NCBI RefSeq assembly: GCF_900107455.1
Contig: NZ_FNQB01000001.1
Location: 992,001-1,056,000, forward strand
DNA from: Asanoa ishikariensis
Lineage (GTDB): Bacteria > Actinomycetota > Actinomycetes > Mycobacteriales > Micromonosporaceae
Reading direction: 5' to 3'
Length of the DNA: 64,000 nucleotides
A program made the position numbers and the translations under genes. Shown here piece after piece: positions 1 through 64,000 of this stretch. Position 1 is the stretch's first letter, and every line of letters starts with the position of its first letter. A model generated the notes under the pieces. The model searched no databases and was not told the DNA's origin. It was given only the letters and a program-made list of their open reading frames with translations.

Positions 1-1
1 G

Positions 2-1087
2 GAGGCCACGGACCTCGACATGCCGCACGTGGCCGAAGAGGCTCGCACATTGGCAGCCCGGCCGCCGCGCGTCTCCGACCGGCCCGCGCCACGGGCGGGC
101 GTCGTGCCTTCCTCCGGGCGCACTGGGGCGGGTCGAGACGGTGATGGCCCGGCGGCCTGGTCGCTGCCATGGGCGGATACCACGGTGGACGGCCCCGGCG
201 GCTTCGCCGCCGGTCCAGGGAAGGCGGGCGCTCCCGCCGCCAACACCGGATCTGCGGTCGCACACCGCTCCCCGGGCACCGGCGGCACGCCGCTGGCAGG
301 GGAGGACACGCTGCCAGCCGACACAGCGGTCGAACGCGCTCGTTCGGCGGGCGGGGGCGGTCTTGACGGCGCACCGGTCGACAGGGCTCTTCCCGCGGAC
401 GGCAGCGGCCGTGACGGCGCACCAGTCGACAGGGCTCGGTCCACGGGCGGCAGCGGTCTTGGCGGCGCACCGGTCGGACATGTGCGTCCCGCGGGCGGCG
501 GCGACCATGGCGTTGCGCCGGGTGATACGGCCGGAGCATCGCCGGCCGAGTTCCGCCGGGAGGGCGACGTGTGGCGTCTGGCGTTCGCCGGTCACGTGGT
601 GCATTTGCCGGACGCCAAGGGACTACGCGACCTCCATGAACTGCTGAGCCACCCTGGCGACGACATCGCCGTCGCGGTGCTGCTCGACCCGACGGCCGGC
701 CCCGAGTTGTTGGCGGCGCGCCGGATGGGCGGCGACCCGGTGCTCGACGACGAGGCCAAGGCCCGCTACAAGCGCCGGCTGAGCGAGCTGGACGACGCGA
801 TCGACCTGGTCGCCCAGCGGGGCGACGAGAGCAAGCTGGCCACGCTCGACGCCGAGCGCCGCGCGTTGATCGACGAGCTCCGCGCGGCAGCCGGGCTTGG
901 CGGCCGGACCCGCCGGCTGGGCGACGAGGCCGAACGCGCGCGAAAGACGGTGACGGCGCGAATCCGCGACACGTTGCGCAAAATCGACGAGCGACACCCG
1001 GACCTGGCCGCTCACCTTCGCGAAGCGGTCTCGACGGGTGCTACCTGCCGCTACGCACCGACCAGCACCACCACCTGGCGGCTATAG
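2..1087 (+). CDS. C-terminal part of a large ATP-binding/regulator-type protein (5' end outside window)
   Basis: The reading frame is open from the window edge, so the methionine at base 20 is probably internal. The first roughly 175 visible residues are low-complexity Gly/Ala/Pro/Arg/Asp with near-repeats built on GGxxxxGAPVDRA, which looks like a disordered linker. From about residue 180 the sequence becomes conserved: a beta-rich start (GDVWRLAFAGHVVHLPDAKG), a helical coiled segment (DEAKARYKRRLSELDDAIDL) and RRLGDEAERARKTVTARIRD, ending in TGATCRYAP. From memory, this tail closes many actinobacterial AAA/BTAD-like ATPases and cyclase-like regulators, where it resembles a winged-helix effector region. 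The ATPase part is not visible, so the role stays general. The tandem repeat array follows directly. Confidence 0.6.
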   Translation, partial: EATDLDMPHVAEEARTLAARPPRVSDRPAPRAGVVPSSGRTGAGRDGDGPAAWSLPWADTTVDGPGGFAAGPGKAGAPAANTGSAVAHRSPGTGGTPLAGEDTLPADTAVERARSAGGGGLDGAPVDRALPADGSGRDGAPVDRARSTGGSGLGGAPVGHVRPAGGGDHGVAPGDTAGASPAEFRREGDVWRLAFAGHVVHLPDAKGLRDLHELLSHPGDDIAVAVLLDPTAGPELLAARRMGGDPVLDDEAKARYKRRLSELDDAIDLVAQRGDESKLATLDAERRALIDELRAAAGLGGRTRRLGDEAERARKTVTARIRDTLRKIDERHPDLAAHLREAVSTGATCRYAPTSTTTWRL

Positions 1088-1101
1088 GCACCTCGGGCCG
1101 G

Positions 1102-1409
1102 CTTGACCGACTCGACCTGCCGCGGTCCCTTCGGCCTGGCGCCGAACGAGCACGCCAGGCCGGCTTGACCGACTCGACCTGCCGCGGTCCCCCGGCGTGG
1201 CGCCGAACAAGCACGTCAGGCCGCCTTGACCGACTCGACCTGCCGCGGTCCCCCGGCGTGGCGCCGAACAAGCACGTCAGGCCGCCTTGACCGACTCGAC
1301 CTGCCGCGATGCCCCGGGCCTGGCGCCGAACAAGCACGTCAGACCGCCTTGACCGACTCGACCTGCCGCGATGCCCCGGGCCTGGCGCCAAACACGCACG
1401 CCAGGCCGG
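1102..1409. repeat. Five-unit 61/62-bp tandem repeat array with a hairpin in each unit
   Basis: Five units begin at 1102, 1164, 1225, 1286 and 1348 (lengths 62, 61, 61, 62, 62), each opening with CTTGACCGACTCGACCTGCC. A truncated sixth start (CTTGACC) lies at 1410. Units 1 and 5 contain a hairpin of about 9-10 bp; in unit 1 the arms are CGGCCTGGCG (1132-1141) and CGCCAGGCCG (1153-1162) around an 11-base loop. The middle units keep the hairpin only with mismatches or G-U pairs. Short frames cross the array, but the alternating 61/62 spacing breaks any reading frame, so it is non-coding. The array fills most of the 355-bp gap between the gene ending at 1087 and the minus-strand gene ending at 1443. 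Confidence 0.9.
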
Positions 1410-1442
1410 CTTGACCTGCTGGTCTCGAAGCTCTGAGCTCCG

Positions 1443-1760
1443 TCAGATCGCTCCTAGCAACTTCGCGGCCGCAGTCAGAAGGAAGGCGATCGCGAAGATA
1501 TACATCAGGATTCGGTCGTGGGCTGCCGCGTTGGCCAGCGCCATGAAGGCGGTGGCAGGTCGGACCGGTGGGAAGGACGCAGCCTCTGATTTGGGCACCG
1601 GTTCGTCCGGCTGCGCTTCGGGTCCGGCAGCGTCAGGATCGGGCGCGCTGTGGGCTCCACCGACCGCCCCTTGTTGGCTGTGCCGCTGACGACGCCGGCT
1701 GCCACGAGGTCTCCGGCGATGGTGACTCTCGCCTGCGCTTTGCTCCTCCAGCTGCGACAT
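1443..1760 (-). CDS. Small hypothetical tail-anchored protein (105 aa)
   Basis: The start at 1760 follows an AGAAAGG ribosome-binding site about eight bases upstream. Residues 1-70 are polar, rich in Arg/His early and then in Pro/Ala/Asp/Glu, and probably disordered. Residues about 84-105 form one hydrophobic segment (RILMYIFAIAFLLTAAAKLL) ending almost at the C-terminus. The shape is that of a tail-anchored cytoplasmic-face protein. I do not recognise a family. The hydrophobic segment and RBS support a real gene, but the composition of the first half leaves room for doubt. Confidence 0.5.
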   Translation of the reverse strand: MSQLEEQSAGESHHRRRPRGSRRRQRHSQQGAVGGAHSAPDPDAAGPEAQPDEPVPKSEAASFPPVRPATAFMALANAAAHDRILMYIFAIAFLLTAAAKLLGAI

Positions 1761-2088
1761 CAGACGACCTTTCTCTGGGGCAGGGCAGTGGAACCGACTG
1801 TCCGGCGCGGACGGTCGGGCGCTTAAGAGACTCAGGCGTACGTGCTCTAGGGCTGGTCGGCTGCCGACGTCTTGGGGCAGGACATCAGGCCGCGAACGAA
1901 GATCATCGCCCTTTCATTTTTCGAAGGCATGAAATATTTCATGGCAACAAGAGGAGGCTACATATCACTCGAACTGGCGCCTAGATCGCGAAGTTTCGAT
2001 TCACTCGAACGAGTGCTGCGTCGGTCCGGATGGGCGTTCCCAGCCGACCGGTCGGGGACAGTCGTGCTCGCAGCAAACGGAAAAGAAC
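1761..2088. other. Intergenic region with AT-rich palindromes, no supported gene
   Basis: Between the small minus-strand gene and the DrrB terminator lies AT-richer DNA. It holds a perfect 16-bp palindrome CATGAAATATTTCATG (1928-1943), the repeated word TCACTCGAAC (second copy at 2001-2010), and the near-palindrome CACTCGAACGAGTG (2002-2015). A plus-strand frame from 1872 crosses the region but runs on through the terminator and antisense to the permease, so I do not call it. The palindromes could be regulator sites for the small gene at 1443-1760. Confidence 0.5.
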
Positions 2089-2112
2089 GGCCCCACGCCG
2101 AAGCGTGGGGCC
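2078..2112 (-). terminator. Rho-independent terminator of the DrrAB-type operon
   Basis: Read on the minus strand, a perfect 10-bp stem GGCCCCACGC/GCGTGGGGCC (2112-2089) closes on a TTCG tetraloop and is followed by GTTCTTTTCC. It lies 18 bases after the permease stop codon. Stem, UUCG loop and T-run together make this a strong call. Confidence 0.9.
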
Positions 2113-2129
2113 GCCGTCGAACGAACCGA

Positions 2130-2981
2130 CTACCGCCGGTTGTAGCGGTACATCGTGAGGAAGCCGAACACCGCCACGAAGCCGGCGCTCCAGGCGAACG
2201 TCCACATGATGCTCATGGCGTCAGGTGAGCCGGCCATCACCGAGCGGATGGCGTCGACCAGGTGCGTGATCGGGTTGACCTTGACGAAGGCCTGTAGCCA
2301 GCCCGGCATCGTGGACGGCTCGACGAAGACGTTGCTCAGGAAGGTCAGCGGGAACAGGACCAGCATGCTGACGCCCATCACCGACTTCTCGCTGCGCAGG
2401 ACCAGGCCGAACATGGTCCAGACCCACGAGAACGCGAACGAGAAGACGACCAGCAGGCCGATGCCGGCGGCTACGCCCATCACGCCGCCGTCTGGGCGGA
2501 AGCCCAGGATCAGGCCCACGCTCAGGATTACCAGGGCCGCCAGGATGTAGCGGAGGACGTCGCCGAAGATCATGCCGACCAGGGCTGAGGGGCGCCAGAC
2601 CGGGAGCGTACGGAAGCGGTCGAAGACACCCTTCTCAATATCGGTGTTGAGGCCTACGCCGGTGTACATCGTGATCATCACGACGCTGGTGACCATGATG
2701 CCGGGCAGGAAGAACTGCAGGTAGGCGCCCGTGCTGCCGGCCAGCGCGCCGCCGAACAGGTAGGTGAACATCAAGGTCATGATGATCGGGAAGGCGGTGA
2801 CGTCGAAGAGCTGCTCGGGTACGTGCTTGATCTTCAGCATCGCCCGCCAGCCGAACGTCACCGACGCCGACCAGGCGCTCGGCCTTGGCGGTCGGGCACC
2901 GGGCGCGAGGACCGCGCCTAGGGTCTCGGGCGACGGTACGAAGACGGTCTGTAGGTCAGTGGAAGTGGCGGCGGTGCTCAT
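2130..2981 (-). CDS. ABC-2 type multidrug/daunorubicin-resistance-like permease
   Basis: This is the membrane subunit of a DrrAB-type exporter: 283 residues, the usual length for DrrB, with a cytoplasmic N-terminal tail of about 55 residues and about six hydrophobic segments. The family signature region is visible as the first helix pair ([20 protein letters not shown]), FDRFRTLPV before the third segment, and [17 protein letters not shown] between the late segments. It starts at an ATGA overlap with the upstream ATPase stop, so the two are translationally coupled. Export of hydrophobic drugs or lipids is a family inference; the substrate cannot be read from sequence. Confidence 0.9.
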
Positions 2982-3964
2982 CGGGCGGGCTCCATTTCAG
3001 CGGAGGGGGCAGCGGTCAGTGCCAGGAACACCTCGTCCAGGCTGGGCTGTCCGAGCGAGAAGTCGTCGACGACGATGCCCGAGGCGGCTAGCTCCGACAG
3101 CGCCCGCGCGGCCTGGGTGCTGGCTTCGAAGTCCGATCCGTCGACCCGGGCCGACAGCGAGACCGGATCGGCATCCGGCTCGACCGACGCGCCGAGCGCC
3201 CGCGCCAGCACCTCCAGCGCCTTCGGGCGGGCGCCGGCGTCGCGCAGTCGCACGTGGATGGTGCCCGAGCCGACCGACGACTTGAGCTCGCCGGGCGTGC
3301 CCTCGGCGATCACCTTGCCGTGGTCGATCACCGCGATCCGGGAGGCCAGACGGTCGGCCTCGTCGAGGTACTGGGTGGTCAGCAGGACGGTCGTGCCGTG
3401 CGCGACGACGGACCGGATGATCTCCCAGACCTGGCTGCGGCTGCGCGGATCGAGACCGGTGGTCGGCTCGTCGAGGAACAGCAGCTCAGGGGTGTTGAGG
3501 ATGCTCGCCGCGATGTCGATCCGGCGCCGCATGCCACCGGAGTACTTCTTCACCTGGCGGTCGCTGGCATCGGTCAGGCCGAACGCGGCCAACAGCTCCT
3601 CGGCCCGGGCCTTCGCGGCCGGCTTGCGGTGGCCGAGCAGTCGGGCCAGCAGGATCAGGTTCTCCAGGCCGGTCAGATCCTCGTCGACCGACGCGTACTG
3701 GCCGGTCATGCTGACCTTGCCGCGGACGGCGTTGGCCTCGCGCACCACGTCGTGCCCGAACACCCGGGCAGAGCCGCCGTCGGGGCGGGTCAGCGTGGCC
3801 AGCACCCGGACGGCCGTGGTCTTGCCCGCGCCGTTCGGGCCGAGCAGGCCGTAGACGCTGCCAGCAGGCACTGACAGGTCGATGCCGTCGAGTGCGCGGG
3901 TCTCGCCGAACGTCTTCACCAACCCCGCAGCCTCGATCGCGGGGCCGGTTGGGCGGTCACTCAT
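2978..3964 (-). CDS. DrrA-type ABC exporter ATPase
   Basis: The nucleotide-binding subunit partners the DrrB-like permease. I chose the ATG at 3964, which follows GGAGGGA, over an in-frame start 12 codons upstream without a site. The 328-residue protein shows Walker [10 protein letters not shown] (about 42-50), signature YSGGMRRR, Walker [17 protein letters not shown] and the switch region [16 protein letters not shown]. The C-terminal 90 residues match the DrrA extension with [10 protein letters not shown]. The operon lies just downstream of the ArsR/FMN-reductase genes on the same strand, but a separate promoter between 3964 and 3990 is not obvious, so cotranscription is possible. Confidence 0.93.
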
Positions 3965-3989
3965 GATGGTTCCCTCCGTTGACAAAAGA

Positions 3990-4559
3990 TCAAGAGACAT
4001 AGGGGTGCGCGGCGCGGCCGGACCGCAGCGTGCGGCCCCACCACGAGAGCTGATCGAGCAGGACCTGAGCCGCCTGTACGGGAGACTCCCCGGCCAGAAA
4101 AGCCTCGAGATCGTCGCCGCCGTCGAGCAGGTCGACGCCGACCCAGTCGCGGACCGAGACCGCGTGCAGGGCGGTGAAGACCGTGCGGAGCTGGTCGACC
4201 GCGTGCTGCCCGGCCGAGCGGCAGCCGTACGACACGAAGCCGACTGGTTTCGCGTGCCACTCGTCGTACGCGAAGTCGATCGCCTGTTTGAGCGAGGCGG
4301 GAAAGCTGTGGTTGTACTCGGGCGTCACCACGACGAACGCGTCGGCCCGGTCGACCTCGGCGGCGAACGCCGACATCTGCGGCGTCGCCCGTGCCGGATA
4401 GCCGGCGGGAAAGGTGAACGACGCGAGGTCGACGATCGCGACCGAGAGCCCGGCACGCCCGGAGGCCTGGGCGACGAACCAGCGTGCGATCCGGTCGCCG
4501 ACCCGCCCTTCGCGGGTGCTCCCGATGATCACCGCCAACCGCAGCGGCGCGTCGGTCAT
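3990..4559 (-). CDS. NADPH-dependent FMN reductase family protein
   Basis: This 189-residue protein has a flavodoxin-like fold. The phosphate loop [17 protein letters not shown] lies at about 10-25, and the flavin-contacting segment [20 protein letters not shown] in the middle is the family hallmark (PEYN). The start at 4559 follows GGGGAGG; an upstream in-frame start lacks such a site. It likely reduces FMN, quinones or other acceptors with NADPH in the cytoplasm. It lies 54 bases after the ArsR gene on the same strand, consistent with a regulator/reductase operon responding to a metal, arsenic or electrophile. Confidence 0.88.
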
Positions 4560-4599
4560 GGTGACCACCTCCCCTCTCACAGGAGAGGCGCGAGACGGC

Positions 4600-4620
4600 C
4601 CGCTAGATGAGAACTAGCGG
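4600..4620. promoter_or_regulatory. Inverted repeat across the arsR stop codon
   Basis: A 7-bp inverted repeat CCGCTAG-N7-CTAGCGG includes the stop codon of the ArsR gene and precedes the FMN reductase. It may be an operator, an mRNA hairpin between the two genes, or chance. There is no T-run, so it is not a typical terminator. Confidence 0.35.
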
Positions 4621-4940
4621 CGCTCGCGGCGGCCGCGAGCCAGCTCCGTCTCCAGGGCGTCCAGCCGCTGGGTCCAGAACCGGCGGTAGCGCTCCAACCA
4701 GGCATCGACCTCCCGCAACGGGGTGGCGTCGACCGCGTAGAGGCGGCGGGTGCCGGCCGCGCGGACGGTGGTGAAGCCGTTGTCGCGGAGCACTCGAAGG
4801 TGTTGCGAGACGGCCGGTTGCGAGATGCCGAACTCCGCTTGGACGACCGCGCCGATCTCGCCGGCCGCGAGCTCCCCGTCGGCCAGCAACTCCAGGATCC
4901 GCCGCCGGACCGGGTCACCCAGGACGTCGAACGCGTGCAC
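4614..4940 (-). CDS. ArsR-family winged-helix repressor
   Basis: The 108-residue protein begins at GTG 4940 (VHAFDVLGDPVRRRILELLA), the normal ArsR/SmtB start register. The recognition helix region is FGISQPAVSQHLRVLRDNGF and the wing is AAGTRRLYAVD. No Cys residues occur, so it is not a thiol metal sensor; the WLERYRRFWTQRLDALE tail resembles the ArsR subgroup that represses small enzyme genes in response to organic signals. A promoter with TTGACT and TAGACA lies so close that the transcript may start at the GTG itself. It probably controls itself and the FMN reductase downstream. Confidence 0.9.
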   Translation of the reverse strand: MHAFDVLGDPVRRRILELLADGELAAGEIGAVVQAEFGISQPAVSQHLRVLRDNGFTTVRAAGTRRLYAVDATPLREVDAWLERYRRFWTQRLDALETELARGRRERR

Positions 4941-4948
4941 GTCTCGAC

Positions 4949-4975
4949 TGTCTAGCAGCCGGTTATATAAGTCAA
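4949..4975 (-). promoter_or_regulatory. Probable promoter of the arsR-like gene (leaderless type)
   Basis: On the minus strand TTGACT (4975-4970) is followed 15 bases later by TAGACA (4954-4949), and the GTG start at 4940 lies eight bases beyond. No ribosome-binding site precedes the GTG, which suits a leaderless transcript. The -35 lies just after the stop of the ABC-F gene. Confidence 0.45.
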
Positions 4976-4977
4976 GC

Positions 4978-6600
<1,623 letters not shown>

Positions 6601-6680
6601 GGCCAGAAAAGAGTATCCAACCCTTCGTCGATCTTGCGCTCCGTTTAGTGCGACGCCGCTCCGACCGGCAGACTGAGCGG

Positions 6681-7433
6681 GTGGTGACGACGTTGGCCAT
6701 CGACTGCGGGGGCGGTGGGATCAAGGCCTCGGTGCTCGACGAGGCGGGCACGATGCGGGCCCGGCCGTTGCGCGTGCCGACGCCGTACCCCCTGCCCACC
6801 GCGCTTTTCGTGAAGACCCTGCTCGACCTGGCCGCCCGGCTGCCCACGGCGGACCGGGTCACGGTGGGCATGCCCGGAATGATGCGACATGGCGTGGTCG
6901 TGGCGACTCCGCACTATGTGACCAGATCGGGCCCGCGTACGAAGGTCGACCCGGATCTGGTCGCCGACTGGCACGGGTTCGACGCGCAGGCGGGGCTGGC
7001 CGAGGCGTTCGGCACGCCGGTGCTGGTGCTGAACGACGCCGAGGTGCATGGTGCGGGTGTGGTCGCGGGTGCCGGACTCGAGCTCGTGATAACCCTGGGC
7101 ACCGGGCTCGGCTGCGCCCTCTTCGACGGCGGGGCGCTCGCGCCGCACCTGGAATTCTCACAGGCCCCGGTGCGTTGGGGCATGAGTTACGACACGTACA
7201 TCGGTGAGCACGAGCGCCGCCGGCTGGGCGACGCGTTCTGGTCCCGGCGGGTCCGCACCGTGGTCGACGGCCTGCGGCCCGTGTTTCTCTGGGACCGGCT
7301 GTACCTGGGCGGCGGCAACTCCCGGCTGGTCCGGCCGGAGCAGCTAGCTCGGATGGGTGACGACGTGGTCGTGGTGCCGAATACCGCCGGCATCCTCGGT
7401 GGTGTGCGGGCGTGGTCGCTGCGGCGACCCTGA
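6681..7433 (+). CDS. ROK-family / polyphosphate glucokinase-like sugar kinase
   Basis: The protein opens with the ASKHA phosphate-1 motif LAIDCGGGGIKASVLDEAG, followed by VTVGMPGMMRHGVV, the sugar-binding VLVLNDAEVHGAG with its catalytic Asp, and the phosphate-2 loop TLGTGLGCALFDGG. It lacks the Cys-rich zinc motif of ROK repressors, as actinobacterial polyphosphate glucokinases do. At about 250 residues it is the usual length. The start is uncertain: GTG at 6681 or 6684 fits the family, while an upstream in-frame start at 6648 adds residues unlike it. Glucose phosphorylation is likely; ATP versus polyphosphate preference is not decidable. Confidence 0.82.
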   Translation: MVTTLAIDCGGGGIKASVLDEAGTMRARPLRVPTPYPLPTALFVKTLLDLAARLPTADRVTVGMPGMMRHGVVVATPHYVTRSGPRTKVDPDLVADWHGFDAQAGLAEAFGTPVLVLNDAEVHGAGVVAGAGLELVITLGTGLGCALFDGGALAPHLEFSQAPVRWGMSYDTYIGEHERRRLGDAFWSRRVRTVVDGLRPVFLWDRLYLGGGNSRLVRPEQLARMGDDVVVVPNTAGILGGVRAWSLRRP

Positions 7434-7450
7434 GAAAGGTGGAGGTGGCA

Positions 7451-7816
7451 ATGGATCTCCTGGAGGAGTACCGCCGGGCGACCCTGTTCTTCGAAGCCGG
7501 TGACCCGACGGAGGCGGTGCGGCTGCTCGAGCCGATCGTCGCGGTGGAGCCCGACAACGCGTCGGTGCGCCAGTTGCTGGCCCGCGCCTACTTCCAGACG
7601 GCCCAACTCGGCCGCGCGGAGGAGCAGTTGCGGGTGCTGGTCGACCGGGACCCGAGCGACCACTACGCCCACCACGTGCTGGGCCGCACGTTGGAGCGCC
7701 AGGGCCGCACGTCCGAGGCGTTGACCCATCTGCGGATCGCCGCGGCGATGCACGCCGAGCACCCCGACTACGCGCAGGCGCTGGTGCGGGTCGAGTCGAA
7801 GGTCAAACCCCGGTGA
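7451..7816 (+). CDS. TPR-repeat protein
   Basis: The ATG at 7451 follows GGAGG with ideal spacing. The 121 residues form about three tetratricopeptide units: residues 10-43 (FFEAGDPTEAVRLLEPIVAV), 44-77 (LLARAYFQTAQLGRAEEQLR) and 78-111 (HVLGRTLERQGRTSEALTHL). There is no signal or membrane segment, so it should be a small cytoplasmic protein-protein adaptor. It overlaps the next gene by GTGA, and is likely cotranslated with it. The partner cannot be named. Confidence 0.85.
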   Translation: MDLLEEYRRATLFFEAGDPTEAVRLLEPIVAVEPDNASVRQLLARAYFQTAQLGRAEEQLRVLVDRDPSDHYAHHVLGRTLERQGRTSEALTHLRIAAAMHAEHPDYAQALVRVESKVKPR

Positions 7817-8067
7817 AGCTGAAACTGGACCTGCACGAGATCTACAACCGCGGCCACGACATCGATCGGGCGCTGCGCGGGATCATCGACGAGGCGGTGG
7901 CCAAGAAGGTCACCCTCGTCGAGATCATCCCGGGCAAGGGCTCGGGCGCGCTCAAGAAGAAGGTCCTGCGGTTCCTCGACCAGAAGGACGTCAAGCAGCT
8001 CTACCACCGGGTCGAGAAGGACTCGAAGAACTTCGGGCGGCTGTTCGTACACTTCAAGCACAAATAA
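7813..8067 (+). CDS. Small Smr-domain protein (84 aa)
   Basis: The GTG start overlaps the TPR stop codon (GTGA). The whole protein is one Smr domain: LDLHEIYNRGHDIDRALRGI carries the LDLH motif, and IIPGKGSGALKKKVLRFL matches the usual HGxGxGxLxxxV loop, but with PGKGSG in place of the His-Gly start. Smr domains bind or nick nucleic acids and occur in MutS2 and in stand-alone proteins. Here it stands alone and is coupled to a TPR adaptor. Whether it is a nuclease is uncertain given the altered loop. Confidence 0.85.
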   Translation: MKLKLDLHEIYNRGHDIDRALRGIIDEAVAKKVTLVEIIPGKGSGALKKKVLRFLDQKDVKQLYHRVEKDSKNFGRLFVHFKHK

Positions 8068-8145
8068 GGGGAATCTCCACATTCTGGTCCTGAATCGGGC
8101 ACGATCGCACCTGGGTGCGTCTCATGTCTGATTCGGGGGAACGGG

Positions 8146-9462
8146 ATGAGGGGACGAACGCTGCGCGCGGTTTTTGCGGCGGTACTGGGATCCGGGCTGG
8201 GCGTCGCGGCGCCGACGATCGCCAGCGCGGAGATGTACGTGAACGTCCTTCCGCTGAGCGTGCCCACGACGGCCGCCGAGTTCGGCAACCAGAGATGCGT
8301 GCCGGGGCTGGGCGGAGGCCCGTACGCGGACCGCGATGTCTGGGTCTTCGACCTCCGGGGCGACCGGTCCGGTGACTTCGTCTCGCTCAGCGGGACGTTC
8401 ACGACCCTGGACCAGCGGCAGGTCGGTCGCGAGGCGCCCAGCGCCGACGGTGGCGTCGACGGCACCCAGGCCTGGCTCGCGGTCGAGCGCGGCTCTCGGC
8501 TGACCGACGGGGTCGCGGCCATCACGGGTACGGCCCGCGACTTCACCATCGCGCACACCTGCCCGGCCGCGGCGGTCGGTCCGGTGATCGAGCCGGCGGC
8601 CCTCCGGGCACCGAAGCCGACGCCGAGCGTGACCCCGACACCGACACCCACACCCACCCCGACGGTGACGCCGACGCCCACGCCGACACCGACACCGACC
8701 GCCAATCAGGTTCCACACGGGACGGTCGACCCGGTCGAGCCGGACGCGAACCCCGCGCCGGTCGCTCCCGAGGCCCCGGCCGCCGGCGGCGTTGTCGACA
8801 CCAGCATCTCCTCGGGCTACAGCGACGTGCCCGGCACGGTCGCGAGCGACGGCCTGCCGAACAGCGGAGGCCCGTACACGGACGGCACCGTCCTCGACAA
8901 CAGCCCATCCGGGTACGACGGCGGCGCGGTCCCGAACGACCCGGGCGCGGTCCTCGGCGACGGCAGCGGCACCTTCAGCGACCCCGGCGCGGTCCTCGGC
9001 AACGACGGCGGCTTCAGCGACAACGGGAGCTACACCGACGGCGGCAGCTACAGCGACGGCGGCGGCTACAGCGACGGCGGCGGCTACAGCGGTGACAGCG
9101 GCGGTGGCGACAACGGCCTCGGCGACGCCGGTGGGGACAACGGCCTTGGCGACAGCCCCTCGGCCAGCCCCGTCGTCAACTCGCAGATCTCGCCGACGAC
9201 CGGCCTCAACTACAGCGGCTTCGGTTCGAGCACCACGGCCGACATCGAGAACCTTCCCAAGGCGCTGTCCTCGATCGAGCCGGGCCCGCTCGACAGCCCC
9301 GGCCCCGCAGCGGTCACGCTGCGGTCCGAGGACGGCAGCCTCACCACGCGCGGGACCGTCCTGAGCCTGACCGCGACCGGCGCCGCCTTCGTGCTGGCCG
9401 GGCTAGCGGTGACCATGTTCCGCCGCCGCAGCCGCGTGATCGGCCGCCACCGAGCGGCCTGA
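8146..9462 (+). CDS. Secreted, membrane-anchored surface protein with PT-rich and Gly-Asp-Tyr repeats
   Basis: The 438-residue protein begins with a signal peptide (RTLRAVFAAVLGSGLGVAAP, cleavage near ASA-E). A globular domain follows at about 30-150 with a Cys pair near residues 50 and 145. Then come a long Pro-Thr stretch (about 160-185, TPTPT units), a Gly/Asp/Ser/Tyr-rich region with SYSDGGGYSDGG-type repeats (about 265-340), and a C-terminal membrane helix near 405-425 followed by a basic tail FRRRSRVIGRHRAA. This is the layout of a wall-spanning surface protein, but I see no LPxTG-type sortase motif before the helix. The fold of the N-terminal domain is not recognised. A GCACC/GGTGC palindrome lies upstream at 8106-8119. 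Confidence 0.85.
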   Translation: MRGRTLRAVFAAVLGSGLGVAAPTIASAEMYVNVLPLSVPTTAAEFGNQRCVPGLGGGPYADRDVWVFDLRGDRSGDFVSLSGTFTTLDQRQVGREAPSADGGVDGTQAWLAVERGSRLTDGVAAITGTARDFTIAHTCPAAAVGPVIEPAALRAPKPTPSVTPTPTPTPTPTVTPTPTPTPTPTANQVPHGTVDPVEPDANPAPVAPEAPAAGGVVDTSISSGYSDVPGTVASDGLPNSGGPYTDGTVLDNSPSGYDGGAVPNDPGAVLGDGSGTFSDPGAVLGNDGGFSDNGSYTDGGSYSDGGGYSDGGGYSGDSGGGDNGLGDAGGDNGLGDSPSASPVVNSQISPTTGLNYSGFGSSTTADIENLPKALSSIEPGPLDSPGPAAVTLRSEDGSLTTRGTVLSLTATGAAFVLAGLAVTMFRRRSRVIGRHRAA

Positions 9463-9471
9463 TCCGTCCCG

Positions 9472-9513
9472 CATCGGGCCCCGCCGCCGGAAAGCCGGCC
9501 GCGGGGCCTGATG
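9472..9513. terminator. Bidirectional terminator hairpin between convergent genes
   Basis: A long GC-rich hairpin with outer arms CATCGGGCCCCG and CGGGGCCTGATG and an AAA-containing loop fills the 56 bases between the surface-protein stop (9462) and the M28 peptidase stop (9519). There is no clear T-run on either side, so it is an intrinsic terminator by position and stem strength only. Confidence 0.7.
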
Positions 9514-9518
9514 CGCGC

Positions 9519-11912
9519 TCAGAAGGTGTACGTCTTGGCGACCAGCACGAGCTCCGAGCTGTGGCTGCCCATCACGCCGACGCCCGGCGGGCGGGGCCGG
9601 AAGCCCGGCATGTTCTCGAGCCCGTCGCTGCCGTCCTCGACCCGGACCCGGACCGGTCCACTGCCGGTCGGCCGCAGGACCAACTCCACCTCGAAGCCGT
9701 CCGCCGGCGGTGCGTGGAAGATCAGGCCGAACGACCACGGCTCGGACGCGTCCACCGGCACCGGGAAGCCGCCGACGCTGGCCTTCTCCACGGCCGCGCT
9801 CGCGCCGTCGACGTGCAGCGCGGCCAGCCGGACCGGGCGTTGCGGCACGACCTTGAGGCGCATCGTCCGGCTGCCGCCCGAGACCGAGTCGGCCACCACG
9901 GTCACCGCGGCGGCCGGAAGGCTCGCCGCCTCGGCCGGGCCGGTCAGCACCTCCGCGCCGCCGATCTCCGGGAACGTAGCCGCGAGGTCTTCCGTGGCCG
10001 ACACGTAGCCGGCCGTCCAGGACTGCGGCGACGACTCGTAGCTGACCCACTTGGCCTGGCCGTCGTCGGTGTCGAGCGCGTACATGAGGTGGGTCGGCAC
10101 CGGGTGGGCCGGGTCGAAGCGGTCGACCGCGAACGCGGTTCCGCCGACCGCCAGCGTGGCCACCAGCGCCAGCACCGGGACGCCGAGGCCGATCCGGCGG
10201 GCCCGCAGTGCGGTCAGCCCACGCTGGCCACCGGCCGCCGGCAGCAGCAGGTCGAGCACCGGCAGGGCGGCCAAGCCGAGCAGTGTCGCGAACAGCGCGC
10301 CCACCCCGCCCATCGCCATGCCGAGCGCCGGGAAGAGCAGCACCACGGTCGGCGCGAGGATGACCACGCCGACCGCCGCGGCCACCGTCAGCGGGACCAC
10401 CGTCCACGCGTCCCGCAGCCGCAGCGCCACCAGTGCGCCGAGCGCGCCGGCCAGCGCGGGCAGGGCGGCCAGGTAGGAGCCGCCGGGGGTGAGCGCGGCC
10501 AGGACCAGGCCGAGCACGGCCAGCCAGCCCAGGCCGCCGATCGCCAGCGCGGCCGGGCCCATCCGCCGACGGAGCAGCGCGTACCAGGTGAACAGGACGG
10601 CCGTGGCCAGCAGCACGACGGTAAGGCGCCAGAGCATGGGCCGGTAAGGGTCGAGCAGCGACACGTACCCGGGGCGCAGCGCGGTGACCAGCATCCAGAG
10701 CAACTGGGCGGCCAGCGGTGCGGCGATGATCGGCACGAGGGCCAGGCCGAACCCGCCCGCGACCCGGCCCCAGGTCGCGCGGCCGCTGCGGACGGTGAGC
10801 ACGGCCAACGCTGCCACCAAAAGCAGCGCGACGCCGGCCAGCGGCCAGGTCAGCCAGCCGGGATAGACGATCAGGGTGCCGGGCACGGGGAAGTACGTGG
10901 CGTCGCCGCTGGCCCGCAGCGCGCCCAGGTCGGTGGCGCCGAACGCGCGGACCAAGCCGAGTGCGTTGTCGCCGTGCTGTTGCAGCGTGCGCTTGTCGAC
11001 GGAGGCCGGGGTGTCCAGCGGGGTGTGGTAGAGGGCGCCACCGTCGATGTAGGCCGAGTTGAGGCCGACGAAGTCATTGCCGAGGAACGCGGTGAAGTCC
11101 GTGTCGTTGGGCAGCAGCCGGTAGACCTCGACCGCGAACGACGTGCCGACCGGGTGCGGCGCCGACCGCGCGAACACGTCGACGAGCTTCGCGTTGTCGC
11201 GCGAGGTCTCGAACATGATCACCGGCCCGGTGCTGCCGCGGGCCTCCAGGTTGAGCGCGACACCGCCGTCCTTCGCGAGCGGGTGGTTCGCGGCGAACGC
11301 GAGCGCGCCGCACAGGCACGCCTCCTCGGCGTCGGTGAGCACGAACACCACGTTGTTGCGGGGCGGGCCGGCCTGGGTCAGCGCTCGGGCCACCTCGACC
11401 ACCGACGAGGTGCCGGCACCGTCGTCGTTGCCGCCCGGGCCGACCTGCACCGAGTCGTAGTGCGCGACCAGGAACACCGTGCCGGTCGGGTCGCTGCCGG
11501 GCAGTTCCGCGACCACGTTGCGGACGTGCGCGACGGCGGCGGCACCGGAACTGCCGCTGAGGTCGCCGGCCTCGCCACCGATGGCGTCCTGCACTGTCGT
11601 GCGCAGTCCGAATCCCGACAGCGTACGCACCAGGTAGTCACGCACGGTGTCGTTGGCGGCGCTGCCCGCGACGTGCGTCCGCGCGGCGACGGTGTCGATG
11701 TGCACAGCCGCTCGCCCGGCGCTGAACTCGCCGGCGGGTGCCGATACGGGCTTCGGCGCCGGCGGGCGGATGTCGAGCAACGAGATGGCACCGATCGCGC
11801 CCAGCACCACGACGGCGACGAGAGCCGTCAGCGCCCGTCGTGGAGGACGGGCCAGCGCCCGGTCGGCGGGCACCTGGGCCGGGGTGGTCGACTCCTGAAC
11901 TCCAGCGGACAC
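9519..11912 (-). CDS. Membrane-bound M28-family zinc peptidase with C-terminal multi-TM region
   Basis: The GTG at 11912 follows GAAGGAGG. A short cytoplasmic tail and one helix near residues 25-50 lead into an extracytoplasmic M28 domain. Zinc and catalytic motifs are visible: VAHYDSVQVGPGGNDDGAGT (His and Asp ligands), VLTDAEEACLCGALAF (Glu-Glu pair) and YHTPLDT (final His ligand). About eight membrane helices follow (roughly residues 355-590), then a second extracytoplasmic beta-rich domain up to residue 797. The layout resembles the vacuolar/Fxna-type membrane M28 proteases. It probably trims peptides at the outer face of the membrane; the substrate is unknown. Confidence 0.9.
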   Translation of the reverse strand: MSAGVQESTTPAQVPADRALARPPRRALTALVAVVVLGAIGAISLLDIRPPAPKPVSAPAGEFSAGRAAVHIDTVAARTHVAGSAANDTVRDYLVRTLSGFGLRTTVQDAIGGEAGDLSGSSGAAAVAHVRNVVAELPGSDPTGTVFLVAHYDSVQVGPGGNDDGAGTSSVVEVARALTQAGPPRNNVVFVLTDAEEACLCGALAFAANHPLAKDGGVALNLEARGSTGPVIMFETSRDNAKLVDVFARSAPHPVGTSFAVEVYRLLPNDTDFTAFLGNDFVGLNSAYIDGGALYHTPLDTPASVDKRTLQQHGDNALGLVRAFGATDLGALRASGDATYFPVPGTLIVYPGWLTWPLAGVALLLVAALAVLTVRSGRATWGRVAGGFGLALVPIIAAPLAAQLLWMLVTALRPGYVSLLDPYRPMLWRLTVVLLATAVLFTWYALLRRRMGPAALAIGGLGWLAVLGLVLAALTPGGSYLAALPALAGALGALVALRLRDAWTVVPLTVAAAVGVVILAPTVVLLFPALGMAMGGVGALFATLLGLAALPVLDLLLPAAGGQRGLTALRARRIGLGVPVLALVATLAVGGTAFAVDRFDPAHPVPTHLMYALDTDDGQAKWVSYESSPQSWTAGYVSATEDLAATFPEIGGAEVLTGPAEAASLPAAAVTVVADSVSGGSRTMRLKVVPQRPVRLAALHVDGASAAVEKASVGGFPVPVDASEPWSFGLIFHAPPADGFEVELVLRPTGSGPVRVRVEDGSDGLENMPGFRPRPPGVGVMGSHSSELVLVAKTYTF

Positions 11913-12064
11913 CGACGCCTCCTTCGCGCAAAGTGAGAACACCTTAGATCCGCAGCGTGGCCCCTGGGCGGGTCTGCCTGGCACGGTGGGTGCACCGTGC
12001 CATACGGTTGCCTACCGCAGGGTCAGTTGAGTGGGGACAACGATCAAGCCGAGAGGGGGGTGGC

Positions 12065-13273
12065 GTGGCCGAGCACCGGGTGTCAGCCGTCGCGGTGCCG
12101 CCCCAGCCTGGTCAGCAACGGTCCGCCGTGCAGCGGCTGCGGGTGCTGCTCATCGAAGACGACGACGCTGACGCTTTCCTGGTCAGCGAGCTTCTCGACG
12201 AGGCCGACGCGGCCGTCGACCTGGTCAACGCGAAGAGTCTCGCCGACGCCCGCCCGCTGATGGCCGGCGCCGACTGCGTGCTGCTCGACCTCGGCCTGCC
12301 CGATGCGCAGGGCCTCGACGGGCTCCGCCAGGTGCTCGCGCAGTCCGGCGGTGCCGCGGTCTGCGTGCTCACCGGCCGGCAGGACGAGCACCTCGGCGTG
12401 GTCGCGGTCGCCGAGGGCGCCCAGGACTATCTGGTCAAGGGCCAGGTCGACGGCGTGCTGCTGACGCGCGCGCTGCGGTACGCGGTCGAACGCAAACGGG
12501 CCGACGAGGACGCGCTGCGGTTGCGCGAGGTCGAGTTGCGCCAGGCCGAGTCGGCGCGGTTGGAGCGCGGCCTGCTGCCGCGGCCGCTGATGGAGACCGA
12601 CCGGATCCGGGTGCACCCCTTCTACCGTCCCGGCCGGCACGCGGCGCTGATCGGCGGCGACTTCTACGACGTCGTGCAGAGCACCCCCGACCGGGTCGAC
12701 CTGATCGTCGGTGACGTCTGCGGACACGGCGCCGACGAGGCCGCGCTCGGCGTGATGCTCCGGGTCGCCTGGCGCGCGCTGGTGCTGGCCCGGGTGCCCG
12801 ACGACGCCGTGCTGCCGGCGCTGGAGCAGGTGTTGATCAGCGAGCGGCGGCTGCCGGAGACGTTCACCACGGTCGCCACCGTCCGGATCGACCTGCGAGC
12901 CAACCGGGCGACGGTGCGGCTCGCCGGTCATCCGACACCCTTGCTCTTGAGCAACGGTAAGGTCGCTCCCGTACCGGCGCCCAACGGTCTCCTGCTCGGT
13001 GTCGCTCCGCGCCCGCCGCGCGTCTACGACCTGGAGTTCGACAGCGATGACTGGTCCTTGCTGATGTACACCGACGGCCTTATTGAGGGGCGCGTGGGCG
13101 CGGGTGACGAACGCCTCGACGTGCCCGGCCTGGTCGAGCTCGTCGAAGCCGGACGGGACGTGCCGCTCCCCGACCTGCCCGGCTGGCTGGTCGGCCGCGC
13201 CGAGGACGGCAACGGCGGCGCTCTCGCCGACGATGTGGCGATGCTGCTGGTCACCGCGGGCGGTGGCCGATGA
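12065..13273 (+). CDS. Response regulator fused to SpoIIE/PP2C phosphatase
   Basis: The GTG at 12065 lies after GAGAGGGGGGT; an upstream extension to 11957 is open but carries no site. Residues about 22-140 form a receiver domain with acidic pocket IEDDD and phospho-acceptor in CVLLDLGLPD. A short helical linker follows, then a PPM-type phosphatase at about 185-400 with GGDFYDVV, VGDVCGHGADEA and MYTDGLIEGR, which hold the metal-binding aspartates. Such RsbU-like proteins dephosphorylate anti-sigma antagonists. The next gene starts in an ATGA overlap, so the histidine kinase is the likely input. Confidence 0.93.
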   Translation: MAEHRVSAVAVPPQPGQQRSAVQRLRVLLIEDDDADAFLVSELLDEADAAVDLVNAKSLADARPLMAGADCVLLDLGLPDAQGLDGLRQVLAQSGGAAVCVLTGRQDEHLGVVAVAEGAQDYLVKGQVDGVLLTRALRYAVERKRADEDALRLREVELRQAESARLERGLLPRPLMETDRIRVHPFYRPGRHAALIGGDFYDVVQSTPDRVDLIVGDVCGHGADEAALGVMLRVAWRALVLARVPDDAVLPALEQVLISERRLPETFTTVATVRIDLRANRATVRLAGHPTPLLLSNGKVAPVPAPNGLLLGVAPRPPRVYDLEFDSDDWSLLMYTDGLIEGRVGAGDERLDVPGLVELVEAGRDVPLPDLPGWLVGRAEDGNGGALADDVAMLLVTAGGGR

Positions 13274-14889
13274 GGACCTGGACGCTGCGGCGCCGGTTGG
13301 TGACGCTGACGACGTTGGTCGGTGTCGTGCTCGTGCTGATCGCGGTGGTCGCCGCCACGGTGGCCGCGCAGAACCGCAACCACCTCGACACCCTGCTCGA
13401 CAAGACCGGCCCACTGCGCACCAGCGCGCAGGGGCTGCAGACAGCGTTGCTCAACCAGGAGACCGGCGTCCGCGGGTACGCCGTCAGCGGTGACCGCAAC
13501 GACCTGGTGCCCTACACCGAGGGTGTCGCGGCCGAGCAGCGCCTGGTGGCGGTCATGCGCCCGCTGCTCGACGACGAGCCGGACATAGCCCGTCAGCTCG
13601 ACCGGATCGAGGAGCAGGCAGCCGCGTGGCGGTCGAGCGTCGCCGAGCCCGTGGTGTCCGCACCCGACGTGGCGACCGCCCGCAGCTTCATCACCGATCA
13701 GGCGCGGCAGCGCTTCGACGAGATGCGCGCCTCGCTAGACGAGTTGCAACGGCAGATGCTCGAGCTGCGCGACACCGTGGCCGGCAAGGCCCGGGAGACC
13801 GGCAACACACTCGTGTTTCTGCTGGTGGTCGCAGCAGCGGTGATCATCGTGGCCGGCGTCGCGCTGCTGGTGTCGCTCAACCGGGTGGTGATCGGTCCGG
13901 TCACCGACCTCGCCGACCAGGTGCGCGACGTGCGCGCCGGCGACTACCAGCGGAAGATCACCGGGATCGGCCCGCCGGAGCTGAGCCGGCTCGCGGCCGA
14001 CATCGACGCGATGCGAGAGCAGATCGCCGCGGACCTGAGCGAGGTCGGCGCGGCCCGCGAGCGCATCGAGTGGGTCAACGGCCAGCTCCAGCGCCAGGCC
14101 GAGGAGCTGATCCGGTCCAACCGTGACCTGGAGCAGTTCGCCTACGTCGCGTCGCACGACCTCCAGGAGCCGCTGCGCAAGGTGGCCAGCTTCTGCCAGC
14201 TCCTGCAACGCCGTTACGCCGGCCAACTCGACGAGCGCGCCGACCAGTACATCGCGTTCGCGGTCGACGGCGCACAGCGGATGCAGCGCCTGATCAACGA
14301 CCTGCTCGCGTTCTCCCGGATCGGCCGGGCCACCGCCGGCTTCACCGAGATCGACCTCGACCGCGTGATGGTCCAGGTGAGCAGCCAGACCGAGAGCGCA
14401 CGCGAGTACGCCGGCGGCGAGCTGGTCTTCCACGACCTGCCGACCGTGCTCGGCGAAGAGGCGCTGCTGACCAACCTGTTGACCAACCTGGTCAGCAACT
14501 CGATCAAGTTCCGCCGTCCGGGAGTCGCGCCCCGGGTCGAGGTCTCCGCTCGCCAGATCGGCGAGGAGTGGGAGATCAGCTGCGCCGACAACGGCATCGG
14601 CGTGGAGCCCGAGTTCGCCGACAAGATCTTCGTGATCTTCCAGCGGTTGCACTCCAAGGACGCGTACCCCGGCACCGGCATCGGGCTGGCCATCGCCAAG
14701 AAGATCGTCGAGTACCACGGCGGCCGGATCTGGGTCGACGTCGACGCGACCGAGGGCACGATCATCCGGTTCACCCTGCCGGTGATCGCCGACGCACCCA
14801 CCGACGACGACACCCCCGAGGCGGACCAGCCCCCGGCCCAGGCCGAACCCACGCACGACACGACCGGCGTAAAGGAAGTGGCGGCATGA
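13270..14889 (+). CDS. CHASE3-HAMP sensor histidine kinase
   Basis: This 539-residue kinase has a membrane helix at about 12-33, an extracytoplasmic CHASE3 domain (about 38-175, with [20 protein letters not shown]), a second helix (about 180-203) and HAMP (about 204-256). A coiled segment follows, then the phospho-acceptor H-box [20 protein letters not shown] with His near 296, and an ATPase domain with N-box [19 protein letters not shown] and [12 protein letters not shown]. The DLQEPLR H-box is typical of phytochrome-like kinases that use Rcp1-type receivers, and such a receiver is encoded next in an ATGA overlap. The signal sensed by CHASE3 is unknown. Confidence 0.93.
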
Positions 14890-15338
14890 CCGCTCCCGCT
14901 GACGGCAGGAGTCCGATCGAGGTGCTCCTGGTCGAAGACGACCCGGGCGACGTGCTCATGACGCAGGAGGCGTTCGAGGAGCACAAGCTGCGCAACCGGC
15001 TGACCGTCGTCTCCGACGGCGCGGAGGCGCTGGCTTACCTGCGCCGCCAGGGCCGGTACGCGGACGCGGTCGCCCCGGACCTGATCCTGCTCGACCTGAA
15101 CCTCCCGCGGCGGGACGGCCGCGAGGTGCTGGAAGAGATCAAGAAGGACGACGAGCTCTGCCGGATCCCGGTGGTGGTGCTGACGACGTCCGCCGCGGAC
15201 GAGGACATCCTGCGCAGCTACCAGCTCCACGCCAACGCCTACGTCACCAAGCCCGTGGATTTCGAACGCTTCATCTCGGTCGTACGCCAGATTGACGAGT
15301 TCTTCGTCAGTGTGGTCAAGCTCCCCCCACGCAACTAG
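14886..15338 (+). CDS. Rcp1-type single-domain response regulator
   Basis: The 150-residue protein is a lone receiver domain without output domain. It shows [14 protein letters not shown], phospho-acceptor [13 protein letters not shown], the conserved Thr in [12 protein letters not shown] and Lys in [12 protein letters not shown]. These features match receivers paired with phytochrome-like kinases. It starts in an ATGA overlap with the kinase gene and probably competes for or relays phosphate within the three-protein module. Confidence 0.93.
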
Positions 15339-15345
15339 GACAAAT

Positions 15346-16155
15346 GTGATCGACGCACAACTCGGCAGCCAGGTCGGCGCGCTGCTGCGGCACACCGCCG
15401 CCACCGTCGTCCTTCCCTCCTACCAGCACCTCCAGGATTCGGAGATCAGCGAGAAGGGCCCGGGCGACCTGGTCACGGTCGCCGACCGCCGTTCGGAGGA
15501 GGCCCTCACCGCAGGCCTGAGCGATCTGTTGCCCGGGTCGGTCGTCGTCGGCGAGGAGGCGTACGCCGCCGACAAGTCGGTGCTCGCCCGCATCGGCGGA
15601 CCGGCCCCGACGTGGATCGTCGACCCGATCGACGGCACCGCCAACTACGCCGCCGGCAGCGGGCCGTTCTGCCTGATGGTCGCGCTGGTCGACGCGCAGG
15701 GCCTGGCGGCCGCCTGGATCTACGACCCGATCGACGACCTGATGGGGTACGCCGTGGCCGGCGGCGGTGCCTTCCTCGGCGACGTGCGGGTCGAGCCGGT
15801 CGCACCGCTCCCGGCGGACCGGCTGCGCGGTGTCGCGGCCGCCACGTACTACCCGGCGAACCTGCGGGCGCGGGTGGAGGGTGGCGGCGACCGGTTGGGC
15901 GAGGTCACCAACGGCCAGCGCTGTGCCGGCCGGGAGTACCTGGACCTGCTCGCCGGTCGGCAGCAGTTCGCGATGTCCTGGCGCACCTGGCCCTGGGACC
16001 ACGCGCCGGGCGCCCTGCTCGTGCGCGAGGCGGGCGGCGTCGTCCGCCGGCTCGACGGCGCGGAGTACGTGGTCGCGGCCGACCCCGGCGAGGGCCTGCT
16101 CGCGGCCATCGACGACCAGACCTGGCGGACGGTGGCCGGCGCACTCGTTCCGTGA
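15346..16155 (+). CDS. Inositol monophosphatase family protein
   Basis: The GTG at 15346 is preceded by AGGA. The 269-residue protein has all metal-site motifs of the family: VTVADRRSEEAL, VVGEEAY, WIVDPIDGTANYAAGSGPFC and the C-terminal WPWDHAPGALLVREAGG. It should hydrolyse a sugar or inositol phosphate with magnesium in the cytoplasm. It lies seven bases after the receiver gene and may be cotranscribed with the signalling trio, although no functional link is evident. Confidence 0.92.
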   Translation: MIDAQLGSQVGALLRHTAATVVLPSYQHLQDSEISEKGPGDLVTVADRRSEEALTAGLSDLLPGSVVVGEEAYAADKSVLARIGGPAPTWIVDPIDGTANYAAGSGPFCLMVALVDAQGLAAAWIYDPIDDLMGYAVAGGGAFLGDVRVEPVAPLPADRLRGVAAATYYPANLRARVEGGGDRLGEVTNGQRCAGREYLDLLAGRQQFAMSWRTWPWDHAPGALLVREAGGVVRRLDGAEYVVAADPGEGLLAAIDDQTWRTVAGALVP

Positions 16156-16254
16156 CCGTCTGTGAGCAAATCTCACGGGACGGCCCGGTCGCTCCTGATC
16201 GGGTACTCTGTCCGGCGGCCAGCGGGGGAACCATTGTGACGGAAGGGAATCCCA

Positions 16255-17283
16255 GTGCCTCGGACGGTTACGCGACGGCGGTGGAGTGTCCTACTCGCCG
16301 CGCTGCTCGCGGCCGTGGTGGTCGCTACCGGTGCTCCAGTCACCGGCGCGTACGCCGCGCCGACCGCACCTAAGGAAAACGACGAGAAGAAGCTTCGCGA
16401 CAACCTCGAGGCCGCGGCCAAGGGCCAGGTCGAGGCACAACGCAAGCTCGACGAATCGAAGAAGCGGGCGTTCCGCCTCAACAAAGAGGTCAACGCGCTC
16501 GACACCCAGGTCGACGTCATGCGCGCCCAGGTCGGTGTGATGGCCGTCGAGTCCTACCGCACCGGTCGGCTGACCACTTTGTCCGCGCTGCTCAACAGCG
16601 CCTCACCGGACGACTTCCTGGCCCGTGCCGGCAGCCTCGAGGTGATGGCCCAGCGCGACGCCGGTGCCCTGCGCGGCTACGACGAGGCGCACGAGGCGGC
16701 GCGGCAGGCCAAGGCCCAGCTCGACGCAGAGATCCGCGAGCAGCAGAAGCAGGTCGCGACCCTCAAGAAGCGCAAGGAAGACGCCGAGCGCGCCCTCCGC
16801 AGCATCGGCGGTGGCGTGACCACCGCTGGCTACATCAACGCGAACTCGCCGGCGGCCAAAGCCGCACCGCGTAACTCCGACGGATCGTGGCCTTCGGAGT
16901 CCTGCACGATCGACGACCCGACGCCGGCCAGCGGCTGCATCACGCCGCGCACGCTGCACGCGCTGAAGGAGGCGCAGTCCGACGGGTTCAAGCGATACGC
17001 CTCGTGTCACCGTTCCGGTGGCGGTGGCGAGCACCCGAAGGGCCGGGCCTGCGACTTCTCCGCGGCGGCCGGCGGTTTCCAGGACAAGAGCGCGACCGGC
17101 GGCGACAAAACGTACGGCAACAACCTCGCGGCGTACTTCATCAAGAACGCGAACGCGCTCGGCGTGATGTACGTGATCTGGTATCGCCAGATCTGGATGC
17201 CGGGCACAGGTTGGAAGTCGTACAGCGGTGCCGGCAGTCCGGCCGCTGACCACACCAACCACGTGCACCTTTCCATGCTTTGA
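16255..17283 (+). CDS. Secreted coiled-coil protein with C-terminal peptidase-like domain
   Basis: The GTG at 16255 follows GGAAGGGA. A signal peptide (residues about 1-35, cleaved near AYAAP) is followed by two long coiled-coil helices (about 40-190, Gln/Lys/Glu-rich), the arrangement seen before NlpC/P60 and M23 domains in wall hydrolases. The C-terminal 125 residues carry three or more Cys, HPKGRACDFSAA and HTNHVHLSM, which match the ARB_07466-like domain related to M15/VanY peptidases (His and Asp in HxxGxACD, His-Val-His at the end). It is probably exported and acts on peptidoglycan. No partner gene adjoins it. Confidence 0.82.
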   Translation: MPRTVTRRRWSVLLAALLAAVVVATGAPVTGAYAAPTAPKENDEKKLRDNLEAAAKGQVEAQRKLDESKKRAFRLNKEVNALDTQVDVMRAQVGVMAVESYRTGRLTTLSALLNSASPDDFLARAGSLEVMAQRDAGALRGYDEAHEAARQAKAQLDAEIREQQKQVATLKKRKEDAERALRSIGGGVTTAGYINANSPAAKAAPRNSDGSWPSESCTIDDPTPASGCITPRTLHALKEAQSDGFKRYASCHRSGGGGEHPKGRACDFSAAAGGFQDKSATGGDKTYGNNLAAYFIKNANALGVMYVIWYRQIWMPGTGWKSYSGAGSPAADHTNHVHLSML

Positions 17284-17301
17284 TCCCCGTACCCTGACGC
17301 A

Positions 17302-18843
17302 ATGGACCAGAGCACCGCGACAGCGGTCGAAGTGCCCGAACGTCGCCCACTTCCGGGTGGCCTCGCCTCGTTCCTGGTGTTCCTGGCCAGCGGCGCCGTG
17401 CTCGTCCTGGAGACGGTCGCGTTGCGGCTGGTCGGGCCCTACCTCGGCGTCACGCTCCAGGTCACCAGCTCGGTGATCGGCGTGGCGCTGGCGGCGATCG
17501 CCTACGGTGCCTGGACGGGCGGCCGGATCGCCGACAAGCGCGACCCGCGCACGCTGCTGCCGGGCGCGCTGGTGCTGGCCGGCATCGCGACCGCGGTGAC
17601 CCTGCCGGTGGTCCGTTACGCGGGCGAGGCACTGCGCGGCGGCGCGGTCAGCGGCATCCTGCTGCTCACCGCGCTGGCGGTGTTCGTCCCAGCGTTCCTG
17701 CTCTCCGCGGTCACCCCGCTGGTGGTCAAGCTCCAGCTCGGCGACCTGCGCAACACCGGGCAGGTGGTCGGCAAGCTCTCCAGCATCGGCACGCTCGGCG
17801 CGGTCACCGCCACACTGGTCACCGGTTTCATCCTGGTCGCCGCGCTGCCCACCTCGGTCATCCTGATCGGGCTGGCCGTCGCGCTCGGCCTGGCCGGCCT
17901 GGGCGTCGGCTGGTACCTGCGGCGCACCGAGAAGCTCGCGCTGGCCGGCATCAGCCGGGCCGGCGCGCTGCTCGCGGTGGTCGGCCTGGCCGGCGCCGGG
18001 CTCTCCGCGGCCGCGCCCACGCCGTGTGACATCGAGACCGCGTACCACTGCGCGGCGGTCGTGCCCGACCCCGCTCGCGACGGCGGCCGCACGTTGTTCC
18101 TCAACTCGGCCCGGCACTCGTTCGTCGACCTCGACGACCCCACCTACCTGGAGTTCGCGTACACCCGCTGGCTCGGCGCGGTGACCACCGTCGTCGCGCC
18201 CGGCTCCCAGCGGATCGACGCGGTGCATCTCGGCGGCGGCGGGTTCACGATGCCGCGCTACGTCACCGCCACCCGACCGGGCTCCAGCAACGAGGTGTAC
18301 GAGATCGACGGCGCGCTGGTCGACCTCGACGAGCGGGAGCTCGGCGTGCGCCAGGGTCCGGACCTGACCACGAAGGTCGGCGACGCCCGGATGCTGCTCG
18401 CGCAGCGCCCGACGGCCAGCGCCGACCTGGTGATCGGCGACGCGTTCGGCCACCTGGTCGTGCCCTGGCATCTGGCCACCCGGGAGATGGCCGCGGACAT
18501 CCGCCGCGTGGTCCGGCCCGGCGGCATCTACGCGCAGAACGTCATCGACTACCCGCCGCTGCGCTTCATCAAGGCCGAGGTGGCGACCGTGCGGGCCGAG
18601 TTCCCGCACGTCGCGCTGATCGCGCCGGTGCGGTCGCTGGCCGGCGAGCAGGGTTCCAACTTCGTCATCGTGGCCTCGCCCGCGCCGCTGCCGATGGAGC
18701 AGCTCAAGCAGCGGCTGACCGAGGACGACGACGGCGGCCAGACCACCATCGTGACCGGCGAGGAACTGTCCGCGTTCGTCGGCGACGCCGAGCCGCTGAC
18801 CGACGAGTACGCGCCGGTCGACCAACTCCTCGCCAATGGCTGA
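17302..18843 (+). CDS. Membrane protein fused to a spermidine-synthase-like domain
   Basis: The first 230 residues contain about seven hydrophobic helices (for example FLVFLASGAVLVLETVALRL and TLVTGFILVAALPTSVILIG) and resemble the fused MFS/spermidine synthase family. Residues about 235-510 form a Rossmann-like methyltransferase/aminopropyltransferase fold with the glycine loop VHLGGGGFTMPRYV, acidic strand EVYEIDGALVDLD and DLVIGDAFGHLVVP. The 513-residue length is normal for the family. Polyamine synthesis is not assured: the typical synthase residues cannot all be matched by eye, and many members are uncharacterised. Confidence 0.85.
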   Translation: MDQSTATAVEVPERRPLPGGLASFLVFLASGAVLVLETVALRLVGPYLGVTLQVTSSVIGVALAAIAYGAWTGGRIADKRDPRTLLPGALVLAGIATAVTLPVVRYAGEALRGGAVSGILLLTALAVFVPAFLLSAVTPLVVKLQLGDLRNTGQVVGKLSSIGTLGAVTATLVTGFILVAALPTSVILIGLAVALGLAGLGVGWYLRRTEKLALAGISRAGALLAVVGLAGAGLSAAAPTPCDIETAYHCAAVVPDPARDGGRTLFLNSARHSFVDLDDPTYLEFAYTRWLGAVTTVVAPGSQRIDAVHLGGGGFTMPRYVTATRPGSSNEVYEIDGALVDLDERELGVRQGPDLTTKVGDARMLLAQRPTASADLVIGDAFGHLVVPWHLATREMAADIRRVVRPGGIYAQNVIDYPPLRFIKAEVATVRAEFPHVALIAPVRSLAGEQGSNFVIVASPAPLPMEQLKQRLTEDDDGGQTTIVTGEELSAFVGDAEPLTDEYAPVDQLLANG

Positions 18844-18888
18844 CCGATTTCAGGTTCGAACCGCCGTCCACCGGGCAACACATTTGCC

Positions 18889-20453
<1,565 letters not shown>

Positions 20454-20457
<4 letters not shown>

Positions 20458-21122
20458 GTCGTCGCGGCGAACTTCTGGACCTTGCCGACCGTGCCGGAGA
20501 CGATCAGGGTCGCGTTCGCCGGGATGGCCATGTTCGGGGTGGCGAACTCGAAGTCCCGGCCGGGCTCTTTGACGCCCACGACGGTGACGCCGTGCTTGCC
20601 GCGCAGGCCGAGCTCGGCCAGCGTCTTGCCGACGGCCGCCTGCGGCACCCGGGTCTTGGCGATCGCGAAGTCGTCGTCGAACTCGATGAAGTCGATCATC
20701 CGGCTGGTGATCAGGTGAGCGACCCGGTCGCCCATCGCCGACTCCGGGTAGATCACTTTGTGCGCGCCGACCGAGGACAGGATCTTGCCGTGTTTGGCCG
20801 AGATGGCCTTGGCCCAGATGTGTGGCACGCCGATCTCGACGAGCGCCAGCACGGTCAGGATGCTCTGCTCCATGTGCGTGCCGATCCCGACCACCGCGTG
20901 GGTGAAGTCGGCGACGCCGAGTTGGCGCAGCGCCTCCTCGTCGGTCGAGTCGGCCTCGGCCACGTGGGTCAGCCGCTCTGACCACTCCTGCACGAGCTTG
21001 GGGTCGTTGTCGATGCCGAGCACCTCGTGACCCAGCTTCTGCAGCGACCCGGCGACCGCGCCGCCGAACCGACCGAGTCCGATCACGACGACGTTGTCGC
21101 TGCCGCCTCCGTTGTCAGCCAA
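20454..21122 (-). CDS. TrkA/KtrA-type potassium uptake regulatory subunit
   Basis: This 222-residue protein is a single RCK unit: an N-terminal Rossmann domain with VIGLGRFGGAVAGSLQ (about 12-27) and the acidic end GIDNDP, and a C-terminal RCK_C domain (about 140-220, VGVKEPGRDFEF). One RCK unit is the KtrA layout; enterobacterial TrkA has two. It gates the TrkH/KtrB-type channel encoded upstream in an eight-base overlap. Its TAG stop overlaps the TAG of the kinase gene on the other strand. Confidence 0.92.
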
Positions 21123-22449
21123 CGATGGGTCGCTCCTCCGCGTATCGGTACAGCCGGCGCCGGGTGTTCAGGGCGATGGCCGACCCTACCGCGATCGTCC
21201 CCACCCGGCCGATGAACATCAGCACCACCAGGATCAACTGCCCGCTGGTCGGCAGCCCCGGGGTGATCCCGGTGGACAGCCCGACCGTGGCGAAGGCCGA
21301 CGTCACCTCGAACAGCGCCGCTTCGAACGATACGTTCGTGGTCGACTCCAGCAGGGCGAACGTGCCGGTCGCGACCAGGCCGACGCCGAGCAGGGCGACC
21401 GTGATCGCCTGGCGCTGCGTGGTCTCCGCGATCCGCCGCTTGCCGATCACCACGTCCGGCTCGCCGCGCAGTTCGGCCAGGATGACGTACGCCAGCAGGA
21501 AGAACGTGGTCAGTTTGATGCCACCGGCGGTGCTGGCGCTGCCGCCGCCGATGAACATGAGCGCGGTCGACAGCGCCAGCGACTCGCTGTGGAAGGCACC
21601 CACGTCGACGGTGTTGAAGCCGCCCGACCGGGTCATCGCGTCCTGGAAGAACGCGGCCAGCATCTTCTCGCCGACCCCGAGCGGGCCGAGCGTGTCGGGG
21701 TTGTTCCACTCCAGCCCGAGCAGCGAGACGAAGCCGAAGCAGAGCAGGCTGATGCCGCCCCACACGGTGAGCCGGGTGTGCGTCGACCAGGTCGACGGCC
21801 GGCCGATCTCGCGGAACAGCTCGAACAGGACCGGGAAGCCGATCCCGCCGGCGATCACCCCGATGGTCAGCGGCAGGCAGATCCAGGGGTCGCCGACGAA
21901 GCCGACCAGTGAGTCGCTGAACAGCGCGAAGCCCGCGTTGTTGAACGCCTGCACCGAGTGGAACACGCCGTACCAGGCGGCCTTGCCGACCGAGTAGTCG
22001 TACCCCAGCCAGAACCGCCCGCCGACGATCACCGCGATGACCACCTCGAAGCCCGCCATGGTCAGCGCGATCCGGCCCAGCACGGACTTCACGTCGCCGA
22101 GTCGGAGCGACGAGTCCTCGGCCTGGGCCATCAGGCGGCTGCGCAGCCCCAGTCGCTGCGACACGAGCAGCGCGAGCAACGTGGCCATGGCCATGATGCC
22201 GAAGCCGCCGATCTGGGTCAGCACGGTCAGCAGCACCTGGCCGAAGCCGGTCCAGTAGGTCGCGGTGTCGACGACCGCCAAGCCGGTCACGCAGACGGCG
22301 GAGGTCGCGGTGAACAGCGCCGTGACGAACGGTGTCCCGCCGGGCTCCACCCGTGCCGCCGGCAGCATCATCAACAGCGTGCCGATCACCACGGCGCCGA
22401 GGAACGCCAACGGCACGAGCCGGGCGGGGTGTTGCAGGGTGCGGCGCAT
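21115..22449 (-). CDS. TrkH/KtrB-type potassium transporter
   Basis: The 444-residue membrane protein has four M1-P-M2 repeats. The selectivity-filter loops are visible as SAVCVTGLAVVDT, QAFNNAGFALFSD, DAMTRSGGFNTVDV and SAFATVGLSTGITP, each with the expected Gly. Length and filter match KtrB rather than the longer E. coli TrkH. It forms the K+ pathway with the KtrA-like subunit encoded downstream. A divergent gene for a secreted phosphodiesterase starts 68 bases away. Confidence 0.93.
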   Translation of the reverse strand: MRRTLQHPARLVPLAFLGAVVIGTLLMMLPAARVEPGGTPFVTALFTATSAVCVTGLAVVDTATYWTGFGQVLLTVLTQIGGFGIMAMATLLALLVSQRLGLRSRLMAQAEDSSLRLGDVKSVLGRIALTMAGFEVVIAVIVGGRFWLGYDYSVGKAAWYGVFHSVQAFNNAGFALFSDSLVGFVGDPWICLPLTIGVIAGGIGFPVLFELFREIGRPSTWSTHTRLTVWGGISLLCFGFVSLLGLEWNNPDTLGPLGVGEKMLAAFFQDAMTRSGGFNTVDVGAFHSESLALSTALMFIGGGSASTAGGIKLTTFFLLAYVILAELRGEPDVVIGKRRIAETTQRQAITVALLGVGLVATGTFALLESTTNVSFEAALFEVTSAFATVGLSTGITPGLPTSGQLILVVLMFIGRVGTIAVGSAIALNTRRRLYRYAEERPIVG

Positions 22450-22517
22450 CAGGCATTTCTTACCACGTTCACCGCGTGGCTAAGCCCCGGTCGTCGGACA
22501 TCGATTGACTGCGGCGC

Positions 22518-23627
22518 ATGCGACGACGTACTGCACTTTCCCTCACGCTCGCCGGTGCGGGTGCCATCGTGGCACCAGCCGTCCTGCCCGCCGCCGCTGC
22601 CGCCAAGGAGCGTCACGGCGACAAGGAACCGCTGGTCATCGGCCACCGCGGCGCCAGTGGCTACCGGCCCGAGCACACGCTGGAGTCCTACCGCCTGGCC
22701 GTCCGGCAGGGTGCCGACTTCATCGAGCCCGACCTCGTGTCCACCAAGGACGGCCACCTGGTCGCCCGGCACGAGAACGAGATCTCCGGTACGACCGACG
22801 TGGCCTCCCACCCGGAGTTCGCCGGTCGCCGGACCACCAAGACGATCGACGGCAACCCGATCACGGGCTGGTTCACCGAGGACTTCACGCTGGCCGAGCT
22901 GCGGACGCTGCGGGCCAAGGAGCGGCTGCCGCAGGTGCGGGTCACCAACACCGCGTTCGACGGCAAGCTGCCGATCCCGACCCTGCAGGAGGTCATCGAC
23001 CTCGCCAAGGCCGAGAGCAAGCGGACCGGCCGGACGACCGGCATCTACCCGGAGACCAAGCACCCGAGCTACTTCCAGTCGATCGGGCTCGCGCTCGAGG
23101 AGCCGCTGGTCCGCGTCCTGCGCGCCAACGGGCTCACGAAGAAGAGCTCGCCGGTGATCATCCAGTCGTTCGAGACGGCCAACCTGCGCAAGCTGGCCCG
23201 GATGACCGACGTGCGGCTGGCCCAGTTGCTCGACGCGGCCGGCAAGCCGTACGACTTCGTCGTCGCCGGTGACGCGCGCACCTACCAGGACCTGGTCTCG
23301 CCGGCCAACCTCAAGTGGATCTCGTCGTACGCGGACGGCATCGGCGCCAACAAGAACCTGCTGGTGCCCCGGGACGCGACCGGCAAGCTGCTCGCGCCGA
23401 CCGAGGTGATCCGCGACGCGCACCGCGTCGGGCTGGACGTGCACGCCTGGACGTTCCGCGTGGAGAACCAGTTCCTGGCCGCCGACCACCGCATCGGCAC
23501 CGATCCGAACGCCCGCGGCGACATCACGGCCGAGTACGAGCTGTTCTTCTCGCTCGGTCTGGACGGTGTCTTCAGCGACCAGCCCGACACCGCGGTAGCC
23601 GCCCGCGCCGCCCGCCCGGCGCGTTAA
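22518..23627 (+). CDS. Secreted glycerophosphodiester phosphodiesterase
   Basis: The protein starts with a signal sequence (RRRTALSLTLAGAGAIVAPA) whose arginine cluster may be read by Tat, cleaved near AAA-K. The GDPD barrel shows VIGHRGASGYRPEHTLESYR (catalytic His), DFIEPDLVSTKDGHLVARHE (metal-binding Glu and Asp, second His), and later VIIQSFETANL and VHAWTFRVENQF. The length of 369 residues fits periplasmic GlpQ. It should release glycerol-3-phosphate from extracellular glycerophosphodiesters. Its TAA stop lies inside the first palindromic repeat of the downstream cluster. Confidence 0.93.
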   Translation: MRRRTALSLTLAGAGAIVAPAVLPAAAAAKERHGDKEPLVIGHRGASGYRPEHTLESYRLAVRQGADFIEPDLVSTKDGHLVARHENEISGTTDVASHPEFAGRRTTKTIDGNPITGWFTEDFTLAELRTLRAKERLPQVRVTNTAFDGKLPIPTLQEVIDLAKAESKRTGRTTGIYPETKHPSYFQSIGLALEEPLVRVLRANGLTKKSSPVIIQSFETANLRKLARMTDVRLAQLLDAAGKPYDFVVAGDARTYQDLVSPANLKWISSYADGIGANKNLLVPRDATGKLLAPTEVIRDAHRVGLDVHAWTFRVENQFLAADHRIGTDPNARGDITAEYELFFSLGLDGVFSDQPDTAVAARAARPAR

Positions 23628-23707
23628 GGAAGGGCCCCTTCTTAACGGTTTCCGCAGAGGAAGGGTCCCTTCTTAACAGCGCGTGTTAATAAGAGGCCCT
23701 TCCTTAC
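23623..23707. repeat. Three copies of a palindromic intergenic repeat
   Basis: Copy 1 (23623-23646) reads GTTAAGGAAGGGCCCC followed by TTCTTAAC, a near-palindrome. Copy 2 (23657-23677) has GAGGAAGGGTCCCTTCTTAA. Copy 3 (23685-23707) is in inverted orientation, GTTAATAAGAGGCCCTTCCT. Copies 2 and 3 can pair into one large hairpin. The cluster starts on the stop codon of the phosphodiesterase gene and ends about 70 bases before the binding-protein gene, so it may also end transcription. Similar words occur, from memory, between genes in Micromonospora-type genomes. Confidence 0.85.
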
Positions 23708-23778
23708 ATCTCATCGCCGTTTATATGGCCGGCGGACACATGGCCGGGGTCACATCGATGCACCTAGCGTCTGTCGCC

Positions 23779-24981
23779 ATGACGGTTAAGGCGATGCGGC
23801 GGGCGTTCGTCACCGCCGCCACAGTGATAGCGGTGGCTGCATCAGCCACGGCCTGCGGCAGCCCGCAGGAGACGGCGACCGGCGGCGGCGACGCCACGGC
23901 GCCGGTCAAGGTCGGCATCGTTTACTCCCAGACGGGCGCGCTGGCGTCCTACGGCAAGCAGTACCTGGACGGCTTCAAGGCCGGTCTCGCGTACGCCACG
24001 GATGGGACCAACAAGGTCGGCGAGCGCGCGATCGAGGTGACCGAGGTCGACGACGCCGGTGATCCGGCCAAGGCGGTCTCCGCGGCCAAGGACCTGATCG
24101 GCAAGGGCACGAAGATCATCGCGGGGTCGACCGCCTCGGGCGTCGCGCTCCAGGTCGCGCCGCTGGCCGCGCAGAACAAGGTGCTGTTCATCTCCGGTCC
24201 GGCCGCGACCGACGCGGTCACCGGCGTCAACAAGTACACGTTCCGCTCGGGTCGGCAGTCGTACCAGGACGTGATGACCGCCAAGTCCTTCATCGGCGAC
24301 GCGGCCGGCAAGAAGGTCGTGGTGTTCGGTCAGGACAGCGCGTTCGGCAAGAGCAACGAGACCGCGGTCAAGGCGGTCCTCGGCGGCGCCGGCGCGACGG
24401 TGAGCAGCGTGCTCGCCCCGGCCAGCGCGACCGACTTCACGCCGTTCGCCAGCCAGCTCAAGACGGCCAAGCCGGACCTGCTGTTCGTCGCATGGGCGGG
24501 CACCACCGCGCCGGCCATGTGGCAGACCCTCGACCAGCAGGGCATCCTCGCCTCCACGACGGTGGTCACCGGCCTGGACATCCGGGCCTCCTGGCCGACC
24601 TTCGGCGCGGCCGGCACGAAGATCTCGTTCCTGTCGCACTACTTCGACGGCGCCAGCGACAACCCGGCCGCCCAGGCGGCGAAGAAGGCGGTCGGCGGCA
24701 CGCTCGACCTGTTCCACCCGGACGGCTTCACCGCGGCCCAGATGGTCGTGCGGGCGGTCCAGGAGGGCGGCGACGACGTCGACAAGATGATCGGCGCGCT
24801 GGAGGGCTGGAGCTTCGACGGGGTCAAGGGCAAGATGACCGTCCGCGCGGAGGACCACGCCCTGCTCCAGCCGATGTACCAGGCGACCCTGACCGGCAGC
24901 GGTGACCAGCTCACCGCGAAGCTCGAGAAGGCGCTCACCCCCGAGGAGGTCGCCCCACCGGCGGCCGCGATGAAGGGCTGA
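23779..24981 (+). CDS. Branched-chain amino acid-type ABC transporter substrate-binding lipoprotein
   Basis: A lipoprotein signal (RRAFVTAATVIAVAASATAC, lipobox ATAC-G) is followed by a periplasmic-binding-protein type I fold: VKVGIVYSQTGALASYGKQY, IAGSTASGVALQVAPLAAQN, KVLFISGPAATDAV and VVVFGQDSAFGKSNE. The domain matches LivK-like receptors. The start is uncertain: ATG 23779 is used here, ATG 23794 would also leave a full signal. Membrane anchoring by the lipidated Cys is expected. It heads a five-gene transporter operon; the ligand may be an amino acid, amide or urea-like compound. Confidence 0.9.
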   Translation: MTVKAMRRAFVTAATVIAVAASATACGSPQETATGGGDATAPVKVGIVYSQTGALASYGKQYLDGFKAGLAYATDGTNKVGERAIEVTEVDDAGDPAKAVSAAKDLIGKGTKIIAGSTASGVALQVAPLAAQNKVLFISGPAATDAVTGVNKYTFRSGRQSYQDVMTAKSFIGDAAGKKVVVFGQDSAFGKSNETAVKAVLGGAGATVSSVLAPASATDFTPFASQLKTAKPDLLFVAWAGTTAPAMWQTLDQQGILASTTVVTGLDIRASWPTFGAAGTKISFLSHYFDGASDNPAAQAAKKAVGGTLDLFHPDGFTAAQMVVRAVQEGGDDVDKMIGALEGWSFDGVKGKMTVRAEDHALLQPMYQATLTGSGDQLTAKLEKALTPEEVAPPAAAMKG

Positions 24982-24986
24982 GCGAG

Positions 24987-25745
24987 TTGGCCGTGCTCCG
25001 TACACAGGGGCTGACCTGGCGGGTGGGCGAGGTAGCGATCGTCGACGGTGTCGACATCGCCCTCGCCCCCGGCGAGTTCCTGGGCGTCATCGGGCCCAAC
25101 GGGGCCGGCAAGACCTCGCTGTTCAACCTGGTCAGTGGGCTGCGCAAGCCGACCTCGGGCACGGTCTGGCTGGGCGAGGACGACGTGACCGCGCTGCCGC
25201 CGCACCGCCGCGCGCGGCGCGGTCTCGGGCGGACGTTCCAGTCGTCGTCGGTGTTCGGGTCGTTGTCCGTACGGGAGAACGTCCGGCTGGCGGTCCAGGC
25301 GCACCAGGGCGGCTCGCTTTCCCTGTGGCGCCGGGCTTCGTCGTTCGCGGCGGTCGCCTCGGCGGCGGACCAGGCGCTCGAAACGGTCGGCCTCGGCAAC
25401 CGCGGCGAGGCGCTGGCCGGCACGCTCGCCCACGGCGAGAAGCGCAAGCTGGAGATCGCGCTGCTCCTCGCCGGTGAGCCGACCGTGCTGTTGCTCGACG
25501 AGCCGATGGCCGGCGTCAGCGCCGAGGACGTGCCGGAGCTCGTAGCGGTGATCCGCGGCCTGACCCGGGGTGCGGAAGCCACTGGGCGGTCGGTCCTCAT
25601 GGTGGAGCACCACATGGACGTGATTCTGGACCTCGCCGACCGGATCGCGGTGATGCACCACGGCGCACTGCTCGCCTGCGACACCCCGGACGCCGTGATG
25701 GCGCACCGGGGCGTCCAGGAGGCTTATCTGGGCGAGGGGCTATGA
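24987..25745 (+). CDS. LivG-type ABC transporter ATPase
   Basis: This 252-residue ATPase has Walker [35 protein letters not shown] typical of LivG, signature LAHGEKRKLEIALLL and Walker B VLLLDEPMAGVS. The start is TTG 24987 (five bases after the receptor stop) or GTG 24993. Its end overlaps the next ATPase start by ATGA. Together with the LivF-like partner it would power uptake through the two permeases downstream. Confidence 0.92.
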   Translation: MAVLRTQGLTWRVGEVAIVDGVDIALAPGEFLGVIGPNGAGKTSLFNLVSGLRKPTSGTVWLGEDDVTALPPHRRARRGLGRTFQSSSVFGSLSVRENVRLAVQAHQGGSLSLWRRASSFAAVASAADQALETVGLGNRGEALAGTLAHGEKRKLEIALLLAGEPTVLLLDEPMAGVSAEDVPELVAVIRGLTRGAEATGRSVLMVEHHMDVILDLADRIAVMHHGALLACDTPDAVMAHRGVQEAYLGEGL

Positions 25746-26470
25746 CCGAGCCGATTCTCAAGGTCGACGACCTGAGCGTACGAATCGCCGGACTGCACAT
25801 CCTCCAAGGCGTGTCGTTCACGGTCGCGCCGACCGGGGTGACCGCGCTACTCGGCCGCAACGGCGTCGGCAAGACCACCACGCTGCGCGCGATCGTCGGC
25901 CTGACGCCGCGCGGCGGCGAGGTCTCGGGGTCGGCGTCGTTCGGCACCGTCGACACCCTGCGCACGCCGACGCACCGGTTGGTCCGGGCCGGGCTGGGCT
26001 ACGTGCCCGAGGACCGATGCGTGTTCGCGGGGCTGACCGTCGCGGAGAACCTGCGGCTGGCCGAGCGGCCCGGGGCCGCCCCCGCGTACGACCGCGTGTT
26101 CGCGCTCTTCCCCGAACTGGCCAAGCGGGCCAAGCAGCGGGCCGGCACGCTCTCCGGCGGGCAACAGCAGATGCTCGCCATCGGCCGGGTGCTGCTCGCC
26201 GACAACACGCTGCTGCTGGTCGACGAACCGACGAAAGGCCTGGCGCCGAAGGTGGTGACGGAGGTGGCGGAGGCGCTCGAAGCGGTCGCCGAGGAGGTCC
26301 CGGTGCTGCTGGTCGAGCAGAACCTGGCGGTGGTCCGCCGGTTGGCCCGCGACGCGGTCGTACTGGCCGCCGGCAAGGTGGCCTGGACCGGCGCGGCTTC
26401 CCGCCTGCTCGGCGAGCCGGAGCTCACGAAGGCGTTGCTAGGGGTCGGCAGCGCGGGGGTGCACGCCTGA
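25742..26470 (+). CDS. LivF-type ABC transporter ATPase
   Basis: The 242-residue protein shows Walker A LLGRNGVGKTTTLRAI, the LivF-typical YVPEDRCVFAGLTVAENL, signature LSGGQQQMLAIGRVLL and LLLVDEPTKGLAPKV, then LLVEQNLAVVRRLA. It overlaps the upstream ATPase by ATGA and the downstream permease by TGATG, so all three are translationally coupled. Confidence 0.93.
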   Translation: MTEPILKVDDLSVRIAGLHILQGVSFTVAPTGVTALLGRNGVGKTTTLRAIVGLTPRGGEVSGSASFGTVDTLRTPTHRLVRAGLGYVPEDRCVFAGLTVAENLRLAERPGAAPAYDRVFALFPELAKRAKQRAGTLSGGQQQMLAIGRVLLADNTLLLVDEPTKGLAPKVVTEVAEALEAVAEEVPVLLVEQNLAVVRRLARDAVVLAAGKVAWTGAASRLLGEPELTKALLGVGSAGVHA

Positions 26471-27360
26471 TGTCGACGTTCATCCTGTTGACGCTGACCG
26501 GGCTCGGCCTGGCTGCGCTGTACTTCCTGGTCGCCTCTGGGCTGTCGCTCGTGTTCGGGCTGGCCGACGTGCTCAACTTCGCGCACGGGCTGTTCCTGTC
26601 GGTCGGCGCGTACGCGACCTGGTGGGCGGCCGGCCACCTGCCCGGCGCCGGCCCGACCGGGTTCGGCTTCGTGCTCGCGGCGGCGTTCGGCGTGGTAGCC
26701 GGCGCGGCGGTCGCGGCGCTGGTCGAGCTCGTCCTGATCCGGCCGCTCTACTCGCGGACGATCGAGCAGGTGCTCGTCACCGTCGGCTTGTCGCTGGCCG
26801 GAGTGGCATTGCTCCAGGCGACCTGGGGCGCCGACCCGCGCCCGTTCCCACGTCCCGAGTGGACCCGCGGGGTGACCGGCATCGGCGGCGCCAACATCCC
26901 GAACGCGTCGCTGCTGCTGGTGCTCGCGGCGGCCGCCGTACTCACGCTGCTTCTGCTGTTCCTCCGGTTCACCCGCGTCGGCCTGGTGATCCGGGCCGGC
27001 GTCGAGAACCGGGAGATGGTCACCGCGCTCGGCATCGACGTGCGCAAGGCGTTCACGCTCGTGTTCGCGATCGGCGGCGCCGCGGCCGCACTGGCCGGCG
27101 CGCTCGGCGGCGTCTACCTCGGATCCGTGTCACCCGCGCAGGGCGGATCGCTGCTGATCTTCGCCTTCATCGTCGTGGTGATCGGCGGAATGGGCTCGGT
27201 GGTCGGCTCGGCGTACGCGGCGGTCGCGGTCGGCCTGCTCCAACAGTTCGTCAACTACTACGGCACCGCCGGACTCGGCGACATCTGCGTGGTCGCCCTG
27301 CTGGCGATCGTGCTGCTGGTCCGGCCACAGGGCATCGCGGGAAGGGCGGTCACGGCATGA
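26470..27360 (+). CDS. LivH-type ABC transporter permease
   Basis: The start at 26470 sits in a TGATG overlap with the LivF stop. The 296-residue membrane protein has about eight hydrophobic segments and the LivH hallmark VFGLADVLNFAHGLFLSVGA near residues 28-48, followed by VRPLY-like IRPLYSRTIEQVLVTVGLSL, AGVENREMVTALGIDV and FAFIVVVIGGMGSVVGS. It forms half of the membrane channel with the next gene product. Confidence 0.93.
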   Translation: MSTFILLTLTGLGLAALYFLVASGLSLVFGLADVLNFAHGLFLSVGAYATWWAAGHLPGAGPTGFGFVLAAAFGVVAGAAVAALVELVLIRPLYSRTIEQVLVTVGLSLAGVALLQATWGADPRPFPRPEWTRGVTGIGGANIPNASLLLVLAAAAVLTLLLLFLRFTRVGLVIRAGVENREMVTALGIDVRKAFTLVFAIGGAAAALAGALGGVYLGSVSPAQGGSLLIFAFIVVVIGGMGSVVGSAYAAVAVGLLQQFVNYYGTAGLGDICVVALLAIVLLVRPQGIAGRAVTA

Positions 27361-28439
27361 CCCAGGCTGTGAGCGCCGAGGCGCCACCTGCGGCGACGCC
27401 GCCGGAACTGGCCCCTCCGAGGCGAAGGCTCGCCGCGTTCGCTCCGCTGGTGGTGCTGGTGGTGGCTGTTCTGTTGCCGTACTCCACGCTGCCGTTGCCC
27501 GGTCTTTTCGACGGCGCGCTCAACAAGCCCGGCAACCTCCAGATCCTCGCGGTCTGCCTGGTCTTCGGCGGCCTGGCGGCGAGCTACGACCTGCTGTTCG
27601 GACGGACGGGTCTGCTCTCGTTCGGGCACGCGCTCTACTTCGCCGCCGGCGTCTACGGCACCGACGTGCTGGTCACCCACGCCGGCTTCCCGCTCTGGCA
27701 GGCGGCCGTGTTCGCCGTCGTGGGCAGCACGATCCTGGCGGCGCTGCTGGGCGCGATCGCACTGCGCACGGCCGGCATCGCGTTCGCCATGGTGACGCTG
27801 GCCTTCGCCCAGGTCGGCGCGATCCTGGTGGCCCGCGACTTCGGTGGGCTCACCGGTGGCGAGGAAGGTCTCCCGCTGGCCTCCGACGGCCTGCCGGACT
27901 TCCTGCTCGGCGTGGCCAACACGGTCAACCTGTACTGGCTGGCACTGGCGTACCTCGCCGTGGTCGTGCTGGTGGTCTCCCGGGTGGCCGCGTCACCGAC
28001 GGGCCGAGTGCTGGCGGGCCTACGCGACGACGAGCGCCGGGTCGGCGTGCTGGGCCTGGACCCGTACCGCTACAAACTGGTCGCCTTCACCCTGGCCGGC
28101 GGCCTGGCAGCCCTCGGCGGCGTGGTCTACCTGCTGGTCGTCGGCGGCGCGTCACCGCACGTCACAAGCTCGGAGCTGACCCTGTCGCTGCTGGTGATGG
28201 TCGTGCTCGGCGGCCCGGGCACGCGCTGGGGCCCGGTCCTGGGCGGCATCCTCTACATGTACCTGGACCACCGCCTGACGTCGCTGTCCGCCGACCTGCC
28301 AGGCCCGCTGGGCCAGCCCCTGTTCGTGCTGGGCGCCATCTTCATCCTGGCCGTCTACTTCTTCCCGGGCGGCCTGGCCAGCCTCCGCACCCGCATCGCC
28401 CCGCTGCGCGCCGCTCTCAAGAGGTCACCAACTAGCTGA
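27357..28439 (+). CDS. LivM-type ABC transporter permease
   Basis: The ATG at 27357 overlaps the LivH stop (ATGA). After a Pro/Ala-rich cytoplasmic start, about ten hydrophobic segments follow in 360 residues. Family marks are YDLLFGRTGLLSFGHALYFA, FGGLTGGEEGLPL, GRVLAGLRDDERRVGVLGLD and SLLVMVVLGGPGTRWGPVLG. It is the last gene of the transporter operon. No terminator hairpin is evident after its stop, so transcription might run into the AT-richer gap downstream. Confidence 0.93.
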   Translation: MTQAVSAEAPPAATPPELAPPRRRLAAFAPLVVLVVAVLLPYSTLPLPGLFDGALNKPGNLQILAVCLVFGGLAASYDLLFGRTGLLSFGHALYFAAGVYGTDVLVTHAGFPLWQAAVFAVVGSTILAALLGAIALRTAGIAFAMVTLAFAQVGAILVARDFGGLTGGEEGLPLASDGLPDFLLGVANTVNLYWLALAYLAVVVLVVSRVAASPTGRVLAGLRDDERRVGVLGLDPYRYKLVAFTLAGGLAALGGVVYLLVVGGASPHVTSSELTLSLLVMVVLGGPGTRWGPVLGGILYMYLDHRLTSLSADLPGPLGQPLFVLGAIFILAVYFFPGGLASLRTRIAPLRAALKRSPTS

Positions 28440-28457
28440 GAGAAGAAGGAGCGGAAC

Positions 28458-28517
28458 ATGGGCTGGAACTGGACTTTGATCTTAGATGGTTTAAAAAAGA
28501 GTGAAAGGCTCTCATAA
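28458..28517 (+). CDS. Candidate short ORF, 19 aa, with two TTA codons
   Basis: An AAGGAG site seven bases upstream precedes ATG at 28458; the frame encodes MGWNWTLILDGLKKSERLS and stops at TAA. Two of its three Leu codons before the last are TTA, which is rare in high-GC actinomycetes, and the stretch is far more AT-rich than its surroundings. It lies between the liv operon and the VanY-like gene. It could be a leader peptide, a small protein or the remnant of an inserted piece. No homologue is recognised, and the short length means it may be chance. Confidence 0.35.
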   Translation: MGWNWTLILDGLKKSERLS

Positions 28518-28604
28518 GCGTCATTCGTGCCCTCGGGGACGAAAGCGTCATTAGGCTCGGATCCGGAATACCCGCCTGTTATCGGGGGAAGAACGGGGGG
28601 CCCA

Positions 28605-29561
28605 ATGTCGACTCGAATACCCGCGAACGCGGTCAAGAACGAGCAGCGAAAACGGTTGCCTACGCCGCGGCCAGCGGACAACGGGCCTGATCTTGTGGCC
28701 TACCGCGAGGCCGTGGAAAGCCTGCTCATCGAACTGGCCGGCCACAGTGGACAGGGGTTCGACCCCGGTGACACCACCAAGGCCGAGACCGTCCTGATCG
28801 AAAGGCTCGTGGAGCCTAACTTCACCGCCGTCCTTTCGGTGACGCCCCGAGGGCTCACCGGAACGATGGAATGGTTGCTCAAAGAGGTCCGCAACTACAA
28901 GCCCAGCACCCGCAGCTCCGCCGCCGACCTGGCGGCTCAGGTGCGGATCTTCCTGCTCGCGCAGGTCGAGGCGATGTGGTGGGGGCAGACGACACCGTTC
29001 GCCACCACCACCGATGTGACCACCTCACCAGACCTGATCGACATCGAGAAGCTGCGGCGGGCAGGCCTGTTGCCGTTCCGGTACCGGCGCCAGCCGAAGA
29101 CCTTCGCTACCCGCGCCATGCGGGCCGTCGCCCGGCGGGTCGCGCCGGATCGGTGGCCACGGACGGCGGGGATGCGGTTCACCTACAGCCGACCGGAGAC
29201 GATCGCGCTGCTCGGGCAGGTCGCGGCCGACTTCCAGCGGCAGGCGCCGCACGGCACGCCGGCTCTCTGGGTGACCAGCATGACCCGCAGCGTCCGGCAC
29301 CAGCAGCACCTCCGCGACCTCGGGTACGCGGCCATGTCGCCGAGCGCGCACTGCGTGGGCTGGGCGGTCGACGTGGAGATGGCCTGGTTCGAGCGGTTCT
29401 CGGCGCGCACGGCGCTGGAGAAGGTGCTGCTCGAACGCCAGACCGCGGGGGACGTCAACGTGATCGACGAAGGGCAGGCGTGGCACGTGTGCGTCAGCCC
29501 GGTCGCGGTCGCCGAACTGCAACGGGAGTTCGCCACCAGGTACGAGACCGGGAGAAGGTGA
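28605..29561 (+). CDS. VanY/M15-like (DUF5715-type) protein without signal peptide
   Basis: The ATG at 28605 follows a G-rich site; the frame is open upstream but without a better start. The 318 residues show no signal peptide and no membrane helix. The N-terminal 200 residues are not recognised. The C-terminal part carries LWVTSMTRSVRHQQHLRDLG, SPSAHCVGWAVDVEM (about 246-260; compare SxHxxGxAxD zinc/catalytic motif of D-Ala-D-Ala carboxypeptidases) and EGQAWHVCV (about 288-296; compare the final WH). A peptidase of this fold inside the cytoplasm would be unusual. The gene ends nine bases before an asparagine-synthetase homologue, implying a shared operon and pathway. Confidence 0.7.
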   Translation: MSTRIPANAVKNEQRKRLPTPRPADNGPDLVAYREAVESLLIELAGHSGQGFDPGDTTKAETVLIERLVEPNFTAVLSVTPRGLTGTMEWLLKEVRNYKPSTRSSAADLAAQVRIFLLAQVEAMWWGQTTPFATTTDVTTSPDLIDIEKLRRAGLLPFRYRRQPKTFATRAMRAVARRVAPDRWPRTAGMRFTYSRPETIALLGQVAADFQRQAPHGTPALWVTSMTRSVRHQQHLRDLGYAAMSPSAHCVGWAVDVEMAWFERFSARTALEKVLLERQTAGDVNVIDEGQAWHVCVSPVAVAELQREFATRYETGRR

Positions 29562-29570
29562 CCCGACACT

Positions 29571-31163
29571 TTGTGCGGTATCGCGCTCATCGTCGGCAAC
29601 GAAGCCGACCCCGCGCTCTTCCGGCGGATGCTCGAATCCCTGACGCCGCGCGGTGACGTCCAGGAAGAGCTGCCGGCGGAGCTGCGGACCATCGGCGGGG
29701 GGCCGGCGACAGGACTGCTCGCCGGCACCCAGCGGCTGCGGATCGTCGACCGGGACCGGGCTGTGCAGCCGTGGGTCTCGCCCGACGAGGCGTGGGTGCT
29801 CTGCTACAACGGCGAGGTCTTCAACTACCGCGAGCTGCGGGCGGAGCTCCTCGCCGCGGGGCGTGAGCTGCGCAGCGAGAGCGACACCGAGGTCGTGCTC
29901 GAGGCCTTCCTGGAGTGGGGCGAGGCGGCGGTCGGCAAGCTGCGCGGCGAGTTCGCGTTCGCGATCGTCGAGCGGGCCACCGGCCGGGTCTTCCTGGCCC
30001 GTGACCCGCTCGGCGTCAAGCCGCTCTACTGGTCGCGCCGGGGCGGGCGGATCCACATCGCGTCCGAGGTCAAGGCGTTGGTGCCGGTCGGTGCCCGGGT
30101 CACCGAGGTGCCGCCCGGCCACCACGGCTGGGCGACACCGGTCACCGGGCCGCGGCTGACGCCGTACGTCGACCTGCTCCGGCTCGGCGAGGACCAGGTG
30201 CCGATCGAGGACCCGGACGAGGCGGCGAAGCTGGTCCGCGCCGCCATCCAGGACAGCATCCGGGTGCGCGTCGACACCGACCTGACCGTCGGCGTGGTGC
30301 TCTCGGGCGGCCTGGACAGCTCGCTGACGTTGCTCCAGGTGCGCGAGATGCACCCGGACTGCGTCGCCTTCACGGTCGGGGCGCCGGGCAGCCCGGACCT
30401 CGACTACGCCAAGCGGCTCACCCGCGACCTCGGTGTGCACCACGAGGTGGTCGAGCTCCGGCCGCGGGACATCCGGATGGGCGAGATCCGGGAAGCGATC
30501 CGGATGGGCGAGCTCTCCGAGTACGGGGACATCATCAACGCGGTGGTGTCGGTGCCGCTGTTCCGCCGGGTGCACGAGACCGGCGTCAAGGTGGTGCTCA
30601 CCGGCGACGGCTCCGACGAGCTGTTCGGCGGCTACCCGATGTATCACGAGGTCGGCCCGGCCGCGGCCCGCCGGCTGTTCCTGCACAAGATCCGCAACCT
30701 CTGTCGTACGGAGTTGCAGCGGGTCGACCGCACCAGCATGGGTCAGGGCGTCGAGGCGCGGGTGCCGTTCCTGGACCTGGCCCTGGTGGAGCTCGCTATG
30801 CGAATGCCGCTGTCGCTGAAGATGCGCAACGGCAAGGAGAAGTGGATCGTGCGGGAGGCGTTCGCCGACATCCTGCCCGACTACATCCGGCAACGACCGA
30901 AGAATCCGATGTCGTACTCGTCGGGGCTGCACGAACGGGCCCGGCTCTACAAGGCCAGATATGCCCGGACACACCACGCGTTCGGGTACGGCCTGCTCGA
31001 ACCGATCCGGCGCGACTTCGATCACGTGTTGACCAAGTGCGGCAACGACCTCGACGCGGCGATCCGCGAGTCGGCCGTGCGACAGGACTACACGCTGCTG
31101 GAGCACGCCCGGGACTTCGCGGGTGCGCTGCGCTGGTTCACCGGCGCCCGCGCGCCGTACTGA
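29571..31163 (+). CDS. Glutamine-hydrolysing asparagine synthetase / amidotransferase (AsnB-like)
   Basis: The start is TTG, giving MCGIALIVGN with the catalytic Cys at position 2. The glutaminase domain (about 1-210) includes RLRIVDRD, CYNGEVFNYRELR and FLARDPLGVKPLYW. The synthetase domain has the ATP pyrophosphatase loop VVLSGGLDSSL (about 245-255) and VLTGDGSDELFGGYP. At 530 residues it is a full class-B enzyme. It may make asparagine, but LtsA-type homologues amidate meso-diaminopimelate in wall precursors, and pairing with a VanY-like gene makes a wall-precursor substrate attractive; this is inference. Confidence 0.9.
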   Translation: MCGIALIVGNEADPALFRRMLESLTPRGDVQEELPAELRTIGGGPATGLLAGTQRLRIVDRDRAVQPWVSPDEAWVLCYNGEVFNYRELRAELLAAGRELRSESDTEVVLEAFLEWGEAAVGKLRGEFAFAIVERATGRVFLARDPLGVKPLYWSRRGGRIHIASEVKALVPVGARVTEVPPGHHGWATPVTGPRLTPYVDLLRLGEDQVPIEDPDEAAKLVRAAIQDSIRVRVDTDLTVGVVLSGGLDSSLTLLQVREMHPDCVAFTVGAPGSPDLDYAKRLTRDLGVHHEVVELRPRDIRMGEIREAIRMGELSEYGDIINAVVSVPLFRRVHETGVKVVLTGDGSDELFGGYPMYHEVGPAAARRLFLHKIRNLCRTELQRVDRTSMGQGVEARVPFLDLALVELAMRMPLSLKMRNGKEKWIVREAFADILPDYIRQRPKNPMSYSSGLHERARLYKARYARTHHAFGYGLLEPIRRDFDHVLTKCGNDLDAAIRESAVRQDYTLLEHARDFAGALRWFTGARAPY

Positions 31164-31172
31164 CGGATGACG

Positions 31173-31198
31173 GGGAGGGCCCTTTCCCGGGCCCTCCC
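31173..31198. terminator. GC-rich terminator hairpin between asnB-like and recQ genes
   Basis: A perfect 10-bp stem GGGAGGGCCC / GGGCCCTCCC with loop TTTCCC lies ten bases after the AsnB-like stop. No T-run follows (TGGTAGAC), so termination would depend on stem strength. It ends 15 bases before the RecQ start and may limit read-through into it. Confidence 0.7.
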
Positions 31199-31213
31199 TG
31201 GTAGACATGTCGG

Positions 31214-33310
31214 GTGAGGGACCGGGCTGAAGAGATTCTCCGCCGGCTCGCGGGAGACCACGCGAAGCTGCGCGACGACCAGTGGACTGCCATCTCGGCG
31301 CTGGTCGAGGAGAAGCGCCGGGTGCTCTGCGTGCAGCGCACCGGCTGGGGCAAGTCCGCGGTCTATTTCGTCGCCACCGCGCTGCTGCGGGCCGACGGGG
31401 CCACCGGGCCCACGGTGATCGTCTCGCCGCTGCTGGCGCTGATGCGCAACCAGGTCGAGGCGGCCGAGCGGGCCGGCATCCGGGCCCGGACGATCAACTC
31501 CGCGAACCTCGACGACTGGGACGCCATCCACGCTGACATCGCCTCCGGGGCCGTCGACGTGCTGCTGATCAGCCCCGAGCGCCTCAACAACCCCGACTTC
31601 CGCGACAACGTGCTGCCCAAGCTGGCCTCCACCACCGGGCTGCTGGTGGTCGACGAGGCGCACTGCGTCTCCGACTGGGGCCACGACTTCCGGCCCGACT
31701 ACCGACGGCTGCGCACCTTCCTCGCGGAGCTGCCGCCGGGCACGCCGGTGCTGGCCACCACCGCGACCGCCAACCAGCGGGTCACCGACGACGTCGCCGA
31801 CCAGCTCGGCGACGCCCTGGTGCTGCGCGGCTCGCTGGAGCGCGACTCCCTGCGGCTCGGCGTGCTTTCCCTGGAGTCGCCCGCGGAGCGACTGGCCTGG
31901 TTGGCCGACCAGCTCGACGTGCTGCCGGGCGCCGGCATCGTCTACACGCTGACCGTGGCGGCGGCCACCGAGACCGCCGAGTTCCTCCGCCAGCGCGGCT
32001 ACCCGGTCGCCAGCTACTCGGGCCAGTCCGACGACGCCGCCCGCCAGCAGGCCGAGCAGGACCTGCTCGACAACAAGCTCAAGGCGCTGGTCGCCACCTC
32101 GGCGCTGGGCATGGGCTTCGACAAGCCCGACCTCGGCTTCGTCGTGCACCTCGGCGCTCCGCCCTCGCCGATCGCTTACTACCAGCAGGTGGGCCGGGCC
32201 GGCCGGGCGGTACGCAACGCCGACGTGCTGCTGCTGCCGGGCCGTGAGGACGCGGCGATCTGGCGCTACTTCGCCTCCCTGGCGTTCCCGCCGGAGCAGC
32301 AGGTCCGCGACGTGTTGCACGCGCTGGAGGCGGCCGGCCGGCCCCTGTCGACGCAGGCGCTGGAGCCGATGGTCGACCTGCGCCGCACCCGCCTCGAAAT
32401 GATGCTCAAGGTGCTCGACGTCGACGGCGCGGTGCGCCGGGTCCGCGGCGGCTGGGTCGCCACCGGCGAGCCGTGGGTCTACGACACCGCGCGGTTGCGC
32501 CGGGTCGCCGCGACCCGCGCCGACGAGCAGCAGAGCATGCGGGACTACGTGACGACGACCGGCTGCCGGATGGAGTTCCTGCGGCGCAGCCTCGACGACC
32601 CGGCCGCGGCGCCGTGCGGGCGGTGCGACCGCTGCACCGGCCCGTTCGTCGCGGCCGAGGTGTCGGCACCGGCGCTGGCCGCCGCGCACGCGTTCCTGGG
32701 CCAGGCCGGTGTCACCATCGCGCCGAAGAAGCTCTGGCCGACCGGGCTCGACGAGGTGCGCGGCAAGCTCGGCCCGGACGTCCAGGCGGCACCCGGCCGG
32801 GCCGTCGGCCGGCTCTCCGACCTCGGCTGGGGCGGCCGGCTGCGCGACCTGCTCGGCCCGGACGTCCCGGACGGTCCGCTGCCCGACGACCTGACCGGTG
32901 CGGTCGTCGAGGTGCTCAAGGACTGGTCCCGCGGCGCCGACCCGTGGCCGGTGCGGCCGGTCGCGGTGGTCGGCATCGCGTCCCGCCGGCGCCCCGAGCT
33001 GGTCCGGTCGCTGGCCGCCCGGATCGCCGAGATCGGCCGGCTCCCGCTGCTCGGCCAGGTCGAGCCGGGCCCGCAGGCACCGCCGTCCGGTGGCGGCGCC
33101 CGGGGCAACAGCGCGCAGCGCGTACGCGCACTGCACGGCGCGTTCGAGCTCCCGCCGGACCTGGCCGCCGCACTGTCCGGGGTGGACGGCCCGGTGCTGC
33201 TCGTCGACGACCTGGTCGACTCGGGCTGGACGATGACGATCGTCGCCCGCGAACTGCGTGGGGCCGGTGCGCCGGCGGTGCTGCCGCTCGCGCTGGGCGT
33301 TTCCGGCTAG
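31214..33310 (+). CDS. RecQ-family DNA helicase fused to a phosphoribosyltransferase domain
   Basis: The GTG start at 31214 lacks a clear binding site. Helicase lobe 1 has VQRTGWGKSAVYFV (Walker A), DEAHCVSDWGHDFRPDY and ATTATANQRV. Lobe 2 has GMGFDKPDLGFVVHLGAPPS and QVGRAGRAVRNADV. A winged-helix part and a zinc-binding GC...CGRCDRC segment (four Cys near 455-480) follow. The last 150 residues hold a type I phosphoribosyltransferase-like fold with VLLVDDLVDSGWTMT (about 654-668). The fusion is known in actinobacteria; the role of the added domain is unclear. The stop shares CTAG with the convergent NlpC/P60 gene. Confidence 0.93.
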   Translation: MRDRAEEILRRLAGDHAKLRDDQWTAISALVEEKRRVLCVQRTGWGKSAVYFVATALLRADGATGPTVIVSPLLALMRNQVEAAERAGIRARTINSANLDDWDAIHADIASGAVDVLLISPERLNNPDFRDNVLPKLASTTGLLVVDEAHCVSDWGHDFRPDYRRLRTFLAELPPGTPVLATTATANQRVTDDVADQLGDALVLRGSLERDSLRLGVLSLESPAERLAWLADQLDVLPGAGIVYTLTVAAATETAEFLRQRGYPVASYSGQSDDAARQQAEQDLLDNKLKALVATSALGMGFDKPDLGFVVHLGAPPSPIAYYQQVGRAGRAVRNADVLLLPGREDAAIWRYFASLAFPPEQQVRDVLHALEAAGRPLSTQALEPMVDLRRTRLEMMLKVLDVDGAVRRVRGGWVATGEPWVYDTARLRRVAATRADEQQSMRDYVTTTGCRMEFLRRSLDDPAAAPCGRCDRCTGPFVAAEVSAPALAAAHAFLGQAGVTIAPKKLWPTGLDEVRGKLGPDVQAAPGRAVGRLSDLGWGGRLRDLLGPDVPDGPLPDDLTGAVVEVLKDWSRGADPWPVRPVAVVGIASRRRPELVRSLAARIAEIGRLPLLGQVEPGPQAPPSGGGARGNSAQRVRALHGAFELPPDLAAALSGVDGPVLLVDDLVDSGWTMTIVARELRGAGAPAVLPLALGVSG

Positions 33311-34329
33311 CGGCGAGGTCGCCCGTACCCGTGGACGGGTTGATAGTCGACCCGGTCGAATCTGATCCGTTCGCCCTGCTGTGGCGCGTGGATGATCCGG
33401 CCGCCGCCGACGTACATGCCGACGTGCTGGATGTTGCCGTAGTAGAAGACCAGGTCGCCCGGGCTGAGTTGGCCACGGCTGACGTGGCTGACGGCGCCGT
33501 ACTGGGCTCGCGCGTTGTGCGGCAGGCTGACGCCGGCGGCCTGCCAGGCGGCGGCCGTGAGACCGGAGCAGTCGTAGCCGCCGGGACCCGAGGCGCCCCA
33601 CTGGTACGGCTTGCCGAGCTGCGCGTAGACGAACCGGACCGCGGCGCTCGCGGCACCGGGCGGCAGTGCCGGTGGGTTGGCGAAGATCGGCTCGGCGTCC
33701 GGGATGCCGAGGTCGAAGCGCAGCGCGTCGAGCCGGGCGATCTCGCCCTCGATGTGCCGCTTCTTGGCAAGCAGCTTCGCGCCCTGCAGCTTCTCCTTGG
33801 CAGCGAGCGCGCTGAGGCTTTCCTGCACCGCCGCCACGTCGTTGTTGGCCGTGGCGAGCGCCTCGATCGCCCGGCCGCGCTGGGTGCCGAGCGCCTCCAG
33901 CATGGCGAGCCGGTCACCGAGCGCCTGCGGCGAGCCCGAGTGCAGCAGCCCGATCACGCCGGCGGCCCGGCCGGTCCGGTACGCGGCCGCCGCGAACGTG
34001 CCGACCTCCGCGCTGCGCGCCTCGGCGACGGCCTCCAGCGGCGCGATCCGGGCTTGCAGCCGGTCCGCCTCGGCACGCCCGCGCTTGACCTCCAGCCGCA
34101 GGTCGTTGTACTGCTCGACGACCACTTCGAGCTGATGGGACGCCTTCTTGAGGCGCTTCTCGACCTCGGCGGCGGACGGATCGGCGGCGGCCGGCACGGC
34201 CAGCGGACCGAGCAGGGCCAGCAATGCGGCGGCCGCGATCAGCGTGCGGCGTGCGCCTGAGGGCCTGTCCTGCCGATCAACGCGGCCTGCGACGGGCCCA
34301 GCCGCCGCCTGGACTCCGTCTCGGCTCAC
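33307..34329 (-). CDS. Secreted NlpC/P60 peptidoglycan hydrolase with coiled coil
   Basis: The likely GTG start (34329) lies at the inner edge of an inverted-repeat arm. A long basic n-region of about 27 residues precedes the signal helix RTLIAAAALLALLGPLAVPA. Two coiled-coil helices (about 50-205, EKRLKKASHQLEVVVEQYND) lead to the NlpC/P60 domain (about 225-340): YDCSGLTAAAWQAAGVSLPH gives the catalytic Cys, HVGMYVGGG the His, and IIHAP the third residue. It resembles RipA/RipB-type endopeptidases that cut the stem peptide during growth or division. The n-region is encoded by the 92-bp element, so the original start may have been displaced. Confidence 0.9.
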   Translation of the reverse strand: MSRDGVQAAAGPVAGRVDRQDRPSGARRTLIAAAALLALLGPLAVPAAADPSAAEVEKRLKKASHQLEVVVEQYNDLRLEVKRGRAEADRLQARIAPLEAVAEARSAEVGTFAAAAYRTGRAAGVIGLLHSGSPQALGDRLAMLEALGTQRGRAIEALATANNDVAAVQESLSALAAKEKLQGAKLLAKKRHIEGEIARLDALRFDLGIPDAEPIFANPPALPPGAASAAVRFVYAQLGKPYQWGASGPGGYDCSGLTAAAWQAAGVSLPHNARAQYGAVSHVSRGQLSPGDLVFYYGNIQHVGMYVGGGRIIHAPQQGERIRFDRVDYQPVHGYGRPRR

Positions 34330-34351
34330 GTTGATCGGCAGGACAGGCCCT
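34260..34351. mobile_element. 92-bp inverted-repeat element (MITE-like) at the start of the NlpC/P60 gene
   Basis: Two perfect 23-bp arms lie at 34260-34282 (starting AGGGCCTGTCCTGCCGATCA) and 34329-34351 (its exact reverse complement, ending AGGACAGGCCCT), separated by 46 bases. The right arm ends on the likely GTG start codon of the NlpC/P60 gene and the rest of the element encodes the extra-long n-region of its signal peptide. Flanks (TGA left, TA right) show no clear target duplication. The RNA would fold into a strong hairpin over the translation start. It could be a short non-autonomous transposon or a regulatory hairpin. Confidence 0.65.
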
Positions 34352-34429
34352 AGTGTGATGATCGGCACGGTCGGTTAACGAGCCGCAAGGGGCAGAAGCC
34401 ACGATGCGGGCATAGCGGACTAGGCACGG

Positions 34430-34446
34430 ATACGCCCGGGGGGTAT
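34430..34446 (+). promoter_or_regulatory. Candidate CsoR operator overlapping a leaderless csoR promoter
   Basis: ATACGCCCGGGGGGTAT is a 17-base dyad with seven of eight base pairs matching around a central G, the G/C-tract-with-ATAC ends typical of CsoR sites. It runs into TATATT (34444-34449), a good -10, which ends seven bases before the ATG of csoR at 34457. No ribosome-binding site is present, so the transcript is probably leaderless. Repressor on the dyad would block the promoter until copper(I) binds. Confidence 0.6.
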
Positions 34447-34456
34447 ATTCGAGCGC

Positions 34457-34765
34457 ATGACCGCCAACGACACAGAGGAGCAAGGCCCTTACTGGTACGC
34501 CGCCGACAAGCCGGCTCTGCTCGGTCGTCTGCGCCGGATCGAGGGGCAGGTCCGCGGCGTGCACCGGATGGTCGAAGAGGACACTTACTGCATCGATGTC
34601 CTCACCCAGATCTCCGCGGCGACCAAGGCCCTCCAGGCAGTCGCCGTCGGCCTGTTGGAGGGGCACATCGCGCACTGCGTGATGGAGGCCGCCGAGAACG
34701 GCACCGACCCGTCCGCCAAGGTCAAAGAGGCGACCGACGCCATCGCCCGGCTCGTCCGTTCCTGA
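34457..34765 (+). CDS. csoR: CsoR-family copper-sensing repressor
   Basis: The 102-residue all-helical protein has the family's Cu(I)-site pattern: Cys in DTYCIDVLTQISA, then His and Cys in LLEGHIAHCV, giving C-x(24-25)-H-x3-C. RLRRIEGQVRGVHRMVEE is the conserved DNA-contact helix. It precedes a CopZ-like chaperone and a His/Met-rich exported protein on the same strand, and an operator-like dyad lies over its promoter. Autorepression relieved by copper is the family rule. Confidence 0.92.
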   Translation: MTANDTEEQGPYWYAADKPALLGRLRRIEGQVRGVHRMVEEDTYCIDVLTQISAATKALQAVAVGLLEGHIAHCVMEAAENGTDPSAKVKEATDAIARLVRS

Positions 34766-34785
34766 ACCCCGGAGGTAGCCCCCGA

Positions 34786-35001
34786 ATGTCCACCGCGACC
34801 TACACCGTGACCGGCATGACCTGCGCCCACTGCGTGAGCGCGGTGACCAGCGAGCTCACCGCCCTGCCCGGTGTCACCGACGTGCGGATCGACCTGGCCA
34901 ACGGCGCGGTCGCGGTGACCAGCGAGGCGCCGCTGGCGCTGGGCGACGTGCGGGCCGCGGTCGACGAGGCCGGCTACGAGCTCGCCGCCGCTGATGCCTG
35001 A
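34786..35001 (+). CDS. CopZ-like heavy-metal-associated copper chaperone
   Basis: The ATG follows GGAGG with good spacing. The 71 residues form one HMA ferredoxin-like domain with metal site MTCAHCVSAV (CxxC) near residues 10-19 and the closing AVDEAGYEL. It should bind Cu(I) in the cytoplasm. It begins 20 bases after csoR and its last eight bases overlap the next gene's start. Confidence 0.93.
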   Translation: MSTATYTVTGMTCAHCVSAVTSELTALPGVTDVRIDLANGAVAVTSEAPLALGDVRAAVDEAGYELAAADA

Positions 35002-35980
35002 GGCCGCGCGCACCAAGACCCGCGTCACGCCACCGGCCACCGACGGACCCGACCGGTCCGGGCTGCGGCTCGGCCTGTTCGTCGCCGGGCTCGTCTTCGC
35101 GCTGGTCGGCGGGTTCGGCCTGGGCAAGCTGACCGGCGGCGAAAAGCCGGCCGACGGTGCGAGCGCGGCCGGCGGGATGGCGATGCCGTCGACCGACCCG
35201 GCCAACCACGCCCACGCGCCCGGCACCGCCGAACACGACCACGGCAGCAGCGGGATGACCGCGACGGCCGGCGCCGACCTCGGTGGGCTGAGCCTGAGCG
35301 GCAGTGGCTACACGCTGGTCCCGGCCGCCACCGACTTCACCGCCGGCAAGAAGGCCGACCTCCGGTTCACCGTGCGCGGGCCGGACCGGCAGCCGGTCAA
35401 GCAGTTCGCCGTCGTGCACGAGAAGCAGATGCACCTGGTGGTGGCCCGCCGTGACCTGTCCGGCTACCAGCACCTGCACCCGACGATGGCCGCCGACGGC
35501 ACCTGGAGCATCCCGCTGACGCTGGGCCAGCCCGGGCTCTGGCGGGCGTTCGCCGATTTCACGCTGGTCGACGCGGCCGGTGCGCAGATCGCCGCGACGC
35601 TCGGCACCGACCTGGTGGTGGCCGGCGACTACGCGCCCAAGCCGCTGCCCGCCCCGGCCCGCGAGGCCACCACCGGCGAGTTCACCGTCACCTACGAGGG
35701 CACGCCGACCGTGGGTGCGACCCAGCCGTTGCAGTTCCGGGTGTTCCGCGACGGCAACCCGGTCGCCGACCTCGAGCCCTACCTCGGCTCGTACGGGCAT
35801 CTCGTGGTGCTCCGGCAGGGCGACGTGGGTTATCTGCACGTGCACCCCGACGAGCAGCGCACGCCGGGCACCGTCAAGTTCTGGCTGGCCGCGCCGAGCC
35901 CTGGCAGCTACCGGGCGTTCTTCGACTTCCAGGTGGCCGGAAAGGTGCACACCGCCGAGTTCACGGTGCGGGTCGACTAG
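34994..35980 (+). CDS. Membrane-anchored His/Met-rich extracytoplasmic protein of the copper operon
   Basis: Residues about 27-48 form one membrane helix (LRLGLFVAGLVFALVGGFGL). The exported part starts with a His/Met-rich linker (GGMAMPSTDPANHAHAPGTA, then EHDHGSSGM), and two related beta domains follow, each with a metal-candidate run: VVHEKQMHLVVARRDLSGYQ plus HLHP near 150-165, and GHLVVLRQGDVGYLHVHPDE near 270-290. The repeat of HL-V-V...HxHP suggests internal duplication. Copper binding outside the membrane is inferred from composition and operon position. No P-type ATPase gene adjoins. Its TAG overlaps the stop of the XRE gene. Confidence 0.82.
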   Translation: MPEAARTKTRVTPPATDGPDRSGLRLGLFVAGLVFALVGGFGLGKLTGGEKPADGASAAGGMAMPSTDPANHAHAPGTAEHDHGSSGMTATAGADLGGLSLSGSGYTLVPAATDFTAGKKADLRFTVRGPDRQPVKQFAVVHEKQMHLVVARRDLSGYQHLHPTMAADGTWSIPLTLGQPGLWRAFADFTLVDAAGAQIAATLGTDLVVAGDYAPKPLPAPAREATTGEFTVTYEGTPTVGATQPLQFRVFRDGNPVADLEPYLGSYGHLVVLRQGDVGYLHVHPDEQRTPGTVKFWLAAPSPGSYRAFFDFQVAGKVHTAEFTVRVD

Positions 35981-36384
35981 GCCGTCTTGCGGATCGGCCG
36001 GGTGGCCAGGCGGCGCAGCGCCTCGCGGATGTGCCGCTTCTCGGCCGCGGAGACCGTCGGGTCGGTGAGCCGGTCGAGAATGACCTGAAGGTCTTTGTCG
36101 ACCCGGCTCGGCCGGGCGGTCATGCCGGGGGTGCGGCCGGGCATGTTGAGTGCCCGGAACGCCGCCGAGACCGGCACGTCGAGTGCGGCGCAGAAGTTTT
36201 GCACCTTGGCTAGCTCGGGATAGTCGTGCCAGTCGCCGGCCAGCCAGCGGAAAAGCGTCGATCGACCGACACCGGTTTCGGACGCCAAGTCGTTGACCGT
36301 CCATCCACGGGCGTTCTTGGCATCGTCAACGGCCCGCCGGACGAAGCGCGCGAACGCAGCCTGCGGCGAATCGTCTGTGGCCAT
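35977..36384 (-). CDS. XRE-family HTH transcriptional regulator
   Basis: The ATG at 36384 follows GGGGAGGG; an upstream extension to 36453 lacks a site. Residues about 10-70 form a Cro/CI-type helix-turn-helix: RGWTVNDLASETGVGRSTLF is the core, followed by RWLAGDWHDYPELAKVQNFC. The C-terminal half (SRVDKDLQVILDRLTDPTVS, then AAEKRHIREALRRLA) is helical and may dimerise. At 135 residues it has no ligand domain. Its stop codon shares CTAG with the copper gene. Its target may be the divergent intergenic region, which has two inverted repeats. Confidence 0.88.
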   Translation of the reverse strand: MATDDSPQAAFARFVRRAVDDAKNARGWTVNDLASETGVGRSTLFRWLAGDWHDYPELAKVQNFCAALDVPVSAAFRALNMPGRTPGMTARPSRVDKDLQVILDRLTDPTVSAAEKRHIREALRRLATRPIRKTA

Positions 36385-36730
36385 CGGCCGGTCGCCCTCC
36401 CCGCGGTAGTGAATCGTCACCGGAAAGGGTAACCCGTGCGGCTCAGATTGCAACGGGCCGTTCGGCCGACTAGTCCCGTCCGTGGGACTGCTCTAGAGTC
36501 GCGACAGGTCTTACCCGGACCCGTGCGCGGGACCCTCCCCACAGTGTCGATCCGCGCACCGTCCGCGCCGTGGCCATGGGCCGGCGGTCCGTGGTGCTGG
36601 TGTGGTGTCCCGCCGGCGGGGGGTCGGCAGGACACCACACCACCGGCGTCCGCCCAGTTCGGTGACTTACCAGACCGTTACCAGTCGTCTATGCTCACGC
36701 CCCGAGAGTGGAGAACGACGGGATGCGACT
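36385..36730. promoter_or_regulatory. Divergent intergenic region with two inverted repeats
   Basis: This 346-bp gap separates the XRE gene and the small membrane protein. A 6-bp dyad AGTCCC-GTCCGT-GGGACT (36472-36489) is a candidate regulator site. A perfect 13-bp inverted repeat TGGTGTGGTGTCC (36598-36610) / GGACACCACACCA (36630-36642) with a 19-base GC-rich loop could be a hairpin or part of a short element. Plus-strand frames cross the gap, but their composition is not protein-like, so no gene is called. Confidence 0.5.
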
Positions 36731-37129
36731 ATGGCCCCACCAGAAGACCGCCCGGTTCCCAATCGACCAGGCGCGATAAGCCTGTTCTTCGTCGTGAAGG
36801 CCGCGATATTCGCGCTCGCCTTCTGGATCTGGCTGCTCGTCCTCGCCATACAAGGTGGCCAGGTCACCGGATGGCACGTGTTCGCCGCTTCCGGCGCGAT
36901 TACCACCACATTGGTCGGCATGATGTTGGCGATCCGGATGGCGTTGCAGGCGAATGCCGCCGACCGGCACGCCGAGTTTCGAAAAACACTCGTCGAGATT
37001 TCCTGGAACACCGCGTTCGCGGCGCATCAGGCCGAGGACGACGACGACACCGACAACGTCGTGCGCTTCCCGAGCGCGGTGCCGGACGAACCCGGCGGCT
37101 GGCCCACCCAGGGCGACCGCCGGCGCTAG
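36731..37129 (+). CDS. Small two-helix membrane protein, function unknown
   Basis: The 132-residue protein has two adjacent helices: SLFFVVKAAIFALAFWIWLL (about 17-39) and VFAASGAITTTLVGMMLAIR (about 53-74). A charged cytoplasmic tail (FRKTLVEISWNTAFAAHQAE, then DDDDTDNVVRFPS) follows. I do not recognise a family. Its TAG stop is formed by TA plus the first G of the MITE-like element; without the insertion the same TA would be followed by A, giving TAA, so protein length is unchanged. Confidence 0.75.
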   Translation: MAPPEDRPVPNRPGAISLFFVVKAAIFALAFWIWLLVLAIQGGQVTGWHVFAASGAITTTLVGMMLAIRMALQANAADRHAEFRKTLVEISWNTAFAAHQAEDDDDTDNVVRFPSAVPDEPGGWPTQGDRRR

Positions 37130-37294
37130 GGGGTGTCTCGTGGATCAAGGTGGTGCTCCGGCGAGGTCCAGGCGGCGTCCGGGCGTGCGCGGAGAGTGGT
37201 CGGACACCGGTGTTGTATCTGGCCGCTCTTCGCGTACGGTCGGTCGTCGTCTGGGCCCGGCGGAGTGCCGCCTTGATCCACGAGACACCCCCTA
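37127..37294. mobile_element. 168-bp MITE-like element flanked by TA
   Basis: Perfect 23-base ends, starting TAGGGGGTGTCTCGTGGATC at 37127-37149 and its reverse complement at 37272-37294, face each other. The match continues inward with mismatches. If TA is the target duplication, the element proper runs GGGGGTGTC...GACACCCCC, as in IS630/Tc1-mariner-type non-autonomous elements. No transposase gene is present. It lies exactly between two convergent genes, and both use TAG made of the flanking TA plus the first element base as stop. Its fold could end transcription from both sides. Confidence 0.8.
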
Positions 37295-38428
37295 ACCCAG
37301 CAGTTCGGCCAAGCGCGGTCGCACCTGCCAGGTGGTGACGAGCTCGTCGTACTCGGCGCGCGCCGTCGGTTGGCCGGTTCGGCGCGCACGCAGCAGCAGG
37401 TTTCGCGGCGTGTGCGCGGAGTCTATGAACTCCGTCACGTCGACCCGGTAGCCCTGCGATCGGAGCAACGCCGCCCGCAGCGAGTCGGTCAGCACGTCCG
37501 CGAAGCGCTCCCGCAGGATCCCCTGCCCGGTGATCAGGTGGTACGGACCGGGCGCGGTCTGCTTGCGCAACTGTGCGGCGATGTCGTGGTGGCAGCAGGG
37601 CGCGGCCAGGATCCATTCGGCGCCCCAGCCGACGGCGCGGTGCAGCGCCTCGTCGGTCGCCGTGTCGCAGGCGTGCAGGGCGAGCACCAGGTCGGGGGCG
37701 GGCTCGACCTCGGCGTCCAGGATGCTGCCGGCGACGAACCGCAGCCGGTCGGCGTAGCCCAGCCGTTCGGCCAGCCGGGTGTTCCGCTCCCGCTGGTCCT
37801 CGCGCACGTCGACGCCGGCCATCTCGACGTCCAGCCCGCGCACCGCGGTCAGCCAGCGGAACGCGGCGAAGGTCAGGTAGGCGTTGCCGCAACCCAGGTC
37901 GACCACCCGCAGCGGCGCCGGCAGCCCCTCGGCGGGCAGCGTCGCGGCCAGCGCCCGCAGGAACGCGTCGACCTGGCGCCGCTTGGCCGCGGTGCCGCCG
38001 ATCACCTCCCACAGCGGGTCACCCGGGTCCAGCAGGTGCTCACGCACCCGGTCGTGGGCCTCGGGTTTCGCGTCGGCCTCGTCGGCCGCCTGCCGGTGCA
38101 CCTGGGCGTCGCCCTTCTTGGTCACCCGCACCTGCACGGTCGCGCCGGCGCTTTCCACGTGCCAGTTGCCGAACGGCTCCGTGAGCAGGGCGTCGACCGC
38201 GGCTTCCGCGTCCGGCCCGGGTGCCACGTTGGTCGTGTGCGGGCGGGCGCCGTCGCTCGTGACGATCTGGAGCCGCCGCCCGGCCTTGAGCGCGACCGGT
38301 CGCAGCTCGGCTCGGACCACCGACGGGGTCGCGCCGCGCCGTCGGCCCGCGGCGACCGCTCGGGTCAGGGCGGGGTCGAGCAGCAGGTCGCGCACCTCGG
38401 CGAGGACGGCGGTCAGGTCTTCGGGCAT
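37292..38428 (-). CDS. SAM-dependent methyltransferase
   Basis: The 378-residue protein has a non-catalytic N-terminal half (about 1-165) and a class I methyltransferase domain: glycine loop VVDLGCGNAYLTFAAFRWL (about 178-196), acidic strand MAGVDVREDQRERN, and LVLALHACDTATDEALHRAV. The APCCHHDIA motif (about 285) recalls GSTCD/RNA-type methyltransferase-like proteins. The substrate is unknown. It starts two bases after the metallo-hydrolase gene stop, so the two are probably an operon. Its stop lies in the MITE end. Confidence 0.85.
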   Translation of the reverse strand: MPEDLTAVLAEVRDLLLDPALTRAVAAGRRRGATPSVVRAELRPVALKAGRRLQIVTSDGARPHTTNVAPGPDAEAAVDALLTEPFGNWHVESAGATVQVRVTKKGDAQVHRQAADEADAKPEAHDRVREHLLDPGDPLWEVIGGTAAKRRQVDAFLRALAATLPAEGLPAPLRVVDLGCGNAYLTFAAFRWLTAVRGLDVEMAGVDVREDQRERNTRLAERLGYADRLRFVAGSILDAEVEPAPDLVLALHACDTATDEALHRAVGWGAEWILAAPCCHHDIAAQLRKQTAPGPYHLITGQGILRERFADVLTDSLRAALLRSQGYRVDVTEFIDSAHTPRNLLLRARRTGQPTARAEYDELVTTWQVRPRLAELLG

Positions 38429-38430
38429 AC

Positions 38431-39420
<990 letters not shown>

Positions 39421-39457
39421 TCACCCACCGTCCGCGCGACACCACTGGACCGTCAAG

Positions 39458-39471
39458 TAAGGCTCGCCTAA
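39458..39471 (+). promoter_or_regulatory. IdeR/DtxR-like iron box upstream of heme oxygenase
   Basis: TAAGGCTCGCCTAA forms an imperfect dyad (one mismatched pair) matching the AGGxxxxCCT core of DtxR/IdeR sites. It lies 40 bases before the heme oxygenase ATG, in the 90-bp divergent gap. Repression under iron sufficiency is the expected mode; the metallo-hydrolase gene on the other strand might share the site. Confidence 0.6.
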
Positions 39472-39510
39472 GCTCACGGCACAACCCACGGCCGGGTGCG
39501 GGAGGTCAAC

Positions 39511-40155
39511 ATGGTCAGCGCAGCCGACACGGAACTGGGTCTGGCGGCCCGGGTCCGCTCCCTGACCCGCGCCGACCACGAGGCGGCGGAGACCACCCCG
39601 TTCGTGGGCGATCTGATGGCCGGGCGGCTCGATCTCGCGGCGTACGCGCGACTGGCCAGCCAGCACTACTTCATCTACGAGACCCTCGAGCGGGCCGCTG
39701 CCACGATGCGTGCGGATCCGGTGGCCGGCGACTTCGTGGGCTTCGGGCTCGACCGGCTGCCCGCGCTCGGCGCCGACCTGCACCACCTGCGCGGGCCGCG
39801 CTGGCGCTCGGAGATCACGCCGCTGCCGGCGACCCGCGACTACCTGGCCCGGCTGCGGGCGGTCGCGTTCGTCGACCCGCCGGCGTTCGTGGCGCACCAC
39901 TACACGCGCTACCTGGGCGACCTGTCCGGCGGGCAGATGGTGAAGCGGGCGCTGCGCGAGCAATACGGCGTCGGTGCGGCGGGCACCCGGTTCTACGAGT
40001 TCCCGGGGGTGGCGGCCGGTGCGGTCAAGCGCCGCTATCGCGAGTTGCTGGACGCCGCGCCGTGGTCCGCCGACGAACAGGCGCGCTTCATCGACGAGGT
40101 GAAGCGCGCCTTCACGCACAACCGCCAGGTCTTCGAAGACCTGGCGGCTGCTTGA
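39511..40155 (+). CDS. Heme oxygenase
   Basis: The ATG at 39511 follows GGGAGG; an upstream GTG in frame lacks a site. The 214-residue helical protein shows the proximal heme His region RADHEAAETTPFVGDLMAGR (His near 24) and the distal helix YTRYLGDLSGGQMVKRALRE with the GDLSGGQ motif. It opens heme to biliverdin, CO and iron in the cytoplasm. An IdeR-like box upstream suggests iron control. No heme importer genes adjoin, so it is a stand-alone iron-recovery gene in this window. Confidence 0.93.
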   Translation: MVSAADTELGLAARVRSLTRADHEAAETTPFVGDLMAGRLDLAAYARLASQHYFIYETLERAAATMRADPVAGDFVGFGLDRLPALGADLHHLRGPRWRSEITPLPATRDYLARLRAVAFVDPPAFVAHHYTRYLGDLSGGQMVKRALREQYGVGAAGTRFYEFPGVAAGAVKRRYRELLDAAPWSADEQARFIDEVKRAFTHNRQVFEDLAAA

Positions 40156-40177
40156 TCGAGTTTCTTCGGCGGGGAGG

Positions 40178-41830
40178 TCAGGCCTCGGTCGGGGCTGCGG
40201 CGGCACCGCCCGCGCCGCGGGAGCGGCGACGGCGGCGGGCGCGCGGCTTGGCGGGTGCTTCCCCGTCAGAGTCGGCGACCGCTACCACGGCCGGCTCGGT
40301 GCCGGTCGCGTCGGCCGTGGTCTCACCGGCGACGACCTCGCCGACGCGGCGGCGTCGGCGCGGGCGCCGGGTGCTGCTCGCCGAGGGCTCGGCTCCGTCG
40401 GAAGCGCCGACCGGGTCCGCGTCCGAGGTTGCCGGCTCCGCACCGTCGCGCGTATCGCCGCGGCGGCGTGACCGGCTGCGGGCCGGGCGCTCGGCGCGAG
40501 CCGGACCCCGGCGACGGCCGCCGCCCAGGTCTTCTTCCTTCTCCGCCGAAAGACCCGCGCGGGTGCGCTCGCCCGTCGGCAGCGTGCCGGAGACGTCGGT
40601 CGGGATGGCCAGCTCCTCGTAGAGCCACGCCGAGGTGTGGTAGGTCTCCCGCGGCTCCGGCATGTCCAGGCCGAGGGTCTTGTCGATGATCCGCCAGCGC
40701 GGCATGTCGTCCCAGTCGACGAACGTGACCGCGACGCCGGTGGCGCCCGCCCGGCCCGTGCGCCCGATCCGGTGGGTGTAGGTGTCCTGGTCTTCCGGGC
40801 AGTCGTAGTTGATCACGTGCGTGACGCCCGAGACGTCGAGCCCGCGGGCCGCTACGTCGGTGGCCACCAGGATGTCGATCTTGCCCGCCCGGAACGCCCG
40901 CAGCGCCCGCTCGCGCGCGCCCTGGCCGAGGTCGCCGTGCACCGCGGCCACCGCGAAGCCGCGGAAGTCGAGATCTTCGGCGAGCCGGTCGGCGGCCCGC
41001 TTGGTGCGGGTGAAGATCATGGTCAGGCCGCGGCCCTCCGCCTGGAGGATGCGCGCGACGACCTCGACCTTGTTGAGCGAGTGGGTGCGGTAGACCAACT
41101 GCTGGGTCTGCGGCGACGGGCCGGTCTCGGCCGTGTGCCCGGCGTGGATCGTGACCGGGTGGCGCAGGAAGCGGCGGGACAGCGCGACGATCGGGTCCGG
41201 CATGGTGGCCGAGAACAGCATGGTCTGCCGGTCCTCGGGCAGCATCGCCAGGATCTTCTCGACGTCGTCGAGGAAGCCCAGGTCGAGCATCCGGTCGGCC
41301 TCGTCGAGCACCAGCGCGTGCACCCGGTCGAGCCGGATCTGCTTCTGCTTGGCGAGGTCGAGCAGCCGGCCGGGCGTGCCGACCAGGATCTCGACGCCGT
41401 TGCGCAGTGCTTCGGTCTGCGGCTCGTAGGCGACGCCGCCATAGATCGGCAGGACCCGGACACCGCGGGTGCGCCCGGCGGCGGCGAGGTCCTTGGCCAC
41501 CTGGAGGCCGAGCTCACGGGTGGGCACGACGACCAGTGCCTGCGGGACGCCGTCGGAGCCCTCGCCGGGTGCGAAGACCCGCTCGAGCAGCGGGACGCCG
41601 AAGCCGAGGGTCTTGCCGGTGCCGGTGGGCGCCTGGCCGATCAGGTCGGTGCCGCGCATCGCGATCGGGATCGCGTATTCCTGGATGGCGAAGGAGTTGG
41701 TGATGCCGGCGGCGGCGAGGGCCTCAACGGTCTCGGGGCGGGCGCCTAGCTCGGCGAAGGTGGGGGAGTCTTTTCGGACGGGCGCGGTCGGGACAAGCGC
41801 GTCGTCCGTGGGTTCGATTAGTTCACTCAT
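40178..41830 (-). CDS. DEAD-box RNA helicase with long basic C-terminal tail
   Basis: The ATG at 41830 gives 550 residues; the frame is open upstream but contains the palindromic leader. Motifs in order: Q motif FAIQEYAIPIAMRGTDLIGQ, APTGTGKT, PTRELGLQ, TPGRLLD, LDEADRMLDLGF, FSATMP, then VATDVAARGLDVSGV and HRIGRTGRAG. After residue 390 the tail is Arg/Ser/Gly/Glu-rich with RRRGPARAERPARSRSRRRG and ends basic, suited to RNA binding. The gene resembles mycobacterial rhlE in type and in neighbours. It ends 22 bases from the convergent heme oxygenase. Confidence 0.93.
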   Translation of the reverse strand: MSELIEPTDDALVPTAPVRKDSPTFAELGARPETVEALAAAGITNSFAIQEYAIPIAMRGTDLIGQAPTGTGKTLGFGVPLLERVFAPGEGSDGVPQALVVVPTRELGLQVAKDLAAAGRTRGVRVLPIYGGVAYEPQTEALRNGVEILVGTPGRLLDLAKQKQIRLDRVHALVLDEADRMLDLGFLDDVEKILAMLPEDRQTMLFSATMPDPIVALSRRFLRHPVTIHAGHTAETGPSPQTQQLVYRTHSLNKVEVVARILQAEGRGLTMIFTRTKRAADRLAEDLDFRGFAVAAVHGDLGQGARERALRAFRAGKIDILVATDVAARGLDVSGVTHVINYDCPEDQDTYTHRIGRTGRAGATGVAVTFVDWDDMPRWRIIDKTLGLDMPEPRETYHTSAWLYEELAIPTDVSGTLPTGERTRAGLSAEKEEDLGGGRRRGPARAERPARSRSRRRGDTRDGAEPATSDADPVGASDGAEPSASSTRRPRRRRRVGEVVAGETTADATGTEPAVVAVADSDGEAPAKPRARRRRRSRGAGGAAAAPTEA

Positions 41831-41877
41831 GTGGTGTTCGGGGTGCCCTCTCGTGGTGCGCCCCGTCGTGTCGTAGG

Positions 41878-41898
41878 GCGCGATATCGGATATCGCGC
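41878..41898. promoter_or_regulatory. 21-bp perfect palindrome in the helicase leader
   Basis: GCGCGATATC-G-GATATCGCGC is a perfect 10-bp inverted repeat with one central base, 48 bases before the helicase start. A second dyad CGCGAG-GTGA-CTCGCG lies at 907-922 of the same kilobase (41907-41922). The first could be a protein-binding site or an mRNA hairpin for autoregulation of the helicase. Confidence 0.5.
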
Positions 41899-42083
41899 GG
41901 GCCACACGCGAGGTGACTCGCGGGCCGCACACGCGTGCCGTGGGGATCAACCCGCCCACGGCTAACGTGACCATGTTACCGGATTGACCTCGTGACGGTG
42001 CCGAACGTGAGGCGGATGCGCCAGCTGGGCCTGGTCGTGTGGCGCAGCTCTCGCCGATCAGGTGTCCGGAGTAACCTGCGGGC

Positions 42084-42755
42084 GTGACTCCTGAGCTGGC
42101 TGACATGGCCGCGCCTACGACTGAGGCGCTCGTCGACCTGCTCGGCATGGTGGCATACGGCGAGCTGTCCGCCTTTGAACGGATGGCGGCCGATGCCCGG
42201 CTCGCGCCTGACCTGCACCGCCGTGCCGCACTGAGCGAGATGGCAGCTGTGGAGATCGCCAATTACGGCCGCCTGGCCGCCCGGCTCACCGAGATCGGCG
42301 CTGACCCGGACGTGGCGATGACCCCCTACGTGGGCGTGGTGCAGGCCTATCACGACTCGACCGAGCCCAAGGACTGGCTGGAGGCGCTGACCAAGGCCCA
42401 CGTCGGCGACGGCGTCGCCGACGACTTCTTCCACGAGATGGCCAAGCTGATCGAGGAGCCCGACCGCCAGCTCGTCCTCGACGTCATCCACGACAAGCGC
42501 TACGAGGAGTTCGCCGTCACCGAGATCCGCGCGGCGATCGAGGCCGACCCGAAGACCCGCGCCCGCCTGTCGATGTGGGCCCGCCGACTGGTCGGCGAGG
42601 TCTATTCGCAGGCGACGCGGGTGGCGGGCCAGCGCGCGGCCCTGACCACCTTGATCGTCACCAGCGGCGGCGACCAGGCCGCCGTCCAGGCGCTGTTCCG
42701 CCGCATCACCAACGCGCACAGCGCCCGCATGACGGCACTGGGCCTCAACAACTAG
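42084..42755 (+). CDS. Ferritin-like-fold protein (MiaE-related type)
   Basis: The GTG at 42084 starts a 223-residue helical protein. The carboxylate/His pattern of a diiron four-helix bundle is visible: AYGELSAFERMAADARLAPD (first Glu), AALSEMAAVEIANYGRLAAR (Glu pair), WLEALTKAHVGDGVADDFFH (His and Asp region) and VIHDKRYEEFAVTEIRAAIE. It resembles the actinobacterial ferritin-like proteins annotated near tRNA hydroxylase MiaE. The substrate is not certain. It converges on DUF3107 across a terminator hairpin. Confidence 0.82.
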   Translation: MTPELADMAAPTTEALVDLLGMVAYGELSAFERMAADARLAPDLHRRAALSEMAAVEIANYGRLAARLTEIGADPDVAMTPYVGVVQAYHDSTEPKDWLEALTKAHVGDGVADDFFHEMAKLIEEPDRQLVLDVIHDKRYEEFAVTEIRAAIEADPKTRARLSMWARRLVGEVYSQATRVAGQRAALTTLIVTSGGDQAAVQALFRRITNAHSARMTALGLNN

Positions 42756-42763
42756 GCAGCGAA

Positions 42764-42788
42764 AGGGGTTCGGGTGAACCGAACCCCT
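42764..42788. terminator. Bidirectional terminator hairpin
   Basis: AGGGGTTCGG / CCGAACCCCT form a 10-bp perfect stem with loop GTGAA between the convergent ferritin-like and DUF3107 genes. An A-run precedes and CTGTTGG follows, so a weak T-run exists on both strands. Confidence 0.8.
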
Positions 42789-42795
42789 CTGTTGG

Positions 42796-43020
42796 TCAGC
42801 GGGCGCTGAAGCCGACGGTGCCGCGGGTCGCCTCGGCGATCTCCACGTAAGCCAACTTGCTCACCGGGATGATGACCCGGCGGCCCTTCTCGTCGACCAA
42901 GGACAGCGTGCCCTCGTTCGCGATCGCCTCGGTGACGCTCTTCTCCACCTCGGCGGGCGACTGCGAGCTCTCGATGACCAGCTCGCGCGGCGCGTACTGC
43001 ACGCCGATCTTGACCTCCAC
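42796..43020 (-). CDS. DUF3107 family protein (74 aa)
   Basis: The GTG at 43020 follows GAGGAGGG. The compact alpha/beta protein EVKIGVQYAPRELVIESSQS...VDEKGRRVIIPVSKLAYVEI matches DUF3107, a small actinobacterial family often called ATP-binding although its function is not established. In mycobacteria the homologue lies next to a TetR gene, as here. The gene is 92 bases after TetR on the same strand, so cotranscription is likely. Confidence 0.88.
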   Translation of the reverse strand: MEVKIGVQYAPRELVIESSQSPAEVEKSVTEAIANEGTLSLVDEKGRRVIIPVSKLAYVEIAEATRGTVGFSAR

Positions 43021-43112
43021 GGAAGCCCTCCTCGTCGTGGCGCGCGGTCGATACCGGCACCGCTGGGAAGGCTATCCGATCCGTGGGGTGAACGACGACG
43101 GCGGCTTGCGTG

Positions 43113-43781
43113 TCAGACGGGTTCGCCTTCCGCCCAGGCACCTTCCTGGGGCTCACCCTGCAGCGGGAAGCTCGCGATGCCCCGCCAGGAGAGGGCCGCG
43201 AGCAGCGCCTCGGCCTCGCTCTTGGGCACCTGGCGACCACCGGCCAGCCAGAACTGCGCGGCCGTCTCGGCGGCACCGACCAGGCCCGAGGCGAGCAACT
43301 CGGCCCGGGACTTGCTCACGCCGGTGTCCGAGATGATCGTGTCGGTGATCGCCGCGATGCAGCCGCGCTCGACCCGCTCGACCCGCTCGCGGACGGCCGG
43401 CTCGTTGCGCAGGTCGGACTCGAAGACCAGGCGGAACGCCTCACTCTCGTGGTCGACGAAGTCGAAGTAGGCCTCGACCGCGCCGCGTACGCGTTCCTTG
43501 TTGTCGCTCGTCGCCTCCATGGCCGCCTGCACGTGCGCCACGATCGCGTCACAGTGCTTGTCCAGCAGCGCCAGGTAGAGCTCCAGCTTGCCGGGAAAGT
43601 GCTGGTAGAGCACGGGCTTGGAGACACCGGCCCGCTCGGCGATGTCGTCCATCGCGGCTGCGTGGTAGCCCTGTGCGACGAACACCTCCTGGGCCGCCGC
43701 GAGCAGCTGCTTTCGGCGTGCCGACCGGGGCAGCCTCGTCGGCCGTCCGTCCGGCTGGGCATCGCCCGAAGCCGCCACCAT
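43113..43781 (-). CDS. TetR-family transcriptional regulator
   Basis: The 222-residue protein has the N-terminal DNA-binding domain with DDIAERAGVSKPVLYQHFPG (about 45-64) as recognition element and a helical ligand domain with FVDHESEAFRLVFESDLRNE. Its length and order next to DUF3107 match the mycobacterial Rv3208 neighbourhood. It is divergent from the long disordered-protein gene; inverted repeats in the 150-bp gap are candidate operators for both. Confidence 0.92.
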   Translation of the reverse strand: MVAASGDAQPDGRPTRLPRSARRKQLLAAAQEVFVAQGYHAAAMDDIAERAGVSKPVLYQHFPGKLELYLALLDKHCDAIVAHVQAAMEATSDNKERVRGAVEAYFDFVDHESEAFRLVFESDLRNEPAVRERVERVERGCIAAITDTIISDTGVSKSRAELLASGLVGAAETAAQFWLAGGRQVPKSEAEALLAALSWRGIASFPLQGEPQEGAWAEGEPV

Positions 43782-43864
43782 GGTTTACCTCCGAAAATCC
43801 CTGATCCATCGACCGCTGATGACGCATCCGATCGGTGCCTGTCGCATCGGTCGGTGAAATGGAC

Positions 43865-43900
43865 CGCGATTGCAACTTATCGCGACCGTGCCCACACGGT
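43865..43900. promoter_or_regulatory. Two inverted repeats between tetR-like gene and long disordered-protein gene
   Basis: CGCGAT-N8-ATCGCG (43865-43884) and ACCGTG-CCCA-CACGGT (43885-43900) lie back to back in the divergent gap. Spacing and symmetry fit TetR operators. They sit 32 bases before the GTG at 43932, where a repressor could cover both promoters. Confidence 0.45.
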
Positions 43901-43931
43901 AGCCTCAGCGAGGGCGACCGAGGAGTGCACG

Positions 43932-46900
43932 GTGGATGATTCAGGTCAACCCGGCGACGCACCGGGCGGCGGCGGGGGCAACCCGCCGGCCTCTCGTGAC
44001 CCCGAGGCCTGGGCCGACCGCGACCGTGACTCAGGCACGCGGTCCGCATGGCACAGGTCTCGTTACGCCAACCTGCTGACCCCGATCGTGCCCGCGTCCC
44101 GGCAGCCCCGCCAGCAGGTCAACGGCTCCTCCGAGGTGCATTCCACCAGCGCACCGCCCTATCCATATGAGGGTGACCTGGAAGACGCCGCGCACTCCCC
44201 GATACCGACCCAGGCGCACGGCGAGGAGCAGCCGCCCTGGCCGGCCGCGGCTGCGCCGCCGGCCGCCGACGGCGATCCCGATTGGCGTGGCTGGGCGCCA
44301 CCGCCCGGCGCCGACGAGGCTCTGCCCGAGCCGCCGTCACCGTGGGCACCCGGTTGGGCTCCGGCCCCGACCGACGGGGGTGTGCCCGAAGTCGCGCCAC
44401 CCGCACCGCCCGCCCCTCCGGCCGGCGGCGCTGTCGGTCCGTTCGCGGTGGCCTTCCCGCCCGCGCCGCCGCGGTTCGACGAGCCCGCGCCGCCGCCCGT
44501 GCGGTTCCGGCCGCGCCAGGACGAGCCGCCACGTCCGGCCGGCGACGGCCAGCAACCGGCGCCCGCCGACGGCAGAGTTGCTCCGGCCCCGCACGGCGAG
44601 ACCCGCCGTCCCGACGACACCGACCCGGCGACCGGGGGCTTCCCGCCGATCGGCGCGGTCGCGGCCGGTGCGCCGACCGAGCACGTCCCGCCGGGCACGC
44701 CGACCGAGGCCGACCCTTATCCAGCCGGTTTCCGGCCCAGTGCCGCCGGCCCCACCGCCGCCCGCCCCGATTGGGCTCCGGAATGGCCGTGGTCTCCGGC
44801 ACCACCGGCGCCGACCTCGCCGGCCGGCCGCATCCAGGTCCCCGCGCCGCGCCCGGACCAGCCGGCCGAGCCGTCGCCCGCTGGGCCGATGCCCGAAGAG
44901 GGCAGCCTGCCCAGCCGCCGTGGTTTCACTCCGCCCACCGAGCCGCCGCATCGCAACACGCTGCCCGGCTACATCCGCGGTGGCGAAGCACCGTCCGGCG
45001 ACGGGAACCGCTTCATCACGGGCAGCCACCCGACGGTGGCGCCCCACTCCGTCCAGCGCCCGGCCGCCCCTGAGCCGACCGGCGGCGCCGCGACGGCCTC
45101 CGGCGGCTTTCCCGTCGTGGAGTCCGCGCCGGGTCGGGTCGAACGCACCGCGTCAGGCAGCTTCCCGGTCGTCGACCGGCGCTCGGCCGGCCTGAGCCGC
45201 AGCTTCCCGGCCGGCGAGCAGACCGACCCGCCGGTCACGCCCGGCCGGTTGACCCGCGCGTTCCCGGGCGGCGACGGTCCGCCCGCCGCACCCCAGGCCA
45301 CGCCCTCGACGGGTGCGTTCCCCGGTGGCGGCGACCGCGTGTCGCCCACCGAGCCGGTGTCACCCGCGGGAGCCAACCGTCCGACCGACCTGTCCGGCCG
45401 CCAAGCCGCTGCCCAGCCGCCCGCGCCGGTGTCGCCGGCCGCCGCCGGCCCGCGCGACGATGCCCAGGTCCGTCCGCCGCTGCGCCTCGCGAGCCGCAAC
45501 GGCGACCCGATCGGCAACGAGGCGGTGCCACCCGAGCACCGCACCGGCCAGCCCGAGCAGCCGGCCGAGCGCCCGACCGCCGACCGCTTCCGCGACGGTG
45601 CGACCGGCGATGTGGGTGGCCAGCGTGGCTTCCCCGGCCAGCCCGAGCAGCCGGCCGAGCGCCCGACCGCCGACCGCTTCCGCGACGGTGCGACCGGCGA
45701 TGTGGGTGGCCAGCGTGGCTTCCCCGGCGAGCCGACCAGCGGGCCGCCGGCCGGCGCGCACCAGAGTGGTTTCCCCGCCGGTGACGGCGCCCGGCGCGGC
45801 TTCGGCGGCGGTGATCCTTCCGACGGTGATCCCACCGGTGGTGGCTTCGCCCGTGGTTTCGCCGGCGACCAGGGTGGCGGCGGCACGCGCGCGGCCAGCG
45901 GCTTCGCCGCGGAGCGGGCCAACGGCGGGTTCGGTGGCGAGCCCGCCAACGGCGCACCCGGCGGCACCACCAACGGTGGTTTCGGCGACGAGCCGCCGAT
46001 CCCGTTGCACCAGCGGCCGATCGACCGCCCGGCGCCCGAACAGCGGTCCGTGGTCGACGACATGATCGACGAGTTGTCCGGCCTGCCGCAGCGTGTGCCG
46101 GCCGAGCCCGACGTGCCGACCGTGCCGGAACCGCCCTCGGACGCACCCGCGGACCCCCCGCAACTGGCCAGGATCGCCACCCACCTGCGGCGGCCCGACC
46201 TGCCCGAGGAGCGGGAGCGTCCCGACGGCTTCGACGTCGACGCGATCCTCGACGCCGTCCGCGGCGTCTCCGGGGTGAAGGGCGCCTCGCTGCGCCAGAC
46301 CCCCGCGGGCGCGCACAGCCTCCGCCTCGACCTGGCCGACGGCGCCGACGCGGCCGACGTGAGCCGGCACGTGGCCCGGCTGCTCCAGGAGCGGATGGGC
46401 CTCGCCGCCGCGCCACAGAACCTGCCAGGCATGGCCCCGCCCGAGGCGCCGCTCGGCGGTGACACCCCGCCGACCGGGTTCAGCCGCACGGGCGGCTATC
46501 TGCCCCCACCACCGGTGGAGCGGGCGCCCGAGGCCACCCGGCCGGCGCCTCGCCCGGTCGAGGCCGCCCGCCAGGCACCGCGCCCGCCCGAGCCTCCGCG
46601 GCTGGCACCGCGCCCCGCCGACGCGACCAGGCCGGCACCCCGCCCCGCCGACGTGGCCCGGCCGGCACCGCGCCCCGCCGACGCGATCAGGCCGGTGCCC
46701 CGCCCGGCCGACGCGACCAAGCCGCGACCGGCCGAGCCCACCCGGCCGGCAGTCCGAGAGGCCGAGCCCACGCGGCCGGCGACCCGCCCGACCGATGTGC
46801 CCGCGGCGCAGATCTCGCCCGCACCCGCACCGCCGGGCTTCGAGCCACCGGCCGAACAGGACCAGAACGCGCCGGGTTCGCACCGTGGCCGCGCCCACGT

Positions 46901-47672
46901 CGGCTCGCAGTCCGGAGTGGACACCCGTGACCTGGCCGAGCGGGCGGCCGCCGCCGCATCGGCAGCGCCGGTGTCCGCGGCACCGGCGTCCGGCCTGCCG
47001 CAGCGCACCGAGCCGGCGGCGCACCGGCCGGCGACCGACAGCGCGGAACGCGGCCACCTCTACGGCGGCACCCGCGAATCCGACCCTCGCACCGGCTCCG
47101 ACCAGCCGGCGTCGGGCTCCTTCCCGGAGTTGGGCAGCGCCGCCGGCATCATCGGCAACGTCGGTGGCCACCCGGTGATGGCTGCCGCGACGGCGTACTC
47201 GGGTGGGCAGATCACCACCACCGAGTCGGCACCGTCCCGCCCGCTGAACCCGGGCGCCAACCCCGGCCCGCGCGTGGTGATCGACCACGTGCAGGTCAGC
47301 ACGTTCGGGTTGGACGCGACCGTGGAGACCCGGCTGGCCGCCGGGAAGCGGGTGGCCAACGGGCTGGCCACCGGCCCGGCCGTCGACGGCTACGTGCTGC
47401 GGCTCTGCGCGGTCTCCGCCGCGACGGCGATCGACGAGCTGCTGCGCACCGCCTCGCGGGCCGACGACCGCGGCCGTTGCTTCGTCGAGCACGCGGCGGT
47501 CGTACCGTTCGGCAACTGCGAGGTTGCGGTGGTTGTCGTGTTCCTCGTCTGCGGTGGGTGGGTTGAGCAGCTTGCCGGCTCTGCGCTGGTTTCGGGCGAT
47601 CCGCGGCAAGCTGTCGTACGTGCGACACTTGCTGCCGTAAATCGTCGTCTGGAAGCGCTGCTCTCCGACTGA
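43932..47672 (+). CDS. Very long Pro/Gly/Ala-rich disordered protein with small C-terminal domain
   Basis: The GTG at 43932 follows GAGGAG; the open frame upstream overlaps tetR and is not used. Of 1246 residues, about the first 720 and residues 850-1080 are low complexity (Pro, Ala, Gly, Arg, Asp), including an exact 30-residue tandem duplication and PAPRPADATRP-type repeats. Two ordered islands are visible: about 763-825 (FDVDAILDAVRGVSGVKGAS, then HVARLLQERMGLAA) and the last 135 residues (VVIDHVQVSTFGLDATVETR...VLRLCAVSAATAIDELLRTA). The islands look alike in alternating strands/helices and may be related. No signal peptide. It may parallel Thr/Pro-rich Rv3209 of mycobacteria by position. 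Function unknown. Confidence 0.8.
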   Translation: MDDSGQPGDAPGGGGGNPPASRDPEAWADRDRDSGTRSAWHRSRYANLLTPIVPASRQPRQQVNGSSEVHSTSAPPYPYEGDLEDAAHSPIPTQAHGEEQPPWPAAAAPPAADGDPDWRGWAPPPGADEALPEPPSPWAPGWAPAPTDGGVPEVAPPAPPAPPAGGAVGPFAVAFPPAPPRFDEPAPPPVRFRPRQDEPPRPAGDGQQPAPADGRVAPAPHGETRRPDDTDPATGGFPPIGAVAAGAPTEHVPPGTPTEADPYPAGFRPSAAGPTAARPDWAPEWPWSPAPPAPTSPAGRIQVPAPRPDQPAEPSPAGPMPEEGSLPSRRGFTPPTEPPHRNTLPGYIRGGEAPSGDGNRFITGSHPTVAPHSVQRPAAPEPTGGAATASGGFPVVESAPGRVERTASGSFPVVDRRSAGLSRSFPAGEQTDPPVTPGRLTRAFPGGDGPPAAPQATPSTGAFPGGGDRVSPTEPVSPAGANRPTDLSGRQAAAQPPAPVSPAAAGPRDDAQVRPPLRLASRNGDPIGNEAVPPEHRTGQPEQPAERPTADRFRDGATGDVGGQRGFPGQPEQPAERPTADRFRDGATGDVGGQRGFPGEPTSGPPAGAHQSGFPAGDGARRGFGGGDPSDGDPTGGGFARGFAGDQGGGGTRAASGFAAERANGGFGGEPANGAPGGTTNGGFGDEPPIPLHQRPIDRPAPEQRSVVDDMIDELSGLPQRVPAEPDVPTVPEPPSDAPADPPQLARIATHLRRPDLPEERERPDGFDVDAILDAVRGVSGVKGASLRQTPAGAHSLRLDLADGADAADVSRHVARLLQERMGLAAAPQNLPGMAPPEAPLGGDTPPTGFSRTGGYLPPPPVERAPEATRPAPRPVEAARQAPRPPEPPRLAPRPADATRPAPRPADVARPAPRPADAIRPVPRPADATKPRPAEPTRPAVREAEPTRPATRPTDVPAAQISPAPAPPGFEPPAEQDQNAPGSHRGRAHVGSQSGVDTRDLAERAAAAASAAPVSAAPASGLPQRTEPAAHRPATDSAERGHLYGGTRESDPRTGSDQPASGSFPELGSAAGIIGNVGGHPVMAAATAYSGGQITTTESAPSRPLNPGANPGPRVVIDHVQVSTFGLDATVETRLAAGKRVANGLATGPAVDGYVLRLCAVSAATAIDELLRTASRADDRGRCFVEHAAVVPFGNCEVAVVVVFLVCGGWVEQLAGSALVSGDPRQAVVRATLAAVNRRLEALLSD
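45544..45723 (+). repeat. Exact 90-bp tandem duplication inside the disordered-protein gene
   Basis: Bases 45544-45633 and 45634-45723 are identical over 90 bp, adding 30 in-frame residues (unit starting QPEQPAERPTADRFRDGATG). Perfect identity including third codon positions points to a recent duplication, or an assembly effect. Confidence 0.9.
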
Positions 47673-47703
47673 AACCGGGGCCAGATCCGGGCACAATAAA
47701 TTC

Positions 47704-48669
47704 ATGAAGCGCGCTCTGCTAGGCGCCGACGAGGTCTTCGGACCCGACCGGATGCCGCCGCCGTGGCCCGGTCGGCTCGCGGTCGTCGACGGCGAGCAGA
47801 CCTTCGTGCGGGACACCCCCGGCACGACCACGGAGGCACAACCGGCCTTTTACGTGCACGGCCTGGGCGGATCCTCGCAGAACTGGACAGACCTCGCGGG
47901 CCTGCTCTCGGACCGGCTCGACGGCCAGGCGGTCGACCTGCCCGGCTTCGGCCGCAGCGGCCCGGCAAAGCAATACACGATCAAGGCCTTCGCCGATCGC
48001 ATGATCCGCCTCATCGAGGTCGGCGACCGCGGCCCGGTGCACCTGTTCGGCAACTCGCTGGGCGGCGCGGTGGTGGTCCGGGTCGCCGGCCTGCGCCCCG
48101 ACCTGGTCCGCACGCTCACCCTGGTCTCGCCGGCGATGCCGTTCCTCGACCCGCGCCGCTCCCTGCAGGGCCCGGTGGTCCCGCTGCTCGCGCTGCCGCG
48201 CGCCGACCGGGTGGCCGCCTGGATGATGGGCCGCTACGCGCCGGAGGAGTTGGCCGCGCAGGTCATCGAGGCCTGCTTCAACGACGTCACCCGGGTCAGC
48301 GAGCAGCGCCGCCGAGAGGCGGTCGAGGAGATCAAGATTCGCTACGAGGCGGCGCACTACTTCGACGCCTACGTGCGTTCGCTGCGCGGCCTGGTCAGCA
48401 GCTTCCTGCGCGCCTACCTGCCCGGCGCCAACTCGATGTGGAAGATCGCGTCACAGATCACCGCGCCGACGCTGGTCGTCGGCGGCCGTCAGGACCGGCT
48501 CGTCGACATCCGGGTGGCGCCACAGGTGGCCAAGGTCATCCCGGACAGCCGACTGCTGATCCTCGACGGCGTCGGTCACGTGGCGCAGATGGAGGTGCCG
48601 CGGATCGTGGCCCGCGGCGTGCTCGCCCTCCTCGACGAATACGAGCGGGGCCGGGCCGGGGTCACCTGA
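47704..48669 (+). CDS. Alpha/beta-fold hydrolase
   Basis: The 321-residue protein shows the oxyanion strand FYVHGLGGSSQNW (about 49-61), nucleophile elbow LFGNSLGGAVVV with Ser near 118, an acid in VVGGRQDRLVDIRVAP and the catalytic His in LDGVGHVAQMEVPR. No signal peptide. It is probably a cytoplasmic ester or lipid hydrolase. It starts 31 bases after the long disordered-protein gene and is followed by two DUF3152 genes, so the four may be cotranscribed. Confidence 0.92.
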   Translation: MKRALLGADEVFGPDRMPPPWPGRLAVVDGEQTFVRDTPGTTTEAQPAFYVHGLGGSSQNWTDLAGLLSDRLDGQAVDLPGFGRSGPAKQYTIKAFADRMIRLIEVGDRGPVHLFGNSLGGAVVVRVAGLRPDLVRTLTLVSPAMPFLDPRRSLQGPVVPLLALPRADRVAAWMMGRYAPEELAAQVIEACFNDVTRVSEQRRREAVEEIKIRYEAAHYFDAYVRSLRGLVSSFLRAYLPGANSMWKIASQITAPTLVVGGRQDRLVDIRVAPQVAKVIPDSRLLILDGVGHVAQMEVPRIVARGVLALLDEYERGRAGVT

Positions 48670-48701
48670 TCGGGTGGTCGTGTGGCACTCTGAGCCCCAG
48701 C

Positions 48702-49568
48702 ATGGTCAACGCGAGGCACCCCCAACCTCGTGGCCGGTCCCGCAATCGACGGTCGCGCCGCAGTCGCGGTCCGACCCGCGTACTCATTGTCGCCGGACTG
48801 TCGCTCCTGGTCGGAATCGGTTTGATGCTGTTCGGCCTGCCGTTGCGCGCCGGGCAGACCGACGGGGTGGCGCAGTCGCCGCCGTCCGGCCCCGCCGACA
48901 CCGGATCGCCGTCCTCATCGCCGGCCGTCAAGCCGACGAAGGCGCCGCCGCCGGTCTACCGGTTGAAGGGCACTCCACCGCGCCGGGGTGACAACACCTT
49001 CCGTTACGGGAAGACCACCGGGAAGGTCGCCGGGAAGTCCGGCACGCTGCGCCGCTACCGGATCGCGGTGGAGAACGGATCCAAGGAAGACATCGAGGCG
49101 TTCGGCGACCAGGTCGACGCCGCGCTGAGTGACAAGCGGAGCTGGATCGCGAGCGGCGACCTGCGGCTCCAGCGGGTCGCGGACGGCGAGGACTACAGCT
49201 TCACCGTCTACCTGGCCACCGCCGACACCTCGCACGACATGTGTGCCCGCGGCGGCACGAACACCAACGTGGACGGCGACCCGTACACCTCGTGCCGGAC
49301 CGTCGGGAAAGTGATCATCAACCTCGACCGGTGGAACATGTCCGTTCCCCAGTTCATCGAGTCGAAGATCCCGCTCTCGGTCTACCGCACCTACGTGGCC
49401 AACCACGAGACCGGGCACGAGCTCGGCAACCATCACGTGGCCTGTCCGGGCAGGGGCAAGCCGGCGCCGGTGATGATGACCCAGACCCTGGGCCTCAACG
49501 GCTGCAAGCCGAATCCGTTTCCGTACGTCAACGGAAAGCTCAACACCGGCCCGCCAGCCAACCAATAA
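48702..49568 (+). CDS. DUF3152 zinc-metalloprotease-like membrane-anchored protein
   Basis: The ATG at 48702 opens 288 residues: a basic start (RSRNRRSRRSRG), a membrane helix at about 26-46, a Pro/Ser linker, then the DUF3152 domain (about 105-285). The domain ends with the zinc-binding helix YVANHETGHELGNHHVACPG (HExGHxxGxxH, metzincin-like) and QTLGLNGCKPNPFPYVNGKL. Cys pairs suggest an extracytoplasmic fold. Proteolysis is inferred from the HExxH helix. A paralogue follows 39 bases downstream. Confidence 0.88.
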   Translation: MVNARHPQPRGRSRNRRSRRSRGPTRVLIVAGLSLLVGIGLMLFGLPLRAGQTDGVAQSPPSGPADTGSPSSSPAVKPTKAPPPVYRLKGTPPRRGDNTFRYGKTTGKVAGKSGTLRRYRIAVENGSKEDIEAFGDQVDAALSDKRSWIASGDLRLQRVADGEDYSFTVYLATADTSHDMCARGGTNTNVDGDPYTSCRTVGKVIINLDRWNMSVPQFIESKIPLSVYRTYVANHETGHELGNHHVACPGRGKPAPVMMTQTLGLNGCKPNPFPYVNGKLNTGPPANQ

Positions 49569-49607
49569 GCGAGCAATGTCCGAAATGACCTGGCATCGTG
49601 TTGGTTC

Positions 49608-50435
49608 ATGGCGACGCCGATCTCAGGCCACCGGCTCCCCGCACCACGCACACCCGAACCCCCGCCCACACCAGACCGCCATCGCGGCATGCTGGCGGTC
49701 GGCCTCGCGCTGATCGCGAGCGCGGCCCTGCTGATGGCCGTCAACCACGCCCGCCGCTCGCCCGACGCGGCACCGCACCCGAGCCAGACCCAGGCCGGGT
49801 CGCCGGTCCCCGGGAAGATCGGGCCCTTCGCGGCGCCGAGCGCGTCGCCGACCGGCAAGGCCGGCCCGGCGCCCGACGGGCCTGGTGTGTTCAGCACCGA
49901 GCGGGGCAACGGTCCCACCCTCGGTCGCGGCACGGACCTGCACCGGTTCCACGTCGTGGTGGAGAAGGGCATCAACCTGGACCTGGCGCCGTTCGTCGCC
50001 TCCGTCGACACCATCCTCGGCGACAAGCGGAGCTGGATCGCCGACGGCAAGCTCCGGCTCCGCCGGGTCGGTGCCGGCCAGCCCGCCGATTTCACGATCT
50101 ATCTGGCCAGCGCGGGCACTTCCGAGCGGATGTGCGCGGAGGGCGGCCTGGACACCGAACGTTTCACCTCGTGCCAGCTCGGCGAACAGGTGATCATCAA
50201 CGCCGACCGTTGGGTCAGTGCCGTGCCGTGGTTCGAGGCGCCGCTCGGGCAGTACCAGGCGTACGCGGTGAACCACGAGGTCGGCCACCAGCTCGGCCAC
50301 CAGCACGAGGCGTGCCCGGCACCGGGCGCGGCGGCGCCGGTGATGCAGCAGCAGACGTACGGTATGCAGGGCTGTCTGCCCAACGGCTGGCCCTACGTCA
50401 ACGGCCGGCGCTACACCGGACCGCCTATTCCCTGA
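49608..50435 (+). CDS. Second DUF3152 metalloprotease-like protein (paralogue)
   Basis: The 275-residue protein has the same plan as its upstream neighbour: membrane helix at about 28-45, Pro/Ser linker, and DUF3152 domain with YAVNHEVGHQLGHQHEACPA and QTYGMQGCLPNGWPYVNGRR. Both keep DKRSWIA, VIIN-DRW and three Cys. The two domains differ enough that the duplication is not recent. The frame is open a little upstream of 49608, but this ATG starts the basic/Pro-rich head. MoeZ follows. Confidence 0.88.
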   Translation: MATPISGHRLPAPRTPEPPPTPDRHRGMLAVGLALIASAALLMAVNHARRSPDAAPHPSQTQAGSPVPGKIGPFAAPSASPTGKAGPAPDGPGVFSTERGNGPTLGRGTDLHRFHVVVEKGINLDLAPFVASVDTILGDKRSWIADGKLRLRRVGAGQPADFTIYLASAGTSERMCAEGGLDTERFTSCQLGEQVIINADRWVSAVPWFEAPLGQYQAYAVNHEVGHQLGHQHEACPAPGAAAPVMQQQTYGMQGCLPNGWPYVNGRRYTGPPIP

Positions 50436-50542
50436 CGCGAGTCAAGGGGACGTGGCGCGTGTCATGGCAGTGGGGCGTGTCCCGAGCAACAATTGCTCGG
50501 CACCACCACATCGATCCGACCAGATACCCGGGGAGACCCACC

Positions 50543-51724
50543 GTGTCATTGCCCCCGCTCGTCGAGCCCGCCGCCGAGCTCTCCGTCGACGAGATCCGCC
50601 GCTACTCGCGCCACCTGATCATTCCGGACGTCGGGGTGACGGGGCAGAAGCGGCTCAAGAACGCCCGGGTGCTCTGTGTCGGCGCCGGCGGCCTCGGCTC
50701 GCCGGCGTTGATGTATCTCGCCGCCGCCGGGGTCGGCACGCTCGGCATCGTCGACTTCGACACCGTCGACGAGAGCAACCTCCAGCGGCAGATCATCCAC
50801 GGCCAGTCCGACATCGGCCGGTCGAAGGCCGAGTCCGCCGCGGCGACGGTCAAGGAGATCAACCCGTACGTCAACGTGATCATCCACAACACGGCGCTGG
50901 ACCGCGACAACGTCAAGGAGATCTTCTCCGAGTACGACCTGATCGTGGACGGCACCGACAACTTCGCCACCCGCTACATGGTCAACGACGCCGCGGTGCT
51001 GCTCGGCAAGCCGTACGTGTGGGGCTCGATCTACCGCTTCGACGGCCAGGCGTCGGTGTTCTGGGCCGAGCACGGCCCCTGCTACCGCTGCCTCTACCCG
51101 GAGCCCCCGCCGCCCGGCATGGTGCCGTCCTGCGCCGAGGGTGGCGTGCTCGGCGTCCTGTGCGGCTCGATCGGCGCGATCCAGGTGACAGAGGCGATCA
51201 AGCTGCTGACCGGGATCGGCGAGCCGCTGGTCGGTGGCCTGACGGTCTACGACGCGCTGGAGATGTCGTACCGCAAGATCAAGGTCCGCAAGGACCCGGA
51301 CTGCGTGCTGTGCGGCGAGAACCCGACGCTGACCGACCTGATGGAGGACTACGACGACTTCTGCGGCGCGGTCTCCGTCGAGGCGCAGGAGGCGACCCTC
51401 GACGCGACGATCACCGCCCGGGAACTCAAGGAGTGGCAGGACGCCGGCAAGGACTTCTTCCTGGTCGACGTCCGTGAGCCCGCCGAATACGAGATCGTCC
51501 GGATCCCGGGCTCGACCCTGATCCCCAAGGGCGACATCCTCAACGGCGAGGCGCTGGCCAACCTGCCCCAGGACCGGCAGATCGTGCTGCACTGCAAGTC
51601 GGGCGTCCGCTCCGCGGAGGCGCTGGCGGCGGTGAAGGCGGCCGGCTTCAAGGACGCCGTGCACCTCCAGGGCGGCGTGCTCTCCTGGATCAAGCAGATC
51701 GATCCGAGCCTCCCCGCTTACTGA
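50543..51724 (+). CDS. moeZ: Adenylyltransferase/sulfurtransferase MoeZ
   Basis: The GTG at 50543 follows GGGGAG. Residues about 15-260 form the ThiF/E1-like domain: RYSRHLIIPDVGVTGQKRLK, nucleotide loop VLCVGAGGLGSPALMYLAAA, DFDTVDESNLQRQIIHGQSD and zinc cysteines in CYRCLYP and CVLCGE. Residues about 290-390 are a rhodanese domain with active-site loop LHCKSGVRS. MoeZ adenylates and thiocarboxylates sulfur-carrier proteins for molybdopterin, thiamine or cysteine synthesis. A strong terminator follows. Confidence 0.95.
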   Translation: MSLPPLVEPAAELSVDEIRRYSRHLIIPDVGVTGQKRLKNARVLCVGAGGLGSPALMYLAAAGVGTLGIVDFDTVDESNLQRQIIHGQSDIGRSKAESAAATVKEINPYVNVIIHNTALDRDNVKEIFSEYDLIVDGTDNFATRYMVNDAAVLLGKPYVWGSIYRFDGQASVFWAEHGPCYRCLYPEPPPPGMVPSCAEGGVLGVLCGSIGAIQVTEAIKLLTGIGEPLVGGLTVYDALEMSYRKIKVRKDPDCVLCGENPTLTDLMEDYDDFCGAVSVEAQEATLDATITARELKEWQDAGKDFFLVDVREPAEYEIVRIPGSTLIPKGDILNGEALANLPQDRQIVLHCKSGVRSAEALAAVKAAGFKDAVHLQGGVLSWIKQIDPSLPAY

Positions 51725-51734
51725 GCAAACCGAC

Positions 51735-51771
51735 AAAAGCCAGTCCCACCGGCTCGGTGGGACTGGCTTTT
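51735..51771 (+). terminator. Strong rho-independent terminator after moeZ
   Basis: A 16-bp perfect stem AAAAGCCAGTCCCACC / GGTGGGACTGGCTTTT encloses loop GGCTC, starting 11 bases after the stop; the 3' arm ends in four T. It works as a terminator in both directions by sequence. Confidence 0.95.
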
Positions 51772-51856
51772 CTCAGTTCTAAACCAGGCCGACGGGCCGT
51801 TGACCTTGGCCAACCGCTTGAGGCGGACTCGCCTTTCCGGCGGTACCGTTTCGGCC

Positions 51857-52678
51857 GTGGTGGATCTGGACGCGGCGATCGGATTCGTGGTCGCCCATGG
51901 CGACGCGGTCGACCGCGCCCGCCTGTCGTGGTTGCGGGTGGGCGCGCCGCCGCAACCCGCGATCCTCGACGACGCGGAGGTGGGCCAGGCCGCCGACGGC
52001 GGTTGGCCCGCGATCTGGGGCGGCGACATGGCCTCGGTCGACGCGACCTGCTTCCGACTCGCCGAACTCGACGACCTCGGTGCGCTGGGCCGCCCGGCGG
52101 CCCGGCGCGCGCTGGACTGGCTGGCCACCCGGCAGCGGCCGGACGGCACCTGGGAGGAAGACCCGTCGCTGTCCGGCTGGGCGCCGCCGTGGGCGACACC
52201 CGGCGACCCGGAGGCGACGCTCTACCTGACCGCCAACGCCGGCTTCTGGCTCACCGTCGCGGGCCACGACGCCCGGGCCGCTGGTCCGTTCGACCAGCGG
52301 GTGGGTGGCGTCTACGCCGGGGTGGTGCAGGGCGCGGCCCACGTGTTCGCGGCCGCGATGCACTCCGACGGCACCTGGCCCTCGTTCCTGGCGGCCGGTT
52401 GGCTCGGCGCCGCGGTGCTGTACCGCCAAGAGATGTACTACGAGTCCGCCCGGATCCAGGTGGTGCTCACCGACCGGGTCCGCGACATGACCCCGTCCGA
52501 CGTGACCGCGATGGCCTCGGCCCTGCGCCGGGTCGGCCTGTCGGCCGACGACACGCTGCTGTCGGCCGCCTCCCGCCGCCTGGCCCAGACCCAACGCAGC
52601 GACGGAGGCTGGGCCAGCGACGACGGCGAGGCGTTCGACGTGCACACGACGCTGGCCGCCATCCGCGCGTTCAGGTGA
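51857..52678 (+). CDS. Prenyltransferase/squalene-cyclase-like repeat protein
   Basis: The 273-residue alpha-helical protein contains the repeated QW-like motif of terpene-cyclase barrels: RRALDWLATRQRPDGTWEED (about 78-97), AAAMHSDGTWPSF and SRRLAQTQRSDGGWASDD near the end. It lacks the DxDD acid of squalene-hopene cyclase, and at half length it cannot be a full cyclase. Such short relatives are common in actinobacteria, function unknown. The start is uncertain (GTG 51857 or 51860). The last eight bases overlap the convergent DUF2252 gene. Confidence 0.75.
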   Translation: MVDLDAAIGFVVAHGDAVDRARLSWLRVGAPPQPAILDDAEVGQAADGGWPAIWGGDMASVDATCFRLAELDDLGALGRPAARRALDWLATRQRPDGTWEEDPSLSGWAPPWATPGDPEATLYLTANAGFWLTVAGHDARAAGPFDQRVGGVYAGVVQGAAHVFAAAMHSDGTWPSFLAAGWLGAAVLYRQEMYYESARIQVVLTDRVRDMTPSDVTAMASALRRVGLSADDTLLSAASRRLAQTQRSDGGWASDDGEAFDVHTTLAAIRAFR

Positions 52679-53972
52679 GCCCGGGCACCCGTCCGTTGCG
52701 GAAGAGGTCGACGAAGATCTGGTGGTCCTCGCGGGCACGGATGCCGTAGCGCTGCGCGAAGTCGACCAGGTGCGCGACGAAACCGTGCTCGTCCTTGTCG
52801 ACCGCCGCGACGATGGCCTCCTCCGTCGAGAAGTCGACCAGGTCGTGGCTGGACTCGTCGTCGGCGACCGAGTGCATCCGGGCCACCGCGCGGCCCAGGT
52901 CGCCGACCACGCCCAGGAGCTCGTCGGGTTCGTTGACGTCGGCCCAGTCCAGGTCGGCGGCGTACGGCGAGACCTCGGCGACGAGCTGGCCGATCCCGTC
53001 GAGCTCCGTGTAGCCCAGCCACGGGTCCGCGTGCGCCTGGAGCGCCCGCTGGGACTCGGCGGTGCGGTGACCCTGGTGGTGGAAGTAGCCCCGGACGCGA
53101 CCGTCGGTGATGTGCCGGGCCACCGCCGGCACCTGGGCCTGCTTCATGTAGATCACGACGTCGTTCTCGAGCGCCTGGGTGTTCCCCTCCAGCAGGAGGT
53201 TGTACGAGGGCAGGCCGGCCGAGCCGATCCCGACGCCCTTGCGCAGCACCACGTCCTTGATCCGCGTCGCGACCGGGCGGTGCGCCGGCAGCGTGTCCAG
53301 GTACGCGCCGAACGCCGCGACCACCGCGTCGCGCCGGGCGTCGTCGATCTCGAAGACGCCGTCGCCGACGGCGAACCGGCGCTCGTAGTTGTTGATCGTC
53401 GTCTGCGTGTCGAGCATCGCCACCCGGGTGCTCAGTCGCGCCTGCTGGAGCACGGTGCGCAGCACGCCGTCGGCGTTGGCCAGGGTGATCGAGCCGATCG
53501 CGTCGTCGCCGCCGGCCGCGATCGCGCGTAGCTCGGTCAGGTAGGCGCCGGCGAACCGGCCGACCAGGTCCGCGATCACGTCGTCGGAGAGGGCCTTCGC
53601 GTAGCCGATCAGCGCCACGCTCGCCGCGAACCGCTTGAGGTCCCAGGAGAACGGCCCGACGTACGCCTCGTCGAAGTCGTTGACGTTGAAGACCAGCTCG
53701 CCGGACCCGTTCATGTAGGTCCCGAAGTTCTCCGCGTGCAGGTCGCCGTGGATCCAGACGCGGCTGGTGTGCTCGTCGAGGAACCGGTCGTCGGCGAACT
53801 CGCCGGCCAGGTCGGCGTAGAACACCGCGGCACTCCCGCGATAGAACGCGAACGGCGACGCCGCCATCTTGCGGAACTTGCGCCGGAAGGCGGCCGGGTC
53901 GAGGGCCATCAACTGGCCGAACTCCGTGGTCAACACGTCCACCAGGGCGGTGGCACGCCGTTCGTTGGTCAT
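52671..53972 (-). CDS. DUF2252 family protein with kinase-like fold
   Basis: This 433-residue protein matches DUF2252. Its RVWIHGDLHAENFGTYMNGS (about 71-90) and VFNVNDFDEAYVGPFSWDLK (about 93-112) resemble the catalytic and metal loops of aminoglycoside-phosphotransferase/choline-kinase-like enzymes (HGDLHxxN, DFD). LRKGVGIGSAGLPSYNLLLE and YFHHQGHRTAESQRALQA are further conserved parts. The phosphate acceptor is unknown. It starts 38 bases after the SDR gene, so it may be the last gene of the minus-strand run from 58400. Confidence 0.85.
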   Translation of the reverse strand: MTNERRATALVDVLTTEFGQLMALDPAAFRRKFRKMAASPFAFYRGSAAVFYADLAGEFADDRFLDEHTSRVWIHGDLHAENFGTYMNGSGELVFNVNDFDEAYVGPFSWDLKRFAASVALIGYAKALSDDVIADLVGRFAGAYLTELRAIAAGGDDAIGSITLANADGVLRTVLQQARLSTRVAMLDTQTTINNYERRFAVGDGVFEIDDARRDAVVAAFGAYLDTLPAHRPVATRIKDVVLRKGVGIGSAGLPSYNLLLEGNTQALENDVVIYMKQAQVPAVARHITDGRVRGYFHHQGHRTAESQRALQAHADPWLGYTELDGIGQLVAEVSPYAADLDWADVNEPDELLGVVGDLGRAVARMHSVADDESSHDLVDFSTEEAIVAAVDKDEHGFVAHLVDFAQRYGIRAREDHQIFVDLFRNGRVPGLT

Positions 53973-54010
53973 GCGCCGAACGCTAGACCGCCGGTGCCAC
54001 CGTGGTCATG

Positions 54011-54799
54011 TCAAGATTCCGTCAACTCGGCGGCCCGGGCGGCCAGCGCGGCCCGGAACGCGGGGTCGTACGCCTGCGCCCGGACCCGTTCCTCGCGCTC
54101 GCCGTCGAAGTAGCGGCCGGTGACGCCGTCCAGAGCGGGATCGTCGACGACCCGCAGCGTGGCGCGTAGTCCCTGCTCGAGGGTGGACACGGGGGCGAAC
54201 TCCGCGACCCGCACCAACGTGGTCGGCATCAACGTCGCCGGGTGCAGGCAATTGACGGTGATGCCGGTGCCGGCCAGTCGCTCCGCGAGGTCGAAGGTGT
54301 CGCAGATCATGGCCAGCTTCGCCCGGCGGTACGCGCGGATTCCGTCGTACCCATGCGCCATCATCAGATCGTCGAGGTCGATGTCGGCCTGTCCGATCGA
54401 CGCGACGTTGACGATCCGCGCTGTCGCTGGTTTGCGCAGCAAGGGCAGCAGCAAACGCGAGAGGAGGTGAGGCGCCAGATAGTTGACCGCTAGCCGCAGT
54501 TCGATGCCGTCGCGGGTCAGTTCGCGCGGTGCACCGGGCGCCCCGAAGCCGACGGCGGCGTTGTTGACCAGCACGTCCAATGAGTCGTAGCGGTCGCCGA
54601 TCTCGGACGCGAAGCGTCGCACCGATGCCTGCTCGGCCAGGTCCGCGCGCAGCGCAACGGCCCCGGTCGCGCCGGCGACCTCAGCCAACCGGTCGGCGTG
54701 CCGCCCGTGCAGCACCAGTTCGTGCCCTCGCTCGGCCAGGGCCAGCGCCAGCGCGCGGCCGAGACCGTCGGAGGCACCGGTGATCAGGATGCGGGACAT
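54011..54799 (-). CDS. Short-chain dehydrogenase/reductase
   Basis: The 262-residue Rossmann protein shows ILITGASDGLGRALALALAE (TGxxxGxG cofactor loop at 7-14), DVLVNNAAVGFGAP (NNA), catalytic Ser in IVNVASIGQ and YxxxK in RAYRRAKLAMICD. The Arg after the first strands (LHGRHADRL) suggests NADP(H). It overlaps the NuoB-like stop by TGATG, so the two are coupled. Confidence 0.92.
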   Translation of the reverse strand: MSRILITGASDGLGRALALALAERGHELVLHGRHADRLAEVAGATGAVALRADLAEQASVRRFASEIGDRYDSLDVLVNNAAVGFGAPGAPRELTRDGIELRLAVNYLAPHLLSRLLLPLLRKPATARIVNVASIGQADIDLDDLMMAHGYDGIRAYRRAKLAMICDTFDLAERLAGTGITVNCLHPATLMPTTLVRVAEFAPVSTLEQGLRATLRVVDDPALDGVTGRYFDGEREERVRAQAYDPAFRAALAARAAELTES

Positions 54800-55536
54800 C
54801 AGTCGGCGGTCGGGTGGTGGTAGTCGACGTCGCCCTCGTCCAGCGGCACCGCGTCGTCGCCGAACGGCGCCGAGGCACCGGCCCGGTTGCCGGTGGCCTC
54901 GCGGATCGGCAGTGTGCCGTCGGGACCGAGCAGTGCGGCCATTGGGGCTGGTGGGGTGTGTGCCCAGTTGACGCTGTCGGGCAGCGCCACCGGCCGGTTG
55001 GTGCCGTCGGGCGCGGGCACCAGGGGCGCGGTCAGCGCGGTGCGGGCGGCCAGCGGGTCGGGGCGGGGCACGCCGCCAAGCCCGGCCGACTCACCGGCGA
55101 TCTTGTCCTGGAGGCGGAGGATGCCGTGCATCAGCGCCTCGGGCCGGGGCGGGCAGCCGGGCACGTACACGTCGACCGGGATGATCTGGTCGACGCCCTT
55201 GGTCACCGAGTAGGAGTCCCAGTACGGTCCGCCGCAGTTGGAGCAGGCGCCGAACGAGATGACGTACTTGGGCTCGGGCATCTGGTCGTACAGCCGCTTG
55301 ATCGCCGGCGCCATCTTGTCGGTCACCGTGCCGGAGACCACCATCAGGTCGGCCTGCCGAGGGCCGTGCGCGAACGGGATCACGCCGAGCCGCATGAAGT
55401 CGTGCCGGCCCATGCTGCTGGCGATGAACTCGATCGCGCAGCAGGCCAGGCCGAAGTTGAAGACCCAAAGCGAGTAGCGCCGACCCCAGTTGAGCACGAA
55501 CCGGATCGGCTCTCCTAGGACGGCAGGCAGTTCCAC
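54799..55536 (-). CDS. Lone NADH-quinone oxidoreductase subunit B (NuoB-like)
   Basis: Starting at GTG 55536, the protein matches NuoB over about 1-165: [58 protein letters not shown] and [20 protein letters not shown]. The four Cys of the N2 cluster (CC, C, C) are present. A Pro/Ala/Asp-rich tail of about 80 residues follows, absent from normal NuoB. No other Complex I subunit lies in the window. It is ten bases after the PLP-lyase gene and overlaps the SDR, so it may serve an electron-transfer role outside Complex I. Confidence 0.88.
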
Positions 55537-55546
55537 GATCTCCAGG

Positions 55547-57004
55547 CTAGTCGAACGTCGGCCGCTGCAGCAGGCCCAGGAACTCCACGAGCAACCGCTC
55601 CCGCACTGGTACGGGTGCCGCGTCGAGCAGGGTGTTGACCGAGGCCACCCGGGAGGGCAGCGGTGCACCGTCGCCGCCGAGGCCGAGCGCACCGGCCAGC
55701 CCCGCCACCACCTCGGCGGTCAGCGCCGCCGGGTCGAGCGCGGTCACGAGGGCCAGCACCTCGGGCGGCAGGTCGACGGGGCCGTGCGCCTTGGCCGCCG
55801 CGGCGGCCTCCGCCAGCGCGGTGGCGAACTCCGCCACGTGCGGTGCCACCGACGCCGTGACGGTCAGGTGGATACTGGCCGGGATGTCGCCGTAGTGCAT
55901 CTGCGGCTGTGTGTGGAAGCCGCGCGCCGTGAGCTCGTCGGCCAGCACGAACAGGTCCGGACCGGTGAAGCAGACGACGGTGGTGGTGGGCGGCGCCATC
56001 AGCCGCAGGCCGTCGACCGACTCGACCGCCTCGGCCAGGCCGCGCACCGCGTCGCGGGTTACCTCGGCCAGCTTCAGGTAGCCGTCGTCACCGATCCGGC
56101 GCAGGGTGGCGTACGCGGCCGCGATCGGGCCGCCCGACCGGGTCGACGAGACACCCGGGTTGATCATCGTGTAGCCGGGCCAGTCGCCGAAGGCGAAGTA
56201 CTGCGGTGCCCGCAGCGACGCGTCGCGGTGCAGCAGGACCGAGGTGCCCTTCGGCGCGTACGCGTACTTGTGCAGGTCCACCGAGATCGACGTGACACCC
56301 GGCACGGCGAAGTCGAAGGCGGGCAGGTCGGCGCCGAGCCGGCGCAGGTAGGGCAGCGTCCAGCCGCCGAAGCACGCGTCGACGTGGCAGCGCACCCCGG
56401 CCGCCGCCGCCACCGCGGCGATCTCCGCCACCGGGTCGATCACGCCGTGCGCGTACGACGGTGCCGAGCAGGCCACCAGCACGGTGTCGTCGGTGATCGC
56501 GGCCGCGATGTCGGCGACCGACGGCTGCAGGGTCGAAGGTGAGACGGGCACCGCGTCCAGCGCCATGCCGAGGTAGTGCGTCGCCTTCGCGAACGCGGCG
56601 TGGCCGCTCACCGGCACCACGATCCGCGGCGCGGTGACGTCGGGCCGGGCGTCCCGCGCCGCCTTGACGGCCAGGATCAGTGACTCGGTGCCACCGCTGG
56701 TCACGCTGCCCACGACGTCCGGGGCGGTGGTGCCCGGTCCGCCACCGAGCTGCCGGGCGGCCGCGCCGACGAGCGCGTTCTCCATCGCCAGCAGCGACGG
56801 GAAGGCGGTCGGGTCCAGCCCGTTGACCGAGGCCGAGATGGCGTACGCCGCGTTGGCCAGGTCGTCGAGCCCGGGAACCCCCGGGTCGTAGACGTAGGCG
56901 AACAGGCGGCCGCCGTGCGTGGGCTGGTCGGCCCGGCGCAGCGCGCGCAGTTCGTCGAGTACCTGCTCGGCCGGCACCCCTTGTTGCGGCAACGCCTCCA
57001 CCAT
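55547..57004 (-). CDS. PLP-dependent lyase/decarboxylase (sphingosine-1-phosphate lyase-like)
   Basis: The 485-residue fold-type I enzyme shows [20 protein letters not shown] (phosphate site), [40 protein letters not shown] and the cofactor Lys in [20 protein letters not shown]. The order and spacing match the group II decarboxylase/Dpl1 branch. Substrate could be a phosphorylated amino alcohol or an amino acid. The start at 57004 is ten bases after the transporter stop. It is the second gene of the minus-strand run. Confidence 0.88.
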
Positions 57005-57014
57005 GGCGGAGACG

Positions 57015-58400
57015 CTAGTTGATCGCCGCCGCTTCGGCCGCACCGACCGCCGTGCTCAGCTTGGCCTCGGTCAGGTCGTAACCACGCATCAACAGCACCG
57101 CCAGCCCCACGATCAGCCCGGGCAGCACGGTGAAGCCGAGCAGCACGCCCAGCCGCGCGGTGTCGTCCTGCGCGGCGGACGCACCGGACGACGACGAGAC
57201 GTATCCGAAGGCCTGCAACACCAGCAGGTAGATGCCGGGGCCGAGGGCCAGGCCGAACGTCTCACCGGCGGTCCACAGACCCGTGAACACCCCGGCCTGC
57301 CGCTTGCCGGTGCGGGCGGTGTCGTAGGCGATGCAGTCGGGCAGCATGGCCAGACCGAAGACCTGTTGACCGGCGTACGCGACACCGAGCACCCCGACGA
57401 TCAGGTAGATCAGCGCGTCGGGCAGCACCGGTGCGAGCACCAGCAGCACCGCACCGGCGGCGAACAGCAGCGACGCCAGGACGAACGCGCGGGCCTTGCC
57501 GACCCGGGCGCCCACCCGGCTCCACAGTGGCATGACCAGCAGCGCCGGCCCGACGAAGCAGGCGAACAGCACCGTCGGCCCGGTGTCGGGGGAGAACAGC
57601 ACGTGGTCGGCGAAGTACTGCACACCGGCCAGGATCATCGCGATGCCGACCGCCTGGATGACGAAGCAGATCAGCAGCAGCCGGAAGGGCCGGTTGCGGG
57701 ACGCCACCGCCAACTGTGCCCGCAGCGTCGGCTCGCTCTCCCGGACGGTGCCGGTCGGTGCGCGCGAGGTGCCGACGAAGACCGCGATCGTGCCGACGAC
57801 GATCAGGCCGGCGACGAACACGCCCATCCAGCGGTGTCCGGGAATCCCGTCGCCGCCCGCGTTGACCACCAGCGGCGCGATCGCGCCGGAGACCAGGATG
57901 GCGATCGCCAGGACGGCCACCCGCCAGGTCAGCAGCCGGGTCCGCTCGCTGTAGGAGTCCGTGAGCTCGGCCGGCATGGCCACGTAGGGGACCTGGAAGA
58001 AGGCGTACGCGGTCGCGGCCAGCAGGAACGCGAAGGCGACGTAAGCGCCTTGGCCGGACTGGAACGGGGCCGCGAAGATCGCCGCGAACAGCACGGCGAG
58101 GGTCAGACCGCCCACCAGGAGGTACGGGCGGCGCGCGCCCCAGCGGCTGCGGGTCCGGTCGGAGATCCGCCCGGCGACCGGGTTGACCAGCACGTCCCAG
58201 GCCTTCGGCGCCCACACCAGCACGCCGGCCAGCCAGGCCGCCACGCCGAGGGTGTCGGTCAGGTAGGGCGCCAGCAGCAGCCCCGGCACGGTGCCGAACG
58301 CGCCGGTGACCAGCGAACCCAGGGCGTATCCGGCGTGCACCCGGCGTGGTAGCTGGGTACCCGATCGGGTGATCGCCGAAAGGCTGCGCCGCGCGTCCAT
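57015..58400 (-). CDS. GPH-family sugar:cation symporter-like MFS transporter
   Basis: The ATG at 58400 is chosen over longer frames that start in the divergent gap. The 461 residues contain about 12 helices. GPH-type marks are DVLVNPVAGRISDRTRSRWG (about 66-85) followed by ARRPYLLVG, and YVAMPAELTDSYSERTRLLT in the loop after helix 4. A cation-coupled sugar or sugar-like uptake is the family role. It heads a run with a PLP lyase ten bases downstream, so its substrate may feed that enzyme. Confidence 0.9.
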   Translation of the reverse strand: MDARRSLSAITRSGTQLPRRVHAGYALGSLVTGAFGTVPGLLLAPYLTDTLGVAAWLAGVLVWAPKAWDVLVNPVAGRISDRTRSRWGARRPYLLVGGLTLAVLFAAIFAAPFQSGQGAYVAFAFLLAATAYAFFQVPYVAMPAELTDSYSERTRLLTWRVAVLAIAILVSGAIAPLVVNAGGDGIPGHRWMGVFVAGLIVVGTIAVFVGTSRAPTGTVRESEPTLRAQLAVASRNRPFRLLLICFVIQAVGIAMILAGVQYFADHVLFSPDTGPTVLFACFVGPALLVMPLWSRVGARVGKARAFVLASLLFAAGAVLLVLAPVLPDALIYLIVGVLGVAYAGQQVFGLAMLPDCIAYDTARTGKRQAGVFTGLWTAGETFGLALGPGIYLLVLQAFGYVSSSSGASAAQDDTARLGVLLGFTVLPGLIVGLAVLLMRGYDLTEAKLSTAVGAAEAAAIN

Positions 58401-58489
58401 GAGGCGGGATGTTAGCGATCCGCACGCGAGAACGGGAGATTTACCTTTACCCTGCTGGCCGAGCGGGATTATCGGACGTAAAAGGGGTG

Positions 58490-59887
58490 ATGCCGGTGAA
58501 AGCCGGTGTGGCAGCCGGGCATCCGGCAACCACCGAGGTCGGCCTGCGGGTGCTGGCCTCGGGCGGCTCGGCCGCCGACGCGGCGGTCGCCGCTGTGCTG
58601 GCTTGCTCCGCCTCGGAGAGCGTGCTGACGGGGATAGGCGGCGGTGGCTTCGCCACGTTCTACGACGCCGCCAACCGCACGGTCACCTGCCTCGACTTCT
58701 TCTGCTCGATCCCGGGCCTGGACGGCGACGTGGCACCGCAGCCGATGCTGCCGATCGAGGTGACCTTCGGCGGGGTGCCGATGCCGTACTCGATCGGCGG
58801 CCCGAGCGTGGGCATCCCCGGCGTGCCGGCCGGCTGCGGCGAGGTGCACCGCCGCTGGGGCCGCCTGCCGTGGCACGAGGTCGTCGAGCCGGCGGTGCTG
58901 CTGGCCCGCGCCGGGGTGGCGCTGCCCGAGGCGCAGGCCCGCACGCTGGTCAGTGTCGCGCCGGCGCTGACCCCGAGCGACGGCGGCGACATCTACGCGC
59001 CCGGCGGCCGATTGCTGCGCGGCGGCGAGACGCTGCACCACCCCGGTCTGGACAAGGCCCTCGACGGGCTGGCCGACGAGGGTCCGGACATCTTCTACAC
59101 CGGCCGCTACGGCGACCTGCTGGTCGACGCGGTCCGGGCGGCCGGTGGCGCGATCGGTCCCGCCGACCTGGCCGCGTACCAGGTGCTCGAACTGCCCGTG
59201 GAGCACGCCCGGCTGGCCGGGCAGCACGTCTTCGCGCGCACCGACCTCAACGGCACCATCCGCACGATCCGTGCCCTGCCCGACCCGATCCAGGACCTGT
59301 CCCGCCCGAAGCGGGCGGTGGCCGTGGCCGACGCGTTGCGGGAGCACGGCCGCCCCCGGCTGGGCGACACCACCAACGTCTCGGTCGTCGACGCGGAGGG
59401 CAACGCCTGCGTGATCACCACGACGCTCGGCATCGGCGCCGGCGTGTGGCTGCCCGGCCTCGGCATCAACCTCAACTCGATGCTCGGCGAAGGTGAGCTG
59501 ATCACCGAGGACATGGCCCCCGGCCAGCGGATGCAGTCGATGATGTGCCCGCTGGTGGTGATCGGCGACGACGGCGACCTGGTGTTGGCCGCGGGTTCGG
59601 CCGGTGCCTCGCGGATCCGCACCGCGCTGGTCGACACGCTGCTCGGTGTGCTGGTCGACGGCCTCGACACGGAGACGGCGGTGGCCCGGCCCAGGTTCCA
59701 CGTGGTCGACGACGCGGTGCACGCGGAGCTCGGCTATCCGGAGGATGAGCTGGCCGAGCTGGCCCGGGCCGGCTACACGATCGTGCAGTGGGAGGAGCTC
59801 AACCACTTCTTCGGCGGCGTCAGCGCGGTAGGCGTAGCGGGCGCCGGCGGCGACCCCCGCCGAGGCGGCACAGGCCAACTCCTGTAG
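58490..59887 (+). CDS. Gamma-glutamyltransferase-like Ntn hydrolase
   Basis: AAAGGGG lies upstream; ATG 58490 is used, GTG 58496 has better spacing and is possible. The protein starts right on the family domain (GVAAGHPATTEVGLRVLASG) with GIGGGGFATFYDA, DTTNVSVVDAEGNACVITTT (candidate Thr nucleophile of the TT pair near residue 295) and GAGVWLPGLGINLNSML. No signal peptide, and 465 residues is shorter than usual for secreted GGT. Cytoplasmic amide hydrolysis or transfer is likely; self-cleavage at the TT site is expected from the family. Confidence 0.85.
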   Translation: MPVKAGVAAGHPATTEVGLRVLASGGSAADAAVAAVLACSASESVLTGIGGGGFATFYDAANRTVTCLDFFCSIPGLDGDVAPQPMLPIEVTFGGVPMPYSIGGPSVGIPGVPAGCGEVHRRWGRLPWHEVVEPAVLLARAGVALPEAQARTLVSVAPALTPSDGGDIYAPGGRLLRGGETLHHPGLDKALDGLADEGPDIFYTGRYGDLLVDAVRAAGGAIGPADLAAYQVLELPVEHARLAGQHVFARTDLNGTIRTIRALPDPIQDLSRPKRAVAVADALREHGRPRLGDTTNVSVVDAEGNACVITTTLGIGAGVWLPGLGINLNSMLGEGELITEDMAPGQRMQSMMCPLVVIGDDGDLVLAAGSAGASRIRTALVDTLLGVLVDGLDTETAVARPRFHVVDDAVHAELGYPEDELAELARAGYTIVQWEELNHFFGGVSAVGVAGAGGDPRRGGTGQLL

Positions 59888-59893
59888 CACCCG

Positions 59894-60208
59894 TCACTCG
59901 GGCCACCAGGCAGCGCGGGACAAGTCGACGCGGTCGTTTCTCATCGGCGTCGCTTCGCCGACCAGGCGCGCCAGCGCCTCTTTTTCGTGCCCGGGCACGA
60001 CGCGGCCGTTGGCGGCCACGACGCGGTGCCAGGGGACGCTGCCGCCGTGCCGGGCCATGATCGCGCCGACCAGCCGGGCGGAGGCTCGGCCCGAGCGGTC
60101 GGAGAGGTAGTCCGCGATCGCGCCGTAGGACATCGCCCGCCCCGGTGGGATGCGCTCGACCACGGCGAGCACTTCCTCCACGTACTCCTCCGGATCCACG
60201 ACGGCCAC
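59894..60208 (-). CDS. Alkyltransferase-like (ATL) DNA-binding protein
   Basis: This 104-residue protein is the size of ATL proteins: RIPPGRAMSYGAIADYLSDR, LVGAIMARHGGSVPWHRVVA, NGRVVPGHEKEAL. The active-site Cys of methylguanine-DNA methyltransferase (PCHR) is Trp here (PWHR), so it cannot accept an alkyl group but may bind O6-alkylguanine and direct it to nucleotide excision repair. The start may be GTG 60208 or 60199; neither has a binding site. It is divergent from proB with a 51-bp gap. Confidence 0.9.
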   Translation of the reverse strand: MAVVDPEEYVEEVLAVVERIPPGRAMSYGAIADYLSDRSGRASARLVGAIMARHGGSVPWHRVVAANGRVVPGHEKEALARLVGEATPMRNDRVDLSRAAWWPE

Positions 60209-60259
60209 ACTATGGGATCTAAAAGTGATCTTGAGTGACCGACCGCGCAGAATGGACCC

Positions 60260-61369
60260 GTGCGCGAAGCAGTAACGACGGCACGCCGGATCGTCGTCAA
60301 GATCGGGTCGTCGTCGTTGACCACGGCCGACGGTGGGCTCGACGCCGGCCGCGTCGACGCCCTCGCCGACGTGCTGGCCGCCGCGGCCCGGGCCGGTCGC
60401 GAAGTGGTGCTGGTCTCGTCCGGCGCGATCGCCGCCGGCCTCGCCCCGCTGGGCATTCCCCGTCGCCCGCGCGACCTGGCCACCCAACAGGCCGCCGCGT
60501 CCGTCGGCCAGGGCCTGCTGATCGGGCGTTACGCGGCCGCGTTCGCCCGGCACGGCCTGACCGTCGGCCAGGTGTTGCTGACCGCCGACGACGTGACCCG
60601 CCGGGCGCACTACCGCAACGCGTACCGGACGCTGCGCAAGCTGCTCGACCTCGGCGCCGTGCCGATCGTCAACGAGAACGACACCGTGGCCACCGACGAG
60701 ATCCGGTTCGGCGACAACGACCGGCTCGCCGCGCTGGTCGCCGCCCTGGTCGACGCCGACCTGCTGGTGCTGCTCTCCGACGTCGACGCGCTCTACACCG
60801 GTGACCCGCGCAAGCCCGGCGCGAGCCGGGTCGACGAGGTGCGCGCCGAGGCCGACCTGGCCGGCGTGGCGGTCGGCGGTGCCGGGCGGGCCGGCGTCGG
60901 CACCGGCGGCATGGTGACCAAGGTGGAGGCGGCCCGGATCGCCACCGGCTTCGGCATCCCGGTGGTGCTGACCTCCGCGCCGAACGCGGCCGACGCGCTG
61001 GCCGGCGAGCCGGTCGGCACCCTGTTCCACCGGATGTCCCACCGGCCCACGGCCCGGTTGTTCTGGCTGGCCCACGCGACCTCGCCACGCGGCCGGCTGC
61101 ACCTGGACCCGGGCGCCGTGCAGGCGGTGGTGGCCAGGCGCAAGTCGCTGCTGCCGGCCGGCATCACCGCGGTCGACGGGGTGTTCACCGCCGGCGACCC
61201 GGTCGACCTGGTCGACACGTCGGGCGCGCCGGTCGCCCGGGGCCTGGTCAACTACGACGCGGTCGAGCTGCCGGCGCTGCTCGGCCGCTCGACCGGCGAC
61301 CTGGCGGCCGAGCTCGGCCCCGGCTACGAGCGTGAGGTCGTCCACCGCGACGACCTCGTACTGTTGTGA
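60260..61369 (+). CDS. proB: Glutamate 5-kinase
   Basis: The 369-residue protein (GTG start) has an amino-acid-kinase domain, [15 protein letters not shown] (ATP phosphate loop), [59 protein letters not shown] and [17 protein letters not shown]-terminal PUA domain occupies about 275-365. It phosphorylates glutamate, the first proline step. proA begins 25 bases downstream, as expected. Confidence 0.96.
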
Positions 61370-61394
61370 TTTCGTCACTGTGATGGAGGACCGG

Positions 61395-62639
61395 ATGAGC
61401 GTGCGGGAGCAGGCGGAGCAGGCCCGGGTGGCAGCGGTCACCCTCGCGGCGACGCCGCGGGCGGAGAAGGACCGCGCTCTGCTCGGCATGGCCGACGCGT
61501 TGGTCGCCCGCTCGCCCGAGGTCATCGAGGCCAATGCGGCCGACCTGGCCGCCGGCCGCGCTGCCGGGCTCTCCGACGCGATCCTCGACCGGCTGGCGCT
61601 GACCCCGGCCCGGGTCACCGCCATCGCCGCCGCGCTGCGCGAGATGGCCGGCCTGCCGGACCCGGTCGGCGAGGTGGTCCGCGGCTCGACCCTGCCCAAC
61701 GGGCTGGAGCTGCGGCAGGTCCGGGTGCCGTTCGGCGTGGTCGGCATGATCTACGAAGGCCGGCCCAACGTCACCGTCGACGCCGCCGGCATCTGCCTCA
61801 AGTCCGGCAACGCGGCGCTGCTCCGCGGCTCGTCGTCGGCCGCCAACTCCAACGCCAAGCTGGTCGAGATCCTGCGCGAGGCGCTCGAGGTGGCCGGGCT
61901 GCCGGCCGACGCGGTGCAGTTGCTCGACTCGTCCACCCGCGACTCCGTCAAGGAGCTGATGCGCGCCCGAGGCCTGGTCGACGTGCTGATCCCGCGCGGC
62001 GGGGCGTCGTTGATCCGGGCCGTGGTCGAAGAGTCCACGGTGCCGGTGATCGAGACCGGCGTCGGCAACTGCCACGTCTACGTCGACGCGGCGGCCGACC
62101 TCGAAAAGGCGGTGGCGATCGTCCTCAACTCCAAGACCCAGCGGCTGTCGACCTGCAACACCGCCGAGTCGCTGTTGGTGCACGCCGACGTCGCCGACGC
62201 GTTCCTGCCCCGCGTGCTGGCCGCCTTCGCCGAGGCCGGCGTGACCGTGCACGGCTCGCCCGAGGTGGCCGCGCACTCGGCCGACGTGGTCCCGGCCACC
62301 GACGACGACTTCGCCACCGAATACCTGTCGGCCGACATCTCGGCCGCCGTGGTCCCGTCCCTGGCAGCCGCGGTCGACCACATCCGGCGCTACGGCACGC
62401 AGCACACCGAGGCCATCGTGACCGAGTCGCTGGCCGCGTCGCGCGAGTTCGTCGCCGCGGTCGACGCGGCCGCGGTGATGGTCAACGCGTCGACCCGGTT
62501 CACCGACGGCGGCGAGTTCGGGTTCGGCGCCGAGATCGGCATCTCGACGCAGAAGCTGCACGCCCGTGGCCCGATGGGCCTGCCCGAGCTGACCTCGACC
62601 AAATACGTGGTCACCGGCGACGGCCAGCTACGCGGTTAG
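61395..62639 (+). CDS. proA: Gamma-glutamyl phosphate reductase
   Basis: ATG 61395 follows GGAGG. The 414-residue aldehyde-dehydrogenase-fold protein has [59 protein letters not shown] and the catalytic Cys in [14 protein letters not shown], ending [19 protein letters not shown]. It makes glutamate semialdehyde with NADPH. The last 12 bases overlap the convergent dehydrogenase gene. Confidence 0.96.
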
Positions 62640-63680
62640 GAACTCCACGACGACCTTGATGTCGTCGGCCTGCGGCGGCCCGTACGCCTCGCGGTAGTTC
62701 TCGACCGGCACCCGGCGGGTGATCAACCGGTTGAGCCACTTCCGGTTGGCGGCGGCCAGCGCCTCGGCGCCCGCCTTCCAGTGCCGGGCGTTGGCGTTGA
62801 CCGAGCCGAAGACCACGTTGTTCTCCAGCACCAGCGCCCGGTTGAGCGCGCCCGCGTCGACCGGGATCTGGTGGCCGCCGGTGGACACGCCGGTCAGGCA
62901 GACCACGCCGCACGGGCCGACCGCGTCCATCACGCCGAACACCACCGGCGGGGCGCCCGTGCACTCCAGCACCAGGTCGGGCGCGAAACCTAGCTCGTGC
63001 ACGGGCTTGCTGTGGTACGTGGCACCCAGGTCATGGGTGAGCTGCGGCTTGGGGCCGTCGGTGGCCAGGTCGAGCACGTGCACGTCGAGGTCGCGCTGCT
63101 TGCCCAGCAGGGCGGCCAGCAGGCCGATCGGCCCGGCCCCGGTGATCAGCACGTTCTCCGGCTGCCAGGGGTCCCGCTCGATGAACCGGTCGATCAGCTC
63201 CCAGGCCTTGGCGACCACGCTGGTCGGTTCGAGCAGCACGCCGAGCAGGCCGAGCGACCGGTCCAGCTTGACCGCGTGCCCGGGCTCGATCCGCCAGCGG
63301 TCCCGGGCGAAGCCGTCCAGGGCCTTGATCCCGTGCTCGGTGTACTGGCCGTTGCGACACATGTCCCACTGGCCCTCCGCGCAGTTGGCACACGGCACGG
63401 GGTCGGGGTGCCGGACGATGCCGGCGACCAGGTCGCCGAACTTCAGCCGGCCGGTCGGGTCCTGGACCACGCGGCCGAGCGACTCGTGCCCGATCACCAG
63501 CCGGTCGCCGCCGGGCGGGGCCTCGCCATAGTCGCCGGCGATGATCTCCCGGTCGGTGCCGCACACGCCGACCGCGACCGCCTCCACCAGCAGCCCGCCC
63601 TCGCTCTCGGCGGGCTCGGGGAAGTCCTCGGCCAGCCGCAGCGAGTCCTTGGTGCCGGGTGAGACGGTCAGTGCCCGCAT
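62628..63680 (-). CDS. Zinc-dependent glucose-1-dehydrogenase-like enzyme (MDR)
   Basis: The 350-residue medium-chain dehydrogenase has [20 protein letters not shown] and [11 protein letters not shown] (catalytic zinc Cys and His), the structural lobe [20 protein letters not shown], then [20 protein letters not shown] (cofactor loop). The CGTDREI and [10 protein letters not shown] patterns match glucose/aldose dehydrogenases. NAD(P)-dependent sugar oxidation is likely. It is followed upstream (45 bases) by a cut-off hypothetical gene on the same strand. Confidence 0.9.
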
Positions 63681-63725
63681 AGGACCATCTTGCGGCCCAG
63701 GCCCGCCGCGCGCTCAGAAACCGGG

Positions 63726-64000
63726 TCAGCGCAGGCAGATCTCGCCGTCCTCGCTGGCCAGCACCGAGTCGCCGGGGAACGGCGCGACCTCACCGGCCGC
63801 GATGATCAGGGGAATCGACGGGTTGGAGCGCAGCACGTACCAGGGGCCGACGCAGACCGACGACTCCCGCAGCGTGGTCGTCACCCGCGGCTCGCGCGCG
63901 GACAAGGTGTGCCGTTCGGTGGCGAACAGCGTCTGCGACCCGTCGCGCTGCGTCTCGTAGGTCACCCAGGACACGACGATCTCCGCGTTGGGACAGACCG
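63726..64000 (-). CDS. Hypothetical protein, 5' end beyond window
   Basis: The frame is open to the window edge; the GTG at 63974 is internal because upstream codons (VCPNAEIVVSWVTYETQRDG) look coding. The visible 91 residues are mostly beta-prone with Cys in VCPN, SSVCVG and GEICLR. No family is recognised. Two of the Cys could pair if the protein is exported, but no signal can be seen. Confidence 0.55.
   Translation of the reverse strand, partial: VCPNAEIVVSWVTYETQRDGSQTLFATERHTLSAREPRVTTTLRESSVCVGPWYVLRSNPSIPLIIAAGEVAPFPGDSVLASEDGEICLR

Follow-up and report, generated by a model that had tools for sequence, protein, structure and literature searches.

The window, the whole 64,000-nucleotide stretch of Asanoa ishikariensis DNA that was analysed, carries at positions 37127-37294 a 164-bp near-complete palindrome flanked on each side by TA, as read from the sequence, and placed exactly at the stop codons common to two convergent genes. 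The two ends of the element are identical inverted repeats of 24 bases including the TA (a preceding sequence-only reading, which had noted the inverted ends and the TA flanks correctly, gave 23), and the palindrome extends beyond them nearly to the tip. Two occurrences of the 22-base end are present in the window, where none is expected by chance. Folded as RNA, the plus strand of 37110-37310 is predicted to reach -168.3 kcal/mol (z -15.5), a value equalled by none of 200 shuffles. The features of the locus are as follows.

36602..37129, plus strand: open reading frame ending at the left TA; start uncertain, sequence conserved in relatives
37127..37128, no strand: left TA, first two bases of the plus gene stop codon; a single TA in the empty sites of genomes G003, G005 and G001
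37129..37292, plus strand: element, 164 bp; plus is the better-folding (G.U) strand
37129..37150, plus strand: left terminal inverted repeat, 22 bases
37145..37274, plus strand: core matched by covariance model R1 (G000:C2:1029145-1029274; 125.3 bits, the window copy being itself among the 23 source copies of R1)
37208..37214, plus strand: apical 7-base loop CGGTGTT, identical in 22 of 23 aligned copies and CGGTGTC in one
37271..37292, minus strand: right terminal inverted repeat, 22 bases
37292..38428, minus strand: gene for a Methyltransf_32 domain protein, ending at the right TA
37293..37294, no strand: right TA, which with the last base of the element makes the minus gene stop codon

The plus frame stops at TAG (37127-37129), formed by the left TA and the first G of the element, and the minus frame at TAG (37294-37292), formed by the right TA and the last base of the element; that both genes end in TAG with the element present, as had been claimed, is borne out by the sequence and the reading frames. 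Neither Pfam nor NCBIfam matched the plus open reading frame. A further inverted repeat (GGTGTGGTGTCC ... GGACACCACACC, window 36595-36645) was spotted by eye upstream of the plus gene. With its length of 164 bp, its terminal inverted repeats, its multiple copies and no transposase, the element is a MITE, and it belongs to a large actinobacterial family.

Empty sites and copies

A 2.2-kb search of six genomes of the genus, followed by reading of the junctions, revealed an empty site with both stops intact in three of the five relatives. The junction of G003 reads GTCGC-TA-ACCC, with TAA ending the plus gene and TAG the minus gene, and so supplies the element-free orthologous locus with CTAA that had been predicted; the junctions of G005 and G001 read CGC-TA-GCC, with both stops TAG. 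The TA that is doubled around the element is present once in these three relatives. In G002 an element is present at the same TA but reversed relative to the window copy, and in G004 the flanks are split between separate contigs, so that the junction is not visible there. Copies and empty sites agree with the earlier proposal of a MITE-like insertion into a TA common to two stops that left both reading frames intact, and the conclusion holds that the insertion at the shared stop codon was harmless to both genes. The converse case, a fixed local hairpin with no other copies or with the same sequence at the same site in all relatives, is ruled out by the multiple copies and the three empty sites.

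The window copy (genome G000) and the G002 copy agree at 147 of 164 bases, whereas the nearest copies elsewhere reach 0.98 for the G002 copy and 0.97, within its own genome, for the window copy. Because each is closer to copies elsewhere than to the other, the two were probably inserted independently at the same TA; this fits better than an inversion in place, which was rejected. Gene conversion may also account for the difference. Directly beside the element of G002, in a CTAG, lies another insertion with ends TAGGGCTTTGTCA, where the contigs break (L113 1-325, L108 1-354); the two parts probably belong to a single insertion sequence divided between contigs, which brings the insertions at this stop-codon site to three. 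A second locus has unlike elements in G003 and in G004, separated by a few bases and immediately following a single stop codon, and the flanks adjoin without an element in the other four genomes (junctions read by eye in three, G000, G001 and G005).

The search for further copies that the sequence-only reading had proposed yielded, at the DNA level, eight full-length copies and one rearranged cluster in the window's own genome. Across the genus, the DNA search mixed subfamilies at 68-72% identity and was superseded by covariance model R1, which comprises the core without the ends and was built from 23 copies. All six genomes are matched by R1 (44, 31, 43, 32, 19 and 47 matches; 216 in total, opposite-strand echoes included). 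Among the matches listed of these 216, 101 copies were fetched (E up to 2.2e-12, primary strand, one listed match cut by a contig end being left out); nearly all are 154-170 bp long, and in most the two ends are identical at 15 or 16 of 16 bases. Removal of six that failed the end criteria and of two identical to another copy left the 93 analysed below; counts across them are not phylogenetically independent, and Fisher and sign tests are indicative.

In the family sample (Micromonosporaceae), R1 matches at least 55 of 121 genomes and at least 18 of 44 genera, and in the class sample at least 13 of 394 genomes and at least seven of 138 genera, own genome included; these are lower bounds, obtained with strict filters from up to 28 and up to eight scored candidates per genome, respectively. 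Class matches outside the own genome have E-values of 9e-12 to 6e-4, and the loci have their layout and short motifs in common with the element family, so that homology is likely rather than proven. For the class-level comparison the strand was set by the better fold in nine loci (L177-L185) and by the model in the others, and these loci were kept out of the asymmetry evidence. Four class-level hairpins (L194, L202, L209 and L212) have ends like those of an IS630-type element of G005 (CTAGTGTC...) and cores like the element family.

An exact 18-base scan of named genomes returned 14 stretches: five in Asanoa, one palindrome in Streptomyces roseus and eight others, which by eye are mostly chance or coding matches. 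Rfam 15 had no match to the window stretch at E up to 1; for 14 loci of copies and relatives it had eight at E up to 5, all below the gathering score, the best being microRNA-precursor models, i.e. long hairpins in general. Several variant forms were also seen. One copy has its middle part about three times in tandem (L009-L011, G000:C2:1730201-1730542), a diverged relative contains several repeats of a AAAGCGGCC...GTCGTGGCCGC unit (L012 and L017, G000:C7:201694-202044), and palindromes of about 40-55 bp consist almost of ends alone (L075 2118-2169 in S. roseus, L074 350-395 in Asanoa siamensis, L126 and L127); the last are probably internal-deletion forms.

Target site and gene ends

TA is kept on both sides in 44 of the 93 copies. 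With the element removed, 35 of these 44 leave YTAR, which reads TAR on both strands, and nine do not. The first and last bases of the element are G and C in 84 copies, A and T in seven and G and T in two; the purine-first, pyrimidine-last ends of nearly all copies restore a stop codon on both flanks, and the YTAR target together with such ends would permit harmless entry into the shared stops of convergent genes.

Placement at a stop codon is the rule in the element family. A neighbour's stop is abutted exactly by 57 of the 93 copies and two stops by 16, compared with 22 and four, respectively, of 128 background YTAR sites in the same flanks (about 291 kb from the same loci, the outer 300 bases per locus excluded). 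Genes were called with a simple codon-usage script trained on the window, which missed the window's plus gene, an error that here undercounts stop-abutting copies. Both stops of the uninterrupted site are still formed by the same bases in 14 of the 16 double-stop copies; among all stop-abutting ends, those bases are kept in 22 of 35 on the left and 26 of 38 on the right and are now lacking in 13 and 12, respectively.

An ordinary IS5-derived MITE might give the same picture if its hairpin were a palindromic by-product, its strand asymmetry (see below) an inherited accident and its placement the result of losing in-gene insertions in a genome that is GC-rich and poor in TA. YTAR is indeed rare in the flanks, as the background count shows, and other bacterial MITEs form hairpins beside genes according to the part of PMC3733652 on which we draw. 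However, the enrichment holds against non-genic YTAR sites as well (57/93 copies versus 20/99 sites at a stop codon), and a single inherited accident fails to explain core columns in which G.U, G-C and A-U replace one another and A.C is almost missing; we consider this account unlikely.

According to the script, the neighbouring genes are convergent for 30 copies, tandem for 49 and divergent for eight, with six copies in other settings. The excess of convergent over divergent settings and the very stable fold would suit a two-way transcription terminator, selected by the host to separate convergent transcripts, a role that the sequence-only reading had suggested. Against this, more than half of the copies are flanked by tandem genes, with the two orientations about equally frequent, three relatives lack an element at the site, and on reading the sequence the GC-rich hairpin expected of an intrinsic terminator is present whereas the run of T after it is absent. 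Host selection for termination thus seems improbable to us; termination, or protection of an RNA 3' end, may arise as a side effect of the insertion.

Probable transposase partner and matched ends

Genomes of the genus contain DUF4096-type insertion sequences with TA-flanked ends (e.g. GGGCGTGTCCTGCCGATCA, GGTCGCGTCTCTCGGATCA and GGTTCTGTTTTGCCGATCA), and in the two that were scanned both overlapping frames match NCBIfam transpos_IS5_3 above the cut-off. The ends of the element resemble these TA-flanked IS5-family ends (PF13340, NF033580). At least 15 of 18 bases match one of eight IS5 ends in 35 of the 93 copies, and the mean best match is 13.3, compared with 8.7 (largest 10.8) in 200 shuffled sets, the eight ends having been chosen after the copies had been seen. 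Two genomes of another genus (g44) carry CTAGGGCGTGTCTCGTGGATCATCGG, identical at 18 of 19 bases to the end of the window copy; one occurrence is followed by broken frames that look DUF4096-like by eye and the others are cut by contig ends, and no intact IS5 element with the exact ends of the window copy was found. None of the PF13340 loci in the own genome showed TA-flanked inverted ends. Outside the ends, the core has just short weak matches to the compared IS5 elements, and its derivation from them was rejected. We infer from the likeness of the ends that the element is moved in trans by IS5-family transposases.

The TA flanks had previously been taken to fit IS630/Tc1-mariner mobilization, with a matching IS630-type transposase to be sought. 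TA on both flanks is equally a property of the IS5-type elements here, whose ends are in addition similar. The IS630-type domain DDE_3 was detected among the six genus genomes in G005 alone (four copies) and so not in the own genome, and the G005 elements have ends of another kind, beginning CTAGTGTC. An IS630 origin of the window copy was rejected on these grounds, and we regard an IS630/Tc1-mariner MITE as very improbable.

The ends are variable, but the two ends of a copy match. Across the 93 copies, the outermost 16 pairs comprise 1444 Watson-Crick cells, 21 G.U, three A.C and 14 other, most of these positions occur as at least three different pairs, and there are 68 distinct 16-base left ends. 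The ends differ more between copies than the cores do, and left and right in step: for 38 copy pairs with cores less than 2% apart, left ends differ by 14% and right ends by 13% on average (correlation 0.93 between the two), against 2.6% between the left and right ends within a copy. In seven copy pairs, five of them involving L280, the cores differ by no more than 3% and both ends by 30% or more. Among 22 class-level loci compared, four, from two genomes of one genus, have ends nearer to IS630 (12-14 of 18 bases) than to IS5 (10-11), a comparison made without a shuffled control; this gives at most a hint of exchange of ends across transposase families.

Matched variable ends could also arise in place, without exchange, by copying of one arm from the other (quasi-palindrome correction) or through RNA pairing. 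L223 and L262, the only pair clearly inherited from a common ancestral copy, show nine differences, four of which make up two compensated pairs, one in the end repeat and one in the core, as such a process would predict. Two other changes in this pair break core pairs, however, and its ends have not changed faster than its core; arm copying should also erase the G.U mismatches of the core, yet these persist, and the ends are nearer to resident IS5 ends than shuffled ends are. An origin in place appears somewhat unlikely on balance.

The core is asymmetric between strands. When 37 copies were oriented by tip sequence alone, the CCGGTGT strand folded better in 36, with means of -153 and -113 kcal/mol for the two strands. 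In the 93-copy alignment, core pairs are Watson-Crick in 3299 cells, G.U in 608, A.C in 15 and other in 66, and when the whole element is counted, 36 paired columns have more G.U than A.C and six have less. In 23 copies, two-sided changes affect 35 of 50 pairs; cells with such changes number 150 versus 45 in shuffles, above all 500 of them, and at most 50 in slid versions, for a structure derived from the same alignment. These observations suggest that the foldability of one core strand is maintained even as the ends vary from copy to copy.

Among copies at a single stop codon, the gene is on the G.U strand in 19 and on the other strand in 22, so that there is no orientation bias and the hairpin was rejected as a sense 3' UTR of the upstream gene. 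Since the G.U bias is independent of gene direction, it lends no support to a host role, and the constraint on the core seems to belong to the element rather than to the host. Selection on an RNA would be the simplest cause of the asymmetry; folding of single-stranded DNA, strand-biased mutation or a partly inherited state may instead account for it.

Proposed model and known systems

The explanation that we favour, with moderate confidence, is an IS5-mobilized MITE with exchangeable ends and an RNA-like or single-stranded-DNA-like core. Such a non-autonomous element would depend for its movement on IS5-family (DUF4096, NF033580) transposases supplied in trans and recognizing its terminal repeats with their TA flanks, would insert at TA, mostly in a YTAR context, and at a stop codon would rebuild the stop on each side. 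Its core would be a long hairpin with one strand kept foldable as RNA or single-stranded DNA. Because a single core type is combined with many different matched end pairs, which might suit different transposases, the element looks modular. A bolder and more tentative version, on the doubtful side in our estimation, is that a conserved actinobacterial hairpin, RNA or single-stranded DNA, is a selfish unit that adopts both ends of whichever transposases are available, IS5-type here and perhaps IS630-type in another family, with the strand-specific core serving the element.

If the model is correct, the element separates two parts that are usually fused in a MITE, namely ends recognized by a transposase and a core under a structural constraint of its own, and provides a natural test of how non-autonomous elements switch transposases. 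A target that is a stop on both strands, YTAR, combined with ends that restore the stop would be a simple route to harmless insertion. Very strong hairpins, outside any Rfam family, lie exactly at gene ends in many genera of the Micromonosporaceae.

Literature searches, with subscription papers and preprints outside their scope, found no paper on the element or on this combination of features. Precedents exist for the parts: the portions of PMC3733652 used here describe hairpin MITEs, stop-codon ends of REP sequences and stems with G.T pairs, and those of PMC3049150 a hairpin repeat at convergent 3' ends. Bacterial MITEs such as RUP, NEMIS, ERIC and Nezha are, in the same portions of PMC3733652, short, non-coding and hairpin-forming, with inverted ends and positions beside genes, and are thought to be moved by transposases that recognize the ends, all as proposed here. 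Set against these families, which were compared by description alone, the present element has ends that vary within one core type, a strand-asymmetric core and most copies abutting a stop.

Partner-like elements of the genus resemble the IS427 group of the IS5 family in having two overlapping frames and TA-flanked ends, most members of the group having 2-bp direct repeats in the table of PMC3281130 that we consulted; the element differs in containing no transposase and in a core unmatched to the compared IS5 elements. REP sequences with a GTAG or CGTC tag are likewise palindromic, are found where neighbouring genes are convergent or co-directional, often contribute a TAG stop codon through their ends and have G.T pairs in their stems, but are 20-40 bp long with a one-sided tag, as outlined in the relevant sections of PMC3733652, compared with 164 bp and two IS5-like ends here, a length that places the element outside the REP size range. 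The SPRITE repeats of pneumococcus are also hairpins enriched near the 3' ends of convergent genes, and differ, in the passages of PMC3049150 cited, in having AAAA/TTTT ends that are very short and do not significantly match those of insertion sequences.
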